Origin: Achromobacter pestifer
GTDB taxonomy: Bacteria > Pseudomonadota > Gammaproteobacteria > Burkholderiales > Burkholderiaceae_B
NCBI RefSeq assembly: GCF_013267355.1
Contig: NZ_CP053985.1
Location: 6,324,001 to 6,388,000 of the forward strand
Direction: 5' to 3'
DNA: 64,000 nt
This document shows, piece by piece, positions 1 through 64,000 of this stretch. Position numbers and translations under genes: made by a program. The notes beneath the pieces are model-generated. The model saw only the letters and a list, made by a program, of their open reading frames with translations. It was not told the DNA's origin and made no database searches. How positions within the stretch are numbered: the first letter of the stretch is position 1; every line of letters begins with the position of its first letter.

Positions 1-1110
1 GTACTCGTCGGGCTTGGCCGGGTTGGTGTCGTAGACGTACAGGTCTTCCTCGTCGCCAAAGGCGAAGATCGTCAGCCCGAAGGCGATGCGGTCGTTGTGT
101 CCCATGGACACGCCGGGCAGCGCCGGTTCGCCCGCGCCGATCACGTTCCAGCCCGGCGCGTTCAGATGCACCATGTAGCGCAGCGACGGCATGGTGATGG
201 ACCGGTGCGGATCGCCGGCGAGGATGGGCTTGCCGGTGGCCGTGTGCTGGCCGGCTATGGTCCAGTTGTTGCTTTCGTAGCGGGTCGCCATGGGGTCGAA
301 CGCCGGGTCCAGCGACGCCAGCAGGTTGGCCGACAATTCGCGCGCCAGTTTGTCGCGGTCGGCGGCCGCGAGCGGGCTGCGCGGGAAGTCGGCGGCGACG
401 AATTTCTGCCCGTTGCGCGCCAGGTTGTAGTCCCCCAGGACTTTGCTGTCGACATCGCGCACGTCCAGTCCGGCAGGCACCTGCAGCGCCAGGGGCGGCT
501 CGAAGGTGCTGAGTCCCTGCACGGTGTTCAGGCCCAGCGCCGCGACGCGTTGCGCCATGCGGACCTCTTCGCTGAGATTGCGGGTCAGGCCGTAGATGCG
601 GATGAGCGAGGTCTCGGGACTCCAGTAGCCGGGCTGCGTGCCGGTCAGCTTGAATTCGGGCGGCATCTGCTCGGGATTTGCCTTGACCCAATCGATATAG
701 GCGTTGATGCCCGCCGCGAAGGACGTCAGGATCGCCTTGCCCTGCGGATGGTAGCTGGCGAACTCGGCCTGCATGTCGCCGCGGTAGAGGAACAAGCGGG
801 CCGCGCGGTCCTGTTCGACGAAGCGCGGGCCGAACTGTTCGGCCATCTTGCCCTCGCCCTGGCGGCGCCAGAGGTCGAGCTGCCAGAGGCGGTCGCGCGC
901 CGCGTTGAAGCCTTGGGCGAAGAACAGATCGTCCTGGTTCTGCGCGTAGATGTGGGACACCCCGTGGCGGTCACGCACGATCTCCACGGGCTGGGACAGC
1001 CCCTTCATATCGACGGTTTCTTTCTTGCCTCCGGGCGACGCGCAGCCTGCCAGCACTGCCATGAGCCCGCTCGCCAGGAATGCCGCGGCCCTGCGATTGA
1101 ACGTACGCAT
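1..1110 (-). CDS. Penicillin acylase family lipoprotein, 5' part only (C-terminus outside window)
   Basis: N-terminal 370 residues of an Ntn-hydrolase of the penicillin/acyl-homoserine-lactone acylase family. These enzymes are made as one chain and cut autocatalytically so that an internal Ser becomes the N-terminal nucleophile of the beta subunit. The N-terminus is a lipoprotein signal with lipobox LAGC (Cys23). The alpha-chain region carries the family phrase DRHGVSHIYAQN. The cleavage motif SNNW starts at Ser280 (bases 271-273), followed by AGDPH, so the catalytic site is intact. The start is set by GAGGAGG seven bases upstream. It is divergent from the ABC importer at 1362. Substrate (beta-lactam, acyl-HSL or other amide) cannot be read from the sequence. 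Confidence 0.88.
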   Translation of the reverse strand, partial: MRTFNRRAAAFLASGLMAVLAGCASPGGKKETVDMKGLSQPVEIVRDRHGVSHIYAQNQDDLFFAQGFNAARDRLWQLDLWRRQGEGKMAEQFGPRFVEQDRAARLFLYRGDMQAEFASYHPQGKAILTSFAAGINAYIDWVKANPEQMPPEFKLTGTQPGYWSPETSLIRIYGLTRNLSEEVRMAQRVAALGLNTVQGLSTFEPPLALQVPAGLDVRDVDSKVLGDYNLARNGQKFVAADFPRSPLAAADRDKLARELSANLLASLDPAFDPMATRYESNNWTIAGQHTATGKPILAGDPHRSITMPSLRYMVHLNAPGWNVIGAGEPALPGVSMGHNDRIAFGLTIFAFGDEEDLYVYDTNPAKPDEY

Positions 1111-1361
1111 TGACTCCTCCTCGGGTTTATTTGTCTTCTAATTGGCTGCCGGGCATCGAGGGTCATGCCGCCCAATGCGACAGTCAGGGCCGCTCCAGGC
1201 CCTCGCCATATGTACAACCAAATCGGCCCGCCGTGGAACGCTGTTTCATTTGATCAGCTTAGTCAGAATATGTAACCAGCGCCGGGACATGCCGAGGTTC
1301 AGGTAGACGTAAACGCATGGGCAGAGAATGGACTGCATAAGAACTTGCAGGAGACAACATC

Positions 1362-2570
1362 ATGTCTCGGAGACTATTGCTTGCCCTGCCCGTCCTGGCG
1401 CTGGCCTTGTACAGCGCCGCCGCGGCAGCGGCGCCGGCGCCCGACATCCTGCTGGGCGCGTCCGTGCAGCTCACCGGCCCCGTCGCCAATACCGGGCGCT
1501 ATTACCGCGATGCCTACCAGATGGCGGTGGACCAGATCAACGCCGCTGGCGGCGTGAAGATCGGCGCCGAAACGCGCAAGCTGGCGCTCAAGATCTACGA
1601 CAACCAGTCGGACGTCAATCTGAGCGTGCGGCAGTACACGCAGCTCGTGACGCAGGACAAGGCCAATCTGCTGCTGGGGCCCTTCGCCAGCAATTTCGCG
1701 CTGGCCGACTCGGCGGTCTCGGAAAAATACAAGGTTCCCATGGTCCAGGGCGGCGGCGCCTCGGATCAGATCTTCTCGCGCAAATTCAAGTACATCTTCG
1801 GCACGCTGGCGCCAGCCAGCAACTACTTCGGCAGCACCGTGGAAATGCTGAAGACGCTCAAGCCCGCGCCGGCCAGCGTGGCCTTGCTTTACGCGGATGA
1901 CGCCTTCGATGTCTCGGTGGCCCAGGGCACCCGCCCGCTGCTGAAATCCGCAGGACTGCCCATCGCGATGGACGAGCGCTACAGCACCAATGCCACCGAC
2001 TTCAACTCGCTGCTGTCGCAGATCAAGAGCAAGAACGTGGATGCGGTGCTGGTGGCGGGCCACGAAACCGAGATCCTGAATTTCGTGCGCCAGGCCAAGA
2101 GCCTGGCCGTCGCGCCCAAGATGTATTCCTTCACCGTCGGCGTGCCGTCGGAGGATTTCCGCAAGGCGCTGGGACGCGACGCGGACTACGCCTTCGGCAT
2201 GACCGCCTGGCTGCCTTCGGCCGCGTTGAAGGACCGCTGGTTCGGCGACGCGGAGCAGTTCGCCCGCGCCTACAAGGCCAAGTTCGGCTATGACCCGGAC
2301 TACCACGCCGCATCCGGCGTGGCCGACGTCGAAGCGCTGGTCTACGCCATGGAAAGCGCCGGCAGCGCCAACCCGCAGAAGGTGCGCGATGCCCTGGCCA
2401 AGATCAAGTTCGACAGCCTGTACGGCCCCGTCGCCTTCAACGCCCAAGGGCAGATCGACCTGCCTCAAGTGGTGATCCAGGTGCAGGATGGCGGCCTGGC
2501 CGAGATCTACGGCGCCAAGGGCTACATCACCCAGCCCAAGTACCCCATGCCGGCCTGGAACGCCCGCTAG
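1362..2570 (+). CDS. LivK-type ABC transporter substrate-binding protein
   Basis: Periplasmic ligand-binding protein of the branched-chain amino acid/amide family (Peripla_BP_6), 402 residues. A Sec signal peptide covers about residues 1-24 (Arg-Arg, then a Leu/Ala core ending in an Ala run). The mature part begins [18 protein letters not shown], the typical first strand and Ser/Thr-rich loop of the fold. The SD AGGAGA precedes the ATG. It is the first gene of a five-gene operon with two permeases and two ATPases. Family members bind amino acids, amides, urea or aromatic acids; the ligand here is unknown. The penicillin-acylase gene opposite may release a related amide, which is inference. 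Confidence 0.93.
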
Positions 2571-2588
2571 GGGCTTGGGGAGGACACG

Positions 2589-3452
2589 ATGGATCTGCTC
2601 GCGCAAATCCTCGTCAACGGCATCCTGCTGGGCGGACTGTATGCCGTGATGGCGCAAGGCCTGGCGCTGGTCTGGGGAGTGCTGAACATCGTCAACCTGG
2701 CGCACGGCGCGTTCATCATGCTGGGTTCGTACGCGTCCTGGTACCTGTACAACGATGCGGGCATCGATCCCTTCCTGGGTTTGCCCTTGACGGCCGCCGC
2801 CATGTTCCTGCTGGGCTACGCCCTGCAGCGCGGCCTGCTCAACCTGGTGGTGCGGGCGCCCATGTTCAATACGCTGCTCATTACTTTCGGCCTGGAGGTC
2901 GTGCTGACCTATCTGGCGCAGCTGGCGTTTTCGGCCGACTTCCGCACCATCAATCCGCCCTACGCCGGCGACAGCTACACGCTGGGCCCCGTCACCCTGC
3001 CCGTGGCGCGGCTGGCCGCCTTTGGCGTGGCCCTGGCCATTACGCTGGGCATGTGGCTGTTCCTGTTGCACAGCCGCCTGGGCCGCGCCATCCGCGCCAC
3101 CGCGCAGAACCTGGTGGCGGCCAGGCTCTATGGCGTGGAGCCGCGCCACCTGTACGCGGTGACGTTCGGCCTGGGGCTGGCGCTGGCGGGCGCCGCGGGC
3201 GGCCTGTACGGCACGGTCTCGCAGATCAACCCCTACATCGGCGCCACGCTGACCGCGAAATGCTTCGCCATCTCCATCATCGGCGGCCTGGACAATCCGC
3301 TGGGCGTGATGGTGGGCGGCCTGTTCCTGGGCATCGTGGAATCGCTGACCACGCTGTACGTCGGGCCGACCTACGCCGACGTGGCGAGCTTCGGCATCCT
3401 GGTGCTGGTGCTGCTGATCAGGCCCAGCGGCCTGTTGGGCAGAGCGGCATGA
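2589..3452 (+). CDS. LivH-type ABC transporter inner-membrane permease
   Basis: Integral membrane permease of the branched-chain amino acid ABC family (287 residues, usual length). The N-terminus ILVNGILLGGLYAVMAQGLAL and the NIVNLAHGAF segment are LivH signatures; the C-terminal IGGLDNPLGVMVGGLFLG is the coupling region that contacts the ATPase. An SD (GGGGAGGA) lies just upstream. The stop overlaps the next start by ATGA, so it is translationally coupled to the LivM-type partner. Confidence 0.94.
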   Translation: MDLLAQILVNGILLGGLYAVMAQGLALVWGVLNIVNLAHGAFIMLGSYASWYLYNDAGIDPFLGLPLTAAAMFLLGYALQRGLLNLVVRAPMFNTLLITFGLEVVLTYLAQLAFSADFRTINPPYAGDSYTLGPVTLPVARLAAFGVALAITLGMWLFLLHSRLGRAIRATAQNLVAARLYGVEPRHLYAVTFGLGLALAGAAGGLYGTVSQINPYIGATLTAKCFAISIIGGLDNPLGVMVGGLFLGIVESLTTLYVGPTYADVASFGILVLVLLIRPSGLLGRAA

Positions 3453-4396
3453 ACGCGCCGCGCGCGCTGCTGGCATTGCTGGCGCTGGCCGTGATGGCAG
3501 GCGTGCCCTGGTATGGCTCGGACGTGCTGGTGCAGTTCGGCATCAACACGCTGTTGCTGGCGGTGCTGGCCCAGGGTTGGAACATCATCGGCGGATACGC
3601 CGGCTACGCGTCCTTCGGCAATTCGGTCTTCTACGGCCTGGGCAGCTACGGCGTGGCCATCGCCATGGCGCAATGGGAACTGCCCTTTGCCGCCGGGCTG
3701 GCGCTGGGCGCCGCGCTGGCCGTGGTTTTCGCCGTGGTGCTGGGACTGCCCGTGTTGAGGCTGCGCGGCCACTACTTCGCCATCGCCACCCTGGCGCTGG
3801 CGCAGGTCATGACGGCCATCGTCTCCAACATCGGGCTGGCCGGGCAGAACATCGGCCTGGTGCTCCCGCCCCTGAACAACGATACGCTGTTCTACGAGCT
3901 GGCCTTGGGCCTGCTGACGCTGGCCACGCTTACCATCGCCTGGCTCACACGCAGCCGCTTCGGCTTCGGCCTGATCGCGATCCGCGAGAACGAAGAAGGC
4001 GCGGCCGTGATGGGCGTGAACACCACGCTGTACAAGGTGGCGGCGTTCACGATCTCGGGCGTGTTCAGCGCCTTGGCCGGCGGCATACATGCCTACTGGA
4101 TCACCTTTCTCGATCCGGAGAGCGCCTTCGACATCAGCCTGAATGTAAAGATGATCATCATGGCCGTGTTCGGCGGCGCCGGCACCGTGCTCGGCCCGGT
4201 GGTGGGCGCGTTCTCGCTGTCGGCCATTTCGGAGCTGCTGTCCAGTGAAATCACCAGCGTGGCGGGCCTGTTCTTCGGCGCGGTGATCGTCGCGGCGGTG
4301 GTGCTGATGCCGCGCGGGCTGGCCGACTTGCTGCGGCACGCGCGCAAGTCGGGCTGGCGTTATTTCGTCGACAACATACGGGCTCACCGGCTATGA
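3449..4396 (+). CDS. LivM-type ABC transporter inner-membrane permease
   Basis: Second permease of the importer, 315 residues. I chose the ATG at 3449, which overlaps the livH-like stop (ATGA); the open frame runs further upstream but that part is antisense-like and lacks hydrophobic segments. Recognisable LivM features are LAQGWNIIGGYAGYASFGN, the LPVLRLRGHYFAIATLAL segment, IRENEEGAAVMGVN, and the C-terminal AVFGGAGTVLGPVVGA coupling motif. It should form a heterodimeric channel with the 2589-3452 product. Confidence 0.94.
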   Translation: MNAPRALLALLALAVMAGVPWYGSDVLVQFGINTLLLAVLAQGWNIIGGYAGYASFGNSVFYGLGSYGVAIAMAQWELPFAAGLALGAALAVVFAVVLGLPVLRLRGHYFAIATLALAQVMTAIVSNIGLAGQNIGLVLPPLNNDTLFYELALGLLTLATLTIAWLTRSRFGFGLIAIRENEEGAAVMGVNTTLYKVAAFTISGVFSALAGGIHAYWITFLDPESAFDISLNVKMIIMAVFGGAGTVLGPVVGAFSLSAISELLSSEITSVAGLFFGAVIVAAVVLMPRGLADLLRHARKSGWRYFVDNIRAHRL

Positions 4397-5127
4397 GCGC
4401 GATCCTGGACGTGCGCAACGTGACTCGGCGCTTCGCCGGGCTGGTAGCCGTGAATCAGGTCAGTTTCACGCTGGCCGAAGGTGAAATCCTTGGTCTGATC
4501 GGCCCCAACGGCGCCGGCAAGACCACGTTGGTCAGCCTGATCAGCGGCACGCTCGCGCCGACGGAGGGTCAAATCCTGTTCCAGGACAGGCCGATAGGCG
4601 GATTGCCGGCCTACCGCCGCGCGCGCCTGGGCATAGGGCGCACCTTCCAGATCATGCGGCCCTTCCCCGGCCTGTCGGTGCTGGACAATGTGGCGGTGGG
4701 CGCCTTGTTCGGCCACGGCGGCGGCCAGCCCAAGCTGGCGCTGGCGCGCGAGCAAGCCCGTGCCTGCCTGGACTTCGTCGGCCTGGGCCACGCCGCGGAC
4801 CAGCGCGCCGACGAGCTGGGCGGTCCCGGCCGCAAGCGGCTGGAACTGGCCAAGGCCCTGGCCATGCAGCCCAAGGTATTGCTATGCGACGAGGTCATGG
4901 CCGGGCTCAATCTGGTCGAGATCGACGAGGTCATCGAGATCATCCGCAAGGTCCGCGCCAGCGGCATCAGCGTGCTGGTGATCGAGCACGTCATCAAGGC
5001 GATCAAGAGCCTGTCGGACCGGCTGCTGGTGCTGCATCACGGCGAAAAGATCGCGGACGGCGCGCCCGACGAGGTGCTGGCCGATCCCAAGGTGGTGCAG
5101 GCCTATCTGGGCAAGAGACGCGCATGA
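4393..5127 (+). CDS. LivG-type ABC transporter ATP-binding protein
   Basis: Cytoplasmic ATPase, 244 residues. Walker A GPNGAGKTT lies near residues 36-44, Walker B is VLLCDE, and the C-terminal LADPKVVQAYLG is typical of the family. The signature region reads LGGPGRKRLELAKAL and the D-loop DEVMAGLN, a variant I know from a LivG subgroup rather than a defect. Its start overlaps the preceding stop by ATGA. Confidence 0.94.
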   Translation: MSAILDVRNVTRRFAGLVAVNQVSFTLAEGEILGLIGPNGAGKTTLVSLISGTLAPTEGQILFQDRPIGGLPAYRRARLGIGRTFQIMRPFPGLSVLDNVAVGALFGHGGGQPKLALAREQARACLDFVGLGHAADQRADELGGPGRKRLELAKALAMQPKVLLCDEVMAGLNLVEIDEVIEIIRKVRASGISVLVIEHVIKAIKSLSDRLLVLHHGEKIADGAPDEVLADPKVVQAYLGKRRA

Positions 5128-5846
5128 ACGACGCCGACGCCCCGCTCTTGAAGGTGGAAGGACTGAACGCCGGCTATGGCGAACTGCCGGTGCTGCGCGA
5201 CATTGCGCTCGAGGTCCGCCGCGCCGAGATCGTGGCGCTGGTAGGCAGCAATGGCGCAGGCAAGACCACTCTGCTGCGGGCCCTGTCGCGGGTGCTGCCC
5301 TGCACCGGCAGCATCGTGATGGACGGCCGCCAGTTGTCGCGCGCCAGGCCGGACGAGGCCTTCGCCTGCGGCATGGTGCAGGTGCCGGAGGGACGCCAGC
5401 TGTTCGATCGCATGACCGTGCAGGACAACCTGCTCATGGGCGCTTACCGCCGCAGCGGCAAGGCGGCCATCGCGCGCGACCTGGACCGCGTCTACGCCTA
5501 CTTTCCGCGGCTGTCGGAACGGCGCCGCCAGCTCGCCGGCAGCATGTCCGGCGGCGAACAGCAGATGTGCGCCATGGCGCGCGCGCTGATGGCGGCGCCT
5601 GCGCTCATGATGATCGACGAGATGAGCCTGGGCCTGGCGCCGGTGGTGGTCGAGCAGTTGATGGAGGTGCTGGCCGGTATCCGCCAGGAAGGCGTCACGG
5701 TACTGCTGGTGGAGCAGGACATCCACCTGGCGCTGACGGGCGCCGACCGCGGCTATGTGATGGAAACCGGCCGCATCGCGCTTTCCGGTCCGGCGCAATC
5801 GCTGCTGTCCGATCCCAAGGTGCGCCAGGCCTATCTCGGGATCTGA
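5124..5846 (+). CDS. LivF-type ABC transporter ATP-binding protein
   Basis: Second ATPase of the importer, 240 residues, starting at an ATGA overlap with the livG-like stop. Walker A is GSNGAGKTT, the signature is SGGEQQM, Walker B is LMMIDE, and VPEGRQLFDRMTVQDNL is the Q-loop region typical of LivF. Together the five genes 1362-5846 form a complete importer with every junction overlapping or under 20 bases. The last gene ends before a non-coding gap of about 140 bases. Confidence 0.94.
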   Translation: MNDADAPLLKVEGLNAGYGELPVLRDIALEVRRAEIVALVGSNGAGKTTLLRALSRVLPCTGSIVMDGRQLSRARPDEAFACGMVQVPEGRQLFDRMTVQDNLLMGAYRRSGKAAIARDLDRVYAYFPRLSERRRQLAGSMSGGEQQMCAMARALMAAPALMMIDEMSLGLAPVVVEQLMEVLAGIRQEGVTVLLVEQDIHLALTGADRGYVMETGRIALSGPAQSLLSDPKVRQAYLGI

Positions 5847-5990
5847 ATACGCCCGCGGCGCCTCTTGCGCCGGCCTGCTTTCGAGCCTACATTGATTGTT
5901 GTCGCCCGCCGCCAGGCCCTTGCAAGCGCGCGGCGCGTATGGCGTCACTGGGTTGTTTTTTTGTCTTTTGTTCCTCCAAGGAGCGATGCG

Positions 5991-6398
5991 ATGAAAGTGA
6001 AACACCTGTTAGGCCCGGCAGCGCTCGCGCTGTCTTTGCTGGTCGCCGCGCCGGCGGTGGCGGCGCCTACCGATCCGGCGCCCATCATCACCGGGAAGCA
6101 ATGGACGGAGTCCGACGCGAATCTGAAGAAGGCCTACCTCCTGGGCATGGCGAACCTCATCCAGGTGGAGCAAGCCTATCAGCAGCGCCGCGCGCCGGCT
6201 GACAATCAGACGCTGATCCCGCGTTTCGCCAAGGGCTTGCAAAGCCATACGCTCGATTCCGTGCGCGAACGGCTGGATAGCTGGTACGCGGCCAATCCGA
6301 CCCGGATGGACCGGCCCGTGGTCGAAACGCTCTGGTTCGAAATCGTCGCGCCCGCGGCGCCGGCCACGCCGGCCGCTCCCGCCAAGCGCGCCCGCTAG
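5991..6398 (+). CDS. Small exported protein of unknown function
   Basis: 135 residues. An AAGGAG SD sits a few bases upstream of the ATG. A clear Sec signal covers about residues 1-24 (MKVK, hydrophobic core, AVAA end). The mature part is mainly helical and charged, with LLGMANLIQVEQAYQQR and a C-terminal Ala/Pro tail ending KRAR. I do not recognise a family. It is followed nine bases later by a small glycine-zipper lipoprotein, so the two may form an envelope pair. The function is unknown. Confidence 0.7.
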   Translation: MKVKHLLGPAALALSLLVAAPAVAAPTDPAPIITGKQWTESDANLKKAYLLGMANLIQVEQAYQQRRAPADNQTLIPRFAKGLQSHTLDSVRERLDSWYAANPTRMDRPVVETLWFEIVAPAAPATPAAPAKRAR

Positions 6399-6407
6399 GA
6401 GTCCACC

Positions 6408-6629
6408 ATGAAAGTCATCCGATCAATCGCCATAGGCCTCATGATGGGGTCGCTGGTTGCCTGCACCAACATGAGTTCCAAGCAGCAAGGCACGCTGTCG
6501 GGCGCAGCCATCGGCGCCGCGGCCGGCGCGGGCATTGCCGCCATCGCAGGCGGCAGCGGCTGGACCGGGGCCGCCATCGGCGCCGCCGCTGGCGGCATTG
6601 CCGGCAATATCTACGGCGACAAGCACTAA
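6408..6629 (+). CDS. Small glycine-zipper lipoprotein
   Basis: 73 residues. The N-terminal signal ends in lipobox LVAC with Cys19 as the lipidated residue. Two Gly/Ala-rich helices (GAAIGAAAGAGIAAIAGG and TGAAIGAAAGGIAGNIYG) have the glycine-zipper spacing seen in small outer-membrane or osmotically induced lipoproteins. An SD is present (AGGAG before the ATG). It is probably inserted in or attached to the outer membrane; its role is unknown. A strong hairpin follows the stop. Confidence 0.8.
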   Translation: MKVIRSIAIGLMMGSLVACTNMSSKQQGTLSGAAIGAAAGAGIAAIAGGSGWTGAAIGAAAGGIAGNIYGDKH

Positions 6630-6651
6630 ACCCCTGCCTGTGCGCAGTGAC

Positions 6652-6677
6652 CAGTCCCGGGCCCAGGCCCGGGACTG
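6652..6677. terminator. Strong hairpin between convergent genes, probable bidirectional terminator
   Basis: Twelve-base perfect inverted repeat, arms CAGTCCCGGGCC and GGCCCGGGACTG, with only CA between them. In practice this is an 11-bp stem with a 4-nt loop. It lies between the lipoprotein stop at 6629 and the SDR stop at 6681 on the other strand. There is no clear T-run on either side, so its termination strength is uncertain. Confidence 0.7.
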
Positions 6678-6680
6678 CGG

Positions 6681-7511
6681 CTACAGATTGCCGGTGGACT
6701 TGCCGATCCGCCAGTAAACGCCCCCGCCCGTCATGCCGCCGTCGACCGGCAGGTCCGCGCCCGTAATGAACGACGCCTCCGGCCCCAGCAGGAACATCAC
6801 CGCCGCCGCGATCTCGTCGGCGTCCGCGCCGCGCGACAAGGGCGTCGCGTCGCGGTTGCCTTCGTAGAACAGGCGCGCCCGTCCGGCGTCATGCACGGCA
6901 TTGGGCTGCATGATCATGGGCGTTTCCACCAAGCCCGGGCATACCGTGTTGACGCGTATGCCGCGACCAGCCAGTTCCAGCGAAGCTGCCCGCGTCAGGC
7001 CGCGCAAGGCCCACTTGCTGGCGGTGTAGGCCGCGCTGAAGTATCCGGTAAGGCCGGCGGTCGAAGACGTATTGACGATGGCCGCGCCCTCGGGCATCAG
7101 CGCGGCGAGGTTGCGGATCGCGAGGAACGGCCCGTCCAGATTGATGTCCAGCAGGCGCCGCCATTCCGCATGCGTGGTTTCGGTCACCGTCTTGCGCAGG
7201 GTCACGCCCGCGTTGTTGACCAAGCCGTAGAGCGGCACGCCGCCCTGCGCAATCTCTTCGGCCAGCGCCAGCCAATCGGATTCGCGGGCCACGTCCGCCA
7301 CCCGGATGCGCAACCGTTCGGCGTGGGCGCCCGCCGCGTTGCGCAGCTCCGCCCAGGTGGCGTCGCCTTCGGGCAGGACGTCCAGCGCATAGACGGTTGC
7401 GCCCGCCTGCAGCAGGCGCAACGCCTCGGCCGCGCCCTGCCCCCTGGCCGCGCCTGTCACGACGGCCGCCTTGCCGTTCCACCAGGATGCCATGTCCTTG
7501 TCCGTCCTCAT
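6681..7511 (-). CDS. SDR family NAD(P)-dependent oxidoreductase
   Basis: Classical short-chain dehydrogenase, 276 residues. The cofactor motif TGAARGQG is at residues 19-26 and NNAG at 99-102; the active-site triad is Ser149/150, Tyr162, Lys166 (YTASK). The C-terminal FITGADLPVDGGMTGGG is typical. I chose the ATG at 7511 because it overlaps the upstream SDR stop by ATGA; an internal ATG at 7493 is also possible. It probably oxidises or reduces a secondary alcohol in the pathway served by the neighbouring symporter and hydrolase; the substrate is unknown. Confidence 0.9.
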   Translation of the reverse strand: MRTDKDMASWWNGKAAVVTGAARGQGAAEALRLLQAGATVYALDVLPEGDATWAELRNAAGAHAERLRIRVADVARESDWLALAEEIAQGGVPLYGLVNNAGVTLRKTVTETTHAEWRRLLDINLDGPFLAIRNLAALMPEGAAIVNTSSTAGLTGYFSAAYTASKWALRGLTRAASLELAGRGIRVNTVCPGLVETPMIMQPNAVHDAGRARLFYEGNRDATPLSRGADADEIAAAVMFLLGPEASFITGADLPVDGGMTGGGVYWRIGKSTGNL

Positions 7512-8248
7512 GTCTTGGAGACTCCGCCGTCGACCATCAGCACGTGGCCGGTGACATAGGCTGACGCCTGCGAGGCCAGGTATAGCGCCGCGTCGGCAAT
7601 CTCCGAGGGCTGGCCGACGCGCCGCGCAGGCAGGCGTTCGACGTATTCGGCATAAGTGGCGGCGTCGGCGTGCATCCAGCTGCTCATCGGCGTTTCGATG
7701 AATCCGGGCGCGATGGCGTTGACGCGCAGCCCCTTGGGGCTCCATTCCAGCGCCAGGCACTGGGTCAGATGGGCCACGCCGGCCTTGGCGGCCGCGTAGT
7801 CGGCGCAGTTCGGGCGCGGCTTGACGCCGGCATAGCTGGACAGGTTGATGATGGCGCCTCTGCCTTGCGCGATCATGTGGCGCGCGGCCGCCTGGGCGCC
7901 GAAGAACGTGCCCTTCAAGTTGATGTCCATGGTGCGCTGCCACGCGGCCTCGTCCAGGTCCATGGCGGGCATGCGGGCCATGAAGCCGGCGTTGTTGACC
8001 CACACGTCCAGCGCGCCGTATTGGGCGGCCACGGCGTCGGCCAGCTCGCGCACCGCCTGCGCTTGCGTGACGTCCAGCTGGCGGCAATCGGCGTCCACGC
8101 CGGACAGCGCTGCCAGCTCCAGGTCGGTGGCGACCACGGTCGCCCCCTGCTGGCGGAACGCCGCCGCCATGGCGCGCCCGATGCCGCCCCCGGCGCCGGT
8201 GACAACTGCGATTTTCCCTGCCAGATCCGGATAGTTCATTTTGCTCAT
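7508..8248 (-). CDS. SDR family oxidoreductase
   Basis: 246 residues, standard length. The cofactor motif is TGAGGGIG (18-25), NNAG follows at 85-88, and the catalytic residues are Ser137/138, Tyr151, Lys155 (YAAAK). It lies just upstream of, and is coupled by ATGA to, a second SDR, and 22 bases downstream of an MHS symporter. Two adjacent SDRs of different sequence suggest two successive or stereo-specific alcohol/ketone steps, which is inference. Confidence 0.9.
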   Translation of the reverse strand: MSKMNYPDLAGKIAVVTGAGGGIGRAMAAAFRQQGATVVATDLELAALSGVDADCRQLDVTQAQAVRELADAVAAQYGALDVWVNNAGFMARMPAMDLDEAAWQRTMDINLKGTFFGAQAAARHMIAQGRGAIINLSSYAGVKPRPNCADYAAAKAGVAHLTQCLALEWSPKGLRVNAIAPGFIETPMSSWMHADAATYAEYVERLPARRVGQPSEIADAALYLASQASAYVTGHVLMVDGGVSKT

Positions 8249-8270
8249 GTGATGATCGAAAGATTGAAGT

Positions 8271-9620
8271 TCAGTTGAATGCCGCGCGCTTGGCGGTCTT
8301 GTTGCCCACGGCGTCGCCGGCTTCCTCGCCCGGCAGGCGGATGTCGTTCAGATCCATGCCCGCCGTTTCCTTGATGAGGAAGGCGCCGGCAAAGGCCATC
8401 AGCCCCAGCGCCCCCACATAGGCCGTGTAGACCCAGTCCAACCCCTGGGCGCCCAGCCACGCATTGATGTAGGGCGCGGTGCCGCCGAAGATCGCGACCG
8501 ACAGCGAGGAAATGAAGCCCACGCCCATGGCGCGCGCGCCGGTGGGCACCTGCTCGGCCACCACGGCCGGGAAGATCGCCGCCAGCAGCGCCCAGACCAG
8601 CAAGCCGATCAATTGCCCCACGAACAGCGTCCAGGGCTGGTCGGTCACGATGTGCGATACCGGAAACACCGCCAGCGCCACGCCCAGGCCAAAGGCCATC
8701 ACCATGGGCTTGCGGCCGTAGCGGTCCGCCAGCCAGCCGCAGACCGGCAGCCACAACAGGCACACCAGCTGCGCGATCAGGCTGGCCGTGTAGGCGCCCG
8801 CCGGATCCATGCCCTTGGTCGCGATGGCCGTGGCCGGCGCGAAGGTGACCCAGGTGTAGTAGGTGGCGTTGGACGCCGCGGCGATCATCACGATGTTGCG
8901 GGCGATTTTCAAAGCCTGAATGGCCGACACTTTCTGCGCGCCGCCCTGCTCCGTCCTGTGCTCGAACACCTCGCTCTCGCTGGCGCTGCGGCGCAGGAAC
9001 AGCGCGTAGACGCCCAGCAGCGCGCCCACGCCGAAGCCCACGCGCCAGCCCCAGGCCTCCATCGCCGGCTTGCCCAGCCAGGAAGTCAGCAAGGCCGCCA
9101 GCGCGGTCGCGGCCATGACGCCGATGGTGACGCTGACGAACACCGAACTGGACCACAGCCCGCGTTTGGCCGGCGGCGCGATTTCGGCAACATAGGTATA
9201 GGCCACGCCAGACTCGCCGCCGTGCGCCAGCCCCTGCATCAGGCGGCAGACGAACAACAGCACCGAGGCCAGCACCCCGGCCTGCTCATAGGTCGGCAGC
9301 AGCGCGATCGCCAGGCTGGTCAGGGCCAGCAGGCACATGGTCAGGACCAGCGTGAACTTGCGGCCGTAGCGGTCGCCGATGCGGCCGAACAGCCAGCCGC
9401 CGATCGGCCTCGCCAGGAATCCGCCGGCGAACACGGCCAGCGTGGCCAGCAGCGCAGAACCGCGGTCGGACGGGTCGAACAGGTTCATGGCCAGGTAGGC
9501 CGAGAACGTGCCGTACAAGGTCCAGTCGAACCATTCCAGGGCGTTGCCCACGGCCGCCGCGCGCAGCGAAGCCTGGCGGCGTTGGCGGTCCTGTGTCTCC
9601 ATCATTATTGTCGTCGTCAT
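8271..9620 (-). CDS. MHS-family (MFS) metabolite:proton symporter
   Basis: 449 residues, about 12 membrane segments. The N-terminus AAAVGNALEWFDWTLYGTFSAYLA and the loop DRYGRKFTLVLTMCLLA are hallmarks of the metabolite:H+ symporter group (ShiA, KgtP, ProP, CitA relatives), which import organic acids or zwitterions. A second DRYGRKP motif marks the repeated half. It sits between the SDR pair and the alpha/beta hydrolase and likely brings in their substrate. Confidence 0.92.
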   Translation of the reverse strand: MTTTIMMETQDRQRRQASLRAAAVGNALEWFDWTLYGTFSAYLAMNLFDPSDRGSALLATLAVFAGGFLARPIGGWLFGRIGDRYGRKFTLVLTMCLLALTSLAIALLPTYEQAGVLASVLLFVCRLMQGLAHGGESGVAYTYVAEIAPPAKRGLWSSSVFVSVTIGVMAATALAALLTSWLGKPAMEAWGWRVGFGVGALLGVYALFLRRSASESEVFEHRTEQGGAQKVSAIQALKIARNIVMIAAASNATYYTWVTFAPATAIATKGMDPAGAYTASLIAQLVCLLWLPVCGWLADRYGRKPMVMAFGLGVALAVFPVSHIVTDQPWTLFVGQLIGLLVWALLAAIFPAVVAEQVPTGARAMGVGFISSLSVAIFGGTAPYINAWLGAQGLDWVYTAYVGALGLMAFAGAFLIKETAGMDLNDIRLPGEEAGDAVGNKTAKRAAFN

Positions 9621-9624
9621 GTTC

Positions 9625-10569
9625 TTATCCGTGCTGGTCTTGGCCGAGGTGCTGCGCGAACCAATTGGCCGCCGCGCTGCTGGTGCGTTCGAAATGTTCC
9701 GTATAGACCGAGTAATGGCCGCCAGGCAGCAGCAGCAATTCCTTGGGCTGGTGCGCCGCGTTGAACGCGTCCTGCTGCAGGTCAGCGGGCGTCAGGCCGT
9801 CGCCCGTGGCGACGATCATCAGGAGCGGCGTGGGCGCGATGCGGCGCACGTACATGCCCGGCTCATAGGCGCGCGCCAGTTCCAGCGAACGCAGCGTGAC
9901 TTCGTTGACCCAGCTCGGGCAACGGCGCGCTTCCCCGGTCATGTAGTTGTAGGAATCCGGGCCCGGATACGCGACCGCCGCATCGGGATCGGCGTCGACC
10001 ATGCGCAGCGTTACCGGCGGCTGGCCCGCGTCGCGCGCCTCGCGGTCGGATTCGAAGGCGGCCTGCAGCGCCTGCGCCTTGTCGTAGCGCACGCGCCGTT
10101 GCGCCGCCGAGTAACCGCTGGTGGTGGGAACCTGGCTGACCACGCACTTGACGCGCCGGTCGATGGCGGCAACCGTCAGCGCATGACCGCCGCTATAGCT
10201 GCTGCCCCAGATGCCAATGCGCTCGCGGTCCACTTCAGGACGCTGGCGCAGATAGGAAATGGCCGAGCGGAAATCCTGGATCTGCCGCTGTGGATCGATC
10301 TCCTGGCGCGGCATGCCTGCGCTGCGGCCGAGATTGCGGAAGTCAAAGGTCAGCGCCGCCAGGCCCCGGGCCACCACTGCGGCGGCGTACTCTTCCAGGT
10401 CGCCGCCGGCGACCATGGACCAGCCGTGCGCGAGCGCGACCGCGCCGACCGGGCCACTGGCGTGTTCCGGCCGGTAGAAGGTCCCGCGCACCAAATCCCC
10501 TTCAACCAGGAATTCAATCGGCTCTGCCGATCCTTTAGGGCCTGATCGTTCTGGCATAGATGGACTCAT
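9625..10569 (-). CDS. Alpha/beta hydrolase (dienelactone-hydrolase-like)
   Basis: 314 residues from the ATG at 10569, chosen because AAGGAGA lies six bases upstream; the frame extends 24 bases further to a poor TTG. HGW near residues 48-50 gives the oxyanion region and the nucleophile elbow is SYSGG (about 124-128, Ser126). A late Asp in IVATGDGLTP and His in GGHYSVY complete a plausible triad. It is the first gene of the minus-strand operon with the symporter and two SDRs, divergent from the LysR at 10731. The substrate is not identifiable. Confidence 0.86.
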   Translation of the reverse strand: MSPSMPERSGPKGSAEPIEFLVEGDLVRGTFYRPEHASGPVGAVALAHGWSMVAGGDLEEYAAAVVARGLAALTFDFRNLGRSAGMPRQEIDPQRQIQDFRSAISYLRQRPEVDRERIGIWGSSYSGGHALTVAAIDRRVKCVVSQVPTTSGYSAAQRRVRYDKAQALQAAFESDREARDAGQPPVTLRMVDADPDAAVAYPGPDSYNYMTGEARRCPSWVNEVTLRSLELARAYEPGMYVRRIAPTPLLMIVATGDGLTPADLQQDAFNAAHQPKELLLLPGGHYSVYTEHFERTSSAAANWFAQHLGQDQHG

Positions 10570-10669
10570 GCCTGTCTCCTTATCGCTCATCAATGAGCTA
10601 AGCTTTTGTGAACAGGTCGAATTCTGCCCTTCGGGCCAGGCGCGAACAAGCGCTATTATTCACACTATT

Positions 10670-10686
10670 AATCGGCAATTCCGATT
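10670..10686. promoter_or_regulatory. LysR-box-like palindrome between hydrolase operon and lysR
   Basis: AATCGG-CAATT-CCGATT is a perfect six-base inverted repeat with a five-base spacer. It contains ATC-N9-GAT, matching the T-N11-A style of LysR-family sites. It lies in the 161-base gap between the divergent hydrolase operon (start 10569) and the LysR gene (start 10731), where an autoregulatory site would be expected. Binding is inferred. Confidence 0.5.
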
Positions 10687-10730
10687 GTTTTAAGAACAAC
10701 GATTACGCACCCCGCCGGTGCCCCGGAGCC

Positions 10731-11633
10731 ATGGATCTACGCCAATTCGATTGCTTTCTGGCTGTCGCGGACAAGCTGCATTTCGGCCGCGCGGCGGAAA
10801 CGCTGCACATGAGCCAGTCCTCTGTCTCGGAGGCGGTCAAGGCGCTGGAAAAAACGCTGGGCGCCCCCTTGTTCGAGCGCAGCAGCCGCCGGGTCGCGCT
10901 GACGCCGCTGGGGGTAACCCTGAAGCTGGGCGCCGGACCGGCCGTCATCATGCTGAAAGCCGCGCTGGACGACTGCAAGCGCCAAGCTGCGGGCAAGGCG
11001 CGCCATCTGCGCATCGGCTTTCTCGGCGGCGGCTTCTACGAGCTATACCGCCCGCTGGTCTCGGAATTCAAGGCGGCGCATCCCAACGTGGAGCTGGAGT
11101 TCGTGGAACTGACCTACGTCACCCACTACGCGGCGGTGGCCGACGGTTCGGTCGATATCGCGTTCTGCCGTTTGCCGCTGGGCGCGGACGGCCTGTGCCA
11201 TGGGCCCATCGTGCTGCGGGACCAGCGCATGCTGTGCGTTCCGCTGGATCACCCGTTTGCCGGGGCGACGCTGCTGGACCCCGAACTGCTGGCCGAGGAA
11301 CGGCTGGTGCGCATGGTGCCGGGATCGGTCAACCAGGAGTGGCAGGACTACCACTTTCCCCGCCACACCCCTAAGGGCAAGCCCATCGGCGACGGCCCGG
11401 TGGTGCGCACGATCCGCGAGGGCATCGCGGCCGTGAACACGCGCGAGGGCCTGTTGATGCTGACCAAGCGCGCTGCCAGCTATTACGCCACGCCCGAGAT
11501 CGCGTTCGTGGAAATAGACCTGCCCGCCATGCCCTCGGCGCTGGTCAGGCGGGTGGACGACCACCGGCCCATCCTCCAGGAACTGGAAGCCTTGCTGCTG
11601 CGCATCGCCGAGCGGCATGGGGTGGCAGCCTGA
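10731..11633 (+). CDS. LysR family transcriptional regulator
   Basis: 300 residues. The winged HTH MDLRQFDCFLAVADKLHFGRAAETLHM begins at the first residue, so the ATG at 10731 is right although the frame is open further upstream. The effector domain covers about residues 90-295. It is divergently transcribed from the hydrolase/symporter/SDR operon, which it probably controls, with a palindrome at 10670-10686 between them. Confidence 0.9.
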   Translation: MDLRQFDCFLAVADKLHFGRAAETLHMSQSSVSEAVKALEKTLGAPLFERSSRRVALTPLGVTLKLGAGPAVIMLKAALDDCKRQAAGKARHLRIGFLGGGFYELYRPLVSEFKAAHPNVELEFVELTYVTHYAAVADGSVDIAFCRLPLGADGLCHGPIVLRDQRMLCVPLDHPFAGATLLDPELLAEERLVRMVPGSVNQEWQDYHFPRHTPKGKPIGDGPVVRTIREGIAAVNTREGLLMLTKRAASYYATPEIAFVEIDLPAMPSALVRRVDDHRPILQELEALLLRIAERHGVAA

Positions 11634-11675
11634 GCCGGACCGCGAGGCCCGGACCGCCACTTTTATCAAAGCGGA

Positions 11676-12353
11676 TCAGCGCTGCGAATCCAGCACTTCG
11701 TTTTTCTTCACCACTTCCTGCGCCTTGGAGTAGCTCTCGATCAGCAGCTGGTAGGCCGGGAACACCTTGGTATAGACCTCGGCCCACTGCATGGCGTCTT
11801 CGCGGTTCCAGGTCTTCTGCAGCTCGGAGGCCACGGCGGCGGTGTCCATCGGCACCACCCCGGCCTGCACCACGCGCGCCAGCGTGATTTCCTGCGCCAT
11901 CTTGGTATAGGTGCCCGAGGCGTCGATCACCGCGAATACCTTGTAGCCGGCGGCGACCGCGCTGATGGCCGGAAACGCCATGCACACGCTGGTGATGGTG
12001 CCGGCGATGATGAGCGTCTTGCGGCCGGTGGCCTTTACCGCCGCGACGAACTCGGGATTGTCCCAGGCGTTGATCTCGCCCTTGCGCGCAATGTATTGCG
12101 CATGCGGCGCGTTGGCGTGGATCTCGGGAATCAGCGGACCGTTCGGGCCTTGCGGCACGGAAGCCGTGGTGATGACAGGCATCTTGGCCAACGTGGCCAT
12201 CGACGCCAGCGCGCCGGCGCGGGCGCGCAATTCAGGCATGGGCATGTCGCCCACGGTCTGGAACAGGCCGCTCTGGTGGTCGATCAGCAGCATGACGGCG
12301 TCGTCGGCATCGATGACGGGGCGCTGGCCGTTGAAGTTGGCGGGTGCGGACAT
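11676..12353 (-). CDS. Isochorismatase-family (YcaC-like) hydrolase
   Basis: Cysteine hydrolase, 225 residues. [12 protein letters not shown] holds the catalytic Asp, GTITSVCM the catalytic Cys, and [12 protein letters not shown] is typical of the YcaC branch. An SD (AGGAG) precedes the ATG. It is divergent from the LysR at 12497, and a paralogous arrangement occurs at 21451-23215. The substrate is unknown; YcaC itself lacks a proven physiological reaction. Confidence 0.88.
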
Positions 12354-12423
12354 GGAGTACTCCTAATTTGAAAAGTCGACGGCACTGTTGCCGAATCACA
12401 AGCCTGATGGCTGCACAAATATT

Positions 12424-12479
12424 AAAAATAGAACAAAATTGGCGGAAGACCGATTTTTTGCTATCAGAGTTCTATTTTT
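12424..12479. promoter_or_regulatory. Long inverted repeat in isochorismatase/lysR divergent promoter
   Basis: AAAAATAGAAC at 12424-12434 and GTTCTATTTTT at 12469-12479 form a perfect 11-base inverted repeat separated by 34 bases, in otherwise AT-rich DNA between divergent genes. The right arm ends 17 bases before the lysR ATG. The likely role is two half-sites for the LysR product encoded at 12497. The same 11-mer recurs at 33461-33471. Confidence 0.55.
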
Positions 12480-12496
12480 TGAACTAAAGGCGCGAC

Positions 12497-13402
12497 ATGC
12501 AGGATCTCAACGACCTTTTCTATTTTGTGCAGACCGTGGAGCACCAGGGTTTCGCACCCGCCGGGCGCGCGCTGGGGATGCCGAAATCCCGCCTCAGCCG
12601 CAGGCTGGCGCTGCTGGAGGAACGGCTGGGCGTGCGGCTCATCCAGCGCTCTACCCGCCACTTCATGGTCACCGACATCGGCCAGACCTACTACGAGCGC
12701 TGCAAGGCGATGCTGGCCGAAGCCGAGGCCGCCCAGGAAGTGATCGACGCGGCCCAGGTCGAACCGCGCGGCGTGATCAAGCTGACCTGCCCCATCGCCC
12801 TGCTGCACACCCATGTGGGCGGCATGCTCGCGGACTTCATGCTGAAGTACCCGCGCGTCGTCATCCAGCTCGAAGCCACCAACCGCCGGGTCGACGTGCT
12901 GGGAGAAGCCGTGGACGTGGCGATCCGCGTGCGCCCGCCTCCGCTGGAAGACAGCGAGCTGGTCATGCGCGTGCTGTCGGACCGGGGGCAGAGCCTGGTG
13001 TCCAGCCCCGCACTGGCGGCCGAATGCGGGCTACCAGCAAGCCCGGACGACCTCGGCGCCTGGCCAAGCCTGGCGCTCGGCGCGCCCAACCAGGCCTATC
13101 GCCTGGAGCTGTACAAGCAGGACGGCCAGCAGGCCACGGTATCTCTCGCCCCCAGGATGATCACCACCGACATGATCGCGCTGCGCAACGCGGCAGTGGC
13201 CGGCGTGGGCGTGGTGCAGCTGCCCACCATGATGGTGCGGGAACAGCTGCAAGCGAGACAACTGGTCCGCCTGCTGCCGGACTGGGCGCCGCGCCGCGAA
13301 CTGATCCATGCCGTATTCCCGTCGCGGCGCGGCCTGCTGTCGTCGGTACGGGCACTGGTGGATTATCTGGCGGAGCGCTTCGGCAAGCCGCATGAAGACT
13401 AG
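12497..13402 (+). CDS. LysR family regulator (paralogue of 22304-23215)
   Basis: 301 residues. The N-terminal HTH is MQDLNDLFYFVQTVEHQGF and the effector domain contains TNRRVDVLGEAVDVAIRVR, typical of the DmlR/YafC-like branch. It closely matches the regulator at 22304 along its length, and both are divergent from isochorismatase-family genes. Its stop overlaps the convergent dioxygenase gene by four bases (13399-13402). Confidence 0.91.
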   Translation: MQDLNDLFYFVQTVEHQGFAPAGRALGMPKSRLSRRLALLEERLGVRLIQRSTRHFMVTDIGQTYYERCKAMLAEAEAAQEVIDAAQVEPRGVIKLTCPIALLHTHVGGMLADFMLKYPRVVIQLEATNRRVDVLGEAVDVAIRVRPPPLEDSELVMRVLSDRGQSLVSSPALAAECGLPASPDDLGAWPSLALGAPNQAYRLELYKQDGQQATVSLAPRMITTDMIALRNAAVAGVGVVQLPTMMVREQLQARQLVRLLPDWAPRRELIHAVFPSRRGLLSSVRALVDYLAERFGKPHED

Positions 13403-14334
13403 CCGGTGTTGCTGATGAAGTACTCAGGCATCTCCGGTCCCCACATGTAGAGCGCATCCTCTGGCGGATAGTCCCCTGCCGGCCAATCGTATCCCGCCGG
13501 CACGTAGTCGATGTGGGCAGAGTATTCCCAGAACGATCCCCAGGGATCGCGCACGTAGTAGAAGTAGTTCGAACCCAGCGTGTGGCGCGCCACGCCCCAG
13601 CCCTCCGGATAGCCGGCGGCCCGCATCTGCTCGGAGCCGCTGCCGACCTCTTCGATGCCCGGCACGTCCCAGGCGCTATGGTGCCAGCCCGGCGCGCGGT
13701 CCTGCACAAAGGCCAGCAGATGATGGTCCGAGCCGTGCCTCCCGTGCATGAAGGCGACAATATCGCGCGAGCGATCCGACAGGTACAAGCCCAAAGCCTG
13801 GGCGTAGAACGCCAGGCTGCGCTCCAGATCCGTGGTGAAGAGCAGCACGTGGGACAGCCGCGTCGGACTGACCGCGGCCCTTGCGGACCGGCCCAGCGCA
13901 CCCCGCTGGCCAGGCGCGATTTGCACGCAGGCATTGCGACTCTTGGTATGGGGCGTGGTCTTGGGCCCCGCCTTGATCTGCAGCAGATTTCCGTCGGGGT
14001 CCAGGCACCAGAAACCCTCGCCTGCTGCCGCGGGGCTCTGGGCCCCCGCCGGCCGTGCGCCCTGGGCATAGGCCTGCGCCTTGATTGCCTCGAACTCGTC
14101 GCCGTGACAGTTCAGGCTCAGGTACGCCAGGCGCTTGGAGCCTTCGCCCACGATGCGCGCCCAGCAATGCTCGTCGCCCGCGCAGCGCAATTCCAGCCCG
14201 CCGGCGTTCGGCCGGACGTCCAGGCCGAACGCCGTCAGGAATTTCGCGGCTTCCGCCAGATCGGGCACGATCAGGGCGAAATGATCGATGGAATGCACCC
14301 CGTAGCGCGCGGCGTTGGCTTTGTTGAAGGACAT
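13399..14334 (-). CDS. Extradiol (type I, VOC-fold) ring-cleavage dioxygenase
   Basis: 311 residues with two VOC modules, typical of catechol 2,3-dioxygenase-like enzymes. In the C-terminal module the iron ligands are all visible: His162 (LSHVLLF), His218/219 (GWHHSAW) and Glu270 (SFWEYS). The ATG at 14334 is chosen because GGGAGA lies just upstream. It should cut a catechol next to the hydroxyls, giving a 2-hydroxymuconic product. It follows the TfdB-like hydroxylase gene and the FAH-family gene on the same strand, forming a hydroxylation, meta-cleavage and hydrolysis series. The exact catechol is unknown. Confidence 0.9.
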   Translation of the reverse strand: MSFNKANAARYGVHSIDHFALIVPDLAEAAKFLTAFGLDVRPNAGGLELRCAGDEHCWARIVGEGSKRLAYLSLNCHGDEFEAIKAQAYAQGARPAGAQSPAAAGEGFWCLDPDGNLLQIKAGPKTTPHTKSRNACVQIAPGQRGALGRSARAAVSPTRLSHVLLFTTDLERSLAFYAQALGLYLSDRSRDIVAFMHGRHGSDHHLLAFVQDRAPGWHHSAWDVPGIEEVGSGSEQMRAAGYPEGWGVARHTLGSNYFYYVRDPWGSFWEYSAHIDYVPAGYDWPAGDYPPEDALYMWGPEMPEYFISNTG

Positions 14335-14363
14335 GGCTCGTTCTCCCTTGGAACAGTGTCCGC

Positions 14364-16163
14364 TCAAGACAAGGCGGCTTCAGTCACGGCGCGCGCGCCA
14401 AGGCTGGCGCGGGCCTGCCGGCCCAGTACGCCTTGCAAGGCGTCCAACAACTCCGCCGCCGCCTGACGCTCCTCAGGCACGGCATGCTTGCGCCAGGCCA
14501 CATGGCGGTCCGGGCGCACCAGCAGGCAGCCCGACTCCGACACTTCCCGCAGCCGCGCCCAGTCGCCGTAGATGTCCAGCACCTCGCAACCCGCCCCTAT
14601 GCTGTACACCGGAAGGTCGATGCCCAATACGCTGGCGGCTTGCGCTGCAGCCGTGCGCCAAACCTGGTCCGTACGCCCAACCAGCAGGGCGAAGCACCCG
14701 TGCCCGGCCAGATCCAGCGTGGAAATCCGGCGTTGCCCCTGCTCCACCCAGGCATGCGGCAAGGACGCGCCCGGGAAGGTCGTGGCCTGATGATAGAGCT
14801 CACTATCGCGCTCGGACGGCCGGCTCGCGCTGCCATCAGGCACGATGGCCGAAGAGGCATACATCTGGCCGAGTTCGACGCCATGGCAGTTGAATTGGTA
14901 ATTCTGCAACGCCACGGCTGCGTCCAGCTGCCCGCGGCGCTCGCGGCCGCGGTCGCTGTCGCTGAAAAGCTCATCGAGATTGGCCCAGCCTTCCTGCGCC
15001 GACTGCCCCGGCGTGAAACCGATGGCATCAGCGATGGCCTTCATGTCATTCACGGACTTCATGGCCCGGTCCACCACACCGCGCGCGACGGGCTGGCGTT
15101 CCTGGGTGTACGTGTCGAGCAAGCCCGGGCCGGCCTGGCCCTTCAGGACCAAGGCAAGCTTCCACGCCAGGTTGAAACCATCCTGGATCGAGGTGTTGGT
15201 GCCAAGGCCGTTGGCCGGCGGATGGCGGTGCGCGGCATCGCCCGCCAGGAACACCCTGCCCTTGCCCATTTCGCGCGCGGCGATGTGGTTGATCTGCCAT
15301 TTGTTGGCCGACTTCACTTTCACGGGAATGTCCGGCACCCCGATCACCGCGCGGGCGCGGGCCACGATGGCGTCCTCGCTCAGATCCGGCTCGCCCTTGG
15401 ACTTGTCGTACATGGAGAGCATGATCCATTCGTTCCAGGGCCGCACGCAGACAAAAGTGCCGCTGCCAAACCAATAGCTGTTGCCCGGCTCGGCCATCCA
15501 GTAGAGTACGCCGGGGCGATGCTGCACATAGGGCGCCAGCTCCACTTCCAGCCAGCAGCTGATGGCCGCCCCCAGCCCCATTTCCCCGTCGAATTCGAAG
15601 CCCAGCTGTTTCGCCACCAAGCTGTTGCCGCCATCGGCGCCCACGGCGTACTGCGCTCGGACGCGGATTTCCTCGCCACTGATCGTGTCCACCATCTCGG
15701 CGACCACCCCGCCCGCATCCTGGCTGATGGTCTTGAGTTCGGTATTGAAAAGGAATTGCGCGCCGTGCTCGCGCGCCGCTGTCAGGATGATGGGCTCCAG
15801 CAGGTGCTGCGGAATATTGCACATGCCACAAGGGCTGGCCTTGTCGTAGTCTCCGCGCCGCTGGTCCCCGCCGCCCCAGGTTTGCAGACGCGCCAGCTCC
15901 TTGCCCGCAAAGCTCGTGGCCCAGACGTTGTTCAGCATCAGCGCGTTGGGCGTGGCCTGGGCCCGCACCCGGTCCTCGATACCCAGGTCGCGCATCACTT
16001 CGATGGTGCGCTGATTGGTAATGTGCGCTCGCGGCGAATTGGCGGTGCCCGGGTAACGCGTGATAGCCAGGGTCTGGATGCCGTACTTGGCCAGCAAGGC
16101 CGTCGCCGCCAAGCCTGCAGGCCCGGCCCCGACCACGAGGACGGGGATCTCGATTTCTTTCAT
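14364..16163 (-). CDS. FAD-dependent aromatic hydroxylase, TfdB-like (phenol monooxygenase)
   Basis: 599 residues. The FAD dinucleotide motif VVGAGPAGLAA is at 10-20, the second FAD/NADPH motif VGADGGNS at 174-181, and GDAAHRHPPANGLGTN starts at 308. The phrases SPRAHITNQRTIEVMRDLG and YWMAEPGNSYWFGSG match the 2,4-dichlorophenol 6-monooxygenase (TfdB) branch as I know it. It would hydroxylate a phenol ortho to the OH, giving a catechol. The start has GGAGAGAG immediately upstream. It lies between the FAH-family gene and the extradiol dioxygenase gene. Chlorophenol specificity is not implied by the sequence alone. Confidence 0.9.
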   Translation of the reverse strand: MKEIEIPVLVVGAGPAGLAATALLAKYGIQTLAITRYPGTANSPRAHITNQRTIEVMRDLGIEDRVRAQATPNALMLNNVWATSFAGKELARLQTWGGGDQRRGDYDKASPCGMCNIPQHLLEPIILTAAREHGAQFLFNTELKTISQDAGGVVAEMVDTISGEEIRVRAQYAVGADGGNSLVAKQLGFEFDGEMGLGAAISCWLEVELAPYVQHRPGVLYWMAEPGNSYWFGSGTFVCVRPWNEWIMLSMYDKSKGEPDLSEDAIVARARAVIGVPDIPVKVKSANKWQINHIAAREMGKGRVFLAGDAAHRHPPANGLGTNTSIQDGFNLAWKLALVLKGQAGPGLLDTYTQERQPVARGVVDRAMKSVNDMKAIADAIGFTPGQSAQEGWANLDELFSDSDRGRERRGQLDAAVALQNYQFNCHGVELGQMYASSAIVPDGSASRPSERDSELYHQATTFPGASLPHAWVEQGQRRISTLDLAGHGCFALLVGRTDQVWRTAAAQAASVLGIDLPVYSIGAGCEVLDIYGDWARLREVSESGCLLVRPDRHVAWRKHAVPEERQAAAELLDALQGVLGRQARASLGARAVTEAALS

Positions 16164-16243
16164 GTCTCTCTCCAAATTCCTACCAGGACCGGTATGGCCG
16201 GCCTCTAGCGGTATCCAATAATGTTCTTACCCGGCGGCAGGCA

Positions 16244-17083
16244 CTAACGCTCCAGGGAAATGGGGTTGCGCAGCGTGCCCACGCCTTCGATCGACACTTC
16301 GCAAACATCGCCGTCCTGCATCAGCAGGCGCGGCTCGCGCGCCCAACCCACGCCCGAAGGGGTGCCGGCAACGATGACATCGCCCGCTTCCAGCGTGAAC
16401 GCTTCGCTCAATAGCGAAATCAAGGTGGCCACGTCGAAAACCATGTCGCGCGTATTGGCCGACTGCACCACCTTGCCGTTCAGCCTGGTTTCCAGCGCCA
16501 GGCCCGCGCCGCCCGGCGGCAGTTCGTCCGCGGTGACCAGCGCCGGGCCGAAACCGCCCGTGCCGTCGAAGTTCTTGCCGACGGTCCATTGGGGCGACTT
16601 GAACTGGTATTCGCGCACCGAACCGTCATTGAAGATCGAATAGCCCGCCACGTGCTTGAGCGCATCCTCCTTGCTGATGTAGCGGCCGCCTCCTGACAGC
16701 ACCACGGCCATCTCGCCTTCGTAATCCAGGGAGTCGGACGACTTGGGACGGATCATGGGCTGTTCATGCGCGATCAGGCTGCTACTGAAGCGGTTGAACA
16801 CCGTGGGGTACGCAGGCTGTTCGAATTTGCTTTCCGCGGTGTGATCGGAATAGTTCAAGCCGATACAGATGATCTTTCCAGGATTCGCCAATGGCGGCAG
16901 GTACTGGATTTCCTTCAGGGCGAAACGCTTTCCGGCCGGCGCACGTTCGCGTGCAAACGCAGGCAGGTCCGTTTTTTGACGCAGCAGGTCCAGCAGTTCA
17001 TGCTGGCCGAGGCTGATCACCTGGTCGCCTTCCAGGATTCCGAGATACTGCCCGTTGCCATGGGAAAAGCGTATGAATTTCAT
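16244..17083 (-). CDS. Fumarylacetoacetate hydrolase (FAH) family protein
   Basis: 279 residues. LANPGKIICIGLNYSDH (His81), the metal ligands Glu122 and Glu124 in DYEGE, Asp153 in FNDGSVRE, and the C-terminal VIVAGTPSGVGWAREP are the FAH fingerprint. Family members cleave C-C bonds in acylpyruvates or decarboxylate/hydrate meta-cleavage products. As the first gene of a unit with a phenol hydroxylase and an extradiol dioxygenase, it likely processes the ring-fission product. It is divergent from the GntR regulator at 17291. Confidence 0.9.
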   Translation of the reverse strand: MKFIRFSHGNGQYLGILEGDQVISLGQHELLDLLRQKTDLPAFARERAPAGKRFALKEIQYLPPLANPGKIICIGLNYSDHTAESKFEQPAYPTVFNRFSSSLIAHEQPMIRPKSSDSLDYEGEMAVVLSGGGRYISKEDALKHVAGYSIFNDGSVREYQFKSPQWTVGKNFDGTGGFGPALVTADELPPGGAGLALETRLNGKVVQSANTRDMVFDVATLISLLSEAFTLEAGDVIVAGTPSGVGWAREPRLLMQDGDVCEVSIEGVGTLRNPISLER

Positions 17084-17201
17084 GATGAGCTAGACGTCCT
17101 TGATGAGCGATGTAGCGCCGCGCCCGCGCGGCAGGCGCCGGGCCGGATGGGCGCTGCGGCGTGCCGGTCCATCCTGCAAATCAGTATAGGCATTTTTATC
17201 T

Positions 17202-17235
17202 ACAAATCAATGAAAATATATATTTATGGATTTGT
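17202..17235. promoter_or_regulatory. AT-rich inverted repeat between FAH operon and gntR
   Basis: ACAAATC (17202-17208) and GATTTGT (17229-17235) are a perfect seven-base inverted repeat around a very AT-rich centre, in the 207-base gap between two divergent genes. This is where the operator and both promoters would sit. It is a candidate site for the GntR product encoded at 17291; binding is inferred. Confidence 0.4.
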
Positions 17236-17290
17236 CGATTTTGACGCCCACGCGTAAAATTCCCATGCCCAACCCGGATCTGTTTCTTCC

Positions 17291-18010
17291 ATGCCTCAAC
17301 CGATCGCCGCCGACCACGCCCCAGGCCATGCCACGCAGCAACTCACGCAGGCGTCGGTGCTCACAGCCGCCATCCAGGAAGACATCATTGCCGGCCGGCT
17401 GCTGCCCGGCGCCAAGCTCAAGCTGAAGGAACTGGCGTTGCGCTACGGCACGGGTGTGAATCCGCTGCGCGAGGCTCTCTCGCGTTTGGCCACCACTGGC
17501 TTCGTCAATGCCGAGGATCAGCGCGGATTCAGCGTCAGCCGCACATCCCGCGAAGAACTGCTGGACATCACCCAAACCCGCCAACGCATCGAGTCCGACG
17601 CGTTGCGCGCCTCCATAGCGCACGGCGATATCGAATGGGAAGGCCGGGTGCTGGCTGCCCTGCACCGGCTGAACCGGCAACCGATGATGCTCACTGAGCC
17701 CGAAGGCCTGAATCCCGCTTGGGAAATCGCGCACGACGCCTTTCACGAGGCCTTGCTATCGGCCTGCCCCTCGCGTTGGAGCATGCGTTTTTCCCTGATC
17801 CTGCGCCAGCAGACTGCGCGGTATCGCAATCTTTCGGTCATGGGGCCGGCAGAGGCCGGCGCCCGCGACGTGCAAACCGAGCACGAAGCCATCGCCAAAG
17901 CCGCCCTCGCCAAGAATGCCGACCTGGCATGCGCCCTCCTGTCCGAGCATCTGCGCCTGACCACCGCGCTGGTGCTCGAACATGCCGAGCGTCTGGGGAA
18001 TGCGCGCTAG
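17291..18010 (+). CDS. GntR family (FCD/FadR subfamily) regulator
   Basis: 239 residues. The winged HTH spans about 25-85 (AAIQEDIIAGRLLPGAKL, VNPLREALSRLATTGFV), followed by a helical FCD effector domain with the metal/ligand His pattern (AHDAFHEAL, EHEAI, LSEHL). It is divergent from the FAH/hydroxylase/dioxygenase operon and convergent, with a four-base gap, to the formylglycine-generating enzyme gene. It probably represses the aromatic operon until a pathway acid binds. Confidence 0.9.
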   Translation: MPQPIAADHAPGHATQQLTQASVLTAAIQEDIIAGRLLPGAKLKLKELALRYGTGVNPLREALSRLATTGFVNAEDQRGFSVSRTSREELLDITQTRQRIESDALRASIAHGDIEWEGRVLAALHRLNRQPMMLTEPEGLNPAWEIAHDAFHEALLSACPSRWSMRFSLILRQQTARYRNLSVMGPAEAGARDVQTEHEAIAKAALAKNADLACALLSEHLRLTTALVLEHAERLGNAR

Positions 18011-18014
18011 CACC

Positions 18015-19097
18015 CTAACGCTCTTGCGCGTTCCAGTCCGCCGCGCTCAACGCCAGGCGGAATCCGACGTTGGACGCACTGCTATATGGGTCTTGCCCCT
18101 GCCTCGCGCTTACCCTATAGCCTTCGCAGTAATCTTCGCTGCATAGGAACGAACCGCCACGGATGACGCGCTTGGGCGCCTCGGGCCTGACCATGGCGGG
18201 GTCGTAGGGCGCCGCGGGTCCAGCAGGATTGCGTACCGTCCTTTCCTGCGACTGCTGGCGAAACGCATCGGGGCGATACCAGTCCGCTACCCACTGCCAC
18301 GCGTTGCCCGCCATATCGCGCACGCCGTAGCCGTTCGCCGGATAGCTGCCCACCGGTTCGGTACCCGGCATGATCTTGGGCGACTGCATGGGAAAAGCTC
18401 GGCTCGCGTCCCAGGTGCGCGCCATCGGCTTGCCATCGGGCCGCGGGTTTGTCCCCCAGGCAAAGTCCACCTGCTCCAGGCCGCCGCGGGCAGCGTACTC
18501 CCATTCGGCCTCGGTCGGCAGACGCTTGCCCGCCCAGGCCGCATACGTCTGGGCGTCCTCGTACGAAACCTGGACCACCGGATGCTCATCCTTGCCAGCG
18601 ATGTCCGAGCCCGGCCCCTGCGGCTGCCTCCAACTGGCGCCCGGTGCAAAACGCCACCAGCGCGCATAGTCGTTCAAGTCGACGGGCTTGCTGCTGCCCA
18701 CGAACACCAGCGCGCCTGGCACCAGTCGGGCGGGACGCGGCGTGCCCGCGGGCAGATGCACACGGATGGTGTCCCAGTCGGGCGTGCGCTCCGCCGTGGT
18801 CACATAGCCGGTCGCGGCCACGAATCTGGCGAAATCCCGATTCGTCACGTGGTCGCGATCTATCCAAAACCCGGCCAGGCGCACCGGATGCGCAGGCCGT
18901 TCATTGGCCTGCGAGCGCGGACTGTCGCTGCCCATCAGGAAATCGCCAGCCGGAATCCACATCATGCCTGCGGGTCCGCCGCGGCCATCGCCCAGCTGCC
19001 CCGCCTGCGGCCCCGCGCCTGGCAGGAGATACATCCCCGCCGCCGCAATCCCGCACAGAAGCGCGGCCGCGGTCCATGCATGTTTCATCGTGAGCAT
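18015..19097 (-). CDS. Formylglycine-generating enzyme (SUMF1/FGE family), sulfatase-maturing
   Basis: 360 residues, with an N-terminal hydrophobic signal/anchor (about 5-25) and the FGE-sulfatase domain from about residue 44 (MMWIPAGDFLMGS). RLPTEAEWEYAARGG and MAGNAWQWVADWY are family signatures. The copper-binding/catalytic cysteines are both present, Cys319 and Cys324, in RGGSFLCSEDYCEGYR, with the spacing of human FGE, so it is probably a true oxidase. Its gene follows the sulfatase gene by about seven bases, fitting maturation of that enzyme. The start could be the ATG at 19088 instead. Confidence 0.9.
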   Translation of the reverse strand: MLTMKHAWTAAALLCGIAAAGMYLLPGAGPQAGQLGDGRGGPAGMMWIPAGDFLMGSDSPRSQANERPAHPVRLAGFWIDRDHVTNRDFARFVAATGYVTTAERTPDWDTIRVHLPAGTPRPARLVPGALVFVGSSKPVDLNDYARWWRFAPGASWRQPQGPGSDIAGKDEHPVVQVSYEDAQTYAAWAGKRLPTEAEWEYAARGGLEQVDFAWGTNPRPDGKPMARTWDASRAFPMQSPKIMPGTEPVGSYPANGYGVRDMAGNAWQWVADWYRPDAFRQQSQERTVRNPAGPAAPYDPAMVRPEAPKRVIRGGSFLCSEDYCEGYRVSARQGQDPYSSASNVGFRLALSAADWNAQER

Positions 19098-19103
19098 GGA
19101 TGG

Positions 19104-20816
19104 CTAATGCTGATCGACGATCTGGCGCGGTACGCCGCGGCGCCAATCGAAGTAGTTGAAGAGCTGGGCTGCCAGATATTGACTATCCCACGCGATAACG
19201 CGATTGGCGTCGCTCCAGGCTTTATACTTGCCCGCCATCTCCTTGACGATCTCCGGGTGCCGGGCGGCGAGGTCTTCGGTCTCCCCCCGATCCGCGTCGG
19301 TATCGTAGAGCTGCCAGCCGGCGGTGCCGAAGGGTTCGGGCAGCCAGCTCAACTTCCACTTGCCCATCCGGTACTCCTTGTTGCCGAAAAGCTCGGCGCC
19401 CCGCTCGAAGTCCGGCGCGCGCGCGGATGCCGCGCTGCCGTCCAGTACCTTCAGGAACGACCCGCCCTTCAAAGGTTCCAGCGGCACGCCCTTGCGCGTT
19501 TCGCCGCGGCTTGCTCCCGCCATGGCCGTTACGGTCGGGAAGATGTCTTCTACCCCCAGGTAACCGTCATTCATCGCGCCGGGCTTGGCCACCATGGGAC
19601 CTTTGACGATAAGCGGAGAAATCGTGCCGCCTTCGGTCATGACCAGTTTGAAGAGCTTAAAGGGCGCGGAACTGGCATAAGCCCAGCCTGGCCCCACGCC
19701 CGCGAACGACCCGGGCGCGCCCATGTTCTTGAAGGATGTATCGAACTCCTTGGCGATCCAGCTGCCGTCCGCGTTTCCCGGATAGAAATCCATATACGCA
19801 GCCGACGGGCCGTTGTCCGAAAAGAAGAAGATCACCGTGTTGTCGTACTGGCCGCTGCGCTTGAGCTGGTCGATGACCCGCCCGACATTGGTGTCCAGGT
19901 TGCTCACCATGCCGGCGTAGATTTCCATGACGCGCTCCTGGCGGGCACGCTCGTCCGGAACCAGATCCTTCCATGGCGTGAACAGGGGCGCCGGCTCGGA
20001 CATGCGCGTGCCGGCGGGGATGACCCCAAGGCGCTGCATGTTCTCGAACATCCGTCTGCGATGCACGTCGTAGCCGTCCGCGAACTTGCCCTGGTATGGG
20101 GCGATGTCGGCCGCGGGCGCATGCAGCGGGTCATGCACTGCCTGGAACGCCAGATAGCCGAAGAATGGCTTGCCTGCTTGCTGGGCGGCCTGCATGTAGT
20201 CAACGAAACGGTCGGTGTAGAGATTTGACGAGAACTCGCCCGTGTCGCGCGCCACCGTCTTGTCATCCTCGACGAAGCGCGTACGCGGCTGTACCGCCAG
20301 CAAGCCCTTATTGTCCCAGTGGCTGCCCCCTGGATTGATCAGGGCGAACGAACGCTCGAAGCCTCGCGCCCCTGGCAACTGCTCTGGCTTGCCACCCAGA
20401 TGCCACTTGCCCGCCATGAAGGTCGCGTAGCCGCGCTCCTTGAGCACTTCCGCCAACGTGTTGACCCGATCGTTAAGCGAACCTATGTAATTGCCCGGGT
20501 GCTTGTCCATCTCGGGAATGCGGTATTCGCCCATGGCGCCCATGCCGGCCAGATGATTGTCCACACCGGTGAGCAACTGCGCGCGGGTCGGCGAACAAGT
20601 TGGATTGACATGGAAATTGGTGAAACGCATGCCTTCCTGCGCCAATTGCTGGAGCGCGGGAGTCTTGATCACGTCCTGTCCGAACGGCTGGATGTCGTTG
20701 TAGCCCAGGTCGTCGGCCAGGATGATGAGCACATTGGGAGGTGGCGGGCTGGCTCCTAGCACGGGCGTGGCACACGCCAGGCCGGCCGCCAGGATGATCG
20801 CGGAAAAGCTTTTCAC
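19104..20816 (-). CDS. Exported type I (Cys-type) arylsulfatase
   Basis: 570 residues, GTG start with GGAGA eight bases upstream. A Sec signal covers about 1-22. The metal-site Asp pair is LADD (35-36). The modification motif CSPTR starts at Cys74, the residue converted to formylglycine, and GKWHLGG is the second sulfatase signature. It hydrolyses sulfate esters in the periplasm. The FGE gene directly downstream should activate it. Being next to phenol-hydroxylase and ring-cleavage genes, it may release phenols from aryl sulfates for that pathway; this is inference. Confidence 0.92.
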   Translation of the reverse strand: MKSFSAIILAAGLACATPVLGASPPPPNVLIILADDLGYNDIQPFGQDVIKTPALQQLAQEGMRFTNFHVNPTCSPTRAQLLTGVDNHLAGMGAMGEYRIPEMDKHPGNYIGSLNDRVNTLAEVLKERGYATFMAGKWHLGGKPEQLPGARGFERSFALINPGGSHWDNKGLLAVQPRTRFVEDDKTVARDTGEFSSNLYTDRFVDYMQAAQQAGKPFFGYLAFQAVHDPLHAPAADIAPYQGKFADGYDVHRRRMFENMQRLGVIPAGTRMSEPAPLFTPWKDLVPDERARQERVMEIYAGMVSNLDTNVGRVIDQLKRSGQYDNTVIFFFSDNGPSAAYMDFYPGNADGSWIAKEFDTSFKNMGAPGSFAGVGPGWAYASSAPFKLFKLVMTEGGTISPLIVKGPMVAKPGAMNDGYLGVEDIFPTVTAMAGASRGETRKGVPLEPLKGGSFLKVLDGSAASARAPDFERGAELFGNKEYRMGKWKLSWLPEPFGTAGWQLYDTDADRGETEDLAARHPEIVKEMAGKYKAWSDANRVIAWDSQYLAAQLFNYFDWRRGVPRQIVDQH

Positions 20817-20901
20817 AATTGGTCTCCATTAGTGCGGCCGGCGGCCGCTCGAGGTCGTCTCTGCGACCTTCGGCGTCATTTTACTTATTTATATATTTTT
20901 T

Positions 20902-20932
20902 TCTATAAAAACCATTTTTTTAATTTTATAGA
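20902..20932. promoter_or_regulatory. AT-rich inverted repeat upstream of sulfatase
   Basis: TCTATAAAA (20902-20910) and TTTTATAGA (20924-20932) are a perfect nine-base inverted repeat 13 bases apart, in a very AT-rich stretch about 90 bases upstream of the sulfatase GTG. It is a candidate operator or promoter region for the sulfatase/FGE pair. The rest of the 260-base gap (20817-21076) shows no gene I can support. Confidence 0.4.
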
Positions 20933-21076
20933 TTTCGACGGCCAGCCATCCGCCCCACGCTTGAGGCGCGTTGCCAGAAGGCCTGTTCTGCTTCGGGGAT
21001 GAATGGATGGCAAGCTTTGCGCGTAGGCTTGCCCGTTCAAGGCCTGCGTCATTGCAGGCGCCGAACGTTGGAAGGG

Positions 21077-21373
21077 TCAAACCAGACGCGTGAGAAAGTG
21101 CACCGCTTCGCGTCTCTCCACATTCGCTTCACCATGGGAATGGAAATGAGCGATGTGGGGAGATTGGTTGTGATGCTTGTCCTGCGCCGCGGCATCACGC
21201 CAGTGCTCTACAAGCACAAACCTGCGACTGTCGTTGGCATCGCCATAAAGCTCGTACCGCAGGTTTCCTTCCTCCGCCGCCGACTTTTCGGCAACGCTCA
21301 CCAGGTCGGCGCGCAAGGCATCCTCTCGACCTTCCTTTGCATAGACCATTGCCAAGACGTGAATATCGTCCAT
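21077..21373 (-). CDS. Antibiotic biosynthesis monooxygenase (ABM/YgiN-like) domain protein
   Basis: 98 residues, one dimeric alpha+beta barrel domain. IHVLAMVYAKEGREDALRADL opens the domain and RRFVLVEHWRDAAAQDKHHNQSPH closes it, the usual ABM pattern. The start is set by AAGGAG upstream of the ATG at 21373. These small proteins are cofactor-free quinol monooxygenases or aldose-type isomerase relatives. It lies 77 bases downstream of an isochorismatase-family gene and is probably co-transcribed with it. Confidence 0.85.
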   Translation of the reverse strand: MDDIHVLAMVYAKEGREDALRADLVSVAEKSAAEEGNLRYELYGDANDSRRFVLVEHWRDAAAQDKHHNQSPHIAHFHSHGEANVERREAVHFLTRLV

Positions 21374-21450
21374 AGCCTGCTCCTTCGGAAAATTTGCCCG
21401 GCAAGGCGGCGGCGGCCGACAGACCGTCGGCCACCGCTTGTCTATCCGCG

Positions 21451-22092
21451 TTACTCGTCGCGGTCGTAGGAGAATTGGATCGCAGGCGTTCCGCCCGTTT
21501 CGATAAAGAGGTTCATGAAGGCCGGCACGGTCTCGCTGCGCTTCCAATCCCGCTGCAGTTCGCAGAACAGTTGCACCGTAGAGATAAGCTTGCCACCTGC
21601 CTGTTCAATACGACGCAGCGCAGCCTCGTGCGCCGCCACCGACGTGCCGCCCACGGCATCCACCGGAACGTAGACCTCGTAGCCTTCCGCCAGCGCATCG
21701 AGTGCCGGGAAAGTCAGGCACGCCTCTGTCCACAGAGCCGTCATGATGAGCTTTTTGCGGCCGGTTTCCCGCACCGCCGTGCGGAACTCCACGTCCTCCC
21801 AGCTGTTGATGCTGGTGCGGTCGTATGTCGGATAGCTACCCAGCACCTTCTGCACGTGAGGGACCGGCGGCTTGTTGAGCCCCGTCTTCACATTGACCGT
21901 GGAATGCACTATCGGCAGCCCGTAAGCGACCGCACCTTTGGCGCAGCCAACAATGTTATTCAGCATCAATTGCCGATCCATCGACGCGATCGAGTTCACT
22001 TGTACCGGCTGGTAGTCAATGATGATGAAGGCCGAGTTCTGCGGCGTTAACAATTGATCCGCCTTGGGATCGCGAATGGCTTCACTAGTCAT
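21451..22092 (-). CDS. Isochorismatase-family (YcaC-like) hydrolase
   Basis: 213 residues. SAFIIIDYQPVQ carries the catalytic Asp and TALWTEACLTFPAL the catalytic Cys. INSWEDVEFRTAVRETGRKKLI is typical of the YcaC group. It is divergent from a LysR gene at 22304 that is paralogous to the one at 12497, itself divergent from another isochorismatase-family gene. The substrate is unknown. Confidence 0.88.
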   Translation of the reverse strand: MTSEAIRDPKADQLLTPQNSAFIIIDYQPVQVNSIASMDRQLMLNNIVGCAKGAVAYGLPIVHSTVNVKTGLNKPPVPHVQKVLGSYPTYDRTSINSWEDVEFRTAVRETGRKKLIMTALWTEACLTFPALDALAEGYEVYVPVDAVGGTSVAAHEAALRRIEQAGGKLISTVQLFCELQRDWKRSETVPAFMNLFIETGGTPAIQFSYDRDE

Positions 22093-22266
22093 GATTCTGT
22101 CCTTTATTGCGTGGGTATGCGCCTGCCGCGGCTTGAGCGCGGAACTGCTTCTTGCCGAACGGGAGCGACTCGGGCGCCGCCGCCGCTCCTGCTCACCTAC
22201 CTAAGCGCCAAAACGACCGCGCCTGGCACGCTATTGAAGTTACTCCCGCAACAAAAATCCCAAAAG

Positions 22267-22286
22267 ATTGCAAAATCGGATGCAAT
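22267..22286. promoter_or_regulatory. Inverted repeat just upstream of lysR at 22304
   Basis: ATTGCA (22267-22272) and TGCAAT (22281-22286) are inverted with an eight-base spacer, ending 17 bases before the LysR start, in the promoter gap shared with the isochorismatase gene. Size and place fit an autoregulatory LysR site. The arms differ from the longer repeat at the paralogous locus (12424-12479). Confidence 0.4.
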
Positions 22287-22303
22287 ATCCTAAAAATAAG
22301 ACA

Positions 22304-23215
22304 ATGAAAGATCTCAATGACCTCTATTACTTTGTGCAGGTGGCAGACCATGGCGGCTTTGCCGCCGCAGCCCGTGTCACCGGCATCCAAAAATCCATGC
22401 TCAGCCGTCGCATGCAACAATTGGAGGACCGTTTGGGCGTGCGCCTCATCAATCGTTCAACACGGCGGTTTTCAATCACCGAAGTGGGTCGGGAGTACTA
22501 CGACCGATGTGTCGCCATGCTGGTGGAAGCGGAGGCGGCTGAACAGGTCATCGCACAGGTACGAGCCGAACCGCGCGGTATCATCCGCGTCAGTTGTCCT
22601 GTGGCGCTGATCAACTTCCAGTTCGGCGCGCTGTTCGCGCGCTTTCTCACGACCTACCCGGATATCGAACTCCATCTGGAAAGCTCCAATCGGCGGGTCG
22701 ACGTGATCTCCGAAGGCTTCGACGTCGCCATCCGCGTGCGTTTCCCGCCGCTAGAGTCGACTGAGCTGGTCATGCGCTGGCTCGATGAAAGCACGCAATG
22801 CCTGGTTGCCTCTCCTTCTTTTCTGGCTGGACGGACGCTTCGGTCCCCCACGGATCTTGAAGGCGCGCGCAGTGTGACCCTCGGTCCGGCGCGACGCGAA
22901 CACCAATGGCAGCTTCACCATGCCGATGGGCGAACCGCAAACGTCCGCCACGTGCCACGCCTCATCAGTGACGATATGGCTGCCCTGTGCAATGCCGCCA
23001 TGGCTGGCGTCGGCGTGGTTTCGCTACCCACGATGATGGTTTGGCCATATGTCGAAGCCGGTCAGCTCATTCAGATCCTGCCAGAGTGGCGACCGCGCGC
23101 CGGCCTCGTGCATGCCGTCTTTCCTTCCAGGCGCGGATTGCTCCCATCTGTTCGCACGCTAATAGAATTTCTCGCCGCCGAATGCCAGGAAGCACGTAAG
23201 GCAGGCCCTGGGTAA
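22304..23215 (+). CDS. LysR family regulator (paralogue of 12497-13402)
   Basis: 303 residues from the ATG at 22304, where the HTH begins (MKDLNDLYYFVQVADHGGF); the frame stays open 36 bases further upstream without a better start. It shares SSNRRVDVISEGFDVAIRVR and long stretches of both domains with the regulator at 12497. It likely controls the divergent isochorismatase/ABM pair. Confidence 0.9.
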   Translation: MKDLNDLYYFVQVADHGGFAAAARVTGIQKSMLSRRMQQLEDRLGVRLINRSTRRFSITEVGREYYDRCVAMLVEAEAAEQVIAQVRAEPRGIIRVSCPVALINFQFGALFARFLTTYPDIELHLESSNRRVDVISEGFDVAIRVRFPPLESTELVMRWLDESTQCLVASPSFLAGRTLRSPTDLEGARSVTLGPARREHQWQLHHADGRTANVRHVPRLISDDMAALCNAAMAGVGVVSLPTMMVWPYVEAGQLIQILPEWRPRAGLVHAVFPSRRGLLPSVRTLIEFLAAECQEARKAGPG

Positions 23216-23396
23216 TTACCTGCCCTGCAGAAAATTAGATTCAATAATAGGACAGTCAGGACGAATATCGGTAACTACCGCATCAATGTCTCATTCTTTA
23301 TTCTTATCGCACCGCTACAGCGCAAGCTGAAAGCCCCGATAGACATGACGGACTGCGCGCCTCGATTCCGCGGCGCCATACGCAAAGAGAGACCTT

Positions 23397-23987
23397 ATGA
23401 AGCAAACTCATGCAGCATTTCTGACCAGCGCGCTCCTGGCCCTGAGCAGCTTTACGGCGCATGCCGCGCCCGTGGATTACCAAATCGATCCGGAACACAC
23501 TGAAATCGTGGTTACCTGGGATCACCTGGGCTACTCCAAGCCTTCGGCCCATGCGGGTGGCGTGACCGGTGTGATCAGCTATGACGCCTCCCAGCCGTCG
23601 AAATCCGCGGTGAACCTGAGCGTGCCCGTCCCGCGCTTCACGTCGCACGTGCCCAAGCTGGACGAGATGCTTCAAGGCGCCGATTTTTTCCAGGCGGCCA
23701 AGTATCCCGACATTCAGTTCCGAAGCACCTCGGTGGCCGATCAGGGCAACGGAAACTTGAGCGTGAGCGGCGTCTTGCGCATCAAGGGCATCGAAAAGCC
23801 CGTGGTGCTGCAAGCTCGCAAGAACCAGCAAGGCGTCCACCCGATGCTGCAGCGGCCCGCCATCGGCTTTGATGCCACGACGGTGCTCAAGCGCAGCGAC
23901 TTCGGCGTGGATGCGTTCGCGCCTGGCGTGAGCGATCAGGTGCAGCTGCGCATCACCGTCGAAGCCGTCGCCAACGCCGCGCGTTGA
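23397..23987 (+). CDS. YceI family periplasmic protein
   Basis: 196 residues. A Sec signal covers about 1-23 (ends AHA). The mature sequence begins PVDYQIDPEHTEIVVTWDHLGYS, the YceI lipocalin-like start, with EMLQGADFFQAAKYPDIQFRSTS in the middle and VLKRSDFGVDAFAPGVSDQVQL near the end, all family hallmarks. YceI proteins bind polyisoprenoid-like lipids. It precedes a Tat-exported FMN hydroxy-acid oxidase, possibly in one transcript. Confidence 0.92.
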   Translation: MKQTHAAFLTSALLALSSFTAHAAPVDYQIDPEHTEIVVTWDHLGYSKPSAHAGGVTGVISYDASQPSKSAVNLSVPVPRFTSHVPKLDEMLQGADFFQAAKYPDIQFRSTSVADQGNGNLSVSGVLRIKGIEKPVVLQARKNQQGVHPMLQRPAIGFDATTVLKRSDFGVDAFAPGVSDQVQLRITVEAVANAAR

Positions 23988-24049
23988 AACCAAGACAGTG
24001 GATCTGAGATGGGCGAATGGTATTCCCCCACCTCAGCGGAGTAGAGAAA

Positions 24050-25243
24050 ATGCAAACTTCCAGACGTGAAATGATGATCGGCAGCCTGAGCATGATGGCA
24101 GGCGGCCTCCTGTCGGCTTCGGCCTCGTCCTCGTCCGCAGCGCCGCTTGCCGCCACCGCGACAGACGGCGCCTACAAGGCTGGCAGCGCCCAGAAAAAGC
24201 TGGACATCATCAACCTGTATGACCTCGAGGAAGAGGCCAGGAAACTCATCCCCGTTCCGCAGTTCAGCTACATCAGCAGCGGTTCCGGCGACGAATGGAC
24301 GCTGCGCGAAAACGTGCGCTCGTTCGACGATCACGCCATCATGCCGCGCTATCTGGCCGGGGTTAAGCAACCCGACACGCGGACCGAGTTGCTCGGATCC
24401 AAGGTCGATATCCCGATCTTTGTGCCGCCCATGGCCGCGCATGGCCTGGCCCATGCGTCGGCCGAACTGGGCACCGCGAAAGGCGCGGCCGACGCCGGCG
24501 CGTTGTTCACCGCCCAAACGCTGGCCAACGTCCCCCTGTCGGAAATGGCCAAGGTCAGCCACGGCCCGAAGTGGTTTCAGCTGTATTTCACCAAGGACAT
24601 GGGCGTGAACCGCGAACTGATCGCGCGCGCCAAGGCCATGGGCGCGACGGCCATCGTTTTCACGGTGGATCTGGAATGGTCGGGCAACCGCGAGTCGGAC
24701 CGGCGCACGGGTTTCAAGTTTCCAGCTTCCCTGCCATTCCCCAATGTTCCCAATGCGCCCGCGGGAGCGACGCTGGCCGAACTGTTCACCATCTTCAAGC
24801 GCGACCTGGATTTCAAGGACCTGGAGTTCATCGCGCGCGAGTCGGGCCTGCCCGTCGTGGTAAAGGGCATTCAATCCCCCAGCAACGCAAAAGAAGCGGT
24901 CGATGCAGGGGCGGCCGCCATTCAGGTGTCCAACCATGGGGGGCGCCAACTGGATTCCGTTCCTGGGGCATTCACCACCCTGCCCGGCGTGGTTGATGCG
25001 GTGGGCCATAAAGTGCCCGTGTACCTCGATGGCGGCGTGCGCCGCGGCGTGCACGTGTTCAAGGCGCTGGCCATGGGAGCCAGCGCGGTGGCGGTCGGCC
25101 GCCCCGTGCTCTACGGCCTCGCCCTGGGCGGAGCCCCGGGCGTCACCTCCGTTCTGAACACATTGAAGTACGAACTCGAACTCAGCATGAAGCTTGCTGG
25201 CACAGCGACGATCAAGGACATCAACAGGACCTTCCTGGCATAA
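24050..25243 (+). CDS. Tat-exported FMN-dependent alpha-hydroxy-acid oxidase (lactate-oxidase-like)
   Basis: 397 residues. The N-terminus MQTSRREMMIGSLSMMAGG is a twin-arginine signal. The FMN TIM barrel shows PIFVPPMAAHGLAH, FQLYFTKD, VKGIQSPSNAKEAVDAGAAA and VSNHGGRQLDSVPG (active-site His and Arg), then YLDGGVRRGVHVFKALAMGA. It oxidises an L-2-hydroxy acid such as lactate, mandelate or glycolate to the oxo acid in the periplasm. I start at 24050 so that the Tat motif is N-terminal; an ATG at 24017 is in frame. It lies 62 bases after the YceI gene. Confidence 0.88.
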   Translation: MQTSRREMMIGSLSMMAGGLLSASASSSSAAPLAATATDGAYKAGSAQKKLDIINLYDLEEEARKLIPVPQFSYISSGSGDEWTLRENVRSFDDHAIMPRYLAGVKQPDTRTELLGSKVDIPIFVPPMAAHGLAHASAELGTAKGAADAGALFTAQTLANVPLSEMAKVSHGPKWFQLYFTKDMGVNRELIARAKAMGATAIVFTVDLEWSGNRESDRRTGFKFPASLPFPNVPNAPAGATLAELFTIFKRDLDFKDLEFIARESGLPVVVKGIQSPSNAKEAVDAGAAAIQVSNHGGRQLDSVPGAFTTLPGVVDAVGHKVPVYLDGGVRRGVHVFKALAMGASAVAVGRPVLYGLALGGAPGVTSVLNTLKYELELSMKLAGTATIKDINRTFLA

Positions 25244-25258
25244 CCGCAACGATGCGGA

Positions 25259-25873
25259 CTAGCTGGACGAAGCCGCGCCCAGGGCTCGGACCAGCATGTC
25301 CGCATACGTTTTGCACAGGCGCGTGTCGGCCAGCGTGCCCGTCAGCATGTGCAGCCAGCTTGCCCCCATCGCCAGGGAGATGGCGGCCTCCACATCCGGT
25401 CCCCAGCGCAATTCCCCCCGGTCGCAGGCGCGCTGGAAGATCGACCGCAGGTTGTTCTTGCGCCGGTCCACGAACTCGTCGCGCAGCAGGGCCAGCGTCT
25501 TCGGATCGGATTGGGCCTCGGCAACGATGCTGCGCAGCGCTTCGCCGGCTCGCGTGCTGCTCCACCAGTTCCACAGCGCCGCCAGGAAATCGGCTAGTTC
25601 ATCGCGCAAATTGCCCTTGCGGGACGTGGCCAGGCTCGATTCCCCCGAACGCTCATACACCTCGATGATCAGTGCCGCCTTGTTCTTCCACCAGCGGTAA
25701 ATGGAAGGCTTGCTGGATCCCGCACGCTTGACGACCGCGTCCAGCGTGAAGCCCGCATAGCCGGATTCGTCGAGAATCGCCGCCGCCGCTTCGATGATGG
25801 CGCGATGGGTTTCCTCGCTGCGCACGGCGCCGTGCGACACGCGCGAGCGCTTCTGAGTCTTAGTTTCCACCAC
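25259..25873 (-). CDS. TetR family repressor of the adjacent efflux operon
   Basis: 204 residues, GTG start with AAGGAG five bases upstream. The HTH is FTLDAVVKRAGSSKPSIYRWWKNKAALI (about 42-69, given here only as its family signature), followed by a helical ligand domain. It is divergent from the MFS/HlyD/NodT operon, and two tandem operator-like sites lie in the 169-base gap. It is most likely a local repressor released by an efflux substrate. Confidence 0.9.
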   Translation of the reverse strand: MVETKTQKRSRVSHGAVRSEETHRAIIEAAAAILDESGYAGFTLDAVVKRAGSSKPSIYRWWKNKAALIIEVYERSGESSLATSRKGNLRDELADFLAALWNWWSSTRAGEALRSIVAEAQSDPKTLALLRDEFVDRRKNNLRSIFQRACDRGELRWGPDVEAAISLAMGASWLHMLTGTLADTRLCKTYADMLVRALGAASSS

Positions 25874-25984
25874 CTCTGCTCCTTGATCCCTGCGTTCTCC
25901 GGACGCCGCCGCGGGCGTTCATCGCTTACGCGGTCCGCAGCGTTCCACCAGTGTCGCCAATTCTCGCTGAATTGCGGTTGTTAT

Positions 25985-26003
25985 AACGATACCAAGAGTA
26001 TAT
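25985..26003. promoter_or_regulatory. Operator-like site 1 for TetR-type repressor
   Basis: AACGATACCAAGAGTATAT. The core ATACC-AAG-AGTAT is an imperfect palindrome (one mismatch in five). A second near-identical copy begins exactly 28 bases downstream at 26013. Both lie between the divergent TetR and MFS genes. Confidence 0.6.
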
Positions 26004-26012
26004 ATTTTGCCT

Positions 26013-26031
26013 AACGATACCATCGGTATTT
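26013..26031. promoter_or_regulatory. Operator-like site 2 for TetR-type repressor
   Basis: AACGATACCATCGGTATTT. The core ATACC-ATC-GGTAT is a perfect palindrome. It ends 11 bases before the MFS start codon, so an occupied site would block promoter clearance or ribosome access for the efflux operon. Confidence 0.65.
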
Positions 26032-26042
26032 ATAGGCAATCC

Positions 26043-27641
26043 ATGTCAACAGCTCTACCTCCAGCCCCCCCGCCCTTGCCCGGCCGCCTCTACGCCCTGG
26101 CAGTGGCGTCGCTGGGCGCGATGATCGGCTCCACCTTTCCCCTGGCCGCCATCCTGGCCTTGGGAGACATAGGCGGCGGCCTGTCGGCCAGCGCCGACGC
26201 GACCGCATGGCTGACCACGATCTACAACGTGGGCCAGATCTTCTGTCTGCCCATCGTGATGACTTCGGCCGCCGCCTTCGGCCGCGGCCGCAGCATGCGC
26301 TGGGCCGGCCTGGGCTTCGCGCTGGCGTCCGCCGCCGTGGCAATGTCGCCGAACCTGGCCTGGGCGCTGACCATGCGATTCGCCCAAGGATTCTTCGGCG
26401 GCATGCTGCCCGTGCTCATGTTCCTGTTGGTCATGACCACTTTGCCGCCGGGCCGGGGCCAGGTGCGTGGCCTTGCGGCCTTCGCCGCGTCCACGTCCAT
26501 CGGGGTTGGACTGGCGGGATGGCTGGCGGCGGAACTGGCGGCCGTGGGCGGCTGGCGCATGCTCTTCTGGGCCCAGACCGTCCTGGGCGCGGCGTACTAC
26601 CTGCTGGCCCGGCGCGCGCTGCGCCAGGACCGGGGCGACATCCACTACCTCAAAGTAAAGGACTGGCCCAGCTACGCCCTGCTTTCGGCCAGTCTCAGCG
26701 CCATGGTGATCGCCATCTCGGAAGGCGAGCGCCATTTCTGGTTCGAAACCTGGTGGATCAGCGCCTGCCTGCTGATGGGCCTGGTTGGAATGGGATTGGG
26801 CGCGGCCAGCCTGCTCAAAGCGAACCGCCCGCTGCTGCATCTGAACATCTTCCGCAAATCCACCTTCAGCTGGGCCATCGTGCTGCAGATCATTTTCCGT
26901 TTTGGGACGCTGTTCGCCGTCTGGATCGCGCCCCAGTACCTGATGCGCATCCACGGCTTCCGGCTGGAACAGATTTCCGCGATGCTGCTACCACTGTCGC
27001 TGGGCACTATGGTCTCCCTGCCGATCGCCTTCTGGCTGGCGCCGCGCGTCGACCAGCGGCTGGTGCTCAGCGCCAGCCTGGCCTTGTTCGCGCTGGCCTG
27101 CCTGCTCAGCGGCAATCTCAGCCCCGACTGGACCGCGCAGAACTTCGCGCCAGCGCTGCTGGTGGCCGGGCTGGGACAGGGGCTGTTCTCTGTCGCGACC
27201 TTGCGCTTTGCGGTCTATGGCATCGGCAAGACCGACGGCGCAACCTGCGGAATCATCTTCAACTACTCGCGGGTCCTGGGCCTGGTCAGCGGCATCGCCG
27301 TGTTCAGCCACGTGGTCAACGAGCGCGAGAAGTACCACTCGGCCATGTTGAACGAAAGCGTGAGTTCGCTGGCCGCTGAAACCACCGCGCGGCTGAGCCA
27401 GAGCGCGGGCGGCATGGCCAATTGGGTCTCCGACCCGGGCGCCACCCAAGGCGCCGCGCTCGGCCGCCTGGCGCGCAGCGTCGCGGGACAGGCCTACACC
27501 CTGAGCTACAGCGACGCGTTCCTGCTGGCCGCCGCCCTGCTGACGCTGGGCGCCGTGCTGGTGTGGGCGCTGCCCAGGCTGCCCAGCCCGCTCGCCCCGC
27601 CCGTCCTCCCAGTTCCCTCTCTTCCCAGCAAGACCGCCTAA
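26043..27641 (+). CDS. MFS efflux transporter, DHA2 (EmrB-like, 14-TM) family
   Basis: 532 residues from the ATG at 26043. The frame extends upstream to a TTG at 26007, but that stretch overlaps the operator sites. The early helices show YALAVASLGAMIGSTFPLAAI and DATAWLTTIYNVGQI, the GSFQ-like and motif-A areas of DHA2 pumps. It is followed 16 bases later by a membrane-fusion protein and then a NodT channel, so it should be the inner-membrane part of a tripartite exporter. The exported compounds are unknown. Confidence 0.92.
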   Translation: MSTALPPAPPPLPGRLYALAVASLGAMIGSTFPLAAILALGDIGGGLSASADATAWLTTIYNVGQIFCLPIVMTSAAAFGRGRSMRWAGLGFALASAAVAMSPNLAWALTMRFAQGFFGGMLPVLMFLLVMTTLPPGRGQVRGLAAFAASTSIGVGLAGWLAAELAAVGGWRMLFWAQTVLGAAYYLLARRALRQDRGDIHYLKVKDWPSYALLSASLSAMVIAISEGERHFWFETWWISACLLMGLVGMGLGAASLLKANRPLLHLNIFRKSTFSWAIVLQIIFRFGTLFAVWIAPQYLMRIHGFRLEQISAMLLPLSLGTMVSLPIAFWLAPRVDQRLVLSASLALFALACLLSGNLSPDWTAQNFAPALLVAGLGQGLFSVATLRFAVYGIGKTDGATCGIIFNYSRVLGLVSGIAVFSHVVNEREKYHSAMLNESVSSLAAETTARLSQSAGGMANWVSDPGATQGAALGRLARSVAGQAYTLSYSDAFLLAAALLTLGAVLVWALPRLPSPLAPPVLPVPSLPSKTA

Positions 27642-27657
27642 GTCCAGAGGCCATTCC

Positions 27658-28818
27658 ATGAGCACCGAAACCACTCTCCCGCCAGCTCCCAGCGCCCTGC
27701 AAGTCATTCTGCACACCAGCCACCGCGTCCTGGTCGCGTCGGCCATCGTCCTGGCCCTGGGCGGCCTGGTCCTTGGCGCCTACACACTTTGGCATGGCGC
27801 GACGCCCTACGAACGCACCGAGAACGCGTACGTCAAGGGCGATCTGACCTACGTCGCCACCAAGGTCAGCGGCTACATCCAGACGGTCGATACGGAAAAC
27901 AACCGCAAGGTGGAGGCCGGCCAGCAGCTGGTGAGCATCGACCCCAAGGACTATGAAGCCGCCGTCGCCGACGCGGAATCCGCCGTGGCATTGGCCGACG
28001 CGACGCTGGAACAGATTGGCGCGCAGCAGACATTGCAGGCCACGCAGATACGCATCGCCCAGGCGACCGTCACCTCAGCCCGTGCGCAGGCCGCGCGCAC
28101 CCTCGCGGATTTCCGACGCGCACAATCGCTGGTCCAACAAGGCGGCGTCAGCCGCGCGCTCTACGACCAGGCCAGTGCCGAACAGGTACGCGCGGCGTCC
28201 ACCTTGAACCAGAACGAAGCGCAGGCGGAGTACGCCCAACAGCAGTTGACCGTACTGCGGGCCCAGCGCGAAGCGGCGCAGGCCAGCCGCGACAGCGCTC
28301 TGGCCAGGCTGGAAAAGACCCGCAACGACCTGGCTGCTACCAGGGTGATCGCGCCGCGCGAGGGCCGCATCGCGGGACGCAATGTGCGTCCAGGCGAATA
28401 CGTCGCCGTGGGTACCCGCCTGATGGCAGTGGCGCCCACCCGGGACTTGTGGGTGGAGGCAAATCTCAAGGAGACGCAGTTGGCGCGCATCCGGCCAGGC
28501 GACCGGGTCAGCGTGCGCGTCGACGCCGTACCGCACGCCCGCTACTGCGCGACCGTCGAGAGCGTGGCAGGCGCCAGCGGCTCGGAGTTCGCCGTCATCC
28601 CGCCCGACAACGCCACGGGCAACTTCACCAAGATCGTGCGCCGCTTCACTGTCCGCATCGTGCTGGACCCGGACCAGCCTGGCCTGGACCGGCTGGGCAC
28701 CGGCATGTCCGCGGTACCAACCATTGCCATCGATTCCGGTCCGGGCGCGCAGGCATCCTGGAATCCGCTGCGCCTGTTCTATCCCGGCTTCACCTGCGCC
28801 ACCAAGGAGCAATCATGA
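27658..28818 (+). CDS. HlyD/EmrA family periplasmic adaptor (membrane fusion protein)
   Basis: 386 residues. One N-terminal membrane anchor (about 24-44) is followed by TENAYVKGDLTYVATKVSGYI, the biotinyl-lipoyl first half. A long coiled coil spans about 100-225 (AESAVALADATLEQ to ARLEKTRNDLAATRV), then APREGRIAGRNVRPGEYVAVGT closes the lipoyl domain. It bridges the MFS pump and the NodT channel. Its stop overlaps the next ATG (ATGA). Confidence 0.93.
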   Translation: MSTETTLPPAPSALQVILHTSHRVLVASAIVLALGGLVLGAYTLWHGATPYERTENAYVKGDLTYVATKVSGYIQTVDTENNRKVEAGQQLVSIDPKDYEAAVADAESAVALADATLEQIGAQQTLQATQIRIAQATVTSARAQAARTLADFRRAQSLVQQGGVSRALYDQASAEQVRAASTLNQNEAQAEYAQQQLTVLRAQREAAQASRDSALARLEKTRNDLAATRVIAPREGRIAGRNVRPGEYVAVGTRLMAVAPTRDLWVEANLKETQLARIRPGDRVSVRVDAVPHARYCATVESVAGASGSEFAVIPPDNATGNFTKIVRRFTVRIVLDPDQPGLDRLGTGMSAVPTIAIDSGPGAQASWNPLRLFYPGFTCATKEQS

Positions 28819-30245
28819 ATGCGCGCCACTATGCACCCGCGCTGAGCCTGGCGATGGCTTTGCTGTTGTCGGCCTGCGTCACGCCGCCCGACCTCGGCCC
28901 CAGGCCCGCGCCGGCATCCAGTCAGAACCTGCCAAGCGAGCGCAGCTTGGCCGCGCCACACGCGGCGTGGCCCGCGAAGGAATGGTGGAAACGGTACCAG
29001 GACCCGCAGCTCGACCGTCTGATCTCGCAGGCGCTCTCCCAATCCCCGACGATGGCCGTCGCCCAGGCACGCATCCGGCGCGCCCAGGCTGGCGTGCAAG
29101 GCGCGGGCGCGGCGCTCTACCCGCATGCGTCGCTGACAGGCGGCATGACCGAAGCCAAACCCAGCACGCAGACCGGCGCGCCCGTCTCCGATGCGCTGCG
29201 CGGCTGGAACGACAGCGCACGCACCGCGCTGGATTTTTCCTACGAATTCGATTTCTGGGGAAAGAACCGCGCTCTGCTGGCGTCCGCCGTATCGGAGCTT
29301 TCCGCAGCCCAGGCAGACGGCGCCGCCGCTGGCTTGAGTCTGTCGACCGCGATTGCTACGGTGTACGCCGATCTGCTGCGTCTGTACAACGACCGCGACA
29401 TGCTGCAGGAGGTGCTGCGCATACGCGAGGAAAGCGAGCGCCTGGTGCGGATGCGTTTCGACGCCGGCTACGATTCTGAAGCCGACCTGCGGCAGGCGCA
29501 GGCCGGTCCGCCCGCGGTACGGGCCGAACTGGCCGCATCCGAGGAGCAGATCGGGCTGGCGCACTTTCGCTTGACCGCACTGCTGGGCGCGGGCCCAGAC
29601 GCCGCATTGGAGATCGAACGCCCCGCTCGCCCGGCGCTGCAAGCGATCGGCTTGCCCCCGAGCTTGCCCGCCGACCTGTTGGGACGCCGCCCCGACCTGA
29701 CTGCCGCGCGCTGGCGGGTAGAGGCGTTGTCCAGCCAGATCGACGCGCGCGAAGCGGACTTTTATCCCAACATCAACCTGAGCGCGATGCTGGGCCTGCA
29801 ATCGTTGGGGGTCGGTAATCTGTTCCGCTCGGGCTCGGACTTCGGCTCCGTGGGCGCGGCATTCAGCCTGCCAATATTCGATGCCGGACGCCGCAAGGCG
29901 GCCTACGGCGTGGCTCGCGCCGACTACGATGCCGCTGTCGCCAACTACGACGCCGCGCTGGCACAGGCCCTCAACGAGATCGCCGGCATCGCGCTGAACA
30001 ACCGCTCGCTGGACGAGCAGATCCACTATGCGCGGGAATCGCTGCGGATGACCGAACGCGCGTGGGAACTGGCGCGCGCCCGCTACACCAGCGGCGCGGC
30101 GGATTTCCAGTCGGTGCTGATCGTCGAAGACCGGCTGGCGACCCAGAAGCGAGTGGTGGCCGCGCTGGACAGCCGGCGTTTTGCAATCGATGTCGCCTTG
30201 CATCGCGCGCTGGGCGGCGGTTTTCAGGAAGCCACGCATGGATGA
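28815..30245 (+). CDS. NodT-type outer-membrane efflux lipoprotein (TolC-like)
   Basis: 476 residues. The signal ends in LLLSAC with lipid Cys21. Two repeated OEP domains follow; WWKRYQDPQLDRLISQALSQSP opens the first and PADLLGRRPDLTAARWRVEA the second, both classic for the NodT family. It completes the TetR-regulated tripartite exporter. Its last eight bases overlap the start of a truncated lysR reading frame at 30238. Confidence 0.93.
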   Translation: MNARHYAPALSLAMALLLSACVTPPDLGPRPAPASSQNLPSERSLAAPHAAWPAKEWWKRYQDPQLDRLISQALSQSPTMAVAQARIRRAQAGVQGAGAALYPHASLTGGMTEAKPSTQTGAPVSDALRGWNDSARTALDFSYEFDFWGKNRALLASAVSELSAAQADGAAAGLSLSTAIATVYADLLRLYNDRDMLQEVLRIREESERLVRMRFDAGYDSEADLRQAQAGPPAVRAELAASEEQIGLAHFRLTALLGAGPDAALEIERPARPALQAIGLPPSLPADLLGRRPDLTAARWRVEALSSQIDAREADFYPNINLSAMLGLQSLGVGNLFRSGSDFGSVGAAFSLPIFDAGRRKAAYGVARADYDAAVANYDAALAQALNEIAGIALNNRSLDEQIHYARESLRMTERAWELARARYTSGAADFQSVLIVEDRLATQKRVVAALDSRRFAIDVALHRALGGGFQEATHG

Positions 30246-30387
30246 CCGGATGCGGGACATGGCGATGTTCATGACGATGGCGGAAACTGGCGACCTCGAA
30301 CACGCCGCCGGAATATTGGAGACGCCAACTGCCTGCCTGGCCTTCAGCCTGCAAGCCTTGGAAGCGCGCCTGGGCGTGACGCTGCGC
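30238..30387 (+). pseudogene. Truncated LysR regulator (only the N-terminal HTH remains)
   Basis: About 50 codons beginning MDDRMRDMAMFMTMAETGDL and running through a recognisable LysR helix-turn-helix to LQALEARLGVTL, where the similarity stops abruptly. The frame continues to 30657 but translates the opposite strand of another gene remnant. It overlaps the NodT stop, so a complete lysR once formed the last gene of the efflux operon. The protein lacks the effector domain and most likely has no regulatory function. Confidence 0.75.
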
Positions 30388-30600
30388 CCCCTCCACTTGC
30401 CAGAACGGGTGGGCCACGGGAATCGCCATCAGCACAAATACAATCAATGCGTCGGCGCCCAGCCACGACCAGCATCGCAGGATGACCAAGGTCGAACCCA
30501 GCAACTGCACCGCAACGGTCGCTGCGGCAAGCAGCGGCCAGTCCAGCAGCTTCGCCACCCAGGCGGCGTTCCCGTACCCGCATTCGCATCTACGCTCATC
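30388..30600 (-). pseudogene. Remnant of a DoxX-like membrane protein gene
   Basis: On the minus strand the frame reads WVAKLLDWPLLAAATVAVQL, then LLGSTLVILRCWSWLGADAL and a helix ending VAHPFWQ, which matches the middle and end of DoxX/SURF4-like proteins (conserved HPFW). No start codon or N-terminal helix precedes it, and its 3' end abuts the truncated lysR at about 30388. I read it as a broken gene left by a deletion. The family assignment comes from pattern only. Confidence 0.6.
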
Positions 30601-30644
30601 AACGATTCCAGTCTTGCTGATCGACTCGATATCGCCTGTTGTTC

Positions 30645-33341
30645 TCAGGTGTTCTGAGGATTGGCCTTGTCCGGTTGGATGCCGTATTGCGCAATCGCCT
30701 GCGCCAGCACGCCGCGGTCGATTTCGCCATCTTCGGCCAACGCCTGCAAGGAGGCCAGCACCACGAAGTGGCGGTCGATTTCGAAGTGCCCACGCAGTCG
30801 GTGGCGGAAGTCAGACAGGCCAAAGCCGTCCGTGCCCAGCACCTTGTAGGCCCGATTCTTTGGAATGAACGGGCGTATCTGGTCGGCGAAGAGTTTCACG
30901 TAATCGGTCGAGGCCACGACGGGCCCCTGCGTGCCGGTCAACTTTTCCGTCACGTAGGGAACCCGCGGATCCTCCTGTTCGCCGCGCAGCAGGTTATGGC
31001 GTTCGACATCGAGACCGTCGCGGCGCAGCTCGGTGAAGCTGGTCACGCTCCAGACGTCGGATCCGATGCCCCAATCCTCATGCAGCAGAACTTGCGCCGC
31101 CAGCACTTCCCGCAGGATCGTGCCGGACCCCATCAACTGGACCCGCCTGCCGCCATCGCCCCGTGACTGCAGCTTGTACATGCCCCTGATGATGCCCGCC
31201 TCATCGCCCGAGGTCAGGCCAGGCTGCGGGTAGTTCTCATTCATCACGGTCACGTAGTAGTAGACGTTCTCCTGGTTTTCGACCATGCGCTTGACGCCGT
31301 GCTGCATGATCACGGCGAGCTCGTGCGCGTAGGTCGGATCGTACGCCACGCAATTGGGGATGGTGGACGCCAGGATATGGCTATGGCCGTCCTCATGCTG
31401 CAATCCTTCGCCATTCATGGTCGTGCGCCCAGCCGTTCCCCCCAGCAGGAAACCGCGCGCCTGCATGTCGCCGGCCGCCCAAGCCAGATCGCCCACGCGC
31501 TGGAAACCGAACATTGCGTAGTAGATGTAGAACGGAATCATGATGCGGTTGCTGGACGAGTACGACGTCGCCGCCGCGATCCAGGAACTCATCGCTCCCG
31601 CTTCATTGATCCCCTCCTGCAACAGCTGCCCGTCCTCCGCTTCGCGGTAGTGCATGACCTGGTCCTTGTCGACCGGCGTGTATTTCTGGCCCTCCGGCGC
31701 ATAGATGCCGATCTGACGGAACAATCCTTCCATCCCGAACGTCCGCGACTCGTCGGCCAGGATGGGCACCACGCGCGGCCCCAACGCCTTGTCGCGCAAC
31801 AGCAGGTTGAGAAAGCGCACGAAGGCGTGCGTGGTGGAAATCTCGCGCCCGGGTATCGTCGGCTCCAGCAGCGATGCGAAGGCCTGCAAGGCAGGCGCAG
31901 GCAGGCTTTCATCCGCCCGCCTGCGGCGCTTCGGAACGTGTCCGCCCAACGCGTTGCGGCGGTCCTGCAGATACTTCATCTCCGGCGAATCCGCGCGTGG
32001 CAGGAAGAATGGCACTGCCTCCAACTTGTCGTCAGGCACCGGAATGCCATAGCGGTCCCGCAGATCCCGTATCACGTCCACGTCCAACTTTTTCTTTTGG
32101 TGGGTCGGGTTCTTGGCCTGGCCGACGTGGCCCATGCCGTAGCCCTTGATGGTCTTGGCCAGGATGACGGTGGGCTGGCCCGTATGCGCGGCGGCGGCGC
32201 TGAACGCGGCGTACACCTTGTGCGGATCATGGCCGCCACGGTTCAGGTTCCAGATCTCATCATCAGTCATGTGCGACACGGCTTCCAGCAGCTTCGGATG
32301 CTTGCCGAAGAAGTGTTCGCGCACGAACTTGCCGTCGTTGGCCTTGTACGCCTGGTACTCGCCGTCGACGGTGTCTTCCATGACCTGGCGCAGGATGCCT
32401 TCGTTGTCGGCGGCCAGCAGCGGATCCCAGTAGCCGCCCCAGATCAGCTTGATCACGTTCCAGCCCGAGCCGCGGAAGTCGCCTTCGAGTTCCTGGATGA
32501 TCTTGCCGTTACCGCGCACCGGGCCGTCCAGGCGCTGCAGGTTGCAGTTGATGACAAAGATCAGGTTGTCCAGCTTTTCGCGAGCGGCCAGGGCGATGGC
32601 GCCCAGCGATTCGGGCTCGTCCATTTCGCCGTCGCCGCAGAACACCCAGACTTTGCGCTTGCTGGTGTCGGCGATGCCGCGGGCGTGCAGGTATTTCAGG
32701 AAGCGGGCCTGGTAGATGGCCATCAGCGGGCCCAGGCCCATCGACACCGTCGGGAACTGCCAGAAGTCCGGCATCAGCTTCGGATGCGGGTACGAGGACA
32801 GGCCCTTGCCGTCCACTTCCTGGCGGAAGTGGTTCAGCTGGTCTTCGGTCAGGCGGCCTTCGAGGTAGGCGCGGCCGTACATGCCGGGCGAGGTGTGGCC
32901 TTGGAAGTAGACCAGGTCGCCGCCGCGGTTTTCACCCTCGCCATGCCAGAAATGGTTCTGGCCGCATTCCACCATCGTCGCTAGCGATGCGAACGAGGCC
33001 AGGTGGCCGCCGAGGTCGCCGCCGTCAGCCGGACTTTCGAGATTGGCTCTGACCACCATCGCCATCGCGTTCCATCGAACCAGTGCGCGGATGCGCTTTT
33101 CAAGGACGGCGTTTCCAGGATAGGCGGGCTCGGCGCTTGCGGGGATGGTGTTCAGGTATGGCGTCGTCACCTCGGCGCGAGGCACCGCCACACCCGAACG
33201 GCGCCCTTGGTCAATCAGACGCTCCAGCAGATAGTGCGCCCGCCGGCTGCCCTCGTGCCGGGTGACGGAGGCCAAGGCATCCATCCAGTCCTGCAGGTCT
33301 TCATCCCTTGTTTGCTCAATATCCGGGTTTCTGTCATCCAT
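30645..33341 (-). CDS. aceE: Pyruvate dehydrogenase E1 component (homodimeric type), solitary copy
   Basis: 898 residues, full family length. The thiamine-diphosphate motif starts at GDGEMDEPESLG (236-) and ends at Asn266 in FVINCN. Other AceE phrases are GQNHFWHGEGENRGGDLVYFQGH, GRTTMNGEGLQHEDGHSH and GTDGFGLSD near the end. It decarboxylates pyruvate and acetylates the E2 lipoyl arm. The start is the ATG at 33341. No aceF or lpd gene lies on either side, so this is probably a second copy that uses E2/E3 encoded elsewhere or acts on another 2-oxo acid. A LysR gene lies upstream on the same strand. Confidence 0.93.
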   Translation of the reverse strand: MDDRNPDIEQTRDEDLQDWMDALASVTRHEGSRRAHYLLERLIDQGRRSGVAVPRAEVTTPYLNTIPASAEPAYPGNAVLEKRIRALVRWNAMAMVVRANLESPADGGDLGGHLASFASLATMVECGQNHFWHGEGENRGGDLVYFQGHTSPGMYGRAYLEGRLTEDQLNHFRQEVDGKGLSSYPHPKLMPDFWQFPTVSMGLGPLMAIYQARFLKYLHARGIADTSKRKVWVFCGDGEMDEPESLGAIALAAREKLDNLIFVINCNLQRLDGPVRGNGKIIQELEGDFRGSGWNVIKLIWGGYWDPLLAADNEGILRQVMEDTVDGEYQAYKANDGKFVREHFFGKHPKLLEAVSHMTDDEIWNLNRGGHDPHKVYAAFSAAAAHTGQPTVILAKTIKGYGMGHVGQAKNPTHQKKKLDVDVIRDLRDRYGIPVPDDKLEAVPFFLPRADSPEMKYLQDRRNALGGHVPKRRRRADESLPAPALQAFASLLEPTIPGREISTTHAFVRFLNLLLRDKALGPRVVPILADESRTFGMEGLFRQIGIYAPEGQKYTPVDKDQVMHYREAEDGQLLQEGINEAGAMSSWIAAATSYSSSNRIMIPFYIYYAMFGFQRVGDLAWAAGDMQARGFLLGGTAGRTTMNGEGLQHEDGHSHILASTIPNCVAYDPTYAHELAVIMQHGVKRMVENQENVYYYVTVMNENYPQPGLTSGDEAGIIRGMYKLQSRGDGGRRVQLMGSGTILREVLAAQVLLHEDWGIGSDVWSVTSFTELRRDGLDVERHNLLRGEQEDPRVPYVTEKLTGTQGPVVASTDYVKLFADQIRPFIPKNRAYKVLGTDGFGLSDFRHRLRGHFEIDRHFVVLASLQALAEDGEIDRGVLAQAIAQYGIQPDKANPQNT

Positions 33342-33522
33342 GGCCAACCGCCTTCATGCTTGGTTCGGAATGCGGCGCGCATGGCGCGGCCGCGCACTGC
33401 GTGTAACGATAGACAAGGCAGTGCCAGCCGCCTAGAACCAAAAACAGCTCTCTGCAACCCAAAAATAGAACACAGGAAGCGCAGCGGAGCAGCCTGCTGA
33501 AAGGGGCACGCCCCTGCGCGGC

Positions 33523-34410
33523 CTACGCCTGCAGCGAGACAGATCGCACCCAGCGTCGGAAGGTGGCCAGGGCAGCCGAACGACGCTTGTAGCCATCCGG
33601 CGGCAGGACGAAGTAGTAGGTGTAGTTGCCCAGATCCACCGTCACGTCGAACGGGGCAACCAGCCGGCCCTCGCGCAGATCCCGGTCTATCAGGCCCTTC
33701 TGCGCGATGGCAACCCCGTATCCCTCCAGCGCCGCTTCGTAGGCCAGCGCCGATGACTCATACTTCATGCCGCGCTCGATATCGATGCCTTTGACCTTGG
33801 CGGCGCGCAGCCACGCCGTCCAATCATCGGGACGGCCGAACACATGCAGCAGCGTTTCGCCCGCCAGGTCCTTCGGGGTGCGCAGGGTCCTGCCCTTCTC
33901 CGGCGAACACACGGGGATCAGTTCATTGCGCAGCAACATGTAGCTGAGCACGCCCTTCCAGTCGCCACGCCCCAGCACCACCCCTGCGTCCAGATCTTCG
34001 CACTCGAAGTCCGGCGGCGTCAGGGAGGTGTGCAGCTTGACGTCGATGTCCGGATGGGCCGAGCGGAACTTCGCCAGCTCCGGCAACAGCCAGCGCATCG
34101 CGACGCTGTGGGGGGCACGTATCGTGAACGTCGCCTGGCGTTGCGGCTTCATGGCGACGGAGGTGGCGCGGCGCAATGCCACCAGCGACTTCGCCACATC
34201 CGACAGATACTGCTTGCCGGTAGGTGTCAGCACGATGGCGCGGTGCTGCCGATAGAACAGTTTGCGCCCCAGATGCTCTTCGAGCAGCCGTATCTGCCTG
34301 CTCACCGCGGAGGGCGTGACGCAGAGTTCAGCCGCTGCTTCGGAGATGCTTGCCAGGCGCCCCGCAGCTTCGAAGGTACGTACGGCATTGAGCGGTGGCA
34401 AAGCGTCCAT
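33523..34410 (-). CDS. LysR family regulator, GcvA-like
   Basis: 295 residues. The N-terminus MDALPPLNAVRTFEAAGRL and PSAVSRQIRLLEEHLGRKLF are typical of the GcvA branch; the C-terminus YYFVLPPDGYKRRSAALATFRRW fits too. It sits 181 bases upstream of aceE on the same strand and is divergent from the Bug/amidase pair at 34549. Either could be its target; the divergent pair is the more usual arrangement. Confidence 0.9.
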   Translation of the reverse strand: MDALPPLNAVRTFEAAGRLASISEAAAELCVTPSAVSRQIRLLEEHLGRKLFYRQHRAIVLTPTGKQYLSDVAKSLVALRRATSVAMKPQRQATFTIRAPHSVAMRWLLPELAKFRSAHPDIDVKLHTSLTPPDFECEDLDAGVVLGRGDWKGVLSYMLLRNELIPVCSPEKGRTLRTPKDLAGETLLHVFGRPDDWTAWLRAAKVKGIDIERGMKYESSALAYEAALEGYGVAIAQKGLIDRDLREGRLVAPFDVTVDLGNYTYYFVLPPDGYKRRSAALATFRRWVRSVSLQA

Positions 34411-34548
34411 GCGCGACGTCTCTTTTCGCTTGAGAAAATGTAAATCATGCTAGCGATAAAGTCGTTTGAACGCAACGCTGGCCCAAGCCACCATGGTCGA
34501 AAATCCGGGGGCGAATTCCCTGGGATATGAACCACCAGGGGACCACGC

Positions 34549-35532
34549 ATGACACATGGATTGAGACGCGCCTGCGGCGCATTGTTGCTTGTTTGCATGG
34601 CGCAATTGAGCGCCACGGCCACCGCCGCCGATCCCTACCCGAACCGGCCTGTGACCATCGTGGTTCCGACCACGGCGGGCGGAACCGCCGACATCCTGGC
34701 GCGTCTGCTCGGGCCCAAGCTGGCGCAACGCTGGGGCCAGGCGGTGGTGGTGGAGAACCGCTCCGGCGCCGGCACCCTCATAGGCTCGGAATACGCCGCC
34801 CGCGCCCAACCTGACGGCTACACGCTGATGCTCACGTACTCCGAACTGGTCACGCTGCCCGCGCTGAACAAGAATGCGCGCATCGACGTGGTCCGCGACT
34901 ACTCCCGCATCGGCAAGATCGGCAGCCTGCCCGTCCTGCTTCTGGCCCATCCGTCCATGCCAGCCGATACGATGGCCGAGGCGGTGCAGAAGCTGAAGGA
35001 CGCGCCGGGCAAGTACACCTATGCGTCTAACGGCACGGGTTCCGCCCTGCAACTGTACGCCGAGATGTTCAAGCGCCAGGCGCGGGTGGACATGATGCAT
35101 GTGCCCTATCGCGGGGCGCTGGAGGCTTCGCGCGCCCTGCTGGGCGGAGAAGTCGACATGCTGATGCAGCTGGGCAATGGCAACGTGATCTCGTACGTCA
35201 CCAGCGGCAGGGCCAAAGCCTATGCGGTGGCATCCGAATCGCGGATGGCGGCCCTGCCGGACGTGCCCACCACGGCCGAAGTCGGCTTGCCGCAGCTGCG
35301 CCTCGAAGCCTGGTACGGACTCTTCGCCCCCGCAGGATTGCCGCCGGACCTCGTGGCCAAGCTGAACCAGGATCTGGGCGCAGTGCTCGCGATGCCCGAC
35401 ATCGAGGCCCGCCTGACGGCCCTGGGCATGCAGACGCAGGCGGGAACGCCCGCGCAGTTCGACACATTCTTCATGACGGAACACCAACGCTGGACGGCGC
35501 TCATCGAGGACGCCGGCCTGCAGGCCGACTGA
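34549..35532 (+). CDS. Bug-family (TctC-like) periplasmic solute receptor
   Basis: 327 residues. A signal peptide covers about 1-27. The mature part starts DPYPNRPVTIVVPTTAGGTADILARL, with VVVENRSGAGTLIGSE, the two Bug signatures that line the ligand pocket. Bug receptors bind small carboxylates or amides by water-mediated contacts. No TctA/TctB membrane genes are nearby. The amidase 42 bases downstream suggests an amide or nitrile-derived ligand, which is inference. Confidence 0.92.
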   Translation: MTHGLRRACGALLLVCMAQLSATATAADPYPNRPVTIVVPTTAGGTADILARLLGPKLAQRWGQAVVVENRSGAGTLIGSEYAARAQPDGYTLMLTYSELVTLPALNKNARIDVVRDYSRIGKIGSLPVLLLAHPSMPADTMAEAVQKLKDAPGKYTYASNGTGSALQLYAEMFKRQARVDMMHVPYRGALEASRALLGGEVDMLMQLGNGNVISYVTSGRAKAYAVASESRMAALPDVPTTAEVGLPQLRLEAWYGLFAPAGLPPDLVAKLNQDLGAVLAMPDIEARLTALGMQTQAGTPAQFDTFFMTEHQRWTALIEDAGLQAD

Positions 35533-35574
35533 AACCCGCGCATCCCCCTCGACACCCAAGCACAGGAGCAGACA

Positions 35575-36948
35575 TTGCACTACGACCCCAGCACCCATGA
35601 TCCATTGACCTTCCACGACCGCAGAAGCGGGTTCTCCGAAGGCGGCGATACGCCGCGCGAATACCTGGAGCGCTGCCTGGCCACGATAGCCGCGCGCGAA
35701 CCCGCCGTGCGGGGATGGGTGGTCATCAATGAAGCCGCGGCCAGGCAGGCCGCCGACGCGTCCGCCAAGCGCTATCGAGAAGGCCGGCCCCTGTCGTCGA
35801 TAGACGGCATGCCGATAGGCATCAAGGATCTGATCGAGACGCGCGACATGCCCACGCAGATGGGCAGCCCGGCCTACGACGGCAATTTTCCGAAACGCGA
35901 CAGCGCGGTGGTGCGGGCCTTGCGCGACGCCGGCGCGGTCATACTGGGCAAGACCGTCACCACGGCCCTGGGCTTCCTCGACCCAGGTCCGACGACCAAC
36001 CCTTTCGACGAACAGCGCACGCCAGGCGGATCCTCCAGCGGGTCCGGCGCCGTGGTTGGCGCAAACATGGTGCCAGTCGCCATCGGCTCCCAGCTGGTGG
36101 GATCGGTCATCAGGCCCGCAAGCTTCAGCGCGAACTGGGCGCTCAAGCCAACCTACGGCGCGATCAACCGCGGCGAACGCCAAGGCTTCAGCCAGTCCCA
36201 CATCGGCGTGCACGCCGGCTGCGCGACGGACATGTGGCGCACATCCATCGAAATCGTAAAGCGCGTTGGCGGCGATCCCGGCCATCCGGGCCTGTATGAA
36301 ATGCCCAAGCCCCGCCTGCCGCTCAAGCCGGAACGCTTGGCCGTCTTCGAGAGCGAGGGTTGGCAACGCCTGGACGCCGCATCGCGCCAGACCTTCGAGG
36401 ATGCGCTGCGGCGCCTGGCGGCCGAGGGCGTGCATATCATCCGGCGAACAGACCTGCCCCTGCTGGAGGAGTTCGAGCGCGCCATCGCGAATGCCGGCGC
36501 GCTATCCATGCGCATCATCTCGTGGGAGCATCACTGGAGCCTGAAGAACCTGGCCGAACAGCATCCCGGCACCCTGGGCCCCAGCCTCGTGCGGCAGCTC
36601 GATATGGGCGCTGGCATGACTCTCGAGCTGTACCGCCAGGCGCTGCTGGAACGCGAACACGCCCGCCAACGCCTTGCCGCGCTGGCGACCCAATGCGATG
36701 CGCTGATCAGCCTGTCGTCCTGCGGCCCCGCGCCGCGCATCGCCGCGGTGCAGGACACACAGCAGCCAACGGGCGACTACTCATTCAGTTGCGTGTCGTC
36801 CTTGCTGGGCGCCCCGGCCGTGAACGTGCCGGCCCTGAGCTCGGAGGACATGCCCCTGGGAATTCAGGTGCTGGGACAGGCACATGCGGATGCGAAGGCG
36901 GTCGCGATCGGACGCTGGCTGCACGCCACCCTCACATCCTCGAACTGA
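35575..36948 (+). CDS. Amidase signature family hydrolase with divergent nucleophile loop
   Basis: 457 residues with a TTG start, supported by AGGAG six bases upstream. The catalytic Lys is in GMPIGIKDLIETRD and the Ser-rich loop is PGGSSSGSG. Where amidases usually read GTDTGGSIR, this one has GSQLVGSVIR, so the nucleophile Ser is kept but the oxyanion-loop residues before it differ. It probably hydrolyses an amide bound by the upstream Bug protein; altered specificity is possible. A strong terminator follows. Confidence 0.86.
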   Translation: MHYDPSTHDPLTFHDRRSGFSEGGDTPREYLERCLATIAAREPAVRGWVVINEAAARQAADASAKRYREGRPLSSIDGMPIGIKDLIETRDMPTQMGSPAYDGNFPKRDSAVVRALRDAGAVILGKTVTTALGFLDPGPTTNPFDEQRTPGGSSSGSGAVVGANMVPVAIGSQLVGSVIRPASFSANWALKPTYGAINRGERQGFSQSHIGVHAGCATDMWRTSIEIVKRVGGDPGHPGLYEMPKPRLPLKPERLAVFESEGWQRLDAASRQTFEDALRRLAAEGVHIIRRTDLPLLEEFERAIANAGALSMRIISWEHHWSLKNLAEQHPGTLGPSLVRQLDMGAGMTLELYRQALLEREHARQRLAALATQCDALISLSSCGPAPRIAAVQDTQQPTGDYSFSCVSSLLGAPAVNVPALSSEDMPLGIQVLGQAHADAKAVAIGRWLHATLTSSN

Positions 36949-36957
36949 CAGCAAACC

Positions 36958-36999
36958 GCCAAATCGCGCGCTTTCCTTCGGGAAAGCGCGCGATTTGGC
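36958..36999. terminator. Very stable hairpin between convergent genes
   Basis: Nineteen-base perfect stem closed by a TTCG tetraloop (loop 36977-36980). The arms carry CGCGCG flanked by AAA/TTT blocks. It lies between the amidase stop (36948) and the convergent reductase stop (37026), so it can serve both transcripts. Only short T-runs follow. Confidence 0.85.
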
Positions 37000-37025
37000 A
37001 TATCTTGACGCCCCGTACCCGCTAC

Positions 37026-37961
37026 TCAATGCTTGGCGCGTCCGCTGCTGAAGCCAGCCTCGCGCTGCTTGACCAGCCTGGTCAGGGTTTCATTCACGGG
37101 CGCGGATACGCCGGCCTTCCTTGCCTGAACGGGAATCGCGCCATTGATGTAGTCGATCTCGCTCGTGCGCTTGCGTTCATGGTCCAACAGCACCGAGGGC
37201 TTGGCATCGCGGATGCGCTCGCCGAAGGCGCGGACGTGCGCGACCGGGTCGGCGACCTGGATCGGCACGCCCAGGGCGCGGGCCACTGCCCATGCCTCGG
37301 TAGCCGCCGCCTGGCTGACCGCGCCTATGTGCGGATCGTCCATGACCGCGCCGATGGTCAGGCCGGTGAGCGCGCAAGGCGCGCTATAGGCAACGTTGCA
37401 AATCAGCTTTTCCCATTGCATCGCAGCCAGGTTGTCCACCGCCTGGGCGTTGAAGCCGGCACTGCTCCACACAGCGGCGATGCCCTCAAGCTCCGCCTGT
37501 GGCATCCCCGCATAGGCGCCCATGCGCACTGCGGACATGCCGTTGTGGTGGACGTGCCCCGCCGCGGGCAACGACGCGCCAAACGCGGCGGCGATGCCGA
37601 CCGCCAATCGGTCCGCGCCTATGGCTTCGGCCACGCTGTCCGCGCTGCCCAGGCCGTTCTGTATCGTCAGCACCCGCGTCCGCGGCCCGAGCATCGCTCG
37701 CGCCTGCTCCGCCGCGCTGCCGGCTTGCGCCGCCTTGACCGCAATGATGATCAGATCGACCGTTTCCGCCGGCGCCTGGCGGAATGCGCGCACTCGCGCC
37801 ACGCGGTCGCCGCTGGCGCCTTCCACCCGTAGGCCACGGGTGGCCATGGCCTCCACGTGCTCGGCCCAATGGTCGATGGCCAGCACATCGTGCCCGCCAG
37901 CGGCCAGCAGACCGGCGTACACGGAGCCCATGGCCCCACACCCCATAATCGCAATCTTCAT
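37026..37961 (-). CDS. 2-dehydropantoate 2-reductase family (PanE/ApbA-like) oxidoreductase
   Basis: 311 residues. The start ATG is preceded by GAGGAAG. The NADP-binding motif MKIAIMGCGAMGSVYAGLL is N-terminal; IIIAVKAAQ and QNGLGS follow, then the C-terminal helical domain with WEKLICNVAYS (catalytic Lys) and SEIDYINGAI. In this setting, 13 bases downstream of a tartrate-dehydratase-like gene, it may reduce a 2-oxo acid other than ketopantoate. Catabolic operons often carry such paralogues. Confidence 0.9.
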   Translation of the reverse strand: MKIAIMGCGAMGSVYAGLLAAGGHDVLAIDHWAEHVEAMATRGLRVEGASGDRVARVRAFRQAPAETVDLIIIAVKAAQAGSAAEQARAMLGPRTRVLTIQNGLGSADSVAEAIGADRLAVGIAAAFGASLPAAGHVHHNGMSAVRMGAYAGMPQAELEGIAAVWSSAGFNAQAVDNLAAMQWEKLICNVAYSAPCALTGLTIGAVMDDPHIGAVSQAAATEAWAVARALGVPIQVADPVAHVRAFGERIRDAKPSVLLDHERKRTSEIDYINGAIPVQARKAGVSAPVNETLTRLVKQREAGFSSGRAKH

Positions 37962-37974
37962 GATGTCAGCTTCC

Positions 37975-39153
37975 TCAAGCACTGCCTGTAGCCAGGGCCG
38001 CAATATACGGCGCCAATTCCTGTTTCTGTTCCAGCCCGAATCCTGGAGCGTCGGTCGGCCGGACTTGTCCAGCCCCCAATGCGCACTGCGCGGGATAGCC
38101 GCCGAACGGCTGGAACACGCCCGGATAGGCTTCGCACCCGCCCAGCTCCAGACCGGCGGCGATGTGCAGATTGATCAAGTGGCCGCCGTGCGGGTGCAGG
38201 CAGCGGCGCGAAAAGCCGGCCCGCTCCACGGCCGCGACCATGCGCAGATACTCGGTCAGGCCGTAGGCCAGGCCCGCATCCATCTGCAGGATATCGCTGG
38301 CCGGGCGCATGCCGCCAAAGCGCAGCAGATTGTTGACGTCCGGCAGCGAGAACAGGTTCTCACCGGTGGCGATCGGGCCGGCATAAACCTGCGCGACCTG
38401 GCTATTGAGCTCATAGTCCAGCGGATCGCCGATTTCCTCGTACCAGCGCAAGCCGTAAGGCTCCATGGCACGCGCATAGGCCAGGGCGGTAGGCAGGTCG
38501 AAACGCCCATTGGCGTCCACCGCCAGATTGGCGCCCTCGCCCGCCACCGCCAGCGCGGCCTCGATGCGGGCCAGATCTTCGTGCAGCGACGCCCCCCCGA
38601 TCTTCATCTTGAACTTGACGAATCCCTGCTCGCGATAGGCCAGGAACTCCTCCTTCAGGCGCCGCACCGGGTCGCCGCTGTCGTAGTAGTAGCCACCAGC
38701 CGCGTACACCTGCGCCGAGCCGCTGCCGGCCGCGCGCCCCGCGTGCCGCGCGATGCCGCGATAGGCCGGCTCGTCCGCCAGCTTGGCGTTCAAGTCCCAA
38801 AACGCCAGTTCCAACGCGCCGACCGCCGCGGCCCTGTCGCCGTGGCCGCCGGGTTTCTCATTGCGCATCATGACGGCGCTGGCGCGCGCGGGATCGAACG
38901 CCGTGCCTTCCTCATTGAGCAGCGCTTCGGGCCGCGCCGCCAGCAGGCGCGGAATGAAGCGTTCGCGCAGCAGCCCAGGCTGGGCGTAGCGACCGATGGA
39001 ATCGAAGGCGTAGCCGATGACCGGACGGCCATGGCGCACCGCATCGCTTACCAGCGCCACCAGCGACACCGTATGTTCGGCGAAGTTGACCAGCGAATTC
39101 GATATGTTGCCTTGCAGGGGAACGGCGATTTCTCGTATGGCGGTAATGCGCAT
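37975..39153 (-). CDS. tarD: D-tartrate dehydratase-like enolase-superfamily enzyme
   Basis: 392 residues. The active-site residues fall at the positions I know for Bradyrhizobium TarD: base Lys184 (KFKMK), metal ligands Asp213 (VDANG), Glu239 (WYEE) and Glu265 (ATGEN), and His322 (HPHGGH). Long phrases such as NEKPGGHGDRAAAVG and YAAGGYYYDSGDP also agree. TarD dehydrates D-tartrate to oxaloacetate. It is co-transcribed with a Bug receptor (upstream) and a PanE-like reductase (downstream). The substrate assignment rests on remembered family residues, so a related sugar acid cannot be excluded. Confidence 0.85.
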   Translation of the reverse strand: MRITAIREIAVPLQGNISNSLVNFAEHTVSLVALVSDAVRHGRPVIGYAFDSIGRYAQPGLLRERFIPRLLAARPEALLNEEGTAFDPARASAVMMRNEKPGGHGDRAAAVGALELAFWDLNAKLADEPAYRGIARHAGRAAGSGSAQVYAAGGYYYDSGDPVRRLKEEFLAYREQGFVKFKMKIGGASLHEDLARIEAALAVAGEGANLAVDANGRFDLPTALAYARAMEPYGLRWYEEIGDPLDYELNSQVAQVYAGPIATGENLFSLPDVNNLLRFGGMRPASDILQMDAGLAYGLTEYLRMVAAVERAGFSRRCLHPHGGHLINLHIAAGLELGGCEAYPGVFQPFGGYPAQCALGAGQVRPTDAPGFGLEQKQELAPYIAALATGSA

Positions 39154-39174
39154 GGATGGGTCGTCAATGTGAGG

Positions 39175-40167
39175 TTATTGGACGGTGATGCCGGCGGCCT
39201 GGATGATCTGCGACCAGCGGACGGTGTCTTGCTTGATGAGTTCGGCGAACGCCGCGCGGCTGTCGACCACCGGCCACGCGCCCAGTTCGACCATGCGCGC
39301 CTTCATCTCCTCGGTTTGCAAAGCGGCCGCCAGGGCGCTATGGATTTTCTCCAGTACCGGGGCGGGTGTGCCGGCCGGCGCCAACAGGCCGTACCAGCTG
39401 GGAGAGTCGAAGTCCTTCACCCCGCCTTCGGCAATCGTGGGCACTGTCGGCGCGCCAGGGAAGCGCTGGCCGGAAGTGACCGCAATCGCCTTGAGCTTGC
39501 CATTCTTGAGGAACGGATCCGCCACCGCCAGTCCGGTGATCAGTAGCGGAATCTGGCCTGACACCACGTCCGCGATCGCCTGCGCGCCGCTCTTGTACGG
39601 AATGTGGGTCATCTTCATGCTGGTCGCGCGGTTCAGGCGTTCGCCGACCAGATGGCCCATGCTGCCGGCGCCGGCGCTGCCGAAGTCCAGCCGCGAGTCG
39701 CCGTTGCGCCCCAGCTTGACCAGTTCGGGCAGCGTGTCAGCCTTGACGGCGGGATTGGCCACCAGCACCAGCGGCACCACGGCGATGCGCGAGATCGGTG
39801 CGAAATCGCGTTCAGGCTGGAACGGCAACTGGCGATACAGCGAGGGATTGATGACCAGGGTGGCGTCGGCGGCGAACAACAGCGTGTAGCCATCGGCCGC
39901 TGCCTTGGCCACCGCGTCGCTGCCGATGTTGCCGTTGGCGCCCGGCCGGTTTTCGACGATCACGCTCTGTCCTAGCGCATCGCCCAGCTTTTGCCCGAGC
40001 ACCCTGCCCAGGATGTCGGTGGTGCCGCCCGCGCCGAATGGCACGATCAGCCTGATGGGCTTCTCCGGATAGGCCGCCGTGGCGGCGGCAGGCGCCAGCG
40101 CCGCGCACATGCCCAACGCGGCCAGCATGGCGGCCGCCCTACTGCGAACCTGCTCTACGCACTTCAT
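39175..40167 (-). CDS. Bug-family (TctC-like) periplasmic solute receptor
   Basis: 330 residues from the ATG at 40167, which has GAGGAGA seven bases upstream. The signal peptide ends near AAATAA; the mature part begins YPEKPIRLIVPFGAGGTTDILGRVL, with VIVENRPGANGNIGSD. It is the first gene of the unit with the TarD-like and PanE-like enzymes and divergent from the LeuCD-like operon, so its ligand is probably a hydroxy-dicarboxylate such as tartrate (inference). No transporter membrane genes are present. Confidence 0.92.
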   Translation of the reverse strand: MKCVEQVRSRAAAMLAALGMCAALAPAAATAAYPEKPIRLIVPFGAGGTTDILGRVLGQKLGDALGQSVIVENRPGANGNIGSDAVAKAAADGYTLLFAADATLVINPSLYRQLPFQPERDFAPISRIAVVPLVLVANPAVKADTLPELVKLGRNGDSRLDFGSAGAGSMGHLVGERLNRATSMKMTHIPYKSGAQAIADVVSGQIPLLITGLAVADPFLKNGKLKAIAVTSGQRFPGAPTVPTIAEGGVKDFDSPSWYGLLAPAGTPAPVLEKIHSALAAALQTEEMKARMVELGAWPVVDSRAAFAELIKQDTVRWSQIIQAAGITVQ

Positions 40168-40208
40168 GGATGTCTCCTCTTTATTATTTTGGGAGTGACT
40201 TCTGATAA

Positions 40209-40222
40209 TGCACACGTTTGCA
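40209..40222. promoter_or_regulatory. LacI-type operator candidate O1
   Basis: TGCACACGTTTGCA, a near-perfect palindrome with central CG (six of seven base pairs), 41 bases upstream of the Bug start. Its reverse complement matches 12 of 14 bases of a second site at 40309-40322. The LacI-family gene at 42370 belongs to the operon opposite. Confidence 0.6.
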
Positions 40223-40308
40223 CTGATCGCAATATAATGAGGCCAATTTTCCGCGTCAATATTCTTTCAGATGCTCGTTTACCCGTGTTTCATCCTGATT
40301 CCATGAAA

Positions 40309-40322
40309 TTCATACGTGTGCA
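40309..40322. promoter_or_regulatory. LacI-type operator candidate O2
   Basis: TTCATACGTGTGCA, sharing ACGTGTGCA and 12 of 14 positions with the reverse complement of the site at 40209. It ends 13 bases before the LeuC-like start, so binding would block that gene. The two sites are exactly 100 bases apart, allowing repression of both arms or looping. Confidence 0.55.
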
Positions 40323-40335
40323 CTAGGGAGTAACC

Positions 40336-41772
40336 ATGCAGAGCCCCGCCGCCGCACCGCCGCAGCCCTCTGACGGCGCGCCGCAAACCCTGTTCGACAA
40401 ACTGTGGGATGCCCATCACGTCGCCGACCTGGCCGACGGGCGCAGCCTGATCCACATCGACCGCCACCTGCTGCATGACCTCTCCAGCCCACAGGCCTTC
40501 GCGTCGCTGCAGGCCCAGGGGCGCCGTGTGCATAGCCCGCAGCGGAATGTGGCGATCGCCGACCACATCGTGTCCACCGCGCCGGGCCGGCGCGCCGAGC
40601 ATGTGCCCGGCAGCGAGGCCATGATCGCCGCGCTGGAAAACAACGCCGCCCGGACCGGCATACGCCACTATGGCGTCGATGATCCCGACCAAGGCATCGT
40701 GCATGTCATCGCGCCCGAGTTGGGCCTGGTGCTGCCGGGCATGACCGTGGCCTGCGGCGACAGCCATACCTCCACCCTGGGCGCGCTCGGCGCCTGGGCC
40801 TGGGGCATAGGCACCTCGGAAGCCGAGCATGTGCTGGCCACCCAGACACTCGCGCTGCGGCGCCCGCGCGCGATGCGCCTGACGCTGGCCGGCGCCCTGC
40901 CCGCCGGCTTGAGCGCCAAGGACCTGACCCTGCACGTGCTGCGCCGCATAGGCGTGCGCGGCGCGGCCGCCGGTTTCCTGGAACTGGCCGGCGCACCGGT
41001 GGCCGCACTGTCGATGGAAGAGCGCCTCACGCTTTGCAATATGGCGATCGAGGCCGGCGCGCGCGCCGCCGTGATCGCGCCCGACGCGGTCACCATCGAC
41101 TATCTGCGCCGCCATGCGCCCGCCGCGTGCCTGGACGACGCAGCGCAACAGGCCTTCCGCGCCTTGCGCAGCGATGCCGGGGCGCGCTACGACACCGAGC
41201 TGGACCTGACGCTGGCGCTGGATGGCCCGCAACTGACCTGGGGCACCAGTCCGTCGCAGGTCGCGGGAGTGCACGAAATCCTGCCTGACCCCGATGATGC
41301 GGCCGAGGCCAGCGAACGCGCTGCGCTGCGTCAGGCTTATCGCTACATGGGCCTGACGCCGGGCGGGGTCTTGGCCGGCGTGCCGGTGCAATGGGTATTC
41401 ATCGGATCCTGCACCAACGGACGGCTGTCCGACCTGCTGGCCGCGGCGCGCGTCGCGCAAGGCCGCCGGGTCGGCGCAGGGGTGCGCGCGCTGGTGGTGC
41501 CAGGGTCGCAGCGGGTCAAGCGGGCGGCCGAACAACTGGGCCTGGACCGCATCTTCCTGGCGGCCGGATTCGAATGGCGCGAACCCGGCTGTTCCATGTG
41601 CGTCGGCATGAACGCGGACAAGGTGCCCCCAGGCGAACGCTGCGTGTCGACCTCGAACCGCAACTTCGAAGGACGCCAGGGGCCTGGCGCCCGCACCCAT
41701 CTCGCCAGCCCCGCCAGCGCAGCCGCCGCGGCCATTGCCGGCGCCATCATCGATCATAGGGATCTGGTCTAA
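40336..41772 (+). CDS. LeuC-like hydro-lyase large subunit (aconitase superfamily)
   Basis: 478 residues, resembling the 3-isopropylmalate dehydratase large subunit. Iron-sulfur ligands are Cys359 (IGSCTNGR), Cys419 and Cys422 (GCSMCVGMN). [32 protein letters not shown] and [16 protein letters not shown] are signatures. It is paired with a LeuD-like small subunit and a LacI regulator and lies opposite a tartrate-dehydratase-like operon. This argues for catabolic (de)hydration of a hydroxy-diacid rather than leucine synthesis. No leuB or leuA gene is adjacent. Confidence 0.92.
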
Positions 41773-41773
41773 T

Positions 41774-42382
41774 ATGAAGCCCTTTATCCAAGCCCACGGC
41801 ATCATCCTGCCCATGAATCTAGACCACTTGGACACCGACGCGATCGTGCCCCAGCGCTGGCTGGTGACTATCGAACGCAACGGCCTGGCCGATGGCTTCA
41901 TGGGAGGCTTGCGCTATGACGAGCACGGCCAGCCGCGCCCGGACTGCGTCCTGAACCAGGCTGGCTATCAAGGCGCCGCCATCGTGCTGGCGCGCGAAAA
42001 TTACGGCTGCGGCTCGTCGCGCGAACATGCCGTGTGGGCGCATCAGGAATATGGCATCCGCGCCATCGTGGCCGCCAGCTACGGGCCGATCTTCCACGAA
42101 AACTGCCTCAAGAACGGCCTGCTGCCCGTCACCCTGCCCGCCGATGTCATCGACACGCTGATGGAGCAAGCCTTGGAGCGCCCCGGTAGCGGCTGTACCG
42201 TCGATCTCGTAAGCCAGCGCGTCACCGGGCCGGACGGCCAGGCCCATGCCTTCGATATCGATGCGGGACGGCGCCAATTGCTGCTCGACGGCACGGACGA
42301 CATCGACCTCGCGCTGCAGCGCGCGGCCGAGATCGACGCGTTTCAGCAACACCAGCAACGGACCCAGCCATGGCTGACATAG
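41774..42382 (+). CDS. LeuD-like hydro-lyase small subunit
   Basis: 202 residues from the ATG at 41774, one base after the large-subunit stop. [39 protein letters not shown] and [18 protein letters not shown] are the swivel-domain motifs. It should form a heterodimer with the 40336-41772 product. Its 3' end overlaps the LacI gene by 13 bases. Confidence 0.93.
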
Positions 42383-43410
42383 CCGCCCGCACCAGCGTCA
42401 CGATCAAGGACATCGCGACCGCGCTGGACTTGTCGCACGCGACCGTGTCGCGCGCGCTGGCCGACCACCCCAAGATCAGCGTCGCCACCAAGGCCAACGT
42501 GCGCGAGGCCGCCAACAAGATGGGCTACGTGCCCAACGGCACCGCCCAGAACATGCGCTCCGCGCGCAGCCCGGTGATCGGCCTGATCGTCCCCGACATC
42601 CAGAACGACTTCTACGCCTCCGTCGCCAAGATCGTGGCCGATGCCGCCGTGGCCCGCGGCTTCCAGCTGGCCCTGAGCATCACCGAGGACAATCCGGAGC
42701 GCGAACTGAACGACCTGCGCGCCTTCGTGGTGTCGCGCGCGGCTGGCGTGATCATCACGCCCACCGTCACGCCCAAACCCGAGACCGTGGCCTTGCTCAA
42801 GGGCGTGCACGCCATCCAGCTGATCCGCCAGCATGCCGCGATGGCGGCCGAAGCGGTGGTGATCGACGAACAGGCCGCGACCCGCGCTGCCGCCGAACAC
42901 CTGATCCACTACGGCCACCGGCGCATCGCCTATGTCGGCACCACCACCGACCTGAGTTGCGGCGAGGACAGGCTGGCCGGCTTTTACGGCGCGATGCGTC
43001 ACGCCGGACTGGACGCCAGCATGACCGCGGTTGGACCGCCCCGGGTCGAGTTCGCCCATCGCGCCGTACACGGCATGATGGGCGGCGCCCAGCCCCCGAC
43101 CGCGCTGATCGTGGGCAGTTCGCGCCTGACCGTCGGCGCGCTCAAGGCCTTGCGCGGTCTGGGCCTGGCTTGCCCGGCCGACGTGTCGGTCGTGGGCTAC
43201 GGCGATCCCGACTGGTTCGAGCTGGTCGGCGACGGGCTGACCACGGTGGCGCCGCCCGTCTACCCCATGGGCGCCTACGCCATCAATCTGCTGTTGGCGC
43301 GCATACACGGCGAGACCGAACCCGCCCCGGCAGACCCCGGCCATCCCCTGCCCTCGCGATTTCCGGCCACGCTCACCATCCGCAGTTCGACGCGGCCATA
43401 CACCGGCTGA
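42370..43410 (+). CDS. LacI family transcriptional regulator
   Basis: 346 residues. The [23 protein letters not shown] (about 10-29) is followed by a hinge and a periplasmic-binding-like domain ([47 protein letters not shown]). It overlaps the LeuD-like gene and so is co-expressed with the hydro-lyase. It probably represses its own operon and the divergent Bug/TarD operon through the sites at 40209 and 40309. Confidence 0.92.
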
Positions 43411-43427
43411 GGCCGCGCACGCCGCGC

Positions 43428-44390
43428 CTATTGCGGCTTGATGCCAGCCGTCGCGATGATGTCGCGCCATAGCTGCGCATCCTGCGCCAGGAAAGCGCTG
43501 AACTCGTCCAGACTCATCGCCATCGGCACATTGCCCAGGTCCGCGAACTGACGCTGCATCCGCGCATCGCCAGCCATGTTGGACAGGGCCGTGTTGAGCT
43601 TTTGCAGGATGGCTTTCGGAACGCCGGCCGGCGCCACCACGCCATACCAGATCTGGATATCGAAGCCGGGCACGTCCGCGGCCACCGGCCCCAGGCCCGG
43701 CATCGCGGGAAAGGGCTGGCGGGTGGACACCGCCAGGGGCCGCAGCTTGCCGGCATCAAGCAAGGCGCGGCTGGCTCCCAGCCCAGCGAAGGAAAAGTCG
43801 ACTTCTCCGGTGGACAAGGCCACTAGCGCAGGGGCCGCGCCCTTGTAGGCCACCGCGGTCAGATCGGCGCCCGACAGGTGCTTGAGCCATTCGCTGGACA
43901 TGGCCTGCAGGCTGTTGGGGCCGAGCGAGGCATAGTTCATGCGGCCCGGACTGCGCTTGCTGGCGGCTATCAGCGCGGCCAGATCGGCATGGGGCGAGCC
44001 CGCCGGCACCAGCGCCAGCATGGGCACGCCCACCAGCGGCGCGACCGCCGAGAACTGGGCAGGCCGGTAAGGCAGGCCGCTATCCAGCACCCAGTTGATC
44101 GAATAGGTGCTGGTCACCAGACCTATCGTGTAGCCGTCCGGCGCGGCGCGCGCGACGCTGCCTGTGCCGATGATTTCGCTTGCGCCCGGCTTGTTTTCCA
44201 CCACGACCGGCTGGCCCAGCTCGGACTGCAGGCGCTGCGCCACCGCCCGCGCCACCACGTCGGTGCCGCCACCCGGCGGATACGGCACCACCAAGTGTAT
44301 CGACTTGCTCGGGTAGTCCTGCGCCTGCGCCACGGCAGCGGCGCCGTACATTGCGGCTTGCAGCGCCCAGCGCATCGTGTGTCTGATCAT
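43428..44390 (-). CDS. Bug-family (TctC-like) periplasmic solute receptor
   Basis: 320 residues, signal peptide about 1-23 (ends AVAQA). Motifs are YPSKSIHLVVPYPPGGGTDV and VVVENKPGASEIIGT. It lies 22 bases downstream of a CaiB-type CoA-transferase gene and on its strand, last in a unit with a citryl-CoA-lyase-like gene. The ligand is probably the organic acid that these enzymes process. Confidence 0.92.
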   Translation of the reverse strand: MIRHTMRWALQAAMYGAAAVAQAQDYPSKSIHLVVPYPPGGGTDVVARAVAQRLQSELGQPVVVENKPGASEIIGTGSVARAAPDGYTIGLVTSTYSINWVLDSGLPYRPAQFSAVAPLVGVPMLALVPAGSPHADLAALIAASKRSPGRMNYASLGPNSLQAMSSEWLKHLSGADLTAVAYKGAAPALVALSTGEVDFSFAGLGASRALLDAGKLRPLAVSTRQPFPAMPGLGPVAADVPGFDIQIWYGVVAPAGVPKAILQKLNTALSNMAGDARMQRQFADLGNVPMAMSLDEFSAFLAQDAQLWRDIIATAGIKPQ

Positions 44391-44412
44391 GATCCGTCTC
44401 CGTGGTCAGAGC

Positions 44413-45585
44413 CTAGGCGGCGATCACGCCGCGCTGGCGCAAGCCTTGTATTTCTTCCTGACCAAAACCCGCCTGGGCCAGCACCTCCAGCGTATGCTCG
44501 CCAAACTCCGGCGGCGGCAGAAAACCGCTGCGATTGTCGCCGTCGAACCGGACGGCGCGGTTGGCCGCCGCCACTCGTCCCTGGCGCGGATGCAACAGCT
44601 CGTGGAACACCCCCAGATGACGTACCTGCGCGTCATTGGCCAGTTCATCGAGCAGGCGCTCGGGCGCGGCGGGAACGTCGTGCGCTTCCAGTACCGCCAT
44701 CCAGTCCGCGCGCGCGCGCCGCGCGAACACGCCGGCCAGTTCGCTGGCGATGACGTCGTATTGCGCTATCCGGCTGGCACGGTCCGGAAACCTGCTCAAT
44801 AGATCCGGACGCTCGATGGCGGCAACCAGCGCGCGCCAGAACTTCTCGGGGCTGGACAGATGCAGGCCGATGCGCAGGCCGTCGGCGCAGGTAAGGATGT
44901 ACGACTGCGACATGGACGCCCTGCTGTAAAAGCCTGGCCGCTCGCCCTTGGCCGACAATTGGCCCAGCGGTTCCGTCGAAAACGCAATCAGCGACTCCAG
45001 CATGGACACTTCCACCTTGCGTCCCACGCCGCTGCGGGCCCGTTCCAGCAGCGCCGCCAGTACGCCCAGAGCCGCGTACAACCCCGTCAGGGAGTCGGAT
45101 ATGGGCGGTCCCGGCACGCGCGGGTCGGCGCCTTGATGGAACATCGACAGCCAGCCTGACAATGCCTGTCCGACATTGTCGAATGCCGGACGGTGCGCAT
45201 ACGGACCGCTGGAGCCGAAGCCTGTGATCGAACAATAGACCAGTCCGGGATTGAGCTGGCGCAGGCTTTCGTAGTCCAGTCCCAGCTTGCTTTCGGCACC
45301 TGGCCGCATGTTCAACAGGATGACGTCCGCGTCGGCAATCAGCCTGCGCAGTACCGCCAGCCCTTCGGCGTCGCCGAACTCCAGCGCCAGGCTGCGCTTG
45401 TTGCGGTTATGCGATTGGAAGTGCGGGCCGTACAGCCCGCCCTCGAAGGCGCGGAACGGATCCATCGCGCCCGCGGCTTCCACCTTCACCACGTCGGCGC
45501 CCAATTCGCCCAGCAATTGGCCCGCCAGCGGCGCGGTGATGAAACGTCCCAGATCCAGAACGCGGACATGCTCGAGCAGCTTCAT
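44413..45585 (-). CDS. CaiB/BaiF family (class III) CoA-transferase
   Basis: 390 residues, usual length. RVLDLGRFITAPLAGQLLGELGADVVKVE is the family N-terminus, and NRNKRSLALEFGDAEG and NMRPGAESKLGLDYESL follow. The catalytic Asp is in PISDSLTGLYAALGVL. These enzymes move CoA between carboxylic acids. The start overlaps the stop of the citryl-CoA-lyase-like gene upstream by ATGA, strongly suggesting that the acyl-CoA it makes is cleaved by that lyase. Confidence 0.93.
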   Translation of the reverse strand: MKLLEHVRVLDLGRFITAPLAGQLLGELGADVVKVEAAGAMDPFRAFEGGLYGPHFQSHNRNKRSLALEFGDAEGLAVLRRLIADADVILLNMRPGAESKLGLDYESLRQLNPGLVYCSITGFGSSGPYAHRPAFDNVGQALSGWLSMFHQGADPRVPGPPISDSLTGLYAALGVLAALLERARSGVGRKVEVSMLESLIAFSTEPLGQLSAKGERPGFYSRASMSQSYILTCADGLRIGLHLSSPEKFWRALVAAIERPDLLSRFPDRASRIAQYDVIASELAGVFARRARADWMAVLEAHDVPAAPERLLDELANDAQVRHLGVFHELLHPRQGRVAAANRAVRFDGDNRSGFLPPPEFGEHTLEVLAQAGFGQEEIQGLRQRGVIAA

Positions 45586-46379
45586 GCTTCAGCCTCCCGC
45601 GCCGCCGCGTGCAGATGCGCCGACACCTCCGCATCCGTGCGCACCCACAGACGTTCGGCGATGGGGTTGCGCAATTCCTCCGCAATATGGCCGACCAACC
45701 CCACCGCGCGCCCGATCACGGCGATGCCGCGACACAGTTGCCAGGGTATGCCCAGTTCGCTCGCCAGGGCCGCCAGCGCCCCGGTCGCGTTCACCGGCAG
45801 CACGCCTGGCTTGTTCAACGCCCGTTCCGCCTCCGCCGACAAGGCCTGCATCAACGCCACGTATCGACCCTTGAATCCCGTGCGCTCGGCGACGGCGAAC
45901 AGCGCCGTCGCGCGCGGGTCCACTGGCTTATGCACCGGATGCCCCAGGCCCGGCACCAATTGCTTGGAGGCGCGATGCTCGACGACGATGGCGCGCGCGG
46001 CCGTCTCGATGTCCAGCGGTTCCGCGCTGCCCAGCGGCAAGGCCTGCTGCAGCAGCCGCGCCGCCCCCTCCGCCGTGCCCACGAACTTGGTCCCCATGCC
46101 GCAGAGACCGGCGGCGATGGCCGCCTGCATCGATTCGGGGGCGCCGAGATACGTCAGGCGCGCCACCATCGCCGTCGGCGTCATGCCGTGCTCCACCAGC
46201 ACCGCCAGCAGCGCATTGAACAGTGTCGACTCCTGCGGGTCGGGGGTACGGCCGGTAATCTCCAGGAAGGCGAAATCGCCAAGATTCAAATGACCAATGA
46301 TGTCGCGGTTGAGATCGTGGCCTCGCACCACGATCTTCGTGGCATTGCTCCAGCCCATGTCGGAAGTCAGGGTAGTCAT
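45582..46379 (-). CDS. Citryl-CoA lyase-like protein (citrate synthase superfamily, short form)
   Basis: 265 residues, much shorter than citrate synthase (about 430) and equivalent to its catalytic core. It has GMGTKFVGTAEGAARLL, then GLGHPVHKPVDPRA (about 144-156) with the CoA/substrate His residues. At the position where citrate synthase has its catalytic Asp (N-x-D), it reads NATG (197-200), so the Asp appears to be replaced. It is expected to split a citryl-CoA-type thioester into acetyl-CoA and a 2-oxo acid. It is coupled to the CaiB-type CoA-transferase by ATGA and preceded by a Bug gene. Confidence 0.82.
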   Translation of the reverse strand: MTTLTSDMGWSNATKIVVRGHDLNRDIIGHLNLGDFAFLEITGRTPDPQESTLFNALLAVLVEHGMTPTAMVARLTYLGAPESMQAAIAAGLCGMGTKFVGTAEGAARLLQQALPLGSAEPLDIETAARAIVVEHRASKQLVPGLGHPVHKPVDPRATALFAVAERTGFKGRYVALMQALSAEAERALNKPGVLPVNATGALAALASELGIPWQLCRGIAVIGRAVGLVGHIAEELRNPIAERLWVRTDAEVSAHLHAAAREAEA

Positions 46380-46417
46380 GGTTGTGCTCCGTGTCGTCTA
46401 TGTAGTCTGTGCCCGGC

Positions 46418-47395
46418 CTAATCCAGCTTGACGCCGGCGGTCTGCACGCGTTGCGCCGCAACGGCGCGATCCTTGGTCAAGAAACCGGCAAACGCTTCAG
46501 GCGTTTCGCTGACAGGCTCGAAGCCGATCGCCTTCAAGTTCTTGTCGATGAAATCAGCTGCCCCCACGATCTCGGCCACGTCGGCGGCGATCTTGCTGCG
46601 TATGGCCTGCGGCGTGCCCGCCGGAGCGGCCAGCGCGAAGTACACCGACGCATCGAATTCGGGATAGCCGGCCTGGGCGAAGGTCGGCACATCGGGGGCG
46701 ATCGCCACGCGATGGGGGCCGGCCAGCGCTATGGCCTTGAGTTTCCCCGTGGCGACATAGGGCATGGGGCCGCCGCTGATGGCGAACAACATGTCGACGC
46801 GTCCCGCCATGACGTCCTGCAGCGCCAGCGGCAGCCCCTTGTAAGGCACCTCGCTGGTCTGCACGCCGTAGAGCTTGTTGAACCACGCCGCCGCCAGGTG
46901 CAGCACCCCCCCTATGCCAGTAATGGCGAAGGTATGCTTGCCTGGGTTCGCCTTCAGATAGGCAATCGTCCCGGCCACGTCGTTGGCGGGAAAGTCCGGC
47001 CGCGTCACCAGCATCAGCTGCGCGGTGACGACGCGGCAGACCGGCGCCAGATCGGTTTCGGCCTTGTAAGGCAGCTTCGCGTACAGCTGTGGATTCAGGG
47101 AGAACGCGGCTTCGGAACCGAGCAGCAAGGTGTAGCCGTCGGGCGCGGACTTGGCCACCAGATCGGCGCCGATGATTTCATTGGCGCCGGGCCGGTTTTC
47201 CACGATGACCGGCTGGCCCCACTTTTCGCTCAGCTTCTGGCCAACCGCGCGCATCAGCGCATCGGCGGGCCCACCGGCGGAATACGGCACCACGACTTTC
47301 ACGGGCTTCTCCGGATACCCGGCCGCCTGCGCCCAGACCGGCGCCGTGGAACCGGCCAGGGCCAGTGCGGTCAATATTGCAGCGAATTTGCTCAT
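46418..47395 (-). CDS. Bug-family (TctC-like) periplasmic solute receptor
   Basis: 325 residues. The SD AAGGAGA precedes the ATG. Signal peptide about 1-24; the mature part is GYPEKPVKVVVPYSAGGPADALMRA with VIVENRPGANEIIGADLVA. It sits between the ADP-forming acyl-CoA synthetase gene (24 bases upstream) and the lyase/CoA-transferase pair, all on one strand. It shares GANEIIGA with the receptor at 43428 (GASEIIGT), hinting that the two take related ligands. Confidence 0.92.
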   Translation of the reverse strand: MSKFAAILTALALAGSTAPVWAQAAGYPEKPVKVVVPYSAGGPADALMRAVGQKLSEKWGQPVIVENRPGANEIIGADLVAKSAPDGYTLLLGSEAAFSLNPQLYAKLPYKAETDLAPVCRVVTAQLMLVTRPDFPANDVAGTIAYLKANPGKHTFAITGIGGVLHLAAAWFNKLYGVQTSEVPYKGLPLALQDVMAGRVDMLFAISGGPMPYVATGKLKAIALAGPHRVAIAPDVPTFAQAGYPEFDASVYFALAAPAGTPQAIRSKIAADVAEIVGAADFIDKNLKAIGFEPVSETPEAFAGFLTKDRAVAAQRVQTAGVKLD

Positions 47396-47419
47396 CGCAA
47401 TCTCCTTGTGCCTGTTGGC

Positions 47420-49456
47420 CTACGCCTGCAGATAGATCGCCGCATCCACTGCGGCGGCGCCATGTTTTCCGACCGTGACCGGGTTCAGTTCGATCTGCGC
47501 TACCGACGGCGCGGCTTGCAGCGCGGCATCCGCCAAGGCGCCCAGCAGTTGAACGGCCTGCTCGAAGCCGCTTGCGCCACGGTAGCCTTCCCGCAAGGCG
47601 CGCCCCACCAGCGTAGATGCCAACGCGTCGGTCAGTTCGTCGGCGCTGGCCGGCAAGGCCACGAAGCGCACGTCCTTCAACAGTTCCACCCACTGTCCGC
47701 CCGATCCCACCATCAGCACCAGGCCCAGCTGCGGATGCGCAAATGTGCCCGCGACCAGCTCGTGGCCCGGCAGGTAGCGCAGCGCCAGCACCTGGTCGCT
47801 CTGCCACTGCGCCACGCGCGCCAGCGCCTGGGCCAGTTCTTCGTCATTGCGGATGTTGAGGATGACGTTGTCCTGGTCGGAGATATGGGTCTCGGTCGAA
47901 TCCGCCTTGATCACCAGCGGGTAACCCAGTTCCCGCGCGGCAATGGCCAGGCCGTCGCGCGAGCAGGCGCGCATGGCAGGCACCGCCACGCCGCGCTGGC
48001 CCAGCCATTGCAGCGCAGCACCCTCGCTCATCGCTTGCGTGGCGTCGCCGGGCTTGCCCGCCGCGGGCGCGTCGCCGGCAGGCCGGCGGCCGGCGGCGCG
48101 GCGCAGGCGGTCCAGGCAGCCCGCCAGCAGCGTGGCCGAATGGAATACGGGAATGCCAGCCTCGCGCAATATTTCGCGCGACTGCGTTTCGTAGGAGCCG
48201 CCGCTCCACAGCACCGCCATGCCGCACCCAGTTCTCTCGCGCACGCCTGCCAGGATTCCGCAGACTTCCGTGTAATCGTCCAGCGTCGTCAGGATCGGCA
48301 CCACCGTGCGCACCGCGGGATCCGTCAGCAGGACGTTCAGCACATCGGCGTGCAAACCCGGGTTTTCGTAGCCCAGGGCGGTGATGTCGATCGGGTTGTG
48401 CACGGAAATGTAGTCGGGCAGCACCTCGGCCAGCCGGGCTTCGGTGGCCGGCGCCAACTCGGCGAAACGCAGGCCGTGCGCGTCGGCCTGATCCGCGAAC
48501 AAAGTGATGTTGCCGCCCGAGATGCACAGCGAAGCGATGCCCTGCGCATGCCCGGCGTCAAAGCCATGCCGCAGCAGTTCGCACAGGCCCAGGGCATCGT
48601 CGGCGTCGCTGGCGCACACGATGCCATGCTGCTCCGCCACGTCCCGCACCAGCCGGTAATCGCCCGCCAGCGATCCCGTGTGAGACAGCGCCATGCGCGT
48701 GCCTGTCTGGCCACGCCCCAGCTTCAGCAAAACCACCGGTTTGCGCAGGCCCAGCCTGCGCACCGCGTCTATGACCTCGCAGGCGGCCCGTTCGGCTTCG
48801 GTGACCGCAAGCACGACGTGCGTGGTTGGATCCTGGAACATGTATTCCAGCAGATCGCCGTATGAGACGCCGGCCGAGTTCCCGGTATTGACGATGTGGC
48901 TGAACCCCATGCCGGCGCGTTGCGCGAAATAGGCGATGGTGGCGTAGGCCAGGCCTCCGCTTTGCGACACCAGGGCCACGTCGCCCGCTCCCTGCGCGCG
49001 CTTGAGCACCGCCGAGGGCGCCGCCATCACCCGCGCCGCCAGGTTCGAGAACCCCATGCAATTGGGGCCGATGAAGGTCATGCCCCGGGCCAGGTCTTCC
49101 AGTGTTTGCTGGGCCTCATGGCCGCCCGCGCTGGCCTCGGCGTAGCCGGAGGTATAGATGCTGGCCCCAGGCACGCGCTTGGCCCGGCATTCTTCCAACA
49201 CCTGCGGCACGCGCTCCTTGCCGACCACGATCACGCAATGGTCGACCTCGCCCGGTATCTGCGCCACCGATGCGTAGCACGCCAGCCCCGCGACCTCCTG
49301 GTAGCGCGGATTGACCGGGTAGATGACGCCTTGGTAGCCCCCTTCGCGCAGGGCCGGAATCAACTGACCCGCCAACTTGTTGGGCGCCTGGGAGGCGCCA
49401 ACGATGGCAATGCTACGGGGGTTCAGCAACTTGTCGATGCGTTCTACGGCGTTCAT
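47420..49456 (-). CDS. ADP-forming acyl-CoA synthetase (acetate--CoA ligase family, fused alpha/beta)
   Basis: 678 residues. The order is a CoA-binding domain (about 1-100, PRSIAIVGASQAPNKLAGQL), a succinyl-CoA-ligase-like domain with the phospho-His loop LSHTGSLAGDYR, and a C-terminal ATP-grasp domain (about 460-678, PLVIKADSTETHISDQ). It makes an acyl-CoA from acid, ATP and CoA, or the reverse. It is the first gene of the minus-strand unit that holds two Bug genes, the lyase and the CoA-transferase, and is divergent from the GntR gene. Confidence 0.92.
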   Translation of the reverse strand: MNAVERIDKLLNPRSIAIVGASQAPNKLAGQLIPALREGGYQGVIYPVNPRYQEVAGLACYASVAQIPGEVDHCVIVVGKERVPQVLEECRAKRVPGASIYTSGYAEASAGGHEAQQTLEDLARGMTFIGPNCMGFSNLAARVMAAPSAVLKRAQGAGDVALVSQSGGLAYATIAYFAQRAGMGFSHIVNTGNSAGVSYGDLLEYMFQDPTTHVVLAVTEAERAACEVIDAVRRLGLRKPVVLLKLGRGQTGTRMALSHTGSLAGDYRLVRDVAEQHGIVCASDADDALGLCELLRHGFDAGHAQGIASLCISGGNITLFADQADAHGLRFAELAPATEARLAEVLPDYISVHNPIDITALGYENPGLHADVLNVLLTDPAVRTVVPILTTLDDYTEVCGILAGVRERTGCGMAVLWSGGSYETQSREILREAGIPVFHSATLLAGCLDRLRRAAGRRPAGDAPAAGKPGDATQAMSEGAALQWLGQRGVAVPAMRACSRDGLAIAARELGYPLVIKADSTETHISDQDNVILNIRNDEELAQALARVAQWQSDQVLALRYLPGHELVAGTFAHPQLGLVLMVGSGGQWVELLKDVRFVALPASADELTDALASTLVGRALREGYRGASGFEQAVQLLGALADAALQAAPSVAQIELNPVTVGKHGAAAVDAAIYLQA

Positions 49457-49496
49457 GTAACTGTGTCTCCTAGGTGGTATCGCCTACCGGCTCGTA

Positions 49497-49528
49497 ATTA
49501 TTGATCTACGTTTTTGTAGGACAATAAT
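49497..49528. promoter_or_regulatory. Imperfect palindrome with FadR/FCD-type core
   Basis: ATTATTG-N2-CTAC-N6-GTAG-N2-CAATAAT has eleven of 13 bases matching between arms. It contains TTGTAGGACAA (49514-49524), an exact fit to the TNGTNNNACNA consensus of FadR-subfamily GntR regulators. It lies in the gap between the acyl-CoA synthetase and the gntR gene. Confidence 0.6.
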
Positions 49529-49548
49529 GTACGGCCATGTGCCGTACA
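49528..49548. promoter_or_regulatory. Perfect palindrome upstream of gntR
   Basis: TGTACGGC-CATGT-GCCGTACA, perfect eight-base arms, 31 bases before the GntR start. It directly abuts the preceding palindrome. Two different dyads next to each other suggest two regulators (GntR at 49580 and LysR at 50257) or two operators. Confidence 0.6.
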
Positions 49549-49579
49549 ATCAGGGTAATCGCGTAGCAGATCGGACCCC

Positions 49580-50257
49580 ATGACTGACACCAACAAGCCC
49601 ACCGCCACCGCTGGAAGCACGCTCGAGTATGTCGTCGACACGCTGCGCCAAGGCATACTCAGCGGCCGGCTGGTGCCAGGCCAACGCCTGGTCGAAGCCG
49701 ACCTCACCCGCCAATTGGGCGTCAGCCGCGGCCCGGTGCGCGAGTCCTTCCGCCGGCTGTCGGCCGAAGGCCTGGTCGAGAGCATCCCCAACCAGACCAC
49801 CATGGTGCGCCGCTATTCCAAGGCGGAAATGCTGGAACTCTTCGAGATACGCGCCGAACTTGAAGCGCTCGCGGCCAGGCGCGCGGCGCAATGCATGCAG
49901 GATCCCGCCGCCAAGGCCAGCTTTCTGGCGGCCATCGGCCCCATCTGGGAGAGCCATCCCCTGGCCGCCACGCCCTACTTCGACGAAAACCGGCGCTTTC
50001 ACCAGGCCATCGCCGATCTGTCCGGCAACACCCAGTTGGCTGACCTGATAAAGAAGCTGCAATTGCCGCTGATCATGTTCCAGCTGGGCGGCGCCATCAG
50101 TCCCCAATCCATCCAGGCGTCGATCAATGAGCATCGCCGGATCGCGCAAGCCATCATCGACGGCGACGGCCGCAAGGCGGCTGCCGAGGTCAAGGCTCAC
50201 CTCAAGCGCGCCTGTGAAATGGTCGAGAGCATGCCTGCCTCGATCTTCCGTTCCTGA
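49580..50257 (+). CDS. GntR family (FCD/FadR subfamily) regulator
   Basis: 225 residues. The winged HTH lies at about 15-80 (TLRQGILSGRLVPGQRLVEADLTRQLGVSRGPVRESFRRL, shown by its signature) and the FCD domain follows with ENRRFHQAI and INEHRRIAQAI metal/ligand His residues. It is divergent from the acyl-CoA synthetase unit, with two palindromes between, and its stop overlaps the next ATG (TGATG). It likely represses the organic-acid operon. Confidence 0.91.
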   Translation: MTDTNKPTATAGSTLEYVVDTLRQGILSGRLVPGQRLVEADLTRQLGVSRGPVRESFRRLSAEGLVESIPNQTTMVRRYSKAEMLELFEIRAELEALAARRAAQCMQDPAAKASFLAAIGPIWESHPLAATPYFDENRRFHQAIADLSGNTQLADLIKKLQLPLIMFQLGGAISPQSIQASINEHRRIAQAIIDGDGRKAAAEVKAHLKRACEMVESMPASIFRS

Positions 50258-51204
50258 TGCCGGCCCCGGTCAGCGCCATGCCCACCGATCGCTCCGTTCC
50301 CCAGACGCCGAACATCAATTTGAAGCTGCTGCAGATCTTCGCGCTGGTCGGCGAAGTGGGCAGCTTCCGCGAAGCGGCCCGCCGCGCCAACCGTTCCCAA
50401 TCCGCCGTCAGCGCCCAGGTGCGCCAGCTGGAAACCCAGCTTGGCGTGGAACTGTTCCGCCGCACCACCCGCAACGTGCGTCTGACCCAGGAAGGCGAAC
50501 AGCTGCTGGCGCACGCGCGCCGCGCCGTCCAGGAGATCGACGAGGGGCTGCGGGGCCTGCGCGAATCCGTCGAGGTCAGGCGCGGCCGCGTCGCGCTGGC
50601 CTGCGCGCCTACCGTGGCGGGTTCGCAGCTGGCCGGCATACTTGCCGTCTTCGAGCGCGACCATCCCGGCGTGCATGTCCAGGTATTCGAGCAATCGGCG
50701 CAAGCCATGTTTGACAGCGTGCGCGGCGAATTGGTCGACTTCGCCGTCGGCCCGGTGACCGACAGCGCGGATTTCGACTTCCGCCACATTTGCGACGACC
50801 CGCTGTACGCGGTCACGCCTAAGCAGTTCAGTCTGCCCACGTCGGCAGCCACCATCTCGCTGCAAGCGGTGGCGCGCATGCCCTTGCTGCTGCTGGACCA
50901 TGCCACCGGCCTGCGCGCCATCATCGAGGACGCGCTGCGCACGGCCGGGCTGCAGTGGCAATGCCGCTACCAGTTCACCCAGGTCCAGACCCTGATAGAA
51001 ATGGCGCGCGCCGGCCTGGGCTGCGCCATCCTGCCGAAGATCGCGCTGCCGGATACGCGTGCCGCGGGCCTGACGGCGCTGCGCATCGCGCGTCCATCGC
51101 TGACCCGCCAACTGGCCATCTGCACCCTGCGCGGCAGCGAACTGTCGCCAGCGGCCGCGCGGCTGGCCGATCTGGCCCAACGCATGATCGCCGGGGCGGC
51201 CTGA
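50257..51204 (+). CDS. LysR family transcriptional regulator
   Basis: 315 residues. The HTH begins at about residue 20 (NINLKLLQIFALVGEVGSFREAARRANRSQSAVSAQV region) after a short extension; the ATG at 50257 overlaps the GntR stop. An internal ATG (residue 8) is also possible. Co-transcription of a GntR and a LysR gene is uncommon and suggests layered control of the flanking CoA-acid genes. It is convergent with the CitE-like gene, four bases apart. Confidence 0.88.
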   Translation: MPAPVSAMPTDRSVPQTPNINLKLLQIFALVGEVGSFREAARRANRSQSAVSAQVRQLETQLGVELFRRTTRNVRLTQEGEQLLAHARRAVQEIDEGLRGLRESVEVRRGRVALACAPTVAGSQLAGILAVFERDHPGVHVQVFEQSAQAMFDSVRGELVDFAVGPVTDSADFDFRHICDDPLYAVTPKQFSLPTSAATISLQAVARMPLLLLDHATGLRAIIEDALRTAGLQWQCRYQFTQVQTLIEMARAGLGCAILPKIALPDTRAAGLTALRIARPSLTRQLAICTLRGSELSPAAARLADLAQRMIAGAA

Positions 51205-51208
51205 CGCC

Positions 51209-52084
51209 CTAGGCCGCGATCGCCCGCGCCAGCGCCAGCACGCGGTGCGCTTCGTCCACATGCAGGGCCTCGATCAGCCTGCCATCGACCACGGCGACGC
51301 CGCTGCCGCGCGCCTGGGCCTCGCCCCAAGCCGCGATTACCGCCTGTGCCCGTTCGATCTCGCCATCCGACATGCCGAAAGCGGCATTGGCCGCCTCGAT
51401 CTGACGCGGATGGATCAGCGTCTTGCCGTCGAATCCCAGATCGCGGCCCTGGCGGCACGCCGCCTGCAGGCCTGCGGCATCGTCCAGGTCCAGATGCACG
51501 CCGTCCAGCGCCAGCAGCCCATGCGCCCGCGCCGCCAGCACCGTCAAAGACAAAGCGACCGACACTTCCGTGCGCGCCGGCGTATGCCGGGCGTGCAAGT
51601 CCTTGACCAGGTCCGAGGTGCCCGCCACCAGCGCACGCAAGGGCGGCCCGGCCGCGGCGATGGCAGCCAGGTTCAGGATCGCTGGCGGCGTCTCCACCAT
51701 GGCCCACAGCGGCAGGTCCGAGGCGCCCCACTGGCCAGCCAGCTTCGACACGTCGGCCAACTGTTGCGCCCGTTCCACCTTGGGTACCAGCAAGGCGTCG
51801 GGCCGCAGCGGCGCCAGCGCCTGCACGTCGGCCTGGCCCCAGGGCGAGTCCAGCGCATTGATCCGCACCACCACGCCACGGCGGCCGAAGCCGCCCTGCC
51901 GCAGCGCCTGCGCCACCAATCCGCGCGCCTCATCCTTGGCGGAAACCGCAACGGCATCCTCCAGGTCCAGGATCAACGCGTCCACGTCCAATTCCCTGGC
52001 GCGCGCCAGCGCGCGCGGATTGGCGCCCGGCATGTACAGCACCGAGCGGAAAGGACGCTCGACCCGCTCGTGCGCCGCGCTCAT
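51209..52084 (-). CDS. CitE-like (HpcH/HpaI aldolase family) acyl-CoA lyase
   Basis: 291 residues. RSVLYMPGANPRALARARE is the CitE start. LILDLEDAV gives the Mg-binding acidic residues, VVRINALDSPWG the CoA-binding Arg, and LLVPKVE and ALVAGTSDL follow. Members cleave citryl-, malyl- or citramalyl-CoA. No CitD or CitF genes are present, so it is not a classic citrate lyase. Its ATG overlaps the stop of a second CitE-like gene (ATGA). Confidence 0.88.
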   Translation of the reverse strand: MSAAHERVERPFRSVLYMPGANPRALARARELDVDALILDLEDAVAVSAKDEARGLVAQALRQGGFGRRGVVVRINALDSPWGQADVQALAPLRPDALLVPKVERAQQLADVSKLAGQWGASDLPLWAMVETPPAILNLAAIAAAGPPLRALVAGTSDLVKDLHARHTPARTEVSVALSLTVLAARAHGLLALDGVHLDLDDAAGLQAACRQGRDLGFDGKTLIHPRQIEAANAAFGMSDGEIERAQAVIAAWGEAQARGSGVAVVDGRLIEALHVDEAHRVLALARAIAA

Positions 52085-53094
52085 TTCCTCCCTCCGAGCC
52101 CAGGCGCCCCGCCCTCCGCGGCCTGCGGGCCGCCGGGCTTGGGCGCCAACCGCAGCATGTTCTCGGCCATCTTGATGCTGGCGATGTCTATGAGGCGGCC
52201 GTCCAGGCTGGCGGCGCCGCGGCCTTCCGCCTGCGCCTGCTCCATGGCGGCCAGGATCCTGCGCGCCTGGGCCAGCTCGGCCTCGGTTGGCGTGAACGCT
52301 TCGTTGGCCAGCGCGATCTGCGACGGATGGATGGCCCACTTGCCTTCGTAGCCCAGCGCCGCCGCCCGGCGCGCCGCCGCGGCATAGCCCTGGGCGTCGG
52401 AGTAATCGCCGAAAGGACCGTCTATCGGCCGCAGGCCATGGGCGCGGCAGGCCACCAGCACGCGGGATTGCGCGTAATGCCAGAGGTCCGCGGGATGAAA
52501 GGCGCGCGTCTGCGCCTCGCCCTCCGACAGGACGCCATAATCCGGATGGCCGCCGCCGATGATCGTGGACCGGGCCCGCACCGAGGCTGCGTAGTCGCCC
52601 ACGCCGAACGACAGGGCCTCGATGCGGCGCGAGCTCTGCGCGATCTGGTCCACGTTGGCCAGCCCCAGCGCGGTCTCTATCAGCACATCGAACGCGATGC
52701 GCCTGCCCCGCGGATGCGCCAGCTCGATCTGGCTGACCAGCATGTCCAGCGCATACACGTCAGCGGCCACGCCCGCCTTGGGAATCAGCAGCATGTCCAG
52801 GCGCGGGCAGGCCTCCACGATATCGACCACGTCGCGGTACATGTATTCGGTATCCAGGCCATTGATGCGCACCTGCATCGTCTTGTCGCCCCAGTCGATC
52901 TCGTTGAGGGCGGCAATGACGTTGCGGCGTGCGGCCGCCTTTTCGCTGGGCGCGACCGCGTCCTCACAGTCCAGGAAGATCACGTCCGCTTGCGAACGGG
53001 CCGCCTTCTCGAACAGGGCGGTGTTGGATGCCGGCACGGCCAGCTGCGACCGTTGCAGGCGCGCCGTGGCCGGCGCAATCAGGGTTGCACTCAT
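52081..53094 (-). CDS. Malyl-CoA lyase-like (HpcH/HpaI family) protein
   Basis: 337 residues from the ATG at 53094, which follows AAGGAGA. RSQLAVPASNTALFEKAARSQADVIFLDCEDAV, VRINGLDTEY and MLLIPKAG are hallmarks of the longer L-malyl/beta-methylmalyl-CoA lyase branch. It may form a hetero-complex with, or act next to, the CitE-like partner encoded directly downstream. A CaiB-type CoA-transferase gene lies 28 bases upstream, so a CoA ester of a hydroxy-diacid is the likely substrate. Residues beyond about 320 are Gly/Pro rich. Confidence 0.88.
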   Translation of the reverse strand: MSATLIAPATARLQRSQLAVPASNTALFEKAARSQADVIFLDCEDAVAPSEKAAARRNVIAALNEIDWGDKTMQVRINGLDTEYMYRDVVDIVEACPRLDMLLIPKAGVAADVYALDMLVSQIELAHPRGRRIAFDVLIETALGLANVDQIAQSSRRIEALSFGVGDYAASVRARSTIIGGGHPDYGVLSEGEAQTRAFHPADLWHYAQSRVLVACRAHGLRPIDGPFGDYSDAQGYAAAARRAAALGYEGKWAIHPSQIALANEAFTPTEAELAQARRILAAMEQAQAEGRGAASLDGRLIDIASIKMAENMLRLAPKPGGPQAAEGGAPGLGGRK

Positions 53095-53122
53095 GCATGT
53101 CTCCTTTTGGTATGGGCAGGCT

Positions 53123-54361
53123 CTAGATGACGCGCGCTTGCCGCAGCGCCTGCATGCGCTCGGCCGACAGGCCCAGCAGGCCCTGGTAGACCGCGTCGTT
53201 ATCCGCCGCCAGGCCGCGCCCGCTGTGACGGAAGCTGGCCGGCGTGGCCGACAGGCGCGGCACGGCCGCGGGCAACACCAGTTCGCCGGCGCGCGCATCC
53301 TGCACGGTCAGCATGTTGGCGCGCGCGGCGTATTGCGGATCCTTGAATATGTCTTCGATGGTGTAGATCTGGGCGCAGGGCACTCCTGCTTCCTGGGTCT
53401 GGCGCAACACTTCCACAAGCGACAATCCCGCAATCCAGTCGGCCACGCGCCGGTTGATCGCCTCGCGGTTGGCCACGCGCACCGTGCCGTTCGGATAGGC
53501 TAGCGCCAGGTCAGGCTGGCCCATCGCCCCCGCCAGCCGCTCGAACATGCGATGGTTGGAACACGCCAGCGCCACCCATTCGCCGCCCGCGCAGCGGTAG
53601 TGGCTGTGCGGAACCACGTTCACGACATCGGCGCCCAGCCGCTCGCGCACCACGCCATAGCGCGCATAGGCCGGCGCCATTTCGTCCAGCAGCCGGAACA
53701 CGGATTCGTACAACCCGATATCGATGAACTGCCCTGCTCCACCCGCCTCCACCACGCGCAGGGCCAGCAGCACGCCTATGGCGCCCCACATGCCCGAGGT
53801 GTAATCCGCCATCGAAGTGGAACCCGGCACCACCGGCGGGCCATCCGCTTCGCCCGCAAGATTGGCCAGGCCCGAAAACGCATGCGCGATCCGCGCGAAC
53901 CCCGGTTCCTGGTTCTTGGGCCCTGTCTGTCCATAGGCGGAAATCCGCAGCATCACCAGCCGCGGATTGATCTTGATCAGGTCTTCATAACCAATACCCC
54001 ACTTCTCCAGAGTTCCGGGACGGAAGTTCTCCAGCACCACGTCGGATTCCGCGACCAGCTGCCGGAACAATTCCGCGCCTTCCGGCTGGCGCAAGTCCAG
54101 CGTCGCGGTCTGTTTGTTGCGGGCTTCGCTCAGCCAGATAAGGCTGTCGCCGCATTCCGTCACGGTGCCGAACTGACGCAGCGAATCGCCTTCGCCTGGC
54201 TGCTCTATCTTGATGACCTCGGCGCCGAAATCCGCCAGGATCGTGCCGCAGAACGGCGCGGCGATGAATGTCGCGATATCCAGCACCCTTACGCCTGCCA
54301 AGGGCCCTGAGCGCGGCGCGGCGCCTGTGGATGAAGAAGTGTTTTGCTGCGCTTGAGACAC
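53123..54361 (-). CDS. CaiB/BaiF family (class III) CoA-transferase
   Basis: 412 residues if started at the GTG at 54361 (VSQAQ); the frame extends to another GTG at 54412, so the start is uncertain. GVRVLDIATFIAAPFCGTILADFGAEVIKIE and NKQTATLDLRQPEGAELFR are typical, and the catalytic Asp is in MADYTSGMWGAIG. It precedes the two CitE/malyl-CoA-lyase-like genes, giving an activation-then-cleavage unit parallel to the one at 44413-46379. Confidence 0.9.
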   Translation of the reverse strand: MSQAQQNTSSSTGAAPRSGPLAGVRVLDIATFIAAPFCGTILADFGAEVIKIEQPGEGDSLRQFGTVTECGDSLIWLSEARNKQTATLDLRQPEGAELFRQLVAESDVVLENFRPGTLEKWGIGYEDLIKINPRLVMLRISAYGQTGPKNQEPGFARIAHAFSGLANLAGEADGPPVVPGSTSMADYTSGMWGAIGVLLALRVVEAGGAGQFIDIGLYESVFRLLDEMAPAYARYGVVRERLGADVVNVVPHSHYRCAGGEWVALACSNHRMFERLAGAMGQPDLALAYPNGTVRVANREAINRRVADWIAGLSLVEVLRQTQEAGVPCAQIYTIEDIFKDPQYAARANMLTVQDARAGELVLPAAVPRLSATPASFRHSGRGLAADNDAVYQGLLGLSAERMQALRQARVI

Positions 54362-54640
54362 GATGGCGGCCTTATGCAAGGGTTGAAAACACGCGGCGAA
54401 GGATCTCGCCACCAGGCCACTCTATCGGGCCGCCGCAGCTGCGGCGAGCGCGATTTTCGCGTCGATTGATCGTATTTTCTTCAGCGCAGCCCCCCCATGG
54501 CATCTGGATCAGCGTTCTTTTTATAGGACGCATCGGGCGGTTGACGGCGACTACCGCCACCCCCGCGCTTACCCTATCTTCCCCGCCTGGCCCCGTCATT
54601 ACGCTCCGCGTCCGGACACACCCGGCGCAGCCCAGGCAAC

Positions 54641-56032
54641 TTGAACCTCATCCGTCTCGCAATCCCCCCGCTCGCCGCGCTGGCGCTCTCGGCGGCGCAG
54701 GCCGCCGAACCCGCGCTGCCGTCCATCGATCCCTGGCGCTATTCCGAGGACTACAGCTACCTGGACGATCCCGCCCGGCGCACCGGCGCGTGGGGCGAAG
54801 CCGGGAAATGGATCCGGCTGGGCGAGTCCTCTACGCTGACCCTGGGCGCCGAGCTGCGCGCGCGCTATGAGCGTTACCGCAACAACGAATTCGGCGACGC
54901 GGCGGTACCCGACGAGGGCTACCAGCTCTACCGCTTCCTGCCCTATGCCGACCTGCGGCTGGGCCGGCAGGTGCGCGCCTTTGGCCAGCTGAACCTGACC
55001 CACGCCGTGCGCGACGCCGGCTCCATCGGACCGCCCGACGACACCGGCCGCGATGTGCTGCAGGCTTTCGTCGACGTGTCCTTTCCGGGCAATGCAGGCA
55101 CCTGGACCGCGCGCGCAGGCCGCCAGGTCATGGCATACGGTAGCGAACGGTTGATCTCGGCGCGCTACGGTCCCAACGTGCTGCGCTCGTTCGATGGCGG
55201 CGCCCTGGGCTGGCTGGGCGACGATCTGCGCGTGGACGGCTTTCTGGTGCGCCCGGTACGGAACGATCCGGACGATTTCAGCGACCGCGCCGACCCGCAG
55301 CGCAGGCTCGGCGGCCTCTATGGCACTTGGTCGGCGCCGGGTGGCGTGGCCGACACCGGCCTGGATGGCTACCTGCTGTCCCTGTCCAGCGACTCGGCCA
55401 GCTACAACCAAGGCAGCGGTTCCGAAACCCGCAACGCGCTGGGCACGCGCTACTTCGGCAAGCGCGCGGGCTGGCGCTGGGACCTGGAAGCGGTCTTTCA
55501 ATACGGCAGCTTCGTCGGCGCCACTGCGCGGGCCTGGTCGCTCGCCAGCGATGCGAGCTACACCTTCCGCGGCGCGCCGTTGCAGCCGCGCTTGGGCCTG
55601 AAGGCCAACATCATCAGCGGCGACCGCAATCCGGACGATCCCAAGCTCCAGACCTTCGCCGTCTTCTTCCCCAAGGGCAAGTACTTCGGCGAAGCGGGCC
55701 TCATTGGCCCCTCCAACCTGATCAACCTGCATCCCTCGCTCACGCTGGACCTGGGTTCCGGCTGGACGCTGGGAACCGCGGCGGTCTTCTATTGGCGTCA
55801 AAGCCTGCAGGACGGCGTCTACGGCGTGGCCGGCAATCTGCTGCGCCCGGCCGGCGCCAGCCGTTCGCGCCACATCGGCACGCAGGCCGACGTGGTGCTG
55901 GGCTGGGAAGTATCGCGCCACCTGAGTTTCGAAGCCGCCTACTCGGTGTTCCGGCCTGGCAGCTTCATCCGTGATACGGGCCGCGCCGAGACCGTCCATT
56001 TTTTTGGCCTGGAAGCGCTATGGCGCTACTGA
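54641..56032 (+). CDS. Outer-membrane beta-barrel protein, alginate-export-like
   Basis: 463 residues with a probable TTG start (MNLIRLAIPPLAALALSAAQA is the signal peptide); no ATG is in frame nearby. The mature part has alternating polar/aromatic strands, for example LTLGAELRARYERYRNNEFG and RQVRAFGQLNLTH, and ends in Trp-Arg-Tyr, like outer-membrane barrels. The arrangement resembles the alginate_exp/AlgE-like family. It is a candidate uptake or export channel for the substrate of the neighbouring enzymes. It is followed by a periplasmic amidohydrolase gene. Confidence 0.78.
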   Translation: MNLIRLAIPPLAALALSAAQAAEPALPSIDPWRYSEDYSYLDDPARRTGAWGEAGKWIRLGESSTLTLGAELRARYERYRNNEFGDAAVPDEGYQLYRFLPYADLRLGRQVRAFGQLNLTHAVRDAGSIGPPDDTGRDVLQAFVDVSFPGNAGTWTARAGRQVMAYGSERLISARYGPNVLRSFDGGALGWLGDDLRVDGFLVRPVRNDPDDFSDRADPQRRLGGLYGTWSAPGGVADTGLDGYLLSLSSDSASYNQGSGSETRNALGTRYFGKRAGWRWDLEAVFQYGSFVGATARAWSLASDASYTFRGAPLQPRLGLKANIISGDRNPDDPKLQTFAVFFPKGKYFGEAGLIGPSNLINLHPSLTLDLGSGWTLGTAAVFYWRQSLQDGVYGVAGNLLRPAGASRSRHIGTQADVVLGWEVSRHLSFEAAYSVFRPGSFIRDTGRAETVHFFGLEALWRY

Positions 56033-56058
56033 ACACCCTCGATGACCGGAGACTACAC

Positions 56059-57747
56059 ATGAAAAGAACCACTGCGCTCGTCCTCGCGTTGGCCGCGGCG
56101 CTGCCCTGCGCCGCGCACAGCCGCGACGCCGACCTGGTGCTGCGCAACGCCCAGATCATCACCATGGACCCCGCGGCGCCGCGCGCCACGGCGCTGGCGA
56201 TCCAGGGCGAACGTATCGTCGCGGTAGGCGGGGACGGCGATATGGAGCCGCACGTCGGCCCGGCCACGCGCCAGCTGGACCTGCAGGGCCGCACGGTGAT
56301 ACCCGGCCTCATCGACACGCACATCCACGCCATCCGCGGCGGCCAGACCTATGCGTTCGAAACCTATTGGTACGACGCGCCCAGCCTGGCGGACGCCCTG
56401 GACCGGCTGACGCGGGACGCCGCGCGACGTCCGCGCGACCATTGGGTCGCGGTGGTCGGATCGTGGCATCCGCGCCAGTTCCGCGAGCGCCGCGCGCCCA
56501 CGCGGGCCGACCTGGACCGGGCGGCGCCCGCGCATCCCGCCTATGTGCAGTACCTGTACGACTATGCCTTGCTCAACAGCCGCGGCATCGAAGCGCTGGG
56601 CCTGAACGACGCGCAGCCGCCGGAGCTGCACGGCATCACGGTCGAGCGCGACGCGCAGGGCCGCGCCACTGGCAGGCTGCTGGGCGGCATCGGCCCGTTC
56701 AACGCGCTGTTCGCGCGCCTGAGCCATACCGCCGACCGCGCCGCCGGGCTGCAAGCCTTTCTGCGCGCCATGAATGCGCGCGGACTGACCGGCTTCATCG
56801 ATCCCTCGGCCGGCGCCGCTGAAGCCTACGAGCCGCTCTACGCGCTGCGCGACCGCGGCGAACTCACCGTGCGCGCGGGCTACCGGATCTCGGCCATGCG
56901 CGCGGGCGGCGAGGCCCAATGGTTCCGCGAGGTCATGGCGTTCCGCCCGCCGCGCCATGACGATGGCAAGCTCGCCTTCCTGGGCTTGGGCGAGAACCTG
57001 GTGTCCGCCATGAACGACGGCGTGCGCATGGGACCGGGATTCAACCCGCCGCAGGCGGCGCGCCAGGAACTCACGCGTATCGCCAGGTACGCCGCCGAAC
57101 GCCGCATCCCCCTGGAGATCCACGCCTACACCGACGACGCGGCCAGCGCCATCCTCGAGGTGTTCGAGGAAGTCGGCCGCGACCACGACCTGCGTCCGCT
57201 GCGCTGGTCGATCGCGCACCTGAACACTGGCTCGCGCCGCACGCTGGAGCGCATGGCACGCCTGGGGCTGGCCTATACGGTGCAGATGGGTCCGTACTTC
57301 GAGGGCGAGGCGATACGCGAGGCCCATCCCAAGGGGGCGGAGCTGGATTCGCCGCCGCTGCGCACGGCGCTGGACCTGGGCCTGCCGGTCGCGGGCGGCA
57401 CCGACTCCACCCGCATCGGCGTGGCCGGCGTCTGGCAGGCGGTCGAGTATCACGTCCAAGGGCGGGCCATCGGCGCCACGGCGCAGCGCCAGCCCGAGGC
57501 CTTGCTCACGCGGGAAGAAGCGCTGGCGCTCTACACGCGCCAGGCCGCCTGGCTGGCGTTCGACGAAGACAACCGCGGCCAGTTGAACGCCGGCAAACTG
57601 GCCGACCTGGCGGTGCTGGACCTGCCCTACCTGACGATGCCGGCCGACCAGATCCACGCCATCAACGCCGTGCTCACGCTGTTGGGTGGCAAGCCGGTCC
57701 ATGACACGGGCATGCTGCCGGCGGCGCCTGCCAAGGCGGTCCGGTAA
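56059..57747 (+). CDS. Exported metal-dependent amidohydrolase (YtcJ/Amidohydro_3-like)
   Basis: 562 residues from the ATG at 56059; signal peptide about 1-22. DADLVLRNAQIITMDP starts the composite domain and GLIDTHIHAI (His-x-His) the metal site. A second metal/base set is in IPLEIHAYTD and WSIAHLN, and PVAGGTDST holds the late Asp. Family members hydrolyse N-formyl, cyclic amide or ester bonds. It shares a strand and a short gap with the barrel-protein gene. A hairpin follows. Confidence 0.88.
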   Translation: MKRTTALVLALAAALPCAAHSRDADLVLRNAQIITMDPAAPRATALAIQGERIVAVGGDGDMEPHVGPATRQLDLQGRTVIPGLIDTHIHAIRGGQTYAFETYWYDAPSLADALDRLTRDAARRPRDHWVAVVGSWHPRQFRERRAPTRADLDRAAPAHPAYVQYLYDYALLNSRGIEALGLNDAQPPELHGITVERDAQGRATGRLLGGIGPFNALFARLSHTADRAAGLQAFLRAMNARGLTGFIDPSAGAAEAYEPLYALRDRGELTVRAGYRISAMRAGGEAQWFREVMAFRPPRHDDGKLAFLGLGENLVSAMNDGVRMGPGFNPPQAARQELTRIARYAAERRIPLEIHAYTDDAASAILEVFEEVGRDHDLRPLRWSIAHLNTGSRRTLERMARLGLAYTVQMGPYFEGEAIREAHPKGAELDSPPLRTALDLGLPVAGGTDSTRIGVAGVWQAVEYHVQGRAIGATAQRQPEALLTREEALALYTRQAAWLAFDEDNRGQLNAGKLADLAVLDLPYLTMPADQIHAINAVLTLLGGKPVHDTGMLPAAPAKAVR

Positions 57748-57755
57748 ATGAATGC

Positions 57756-57778
57756 GGCCCCGCACACGGAGCGGGGCC
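57756..57778. terminator. Hairpin between convergent amidohydrolase and porin genes
   Basis: GGCCCCGC and GCGGGGCC arms with a seven-base loop, eight bases after the amidohydrolase stop and before the porin stop at 57806. No long T-run follows. It is a likely bidirectional terminator. Confidence 0.65.
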
Positions 57779-57805
57779 ATAAACCCGGGCCGTACAGCGC
57801 CGCGG

Positions 57806-58828
57806 TCAGAACGAGTGGCTGATCCCCACCTGGAAGCCCTTGGAGTTCGCGCCCGGCACGCCTTCCGGCGCGACGTCCCCGGTCACGAAAGCGGCGTTGC
57901 CCTCGTTCTTGATCAACGATGCCGCCGTGTACAGCACGGTGCGCTTGCTGAGCGCGTAGGTATAGCCCAGCGCAAACTGCTGGGCGTCGTCGCCTTCGTA
58001 CTGCCCGCTCTGGGTGGAACGCGAGTACGACAGCTTCACGTGGCCGCCGCCCACGGGCACCGAAGCGCCCACCAGGGCCACGTGCTGCTTGTCCGGCCCG
58101 ATCTTCTGCTGCAGGTAGTTGGCAAACAGCTTCACCACGCGGAAGTCATAGCTCGCGCCCAGGGTCGCCGTTTCGTAGTGCGCGCCGCCGCCCATCGAGG
58201 TTCTGCCATAAGCGGCCGCGACGTTGAGCGGACCGGACTGGTAGCCCAGCCGTCCACCCGCGTAGTCGGCGCCGCGCAGGTCTTCCTCGCGCGCATAGTT
58301 CAGATGTCCGTACACGCCGCCCAGTTTCTTGGGCAGGAAGTAGGCCACCATGTTGCTGGCGCGCGAGAGCGTGGTGGCGCCTTCCATCCCCAAGGGCCAG
58401 CCCTTGATGATGTTGCTGCTGCCGCCCACGCCCACGGTGCCGAAGGGCGAGAATGACGACACGTTCCAGAAGGCCGCCGTGTAGTCCCGGCCCAGCCGCA
58501 GCTCGCCATAGCGCTCGTTGCTCAGGCTGATGGTCGAGCGCCGCGTCCAGTTCAGGCCCTGCGGCCCGCCAGTGTTCGGCAGGATCGGCGCCTCCAGCCA
58601 AAACCCGACCGAGTTGCCGTTGCCCAGGCTCTCGGTGCCGCGCATGCCGAAGCGGCTGGGCAGCATGTAGCCGCCCTGGTCCATCCCGATCCTGGACGAG
58701 CCGCCCGCCGTGGCGCTGGTCACGTTCAGGTCGATATGGCCGAACAGCGTCAGCGACGACGATTGCGCAAGCGCCGGACCCGCCAGCGCACAGGCGCCGA
58801 ACAGCCCAATTCCTCTGATTATTGACAT
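57806..58828 (-). CDS. Gram-negative trimeric porin (Burkholderiales type)
   Basis: 340 residues. A signal peptide covers about 1-21, then SSSLTLFGHIDLNVTSA is the first strand typical of OmpC-like porins of this order. SRFGMRGTESLGNG and RLGRDYTAAFWN are the usual loop-3 neighbourhood, and the protein ends in Phe (GFQVGISHSF), as required for barrel assembly. It is last in a unit with Bug, dehydrogenase and dioxygenase genes and probably admits their substrate. Confidence 0.93.
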   Translation of the reverse strand: MSIIRGIGLFGACALAGPALAQSSSLTLFGHIDLNVTSATAGGSSRIGMDQGGYMLPSRFGMRGTESLGNGNSVGFWLEAPILPNTGGPQGLNWTRRSTISLSNERYGELRLGRDYTAAFWNVSSFSPFGTVGVGGSSNIIKGWPLGMEGATTLSRASNMVAYFLPKKLGGVYGHLNYAREEDLRGADYAGGRLGYQSGPLNVAAAYGRTSMGGGAHYETATLGASYDFRVVKLFANYLQQKIGPDKQHVALVGASVPVGGGHVKLSYSRSTQSGQYEGDDAQQFALGYTYALSKRTVLYTAASLIKNEGNAAFVTGDVAPEGVPGANSKGFQVGISHSF

Positions 58829-58849
58829 AGTCCCCCCAGCCCCCCGGGC

Positions 58850-59836
58850 TCAATTGCCAACACGTATGCCGGCGCCGCGGATCAGGCTGCCGGTGCTTTC
58901 CATTTCCCGGCCGATCAGCTCGGCGAATTGCGGCTGCGGCATGGGCGCGGGCTCGGCCCCCAGGTTCTCGAAACGCGCGCGCGTGGTGTCCGAGCGCAGC
59001 GCCTGTTCGGTGCCGGCATGGAGCTTGGCCAGGACCGCGGGCGGCGTCGCGGCAGGCACGAACATGGCCACCCAGAACTGCTGGTCCACGCCGCGGTAGC
59101 CGGCCTCTTCCGTGGTGGGCACGTCCGGCAGCGCGGGCGAGCGGCGGTCGGCGCTGATCGCCAGCGCAGTCAGCTTGCCGGCCTTGACCATCGGCAAGGC
59201 CAAGGGCAGCGGCAGGAAGAACCAGTCCACCCGGCCGGCGATCACGTCGTTGACCGCCTCCGGCGTGCCGCGGTATGGCACGTGGATCACCTGGATGCCG
59301 GTCGCCGCCCTGAACTTTTCGCCCGCGATGTGGGCGCCACTGCCGCTGCCGGAGGAGCCGTAGGTGTACTGGTCAGGTTCAGCCTTGGCGCGCTCCACCA
59401 GGTCCTTCAGCGATTTGAAGTTGCGCGAGTTCGACGCCACGATCACGTTCGGCATCGACGCCAGCATGGTCACGGGCGTGAAGTCCTTGAGGGTGTCGTA
59501 CTTGAGGTTGGCGTATAGCGACTGGTTGGCCACGTGGGCGGCGGAGTGCACCAGCAAGGTGTAGCCATCGGCCGCCGCGCCTGCCACCAGGGTGGCGCCC
59601 AGCACGCCGCCGGCGCCCGGCCGGTTCTCCACCACCACCGGCTGGCCGAGTTTCTTCTCCAGCTGTTCGGCCACCGTCCGGCCGATGACGTCGGTGGTCG
59701 ATCCCGCCGTGAACGGCACCACCATCCTGATGGGGCGCGCCGGATAGTCCGGCTGGGCCTGCAAGGTGGACGAAAGCCCCACGGCGCCGGCCAGGGCCGT
59801 CGCGTACTGAAGGAAATGCCTGCGGTGCAGTGTCAT
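58850..59836 (-). CDS. Bug-family (TctC-like) periplasmic solute receptor
   Basis: 328 residues from the ATG at 59836, preceded by AAAAGGAGA. The signal begins MTLHRRHFLQYATALAGAVG, with an Arg-Arg pair that could be Tat-like. The mature part is DYPARPIRMVVPFTAGSTTDVIGRTV (Gly-Ser where others have Gly-Gly) with VVVENRPGAGGVLGAT. It sits between the porin and dehydrogenase genes. The ligand is unknown, perhaps an aromatic acid given the neighbouring dioxygenase. Confidence 0.92.
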   Translation of the reverse strand: MTLHRRHFLQYATALAGAVGLSSTLQAQPDYPARPIRMVVPFTAGSTTDVIGRTVAEQLEKKLGQPVVVENRPGAGGVLGATLVAGAAADGYTLLVHSAAHVANQSLYANLKYDTLKDFTPVTMLASMPNVIVASNSRNFKSLKDLVERAKAEPDQYTYGSSGSGSGAHIAGEKFRAATGIQVIHVPYRGTPEAVNDVIAGRVDWFFLPLPLALPMVKAGKLTALAISADRRSPALPDVPTTEEAGYRGVDQQFWVAMFVPAATPPAVLAKLHAGTEQALRSDTTRARFENLGAEPAPMPQPQFAELIGREMESTGSLIRGAGIRVGN

Positions 59837-59925
59837 GGTTTGTCTCCTTTTATGCTTCTGCTGCGCGAAAAAAAGCCGATCGCCCATGACGGACAGGCGA
59901 TCGGCCGGATAAAGCGTGTAGCGGA

Positions 59926-60915
59926 TCAGGGCGCGAGAACCGGCCTGTCCTGCGCGCCTTCCAGCACCTTGATGTAGGCCTCGCGGGCCTGCGCCAGCGG
60001 CACCACGGCGCCGGGACTTACCGGGAAGGACTGCAGGCTGCCGTCCTCGAAACCGGGCAGCAGCTCGCGGAACACCGCAGCGCATCGGACCGAGTCCAGT
60101 TTCAGGCTATCCACGCCGATCAGTTGGAGATCGCGGCGGTAGAAGGCCTGGATGTCGAAGGGGACGTTGCGGTCAGGCGTGGAAATGACGATCTGCCTCC
60201 CGCCCACCTTGAGCGATTCCAGCGCCGCGGCGAAATACGGCGAGCCCACCGTGTTGTAGGCAATGTCGGCGCCCGCTTGGCTGGTCAGCTCCATGACCCG
60301 CTGGGCAATCCCGTCGCGGCTGCCGTCGATGACCGACACGCCCGAAACCGCATGGCCCACATAGCCTTCGCCGCCGCGCTCCACGCCGATCACCCGGGCG
60401 CCAACACGGCTGGCCAGCTGGATGGCGGCCTGCCCGACCTTGCCGTTCGAGCCGAACACCACCACCGTCTGCCCCACGCCCGTCAGGCCGGCGCGGCGCA
60501 AGCCTTCATACGCTGTGACGAAAGGCACGCCCGCCATGGCCGCGCTGGCGGCGGCGATGTGCGCGGGCCTGCGCACCAGCGCGGCGACAGGCAGCAGCAG
60601 GTAGCGCGCGTGGGTGCCGTCGCGCGTAATACCCAGGTCGCCGCCCGTGCCCCAGACCTCCTGCCCTATCCATTCGCCCGGACCGGCGATCACCTTGCCC
60701 GCGTAGTCGCGTCCGGGGGTACGCGGCCAGATCGCGTAAGGCATCATGCCCATGGCTGCTTTGACGTCGCTGGGATTGATCCCGGCCGCGCTGACTTCGA
60801 CCACGGCGTGGCCTTCGGGCGGCTGCGGCACGGAGATGTCGACCAGGGCCGGCTGCAGATCGGCGACGGCGGAAACGCGTTCGATCACGCGCAGGGCTTG
60901 GGTTTTCTTGCTCAT
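59926..60915 (-). CDS. MDR-family (quinone oxidoreductase-like) dehydrogenase
   Basis: 329 residues. VVEVSAAGINPSDVKAAMGMM and PGRDYAGKVIAGPGEW are the N-terminal GroES-like part. TVVVFGSNGKVGQAAIQLASRVGARVIGVE is the NAD(P)-binding fold. The zinc ligands of true alcohol dehydrogenases are not evident, so it is closer to the quinone/enoyl reductases. Near an intradiol dioxygenase of the hydroxyquinol type, it could reduce a quinone or maleylacetate-like intermediate (inference). Confidence 0.88.
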   Translation of the reverse strand: MSKKTQALRVIERVSAVADLQPALVDISVPQPPEGHAVVEVSAAGINPSDVKAAMGMMPYAIWPRTPGRDYAGKVIAGPGEWIGQEVWGTGGDLGITRDGTHARYLLLPVAALVRRPAHIAAASAAMAGVPFVTAYEGLRRAGLTGVGQTVVVFGSNGKVGQAAIQLASRVGARVIGVERGGEGYVGHAVSGVSVIDGSRDGIAQRVMELTSQAGADIAYNTVGSPYFAAALESLKVGGRQIVISTPDRNVPFDIQAFYRRDLQLIGVDSLKLDSVRCAAVFRELLPGFEDGSLQSFPVSPGAVVPLAQAREAYIKVLEGAQDRPVLAP

Positions 60916-61020
60916 GTTTGTCTCTGGATTCTGGTTGTTGCGGGCAAAGCTCCCCCGAGGCGCCGCGAGCCGCGTCGGGTTGACGGCGTAACGGAAACGG
61001 GGAACGGGGGAAAGGCGGAA

Positions 61021-61941
61021 TCAGGAAAGCGGCGGCTTGGGCATGCGGGTTTCGCCGGGCTCGAGCTTGAGCTCCACGTCCAGGCGGTAGGTGCCGTCGC
61101 CCGCCGGCTCGAACTTCCTGAGCAGCGATCCCACCGCGCCGAATGCCGCGTCGCTGTAGGCGTAGGCGTCGTTGGCGTCGAAGATCTGGGTGGTCAGCAC
61201 CTTGTGCCCGGGCGCCGACGCGATGAAGTGCAGGTGCGCGGGCCGCATGTGATTGCGCTGCTGCAGCGCCAGCAGGTCGCCGCAAGGACCATCGATAGGC
61301 ACGCCATAGCCGGCGGGCTTGACGCTGTCGAACCAGAAGCGGCCGTCCGCGTCGGTCATGAAGACGGCCCGCAGGTTCATGTCTTCCTGCTCGGGATCCT
61401 GGTTCTCGTAAAGGCCGCTGGGCGCGGCTTGCCAGGTTTCCAGGCGAGCGCCCGCCAGCGGCCGGCCGTCCAGCGTGCAGATGCGCCCGCTCACCAACAG
61501 CCGCTCGCCGGCCGTGTCCTCGGTGGCGATCGCCGCGCCGTTTTCGAGTATGGGCTGGTTGGCACGCCAGAACGGGCCGATCAGCGCAGGCTCCGTGCCG
61601 CCGGCTTCCAGCACGCCCTCGGCGTCCATCAGCAACACCAGCGTGGCCACGCCCAGGATGTCGGCCAACAAAATGCCCTCGTGGCGCAGCGGATTGCTGG
61701 CCTGGCCGACCTGCACCATGAAGTCCAGGCCCTGGTGCAGTTCCTCGTAGCTCAGTTTCACGTCCACCGCGAAGGCGTGCAGATGGCGGATCAGGGAATC
61801 AAGGATTTCACGGGTGCGAGGATCCTTGGCCTGGTTGGCCGCGAGGACAGCTTCCAGCAGCGCCTGGGGCGTGGCGGGAATGGCGCGCCGTGCGCCGGCG
61901 GCGCCCGCCTGCGTGGAGCAATTGGCATGACTCATAAACAT
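61021..61941 (-). CDS. Intradiol ring-cleavage dioxygenase (hydroxyquinol/catechol 1,2-dioxygenase type)
   Basis: 306 residues; the start is the ATG at 61941 or 61935. An N-terminal helical dimerisation domain covers about 25-115. The iron(III) ligands are all visible: Tyr178 (SGLYENQ), Tyr212 (GYGVPIDGP), His236 and His238 (RPAHLHF). It opens catechol or benzenetriol rings between the hydroxyls. Length and the GPFWRANQP/GYGVP phrases favour the hydroxyquinol 1,2-dioxygenase branch. It lies between a Bug gene and the MDR dehydrogenase gene. Confidence 0.9.
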   Translation of the reverse strand: MFMSHANCSTQAGAAGARRAIPATPQALLEAVLAANQAKDPRTREILDSLIRHLHAFAVDVKLSYEELHQGLDFMVQVGQASNPLRHEGILLADILGVATLVLLMDAEGVLEAGGTEPALIGPFWRANQPILENGAAIATEDTAGERLLVSGRICTLDGRPLAGARLETWQAAPSGLYENQDPEQEDMNLRAVFMTDADGRFWFDSVKPAGYGVPIDGPCGDLLALQQRNHMRPAHLHFIASAPGHKVLTTQIFDANDAYAYSDAAFGAVGSLLRKFEPAGDGTYRLDVELKLEPGETRMPKPPLS

Positions 61942-61982
61942 TCAACCCTGTAGTCTGACTAGTGAAATTTGCCGGCCGCGCT

Positions 61983-63011
61983 TCAGTCGGCCGATATGCC
62001 CGCCTGGGACGCGACGGCAGCCCATTTGGGGACTTCCTGCGCCACCCTGGCTTTCAATTCCTCGGAGGAACTGGCGACCACTCGGAATCCGAGACCGTCC
62101 AGCTGCTTGCGGACCGGCTCCTTGCCCAGCACTTCGGCCACGGCCTTGTTGACGCGTTCAACCGTGGCGGCTGGCGTGCCTGCCGGAGCGAACAGCGCCT
62201 GGATGGTTTCGGAGCGGAAATCCGCAAAGCCGGATTGCGCGATCGTCGGCACGCCGGAAAGCGCCGGCCAGCGTTCGTCGCCGCCCACGGCCAGGGCCCT
62301 GAGCCTGCCTTCGGCAAGAAACGACTGGGCTGCGGGCAGCGCGGCCAAGGCGCAATCGACCTGGCCGCCCAGCGCGGCCAACACCGCGGGCGCGGCGCCC
62401 GAGTACGGCACGTGCAATGCCTGGACGCCCGCGCGCCGCCACAGCAGTTCGGCCGCCAAATGCACGCTGTTGCCATTGCCCGGCGTGGCGTACGTGAGCG
62501 TTCCCGGATCACGCCCGGCGGCGTCCTGCAGATCCTTGAGCGTGGCCAAGCCGCTTTCGGCGCGGACCACGATGACGTCGGGAGAACTGACCGCCAGGCT
62601 CACCGGCGCGAAATCGCGCACCGGGTCATAGGCGGGCCGTTCCCGGGCAATCGCGGGATTCGTGACGAACGAGGACGACACCAGCAGCAGCGTGCCGCCG
62701 TCGGCCTCGGCCTTCGCCACCGACGCCACGCCGATGTTGCCGCTGGCGCCCGGACGGTTCTCCACGATCACGCTCTGGCCCAGATACGCCGGCAGCTGCG
62801 CGGCAAGCAGGCGCGCGATGATGTCCGTGGTGCCCCCAGCAGCAAACGGCACCACCAGGCGCACGGGCTTGCGCGAACTCCTGCCAAAGAAGGGAACGAG
62901 CTGCTTGGCTTGGCCCATCGCGGGGACCGCGCAAAGCGCGGCCGTACAGGCGGCGGCCCGAAGCACGCGTCTTCTTGCCGCCAGCCGGGATATGCCATCG
63001 TCATCGCTCAT
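61983..63011 (-). CDS. Bug-family (TctC-like) periplasmic solute receptor
   Basis: 342 residues; SD GAGGAGA upstream. The N-terminus carries an Arg-rich stretch (AARRRVLRAAACTAALCAVPAMG) before the signal core. The mature part has RKPVRLVVPFAAGGTTDIIARLL and VIVENRPGASGNIGVAS. It is the second Bug in this aromatic unit, 41 bases before the dioxygenase. The extra QLVPFFGRSS between signal and first strand is unusual for the family. Confidence 0.92.
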   Translation of the reverse strand: MSDDDGISRLAARRRVLRAAACTAALCAVPAMGQAKQLVPFFGRSSRKPVRLVVPFAAGGTTDIIARLLAAQLPAYLGQSVIVENRPGASGNIGVASVAKAEADGGTLLLVSSSFVTNPAIARERPAYDPVRDFAPVSLAVSSPDVIVVRAESGLATLKDLQDAAGRDPGTLTYATPGNGNSVHLAAELLWRRAGVQALHVPYSGAAPAVLAALGGQVDCALAALPAAQSFLAEGRLRALAVGGDERWPALSGVPTIAQSGFADFRSETIQALFAPAGTPAATVERVNKAVAEVLGKEPVRKQLDGLGFRVVASSSEELKARVAQEVPKWAAVASQAGISAD

Positions 63012-63081
63012 TCCATGTCTCCTCGATAATTTTTTTTGTCGATGGCGCCGCGCGCAGGCTGGCGCAGGCCATCGTCCGGCA

Positions 63082-63612
63082 TCAGCTGTCCGCTTTTTCC
63101 TTCAGGAAGCCGTCTGTGCCGTAGACCAAGCCGGTGTTTTCGGCAGCACGCACCACGTCCGGATGCCAGGCGATGCGGCCGCATTCCTCGTCGGTGCCGC
63201 CGACCACGGAATAGACGACCAGGGCATGCGGGTTGGGATTGCGGAATCCACGCATCACGCCGATGGGGCAGGAAATCACGTCCCACTGGTTCAGCATGAC
63301 CGAGTGTTCGCCCTTCTCGCCCCAGATCACTTCCATCTGGCCGTTCAGCGGGCAGAAGACTTCCTCGGTCTTGTGGGCATGCAGGCTGGCGCCCTGTCCC
63401 ACGGGAATTTCGATGAAGGTCACGCCAAAGCGATGGTTGCCGGGGATGGCGGGCTCCACGCCTTTGTTCTCCAGCACGCCGCGGTTCATAATCTTGTAGA
63501 TGTTCTTCTTCATGCCCGGCAGGCGGCTCTCGATGAAGGTCTCGCGATAGGGCTCGACCTTGCCCCAGCGCGCGATGCGGGTGGCTTCCATTTCCTGGCG
63601 GTTGATATCCAT
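63082..63612 (-). CDS. Cupin-domain protein
   Basis: 176 residues; SD AAAGGAA before the ATG. One cupin core is visible: GASLHAHKTEEVFCPLNGQMEVIWGE (first metal motif, His-x-His and Glu) and WDVISCPIGVMRGFRNPNP (second motif, without the usual His). It may be a ring-cleaving dioxygenase, an isomerase or a regulator-like protein. It is the first gene of the porin/Bug/dioxygenase unit and divergent from the LysR at 63774. The specific function is unknown. Confidence 0.82.
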   Translation of the reverse strand: MDINRQEMEATRIARWGKVEPYRETFIESRLPGMKKNIYKIMNRGVLENKGVEPAIPGNHRFGVTFIEIPVGQGASLHAHKTEEVFCPLNGQMEVIWGEKGEHSVMLNQWDVISCPIGVMRGFRNPNPHALVVYSVVGGTDEECGRIAWHPDVVRAAENTGLVYGTDGFLKEKADS

Positions 63613-63773
63613 GTCATTCCTTTTTTTGATGAGCCTTAAACGGAGAATTGCTGCGTATTTCTCGCGGCTGATGCAAGTTAAAGCTCCGCACTACACAGCG
63701 TCCACTACCATTTTCTTACCGCTCTCATATAATTTTGTTATGACTCAATCCACCCCATAGGGAAGATACGGAA

Positions 63774-64000
63774 ATGGACCTGCGGCAACTCCGCTACTTT
63801 GTCGTCCTGGCCAACCAGGGGCACTTCGGCCGCGCCGCAAGCGTCCTGCATGTGGCGCAGCCCGCGCTCACGCGCCAGATCCGGCTGCTGGAAGAAGAAC
63901 TCGGCGTCCAGCTCTTCGTGCGCCACTCGCGCGGCGCGTCTCCCACCGAAGAAGCCGCCTTCCTGCTGGAGCGCGCCTCCTTCCTGCTGCGCTACGCAGA
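63774..64000 (+). CDS. LysR family regulator, 5' part only (runs off the window)
   Basis: The first 75 codons are present. MDLRQLRYFVVLANQGHFGRAA, with helix ending AQPALTRQIRLLEEELGVQLF, is a complete LysR HTH. It is divergent from the cupin-led operon, which it probably activates. The intergenic region 63613-63773 is AT-rich and holds no gene; I found no strong palindrome there. Confidence 0.9.
   Translation, partial: MDLRQLRYFVVLANQGHFGRAASVLHVAQPALTRQIRLLEEELGVQLFVRHSRGASPTEEAAFLLERASFLLRYA

What the first reader, a model, noticed from the sequence alone, without database searches (positions are those of the whole stretch)
13399..20816. Island combining arylsulfatase, its maturase and a phenol-to-meta-cleavage pathway
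Seen: extradiol dioxygenase, TfdB-like hydroxylase and FAH-family genes on one strand; a divergent GntR; then FGE and type I sulfatase genes. Known: sulfatases release phenols, phenol hydroxylases make catechols, extradiol enzymes cleave them and FAH enzymes process the product. Inferred: the island takes an aryl sulfate ester to central metabolites, with the periplasmic sulfatase providing the phenol. I do not know a described locus with this exact set.
Basis: partly seen in the sequence, partly recalled or inferred. Interest (0 to 1): 0.7.

Follow-up and report, generated by a model that had tools for sequence, protein, structure and literature searches.

The report
Sulfated-phenol degradation cassette in Achromobacter
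Six neighbouring bacterial genes, which appear to be inherited together and perhaps switched by one regulator, probably strip sulfate from an aromatic compound and then break its ring open for food; the parts are known kinds, joined in an unusual way.

Summary
In detail: six intact genes at 13399-20816 encode an extradiol dioxygenase, a TfdB/HbpA-type flavin hydroxylase, an FAH-family hydrolase, a divergent GntR/FCD regulator, a two-cysteine FGE and an AtsA-type cysteine sulfatase with a signal-like N-terminus. They form one inherited block: two congeners carry the empty site, A. xylosoxidans A8 carries the block at the same site, and A. pulmonis carries exactly these six genes (76% DNA identity) elsewhere. 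The FAH-hydroxylase-dioxygenase core occurs without sulfatase in 18 of 18 loci of other, mostly Burkholderiaceae, genomes, so the sulfatase-FGE pair is a lineage-specific addition. A motif trained on GntR/FAH promoters of other genera ranks the core and sulfatase promoters highest in each of three Achromobacter loci, which suggests co-regulation; but at the window's sulfatase promoter the match is not significant once AT-richness is discounted. Paracoccus pTAV3/pFER3 and Pseudomonas pND6-1 join other sulfatase-FGE pairs to other ring-cleavage routes. Best reading: a cassette that desulfates an aryl sulfate outside the cytoplasm, hydroxylates the phenol, cleaves the ring and hydrolyses the product (closest characterised core: hcdABC). 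Substrate and regulation are untested. New variant of a known kind; moderate interest.

The parts
13399..14334 (-). Type I (VOC) extradiol ring-cleavage dioxygenase (DIOX)
   Evidence: Pfam Glyoxalase 80.7 bits; NCBIfam HpaD and catechol 2,3-dioxygenase below cut-off; PDB 3b59; H161, H217, E269 invariant in 15 aligned sequences. The listed ORF runs to 14367 (TTG); the ATG at 14334 is my choice of start.
14364..16163 (-). Class A FAD phenol hydroxylase, TfdB/HbpA type (HYD)
   Evidence: PF01494 and PF21274; PDB 6u0p '2,4-dichlorophenol 6-monooxygenase' 589 bits, 2-hydroxybiphenyl 3-monooxygenase 511 bits. The listed ORF runs to 16175 (TTG); the ATG at 16163 is my choice of start.
16244..17083 (-). 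Fumarylacetoacetate-hydrolase-family hydrolase (FAH)
   Evidence: PF01557 219.9 bits; HpaG and diketo-rhamnonate hydrolase models below their cut-offs; PDB 6iym
17291..18010 (+). GntR/FCD transcriptional regulator, divergent from FAH
   Evidence: PF00392 and PF07729; relatives (49-57%) near the same core in other genera, divergent from FAH in 11 of 18 core loci
18015..19097 (-). Formylglycine-generating enzyme with hydrophobic N-terminus (FGE)
   Evidence: PF03781 257 bits; both active-site cysteines align with PDB 6s07/5nxl; all 120 listed homologues (the window's own included) keep GGSxxCxxxxC and 115 of 120 have a hydrophobic N-terminus by a simple hydropathy rule
19104..20816 (-). Cysteine-type arylsulfatase, AtsA-like, with signal-peptide-like N-terminus (SULF)
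   Evidence: PF00884 193 bits; PDB 1hdh 398 bits with catalytic motifs aligned; CSPTRAQLLTG and N-terminus read by eye, no signal predictor run
17183..17260 (.). GntR/FAH intergenic operator-like element (PWM hit 17195-17234; core at 17213-17226; arms ATCTACAAATC/GATTTGTCGAT) with promoter-like matches for FAH (17210-17183) and GntR (17232-17260)
   Evidence: 3 promoter-like matches in the 7.9 kb region against 1.5 expected from shuffles
20878..20928 (-). Sulfatase upstream operator-like element (PWM hit 20889-20928, best in the 64 kb window) overlapping a promoter-like match (20905-20878)
   Evidence: not significant with AT-neutral weights (745 of 2000 shuffles)
13402..20934 (.). Extent of the co-inherited six-gene block (cassette)
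   Evidence: empty site in G125 and G121; same block in A8; only 13404-20741 shared with A. pulmonis

Best explanation
A co-inherited and probably co-regulated catabolic cassette for a sulfated phenol. The exported sulfatase is matured (Cys to formylglycine) by its own FGE, whose hydrophobic N-terminus suggests that it also faces the periplasm. The sulfatase frees sulfate and a phenol outside the cytoplasm. The phenol enters the cell (no transporter is conserved in the block). HYD adds an ortho hydroxyl, DIOX cleaves the ring next to the diol, and the FAH-family enzyme hydrolyses the product into small acids. GntR represses both arms from AT-rich palindromic operators that overlap the FAH and sulfatase promoters, until a pathway compound relieves it. 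Shown by sequence: the genes, their catalytic motifs and the block borders. Suggested by sequence: the shared operator. Inferred: the substrate, the order of reactions, the place of maturation, the repressor role and the inducer.
For: Catalytic residues are present in sulfatase, FGE and dioxygenase. The block has sharp borders: window 13401 abuts window 54546 in G125 and G121, which lack the sulfatase; A8 has 9864-20934 contiguous and then, 110 bases on, 54510; A. pulmonis shares only 13404-20741. Sulfatase and close DIOX occur together in 3 of 43 genus genomes, each time as this block. A PWM trained on 8 GntR/FAH sites from other genera gives the sulfatase promoter 28.3 and the FAH promoter 28.1, next 11.0 in the window; A8 30.3 and 29.3, next 5.6; A. 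pulmonis 30.6 and 30.7, next 7.4. A 14-base degenerate core occurs at 3 places in 7.18 Mb: these two promoters, from which it was written, and the GntR/FAH promoter of a paralogous locus. Other sulfatase-FGE pairs lie beside a TfdB-like hydroxylase, hydroxyquinol-type dioxygenase and maleylacetate reductase in pTAV3 and pFER3, and beside salicylate hydroxylase and catechol 1,2-dioxygenase in pND6-1. HcdABC is a characterised hydroxylase/extradiol/FAA-hydrolase route.
Against: 18 of 18 core loci outside Achromobacter lack sulfatase and FGE. G040 and G115 carry the pair (about 64%) without the core. Of 27 regions around other AtsA-type sulfatases in 21 Pseudomonadota genomes, one has weak hits to my ring-catabolism enzymes (27% and 33%) and one to the aromatic transporter. 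With AT-neutral weights the motif is not significant in 4 of 6 patches, including the window sulfatase (745 of 2000 shuffles) and two FAH promoters, so much of the match is AT-richness; another AT-rich stretch of the same genome scores 19.5. No uptake system is conserved in the block.
Confidence: 0.65

Rival explanations
1. The sulfatase-FGE pair is a sulfur-scavenging unit for assorted sulfate esters that travels with the catabolic core but serves sulfur supply; any released phenol is incidental.
For: The pair exists without the core in G040 and G115, and in the sampled genomes AtsA-type sulfatases mostly lie away from the aromatic genes that I searched for. The best solved relative, 1hdh, is P. 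aeruginosa AtsA, a sulfate-starvation enzyme (organism and role recalled).
Against: The sulfatase promoter carries the best motif hit of the catabolic GntR in the window and A8, and the second best, by 0.1, in A. pulmonis; the six genes share borders at two unrelated sites.
Confidence: 0.19
2. The two arms may share a regulator but not a molecule: the sulfatase acts on a sulfated carbohydrate or other compound found in the same niche, while the core degrades an unsulfated plant phenol.
For: Substrate cannot be read from sequence; the core occurs alone in 18 other loci.
Against: The sulfatase is closest to arylsulfatases, and three other plasmids place such pairs beside hydroxylase and ring-cleavage genes (two of the three are near-identical clusters).
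Confidence: 0.11
3. Chance neighbours with no functional link.
For: The pair and the core each occur alone.
Against: Matching block borders in three genomes, one with unrelated flanks, and the motif ranking.
Confidence: 0.05

Closest known systems
hcdABC of Pseudomonas mandelii 7HK4 (7-hydroxycoumarin route; PMC6222606, passages read, word search)
   Same: FAD hydroxylase, extradiol dioxygenase and FAA-family hydrolase acting in series; HcdC hydrolyses the ring-cleavage product of a trihydroxyphenyl compound but did not decolorise those of the catechols tried
   Different: The paper relates HcdA to MhpA/OhpB, whereas the window hydroxylase is TfdB/HbpA-like (26-29% to three MhpA-type proteins). 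'sulfatase' and 'GntR' do not occur in its main text. Hcd sequences were not held, so identity was not measured.
Paracoccus pTAV3 / pFER3 cluster (L081, L226)
   Same: TfdB-like hydroxylase (45% identity), AtsA-type sulfatase (41%) and FGE (44%) side by side with ring-cleavage genes
   Different: Intradiol hydroxyquinol-type dioxygenase plus maleylacetate reductase instead of extradiol plus FAH; LysR and IclR-type regulators annotated nearby, no GntR in the stretch; FGE without hydrophobic N-terminus (pTAV3). Annotation only; I did not search the literature for this cluster by name.
Pseudomonas putida pND6-1 sulfatase-FGE-salicylate cluster (L040)
   Same: Arylsulfatase with signal-like N-terminus and FGE beside an aromatic-acid transporter, flavin hydroxylase and ring dioxygenase
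   Different: Salicylate 1-monooxygenase and catechol 1,2-dioxygenase (ortho route); porin and MFS present; AraC-type regulator. One search for the plasmid with 'sulfatase' listed one unrelated paper.
Naringenin fde and isoflavone ifc clusters (PMC11303751, PMC11069340; passages read)
   Same: Flavin hydroxylation followed (in ifc and, as cited there, fde) by a glyoxalase-type ring dioxygenase on a polyphenol ring
   Different: 'sulfatase' and 'GntR' do not occur in the main text of the ifc paper; sequences not compared here
Acesulfame sulfatase-amidase cluster of Shinella (PMC11500405; passages read)
   Same: A formylglycine sulfatase placed directly upstream of the genes that degrade the product
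   Different: Not an aromatic ring; FGE genes encoded elsewhere; sulfatase not compared with ours

Membership tests
Formylglycine-dependent type I sulfatase (AtsA-like) | CxPxR signature with catalytic Asp/Asn/Lys/His motifs | tested here: met
   CSPTRAQLLTG; 398-bit alignment to 1hdh over residues 27-548 with aligned ADD, GKWHLG, H, SDNG and K motifs; active-site roles recalled
Formylglycine-dependent type I sulfatase (AtsA-like) | Hydrolysis of aryl sulfates | not testable with these tools
   needs an assay
Copper FGE (SUMF1 type) | PF03781 fold with two active-site cysteines | tested here: met
   120 of the 120 listed homologues keep both
Copper FGE (SUMF1 type) | Cytosolic location, as commonly assumed in bacteria (recalled) | tested here: inconclusive
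   Hydrophobic N-terminus in the window protein and in 115 of 120 listed homologues by a simple hydropathy rule; the pND6-1 and pTAV3 FGEs lack one by eye
Type I extradiol dioxygenase (VOC) | VOC modules and 2-His-1-Glu iron site | tested here: met
   (iron binding itself not tested)
Catechol 2,3-dioxygenase / HpaD / BphC equivalogs | NCBIfam equivalog cut-off | tested here: not met
   49, 62 and 38 bits against cut-offs of 320, 321 and 366
Class A flavin phenol hydroxylase (TfdB/HbpA) | FAD_binding_3 plus Rng_hyd_C, best match to TfdB/HbpA | tested here: met
HcdABC-type three-enzyme route | Hydroxylase, extradiol and FAH-family genes together | tested here: met
HcdABC-type three-enzyme route | MhpA-like hydroxylase | tested here: not met
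   HYD is TfdB/HbpA-like; 26-29% to three MhpA-type proteins. Filed as 'works like', not as a member.
GntR/FCD repressor with shared operator | Same binding motif at both promoters | tested here: inconclusive
   Top two PWM hits in three loci, but not separable from AT-richness at the window sulfatase promoter; binding itself not testable

The most novel reading that the evidence does not exclude
A dedicated, GntR-switched aryl-sulfate mineralisation system in which both the sulfatase and its oxygen-dependent maturase work in the periplasm. The freed phenol would be both growth substrate and inducer. The same idea, a sulfatase-FGE head joined to a ring-cleavage tail, would have arisen at least three times with different tails (Achromobacter, Paracoccus, Pseudomonas).
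Probability: 0.37. Interest if true: 0.62.

Novelty: new variant of a known kind. Interest (0 to 1): 0.47.

Why it matters
Sulfated phenols (plant and animal conjugates, drug metabolites) are common in nature (recalled). Sulfatases are usually studied for sulfur or for glycans, and ring-cleavage pathways usually start from the free phenol (recalled). A regulated cassette that joins the two would give a genetic handle on how bacteria feed on sulfated aromatics. It would also give a testable case of formylglycine formation outside the bacterial cytoplasm.

Tried and rejected
Rejected: that the six-gene set is widespread. The core is, the sulfatase-FGE pair with it is not. Rejected: that AtsA-type sulfatases in general sit by aromatic genes. 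Of 27 regions one (L126) has a 27% hydroxylase and a 33% FAH match and another (L125) a 32% transporter match; 13 control regions have none. My query set has no Rieske oxygenases, two regions are shorter than the rest (L126, L135), and the controls come from 7 of the 21 genomes. A wider search of the order found no other close sulfatase (only self in 399 genomes at 1e-150), so contexts in Ralstonia, Cupriavidus and Comamonas (names) could not be read.

Shared contig lengths among the capped protein lists (compared by eye) suggest FGE and sulfatase on one contig in 9 cases. DIOX and FGE share three lengths (16410, 4519, 2301 bases), of which the short ones may be coincidence; the contigs were not opened. 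In 121 family genomes the next hydroxylase after the window's own is 46% identical, so no further core was found there. Rfam found nothing in 8-28 kb. Flavonoid, isoflavone and coumarin routes were considered as substrates; none is supported beyond analogy.

Errors made and mended: the name 'window' picked up an alignment row, redone. In one search the window sulfatase patch was cut too short (72 of 2000 there), redone (2 of 2000; AT-neutral, 745 of 2000). In other, often AT-richer, Pseudomonadota regions the PWM is not specific (25 hits of 20 or more in 782 kb; that they are AT-richer was not measured). Of 11 divergent GntR/FAH loci 8 passed my core rule and were used for training; L045, L046 and L047 were dropped, and the L047 stretch tested was that of its second GntR/FAH pair, because the script kept the last one. 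The 14-base pattern was written after seeing both window promoters, so those two hits are by construction; only its absence elsewhere and the third hit are informative.
Full report
What is there. The window lies in a 7.18 Mb genome; the closest named protein hits of the dioxygenase are Achromobacter. Pfam, NCBIfam and PDB comparisons give a VOC extradiol dioxygenase, a TfdB/HbpA-type FAD hydroxylase, an FAH-family hydrolase, a GntR/FCD regulator, a two-cysteine FGE and an AtsA-like sulfatase. The sulfatase has the CSPTR signature and, by eye, a Sec-type N-terminus. The genome has 16 sulfatase-domain and 5 FGE-domain matches, so neither family is rare in it.

One block. Of 43 genomes of the genus (the window's included), 3 hold this sulfatase at E <= 1e-100 (window, G156, G137). 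The same 3 hold the dioxygenase at 77% or more, next to it; the other dioxygenase matches are 53% or less. G137 is A. pulmonis ANB-1 by the same reasoning.

DNA comparison gives sharp borders. In G125 and G121, which lack the sulfatase at that cut-off, window 13401 is followed within 36-41 bases by window 54546. In A8 window 9864-20934 is contiguous and is followed about 110 bases on by 54510. In G124 and G157 the left flank is also there without the cassette, but what follows differs (in G124 nothing else of the window in the stretch; in G157 pieces of window 23-55 kb). In A. pulmonis only 13404-20741 is shared (76%), and the genes on both sides are others (LysE on one side; GntR/UTRA, TauE/SafE, alpha/beta hydrolase on the other). 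So the six genes are inherited as a unit at two unrelated sites. I read the junctions but did not search for transposases or repeats there.

Two modules. A scan of one-genome-per-species contigs gave 35 dioxygenase loci. Of the 34 outside Achromobacter, 18 have the FAH-hydroxylase-dioxygenase core (hydroxylase 60% or more; my count), 11 of these with a divergent GntR, and none of the 34 has a sulfatase or FGE hit (tblastn E <= 1e-15, 40% coverage) in the fetched stretch, about 10 kb each side where the contig allowed. In several others the hydroxylase near FAH and dioxygenase is a distant one (28-33%). Plasmid pBB2 has the same genes in another order (hydroxylase 64%). pPHE24 and Paraburkholderia D15 have FAH and dioxygenase with an MhpA-type hydroxylase. 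The core is thus a common and modular unit of mostly Burkholderiaceae genomes.

The sulfatase belongs to a small clade: 33 of the 120 listed relatives are 56-93% identical, and the rest are 53% or less. Of 268 genomes of the family, 5 have a match of 64% or more: the three above and G040 and G115. These two carry the sulfatase with its FGE but no core in the fetched 20 kb; a porin, an RraA-like, an FAH-like (42%) and a styrene-monooxygenase-like gene lie nearby in G040. The sulfatase-FGE pair was therefore joined to the core in, or before, the Achromobacter lineage, as far as these genomes show.

Regulation. In eight GntR/FAH intergenic regions of other genera an AT-rich palindrome (AAAATATATATATTTT or near it, with a following TTTGTAT in six) is conserved. 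A 40-column weight matrix from these eight sites alone was run over three Achromobacter loci. In each, the two best sites are the FAH/GntR intergenic region and the stretch upstream of the sulfatase: 28.1 and 28.3 in the 64 kb window (next 11.0), 29.3 and 30.3 in A8 (next 5.6), 30.7 and 30.6 in A. pulmonis (next 7.4). In 358 kb from 71 further, partly overlapping stretches of Achromobacter genomes the best hits are the window sulfatase site itself (it lies in L002), 23.1 in a paralogous GntR/FAH/dioxygenase locus, and 19.5 and 18.8 in an AT-rich stretch some 800 bases beyond another sulfatase frame of the same genome. Both window sites overlap promoter-like matches (3 found, 1.5 expected), which would suit a repressor.

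Limits of the regulatory evidence. Dinucleotide shuffles of each region never reached the score (0 of 500 for each of six regions). Shuffles inside the AT-rich patch reached it in 2 of 2000 (window sulfatase), 6 (A8 sulfatase), 0 (pulmonis sulfatase), 9 (window FAH), 4 (A8 FAH) and 0 (pulmonis FAH) of 2000. With weights that give no credit for AT-richness, shuffles reach the score in 745 (window sulfatase), 7 (A8 sulfatase), 256 (pulmonis sulfatase), 126 (window FAH), 287 (A8 FAH) and 24 (pulmonis FAH) of 2000. So the match rests largely on composition except in A8 sulfatase and pulmonis FAH; since FAH promoters fail too, the test also has little power. The degenerate 14-mer WAAATATATAWWTW occurs at three places in the whole genome: these two promoters and the GntR/FAH promoter of the paralogous locus at 3.846 Mb. 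The pattern was written after seeing the two window sites. I take co-regulation as likely, not shown.

Independent parallels. pTAV3 and pFER3 of Paracoccus (near-identical clusters by annotation) hold an intradiol dioxygenase (named 6-chlorohydroxyquinol-1,2-dioxygenase in pFER3), a LysR, maleylacetate reductase, a TfdB-like hydroxylase, arylsulfatase and FGE, with beta-ketoadipate genes beyond. pND6-1 holds a porin, arylsulfatase, FGE, aromatic-acid MFS, salicylate monooxygenase, catechol 1,2-dioxygenase, alcohol and aldehyde dehydrogenases. The sulfatases of pTAV3 and pND6-1 are 41% and 39%, and the FGEs 44% and 45%, identical to ours. These records were picked from the best hits of plasmid searches, not at random; other plasmid sulfatase or FGE loci that I opened have no ring-cleavage dioxygenase annotated (those have an FAH-family gene; two searches gave no annotation). 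In an even sample of 398 Pseudomonadota genomes AtsA-type sulfatases are rarely so placed. The parallels show the same design built with different parts.

Mechanism. HcdABC of P. mandelii does hydroxylation, extradiol cleavage and FAA-type hydrolysis in that order. Its FAA-family HcdC hydrolyses the product from a trihydroxyphenyl compound but did not decolorise the catechol-type products tried (PMC6222606, passages). By analogy the window substrate may have a second ring hydroxyl. The FGE and 115 of 120 listed homologues have a hydrophobic N-terminus, unlike those of pND6-1 and pTAV3. If it is an anchor or signal, maturation takes place in the periplasm.

Known or new. Searches for the combination and for periplasmic FGE listed no paper whose title or shown start of abstract describes it; the lists were capped. 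Six papers were opened, for passages only. The library holds open-licence papers only, so absence is weak evidence. Each part is a known kind; the joined cassette is a new variant.

Noticed in passing
L222 (G000:C2:3840000-3856000), site near 6257: Paralogous GntR/FAH/dioxygenase locus (51%, 61%, 48% identity) with the same operator-like motif (32.5) and a second weaker hit (23.1) after the dioxygenase; no hydroxylase hit.
   Followed up: partly
window 20935-54545: Absent between the flanks in A8, G125 and G121 and partly present in G157, so a further insertion to the right of the cassette.
   Followed up: no
window 21451-22092: YcaC-like isochorismatase-family hydrolase just outside the cassette; a 76-84% relative lies near the core in 12 of the 18 core loci outside Achromobacter. 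It may belong to the pathway.
   Followed up: partly
window 18015-19097 and homologues P0121-P0240: FGEs with hydrophobic N-termini (115 of 120 listed) and, in the close sulfatase clade, hydrophobic N-termini in 30 of 33; possible periplasmic formylglycine formation.
   Followed up: partly
L068:13389-14804: TauE/SafE-type exporter close to the cassette in A. pulmonis; a TauE/SafE gene also sits in the acesulfame sulfatase cluster.
   Followed up: no
L040, L081, L226: Sulfatase-FGE pairs inside salicylate and hydroxyquinol-type catabolic clusters on pND6-1, pTAV3 and pFER3.
   Followed up: partly
L041:7202-8746: In A8 an alginate-export-type porin (PF13372) lies directly beside the sulfatase, as in pND6-1; in A8 it lies in the flank that cassette-free genomes share.
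   Followed up: partly
L171 (G040); L172 (G115): Close sulfatase-FGE pair without the core; in L171 near porin, RraA-like and styrene-monooxygenase-like genes; L172 not scanned by Pfam.
   Followed up: partly
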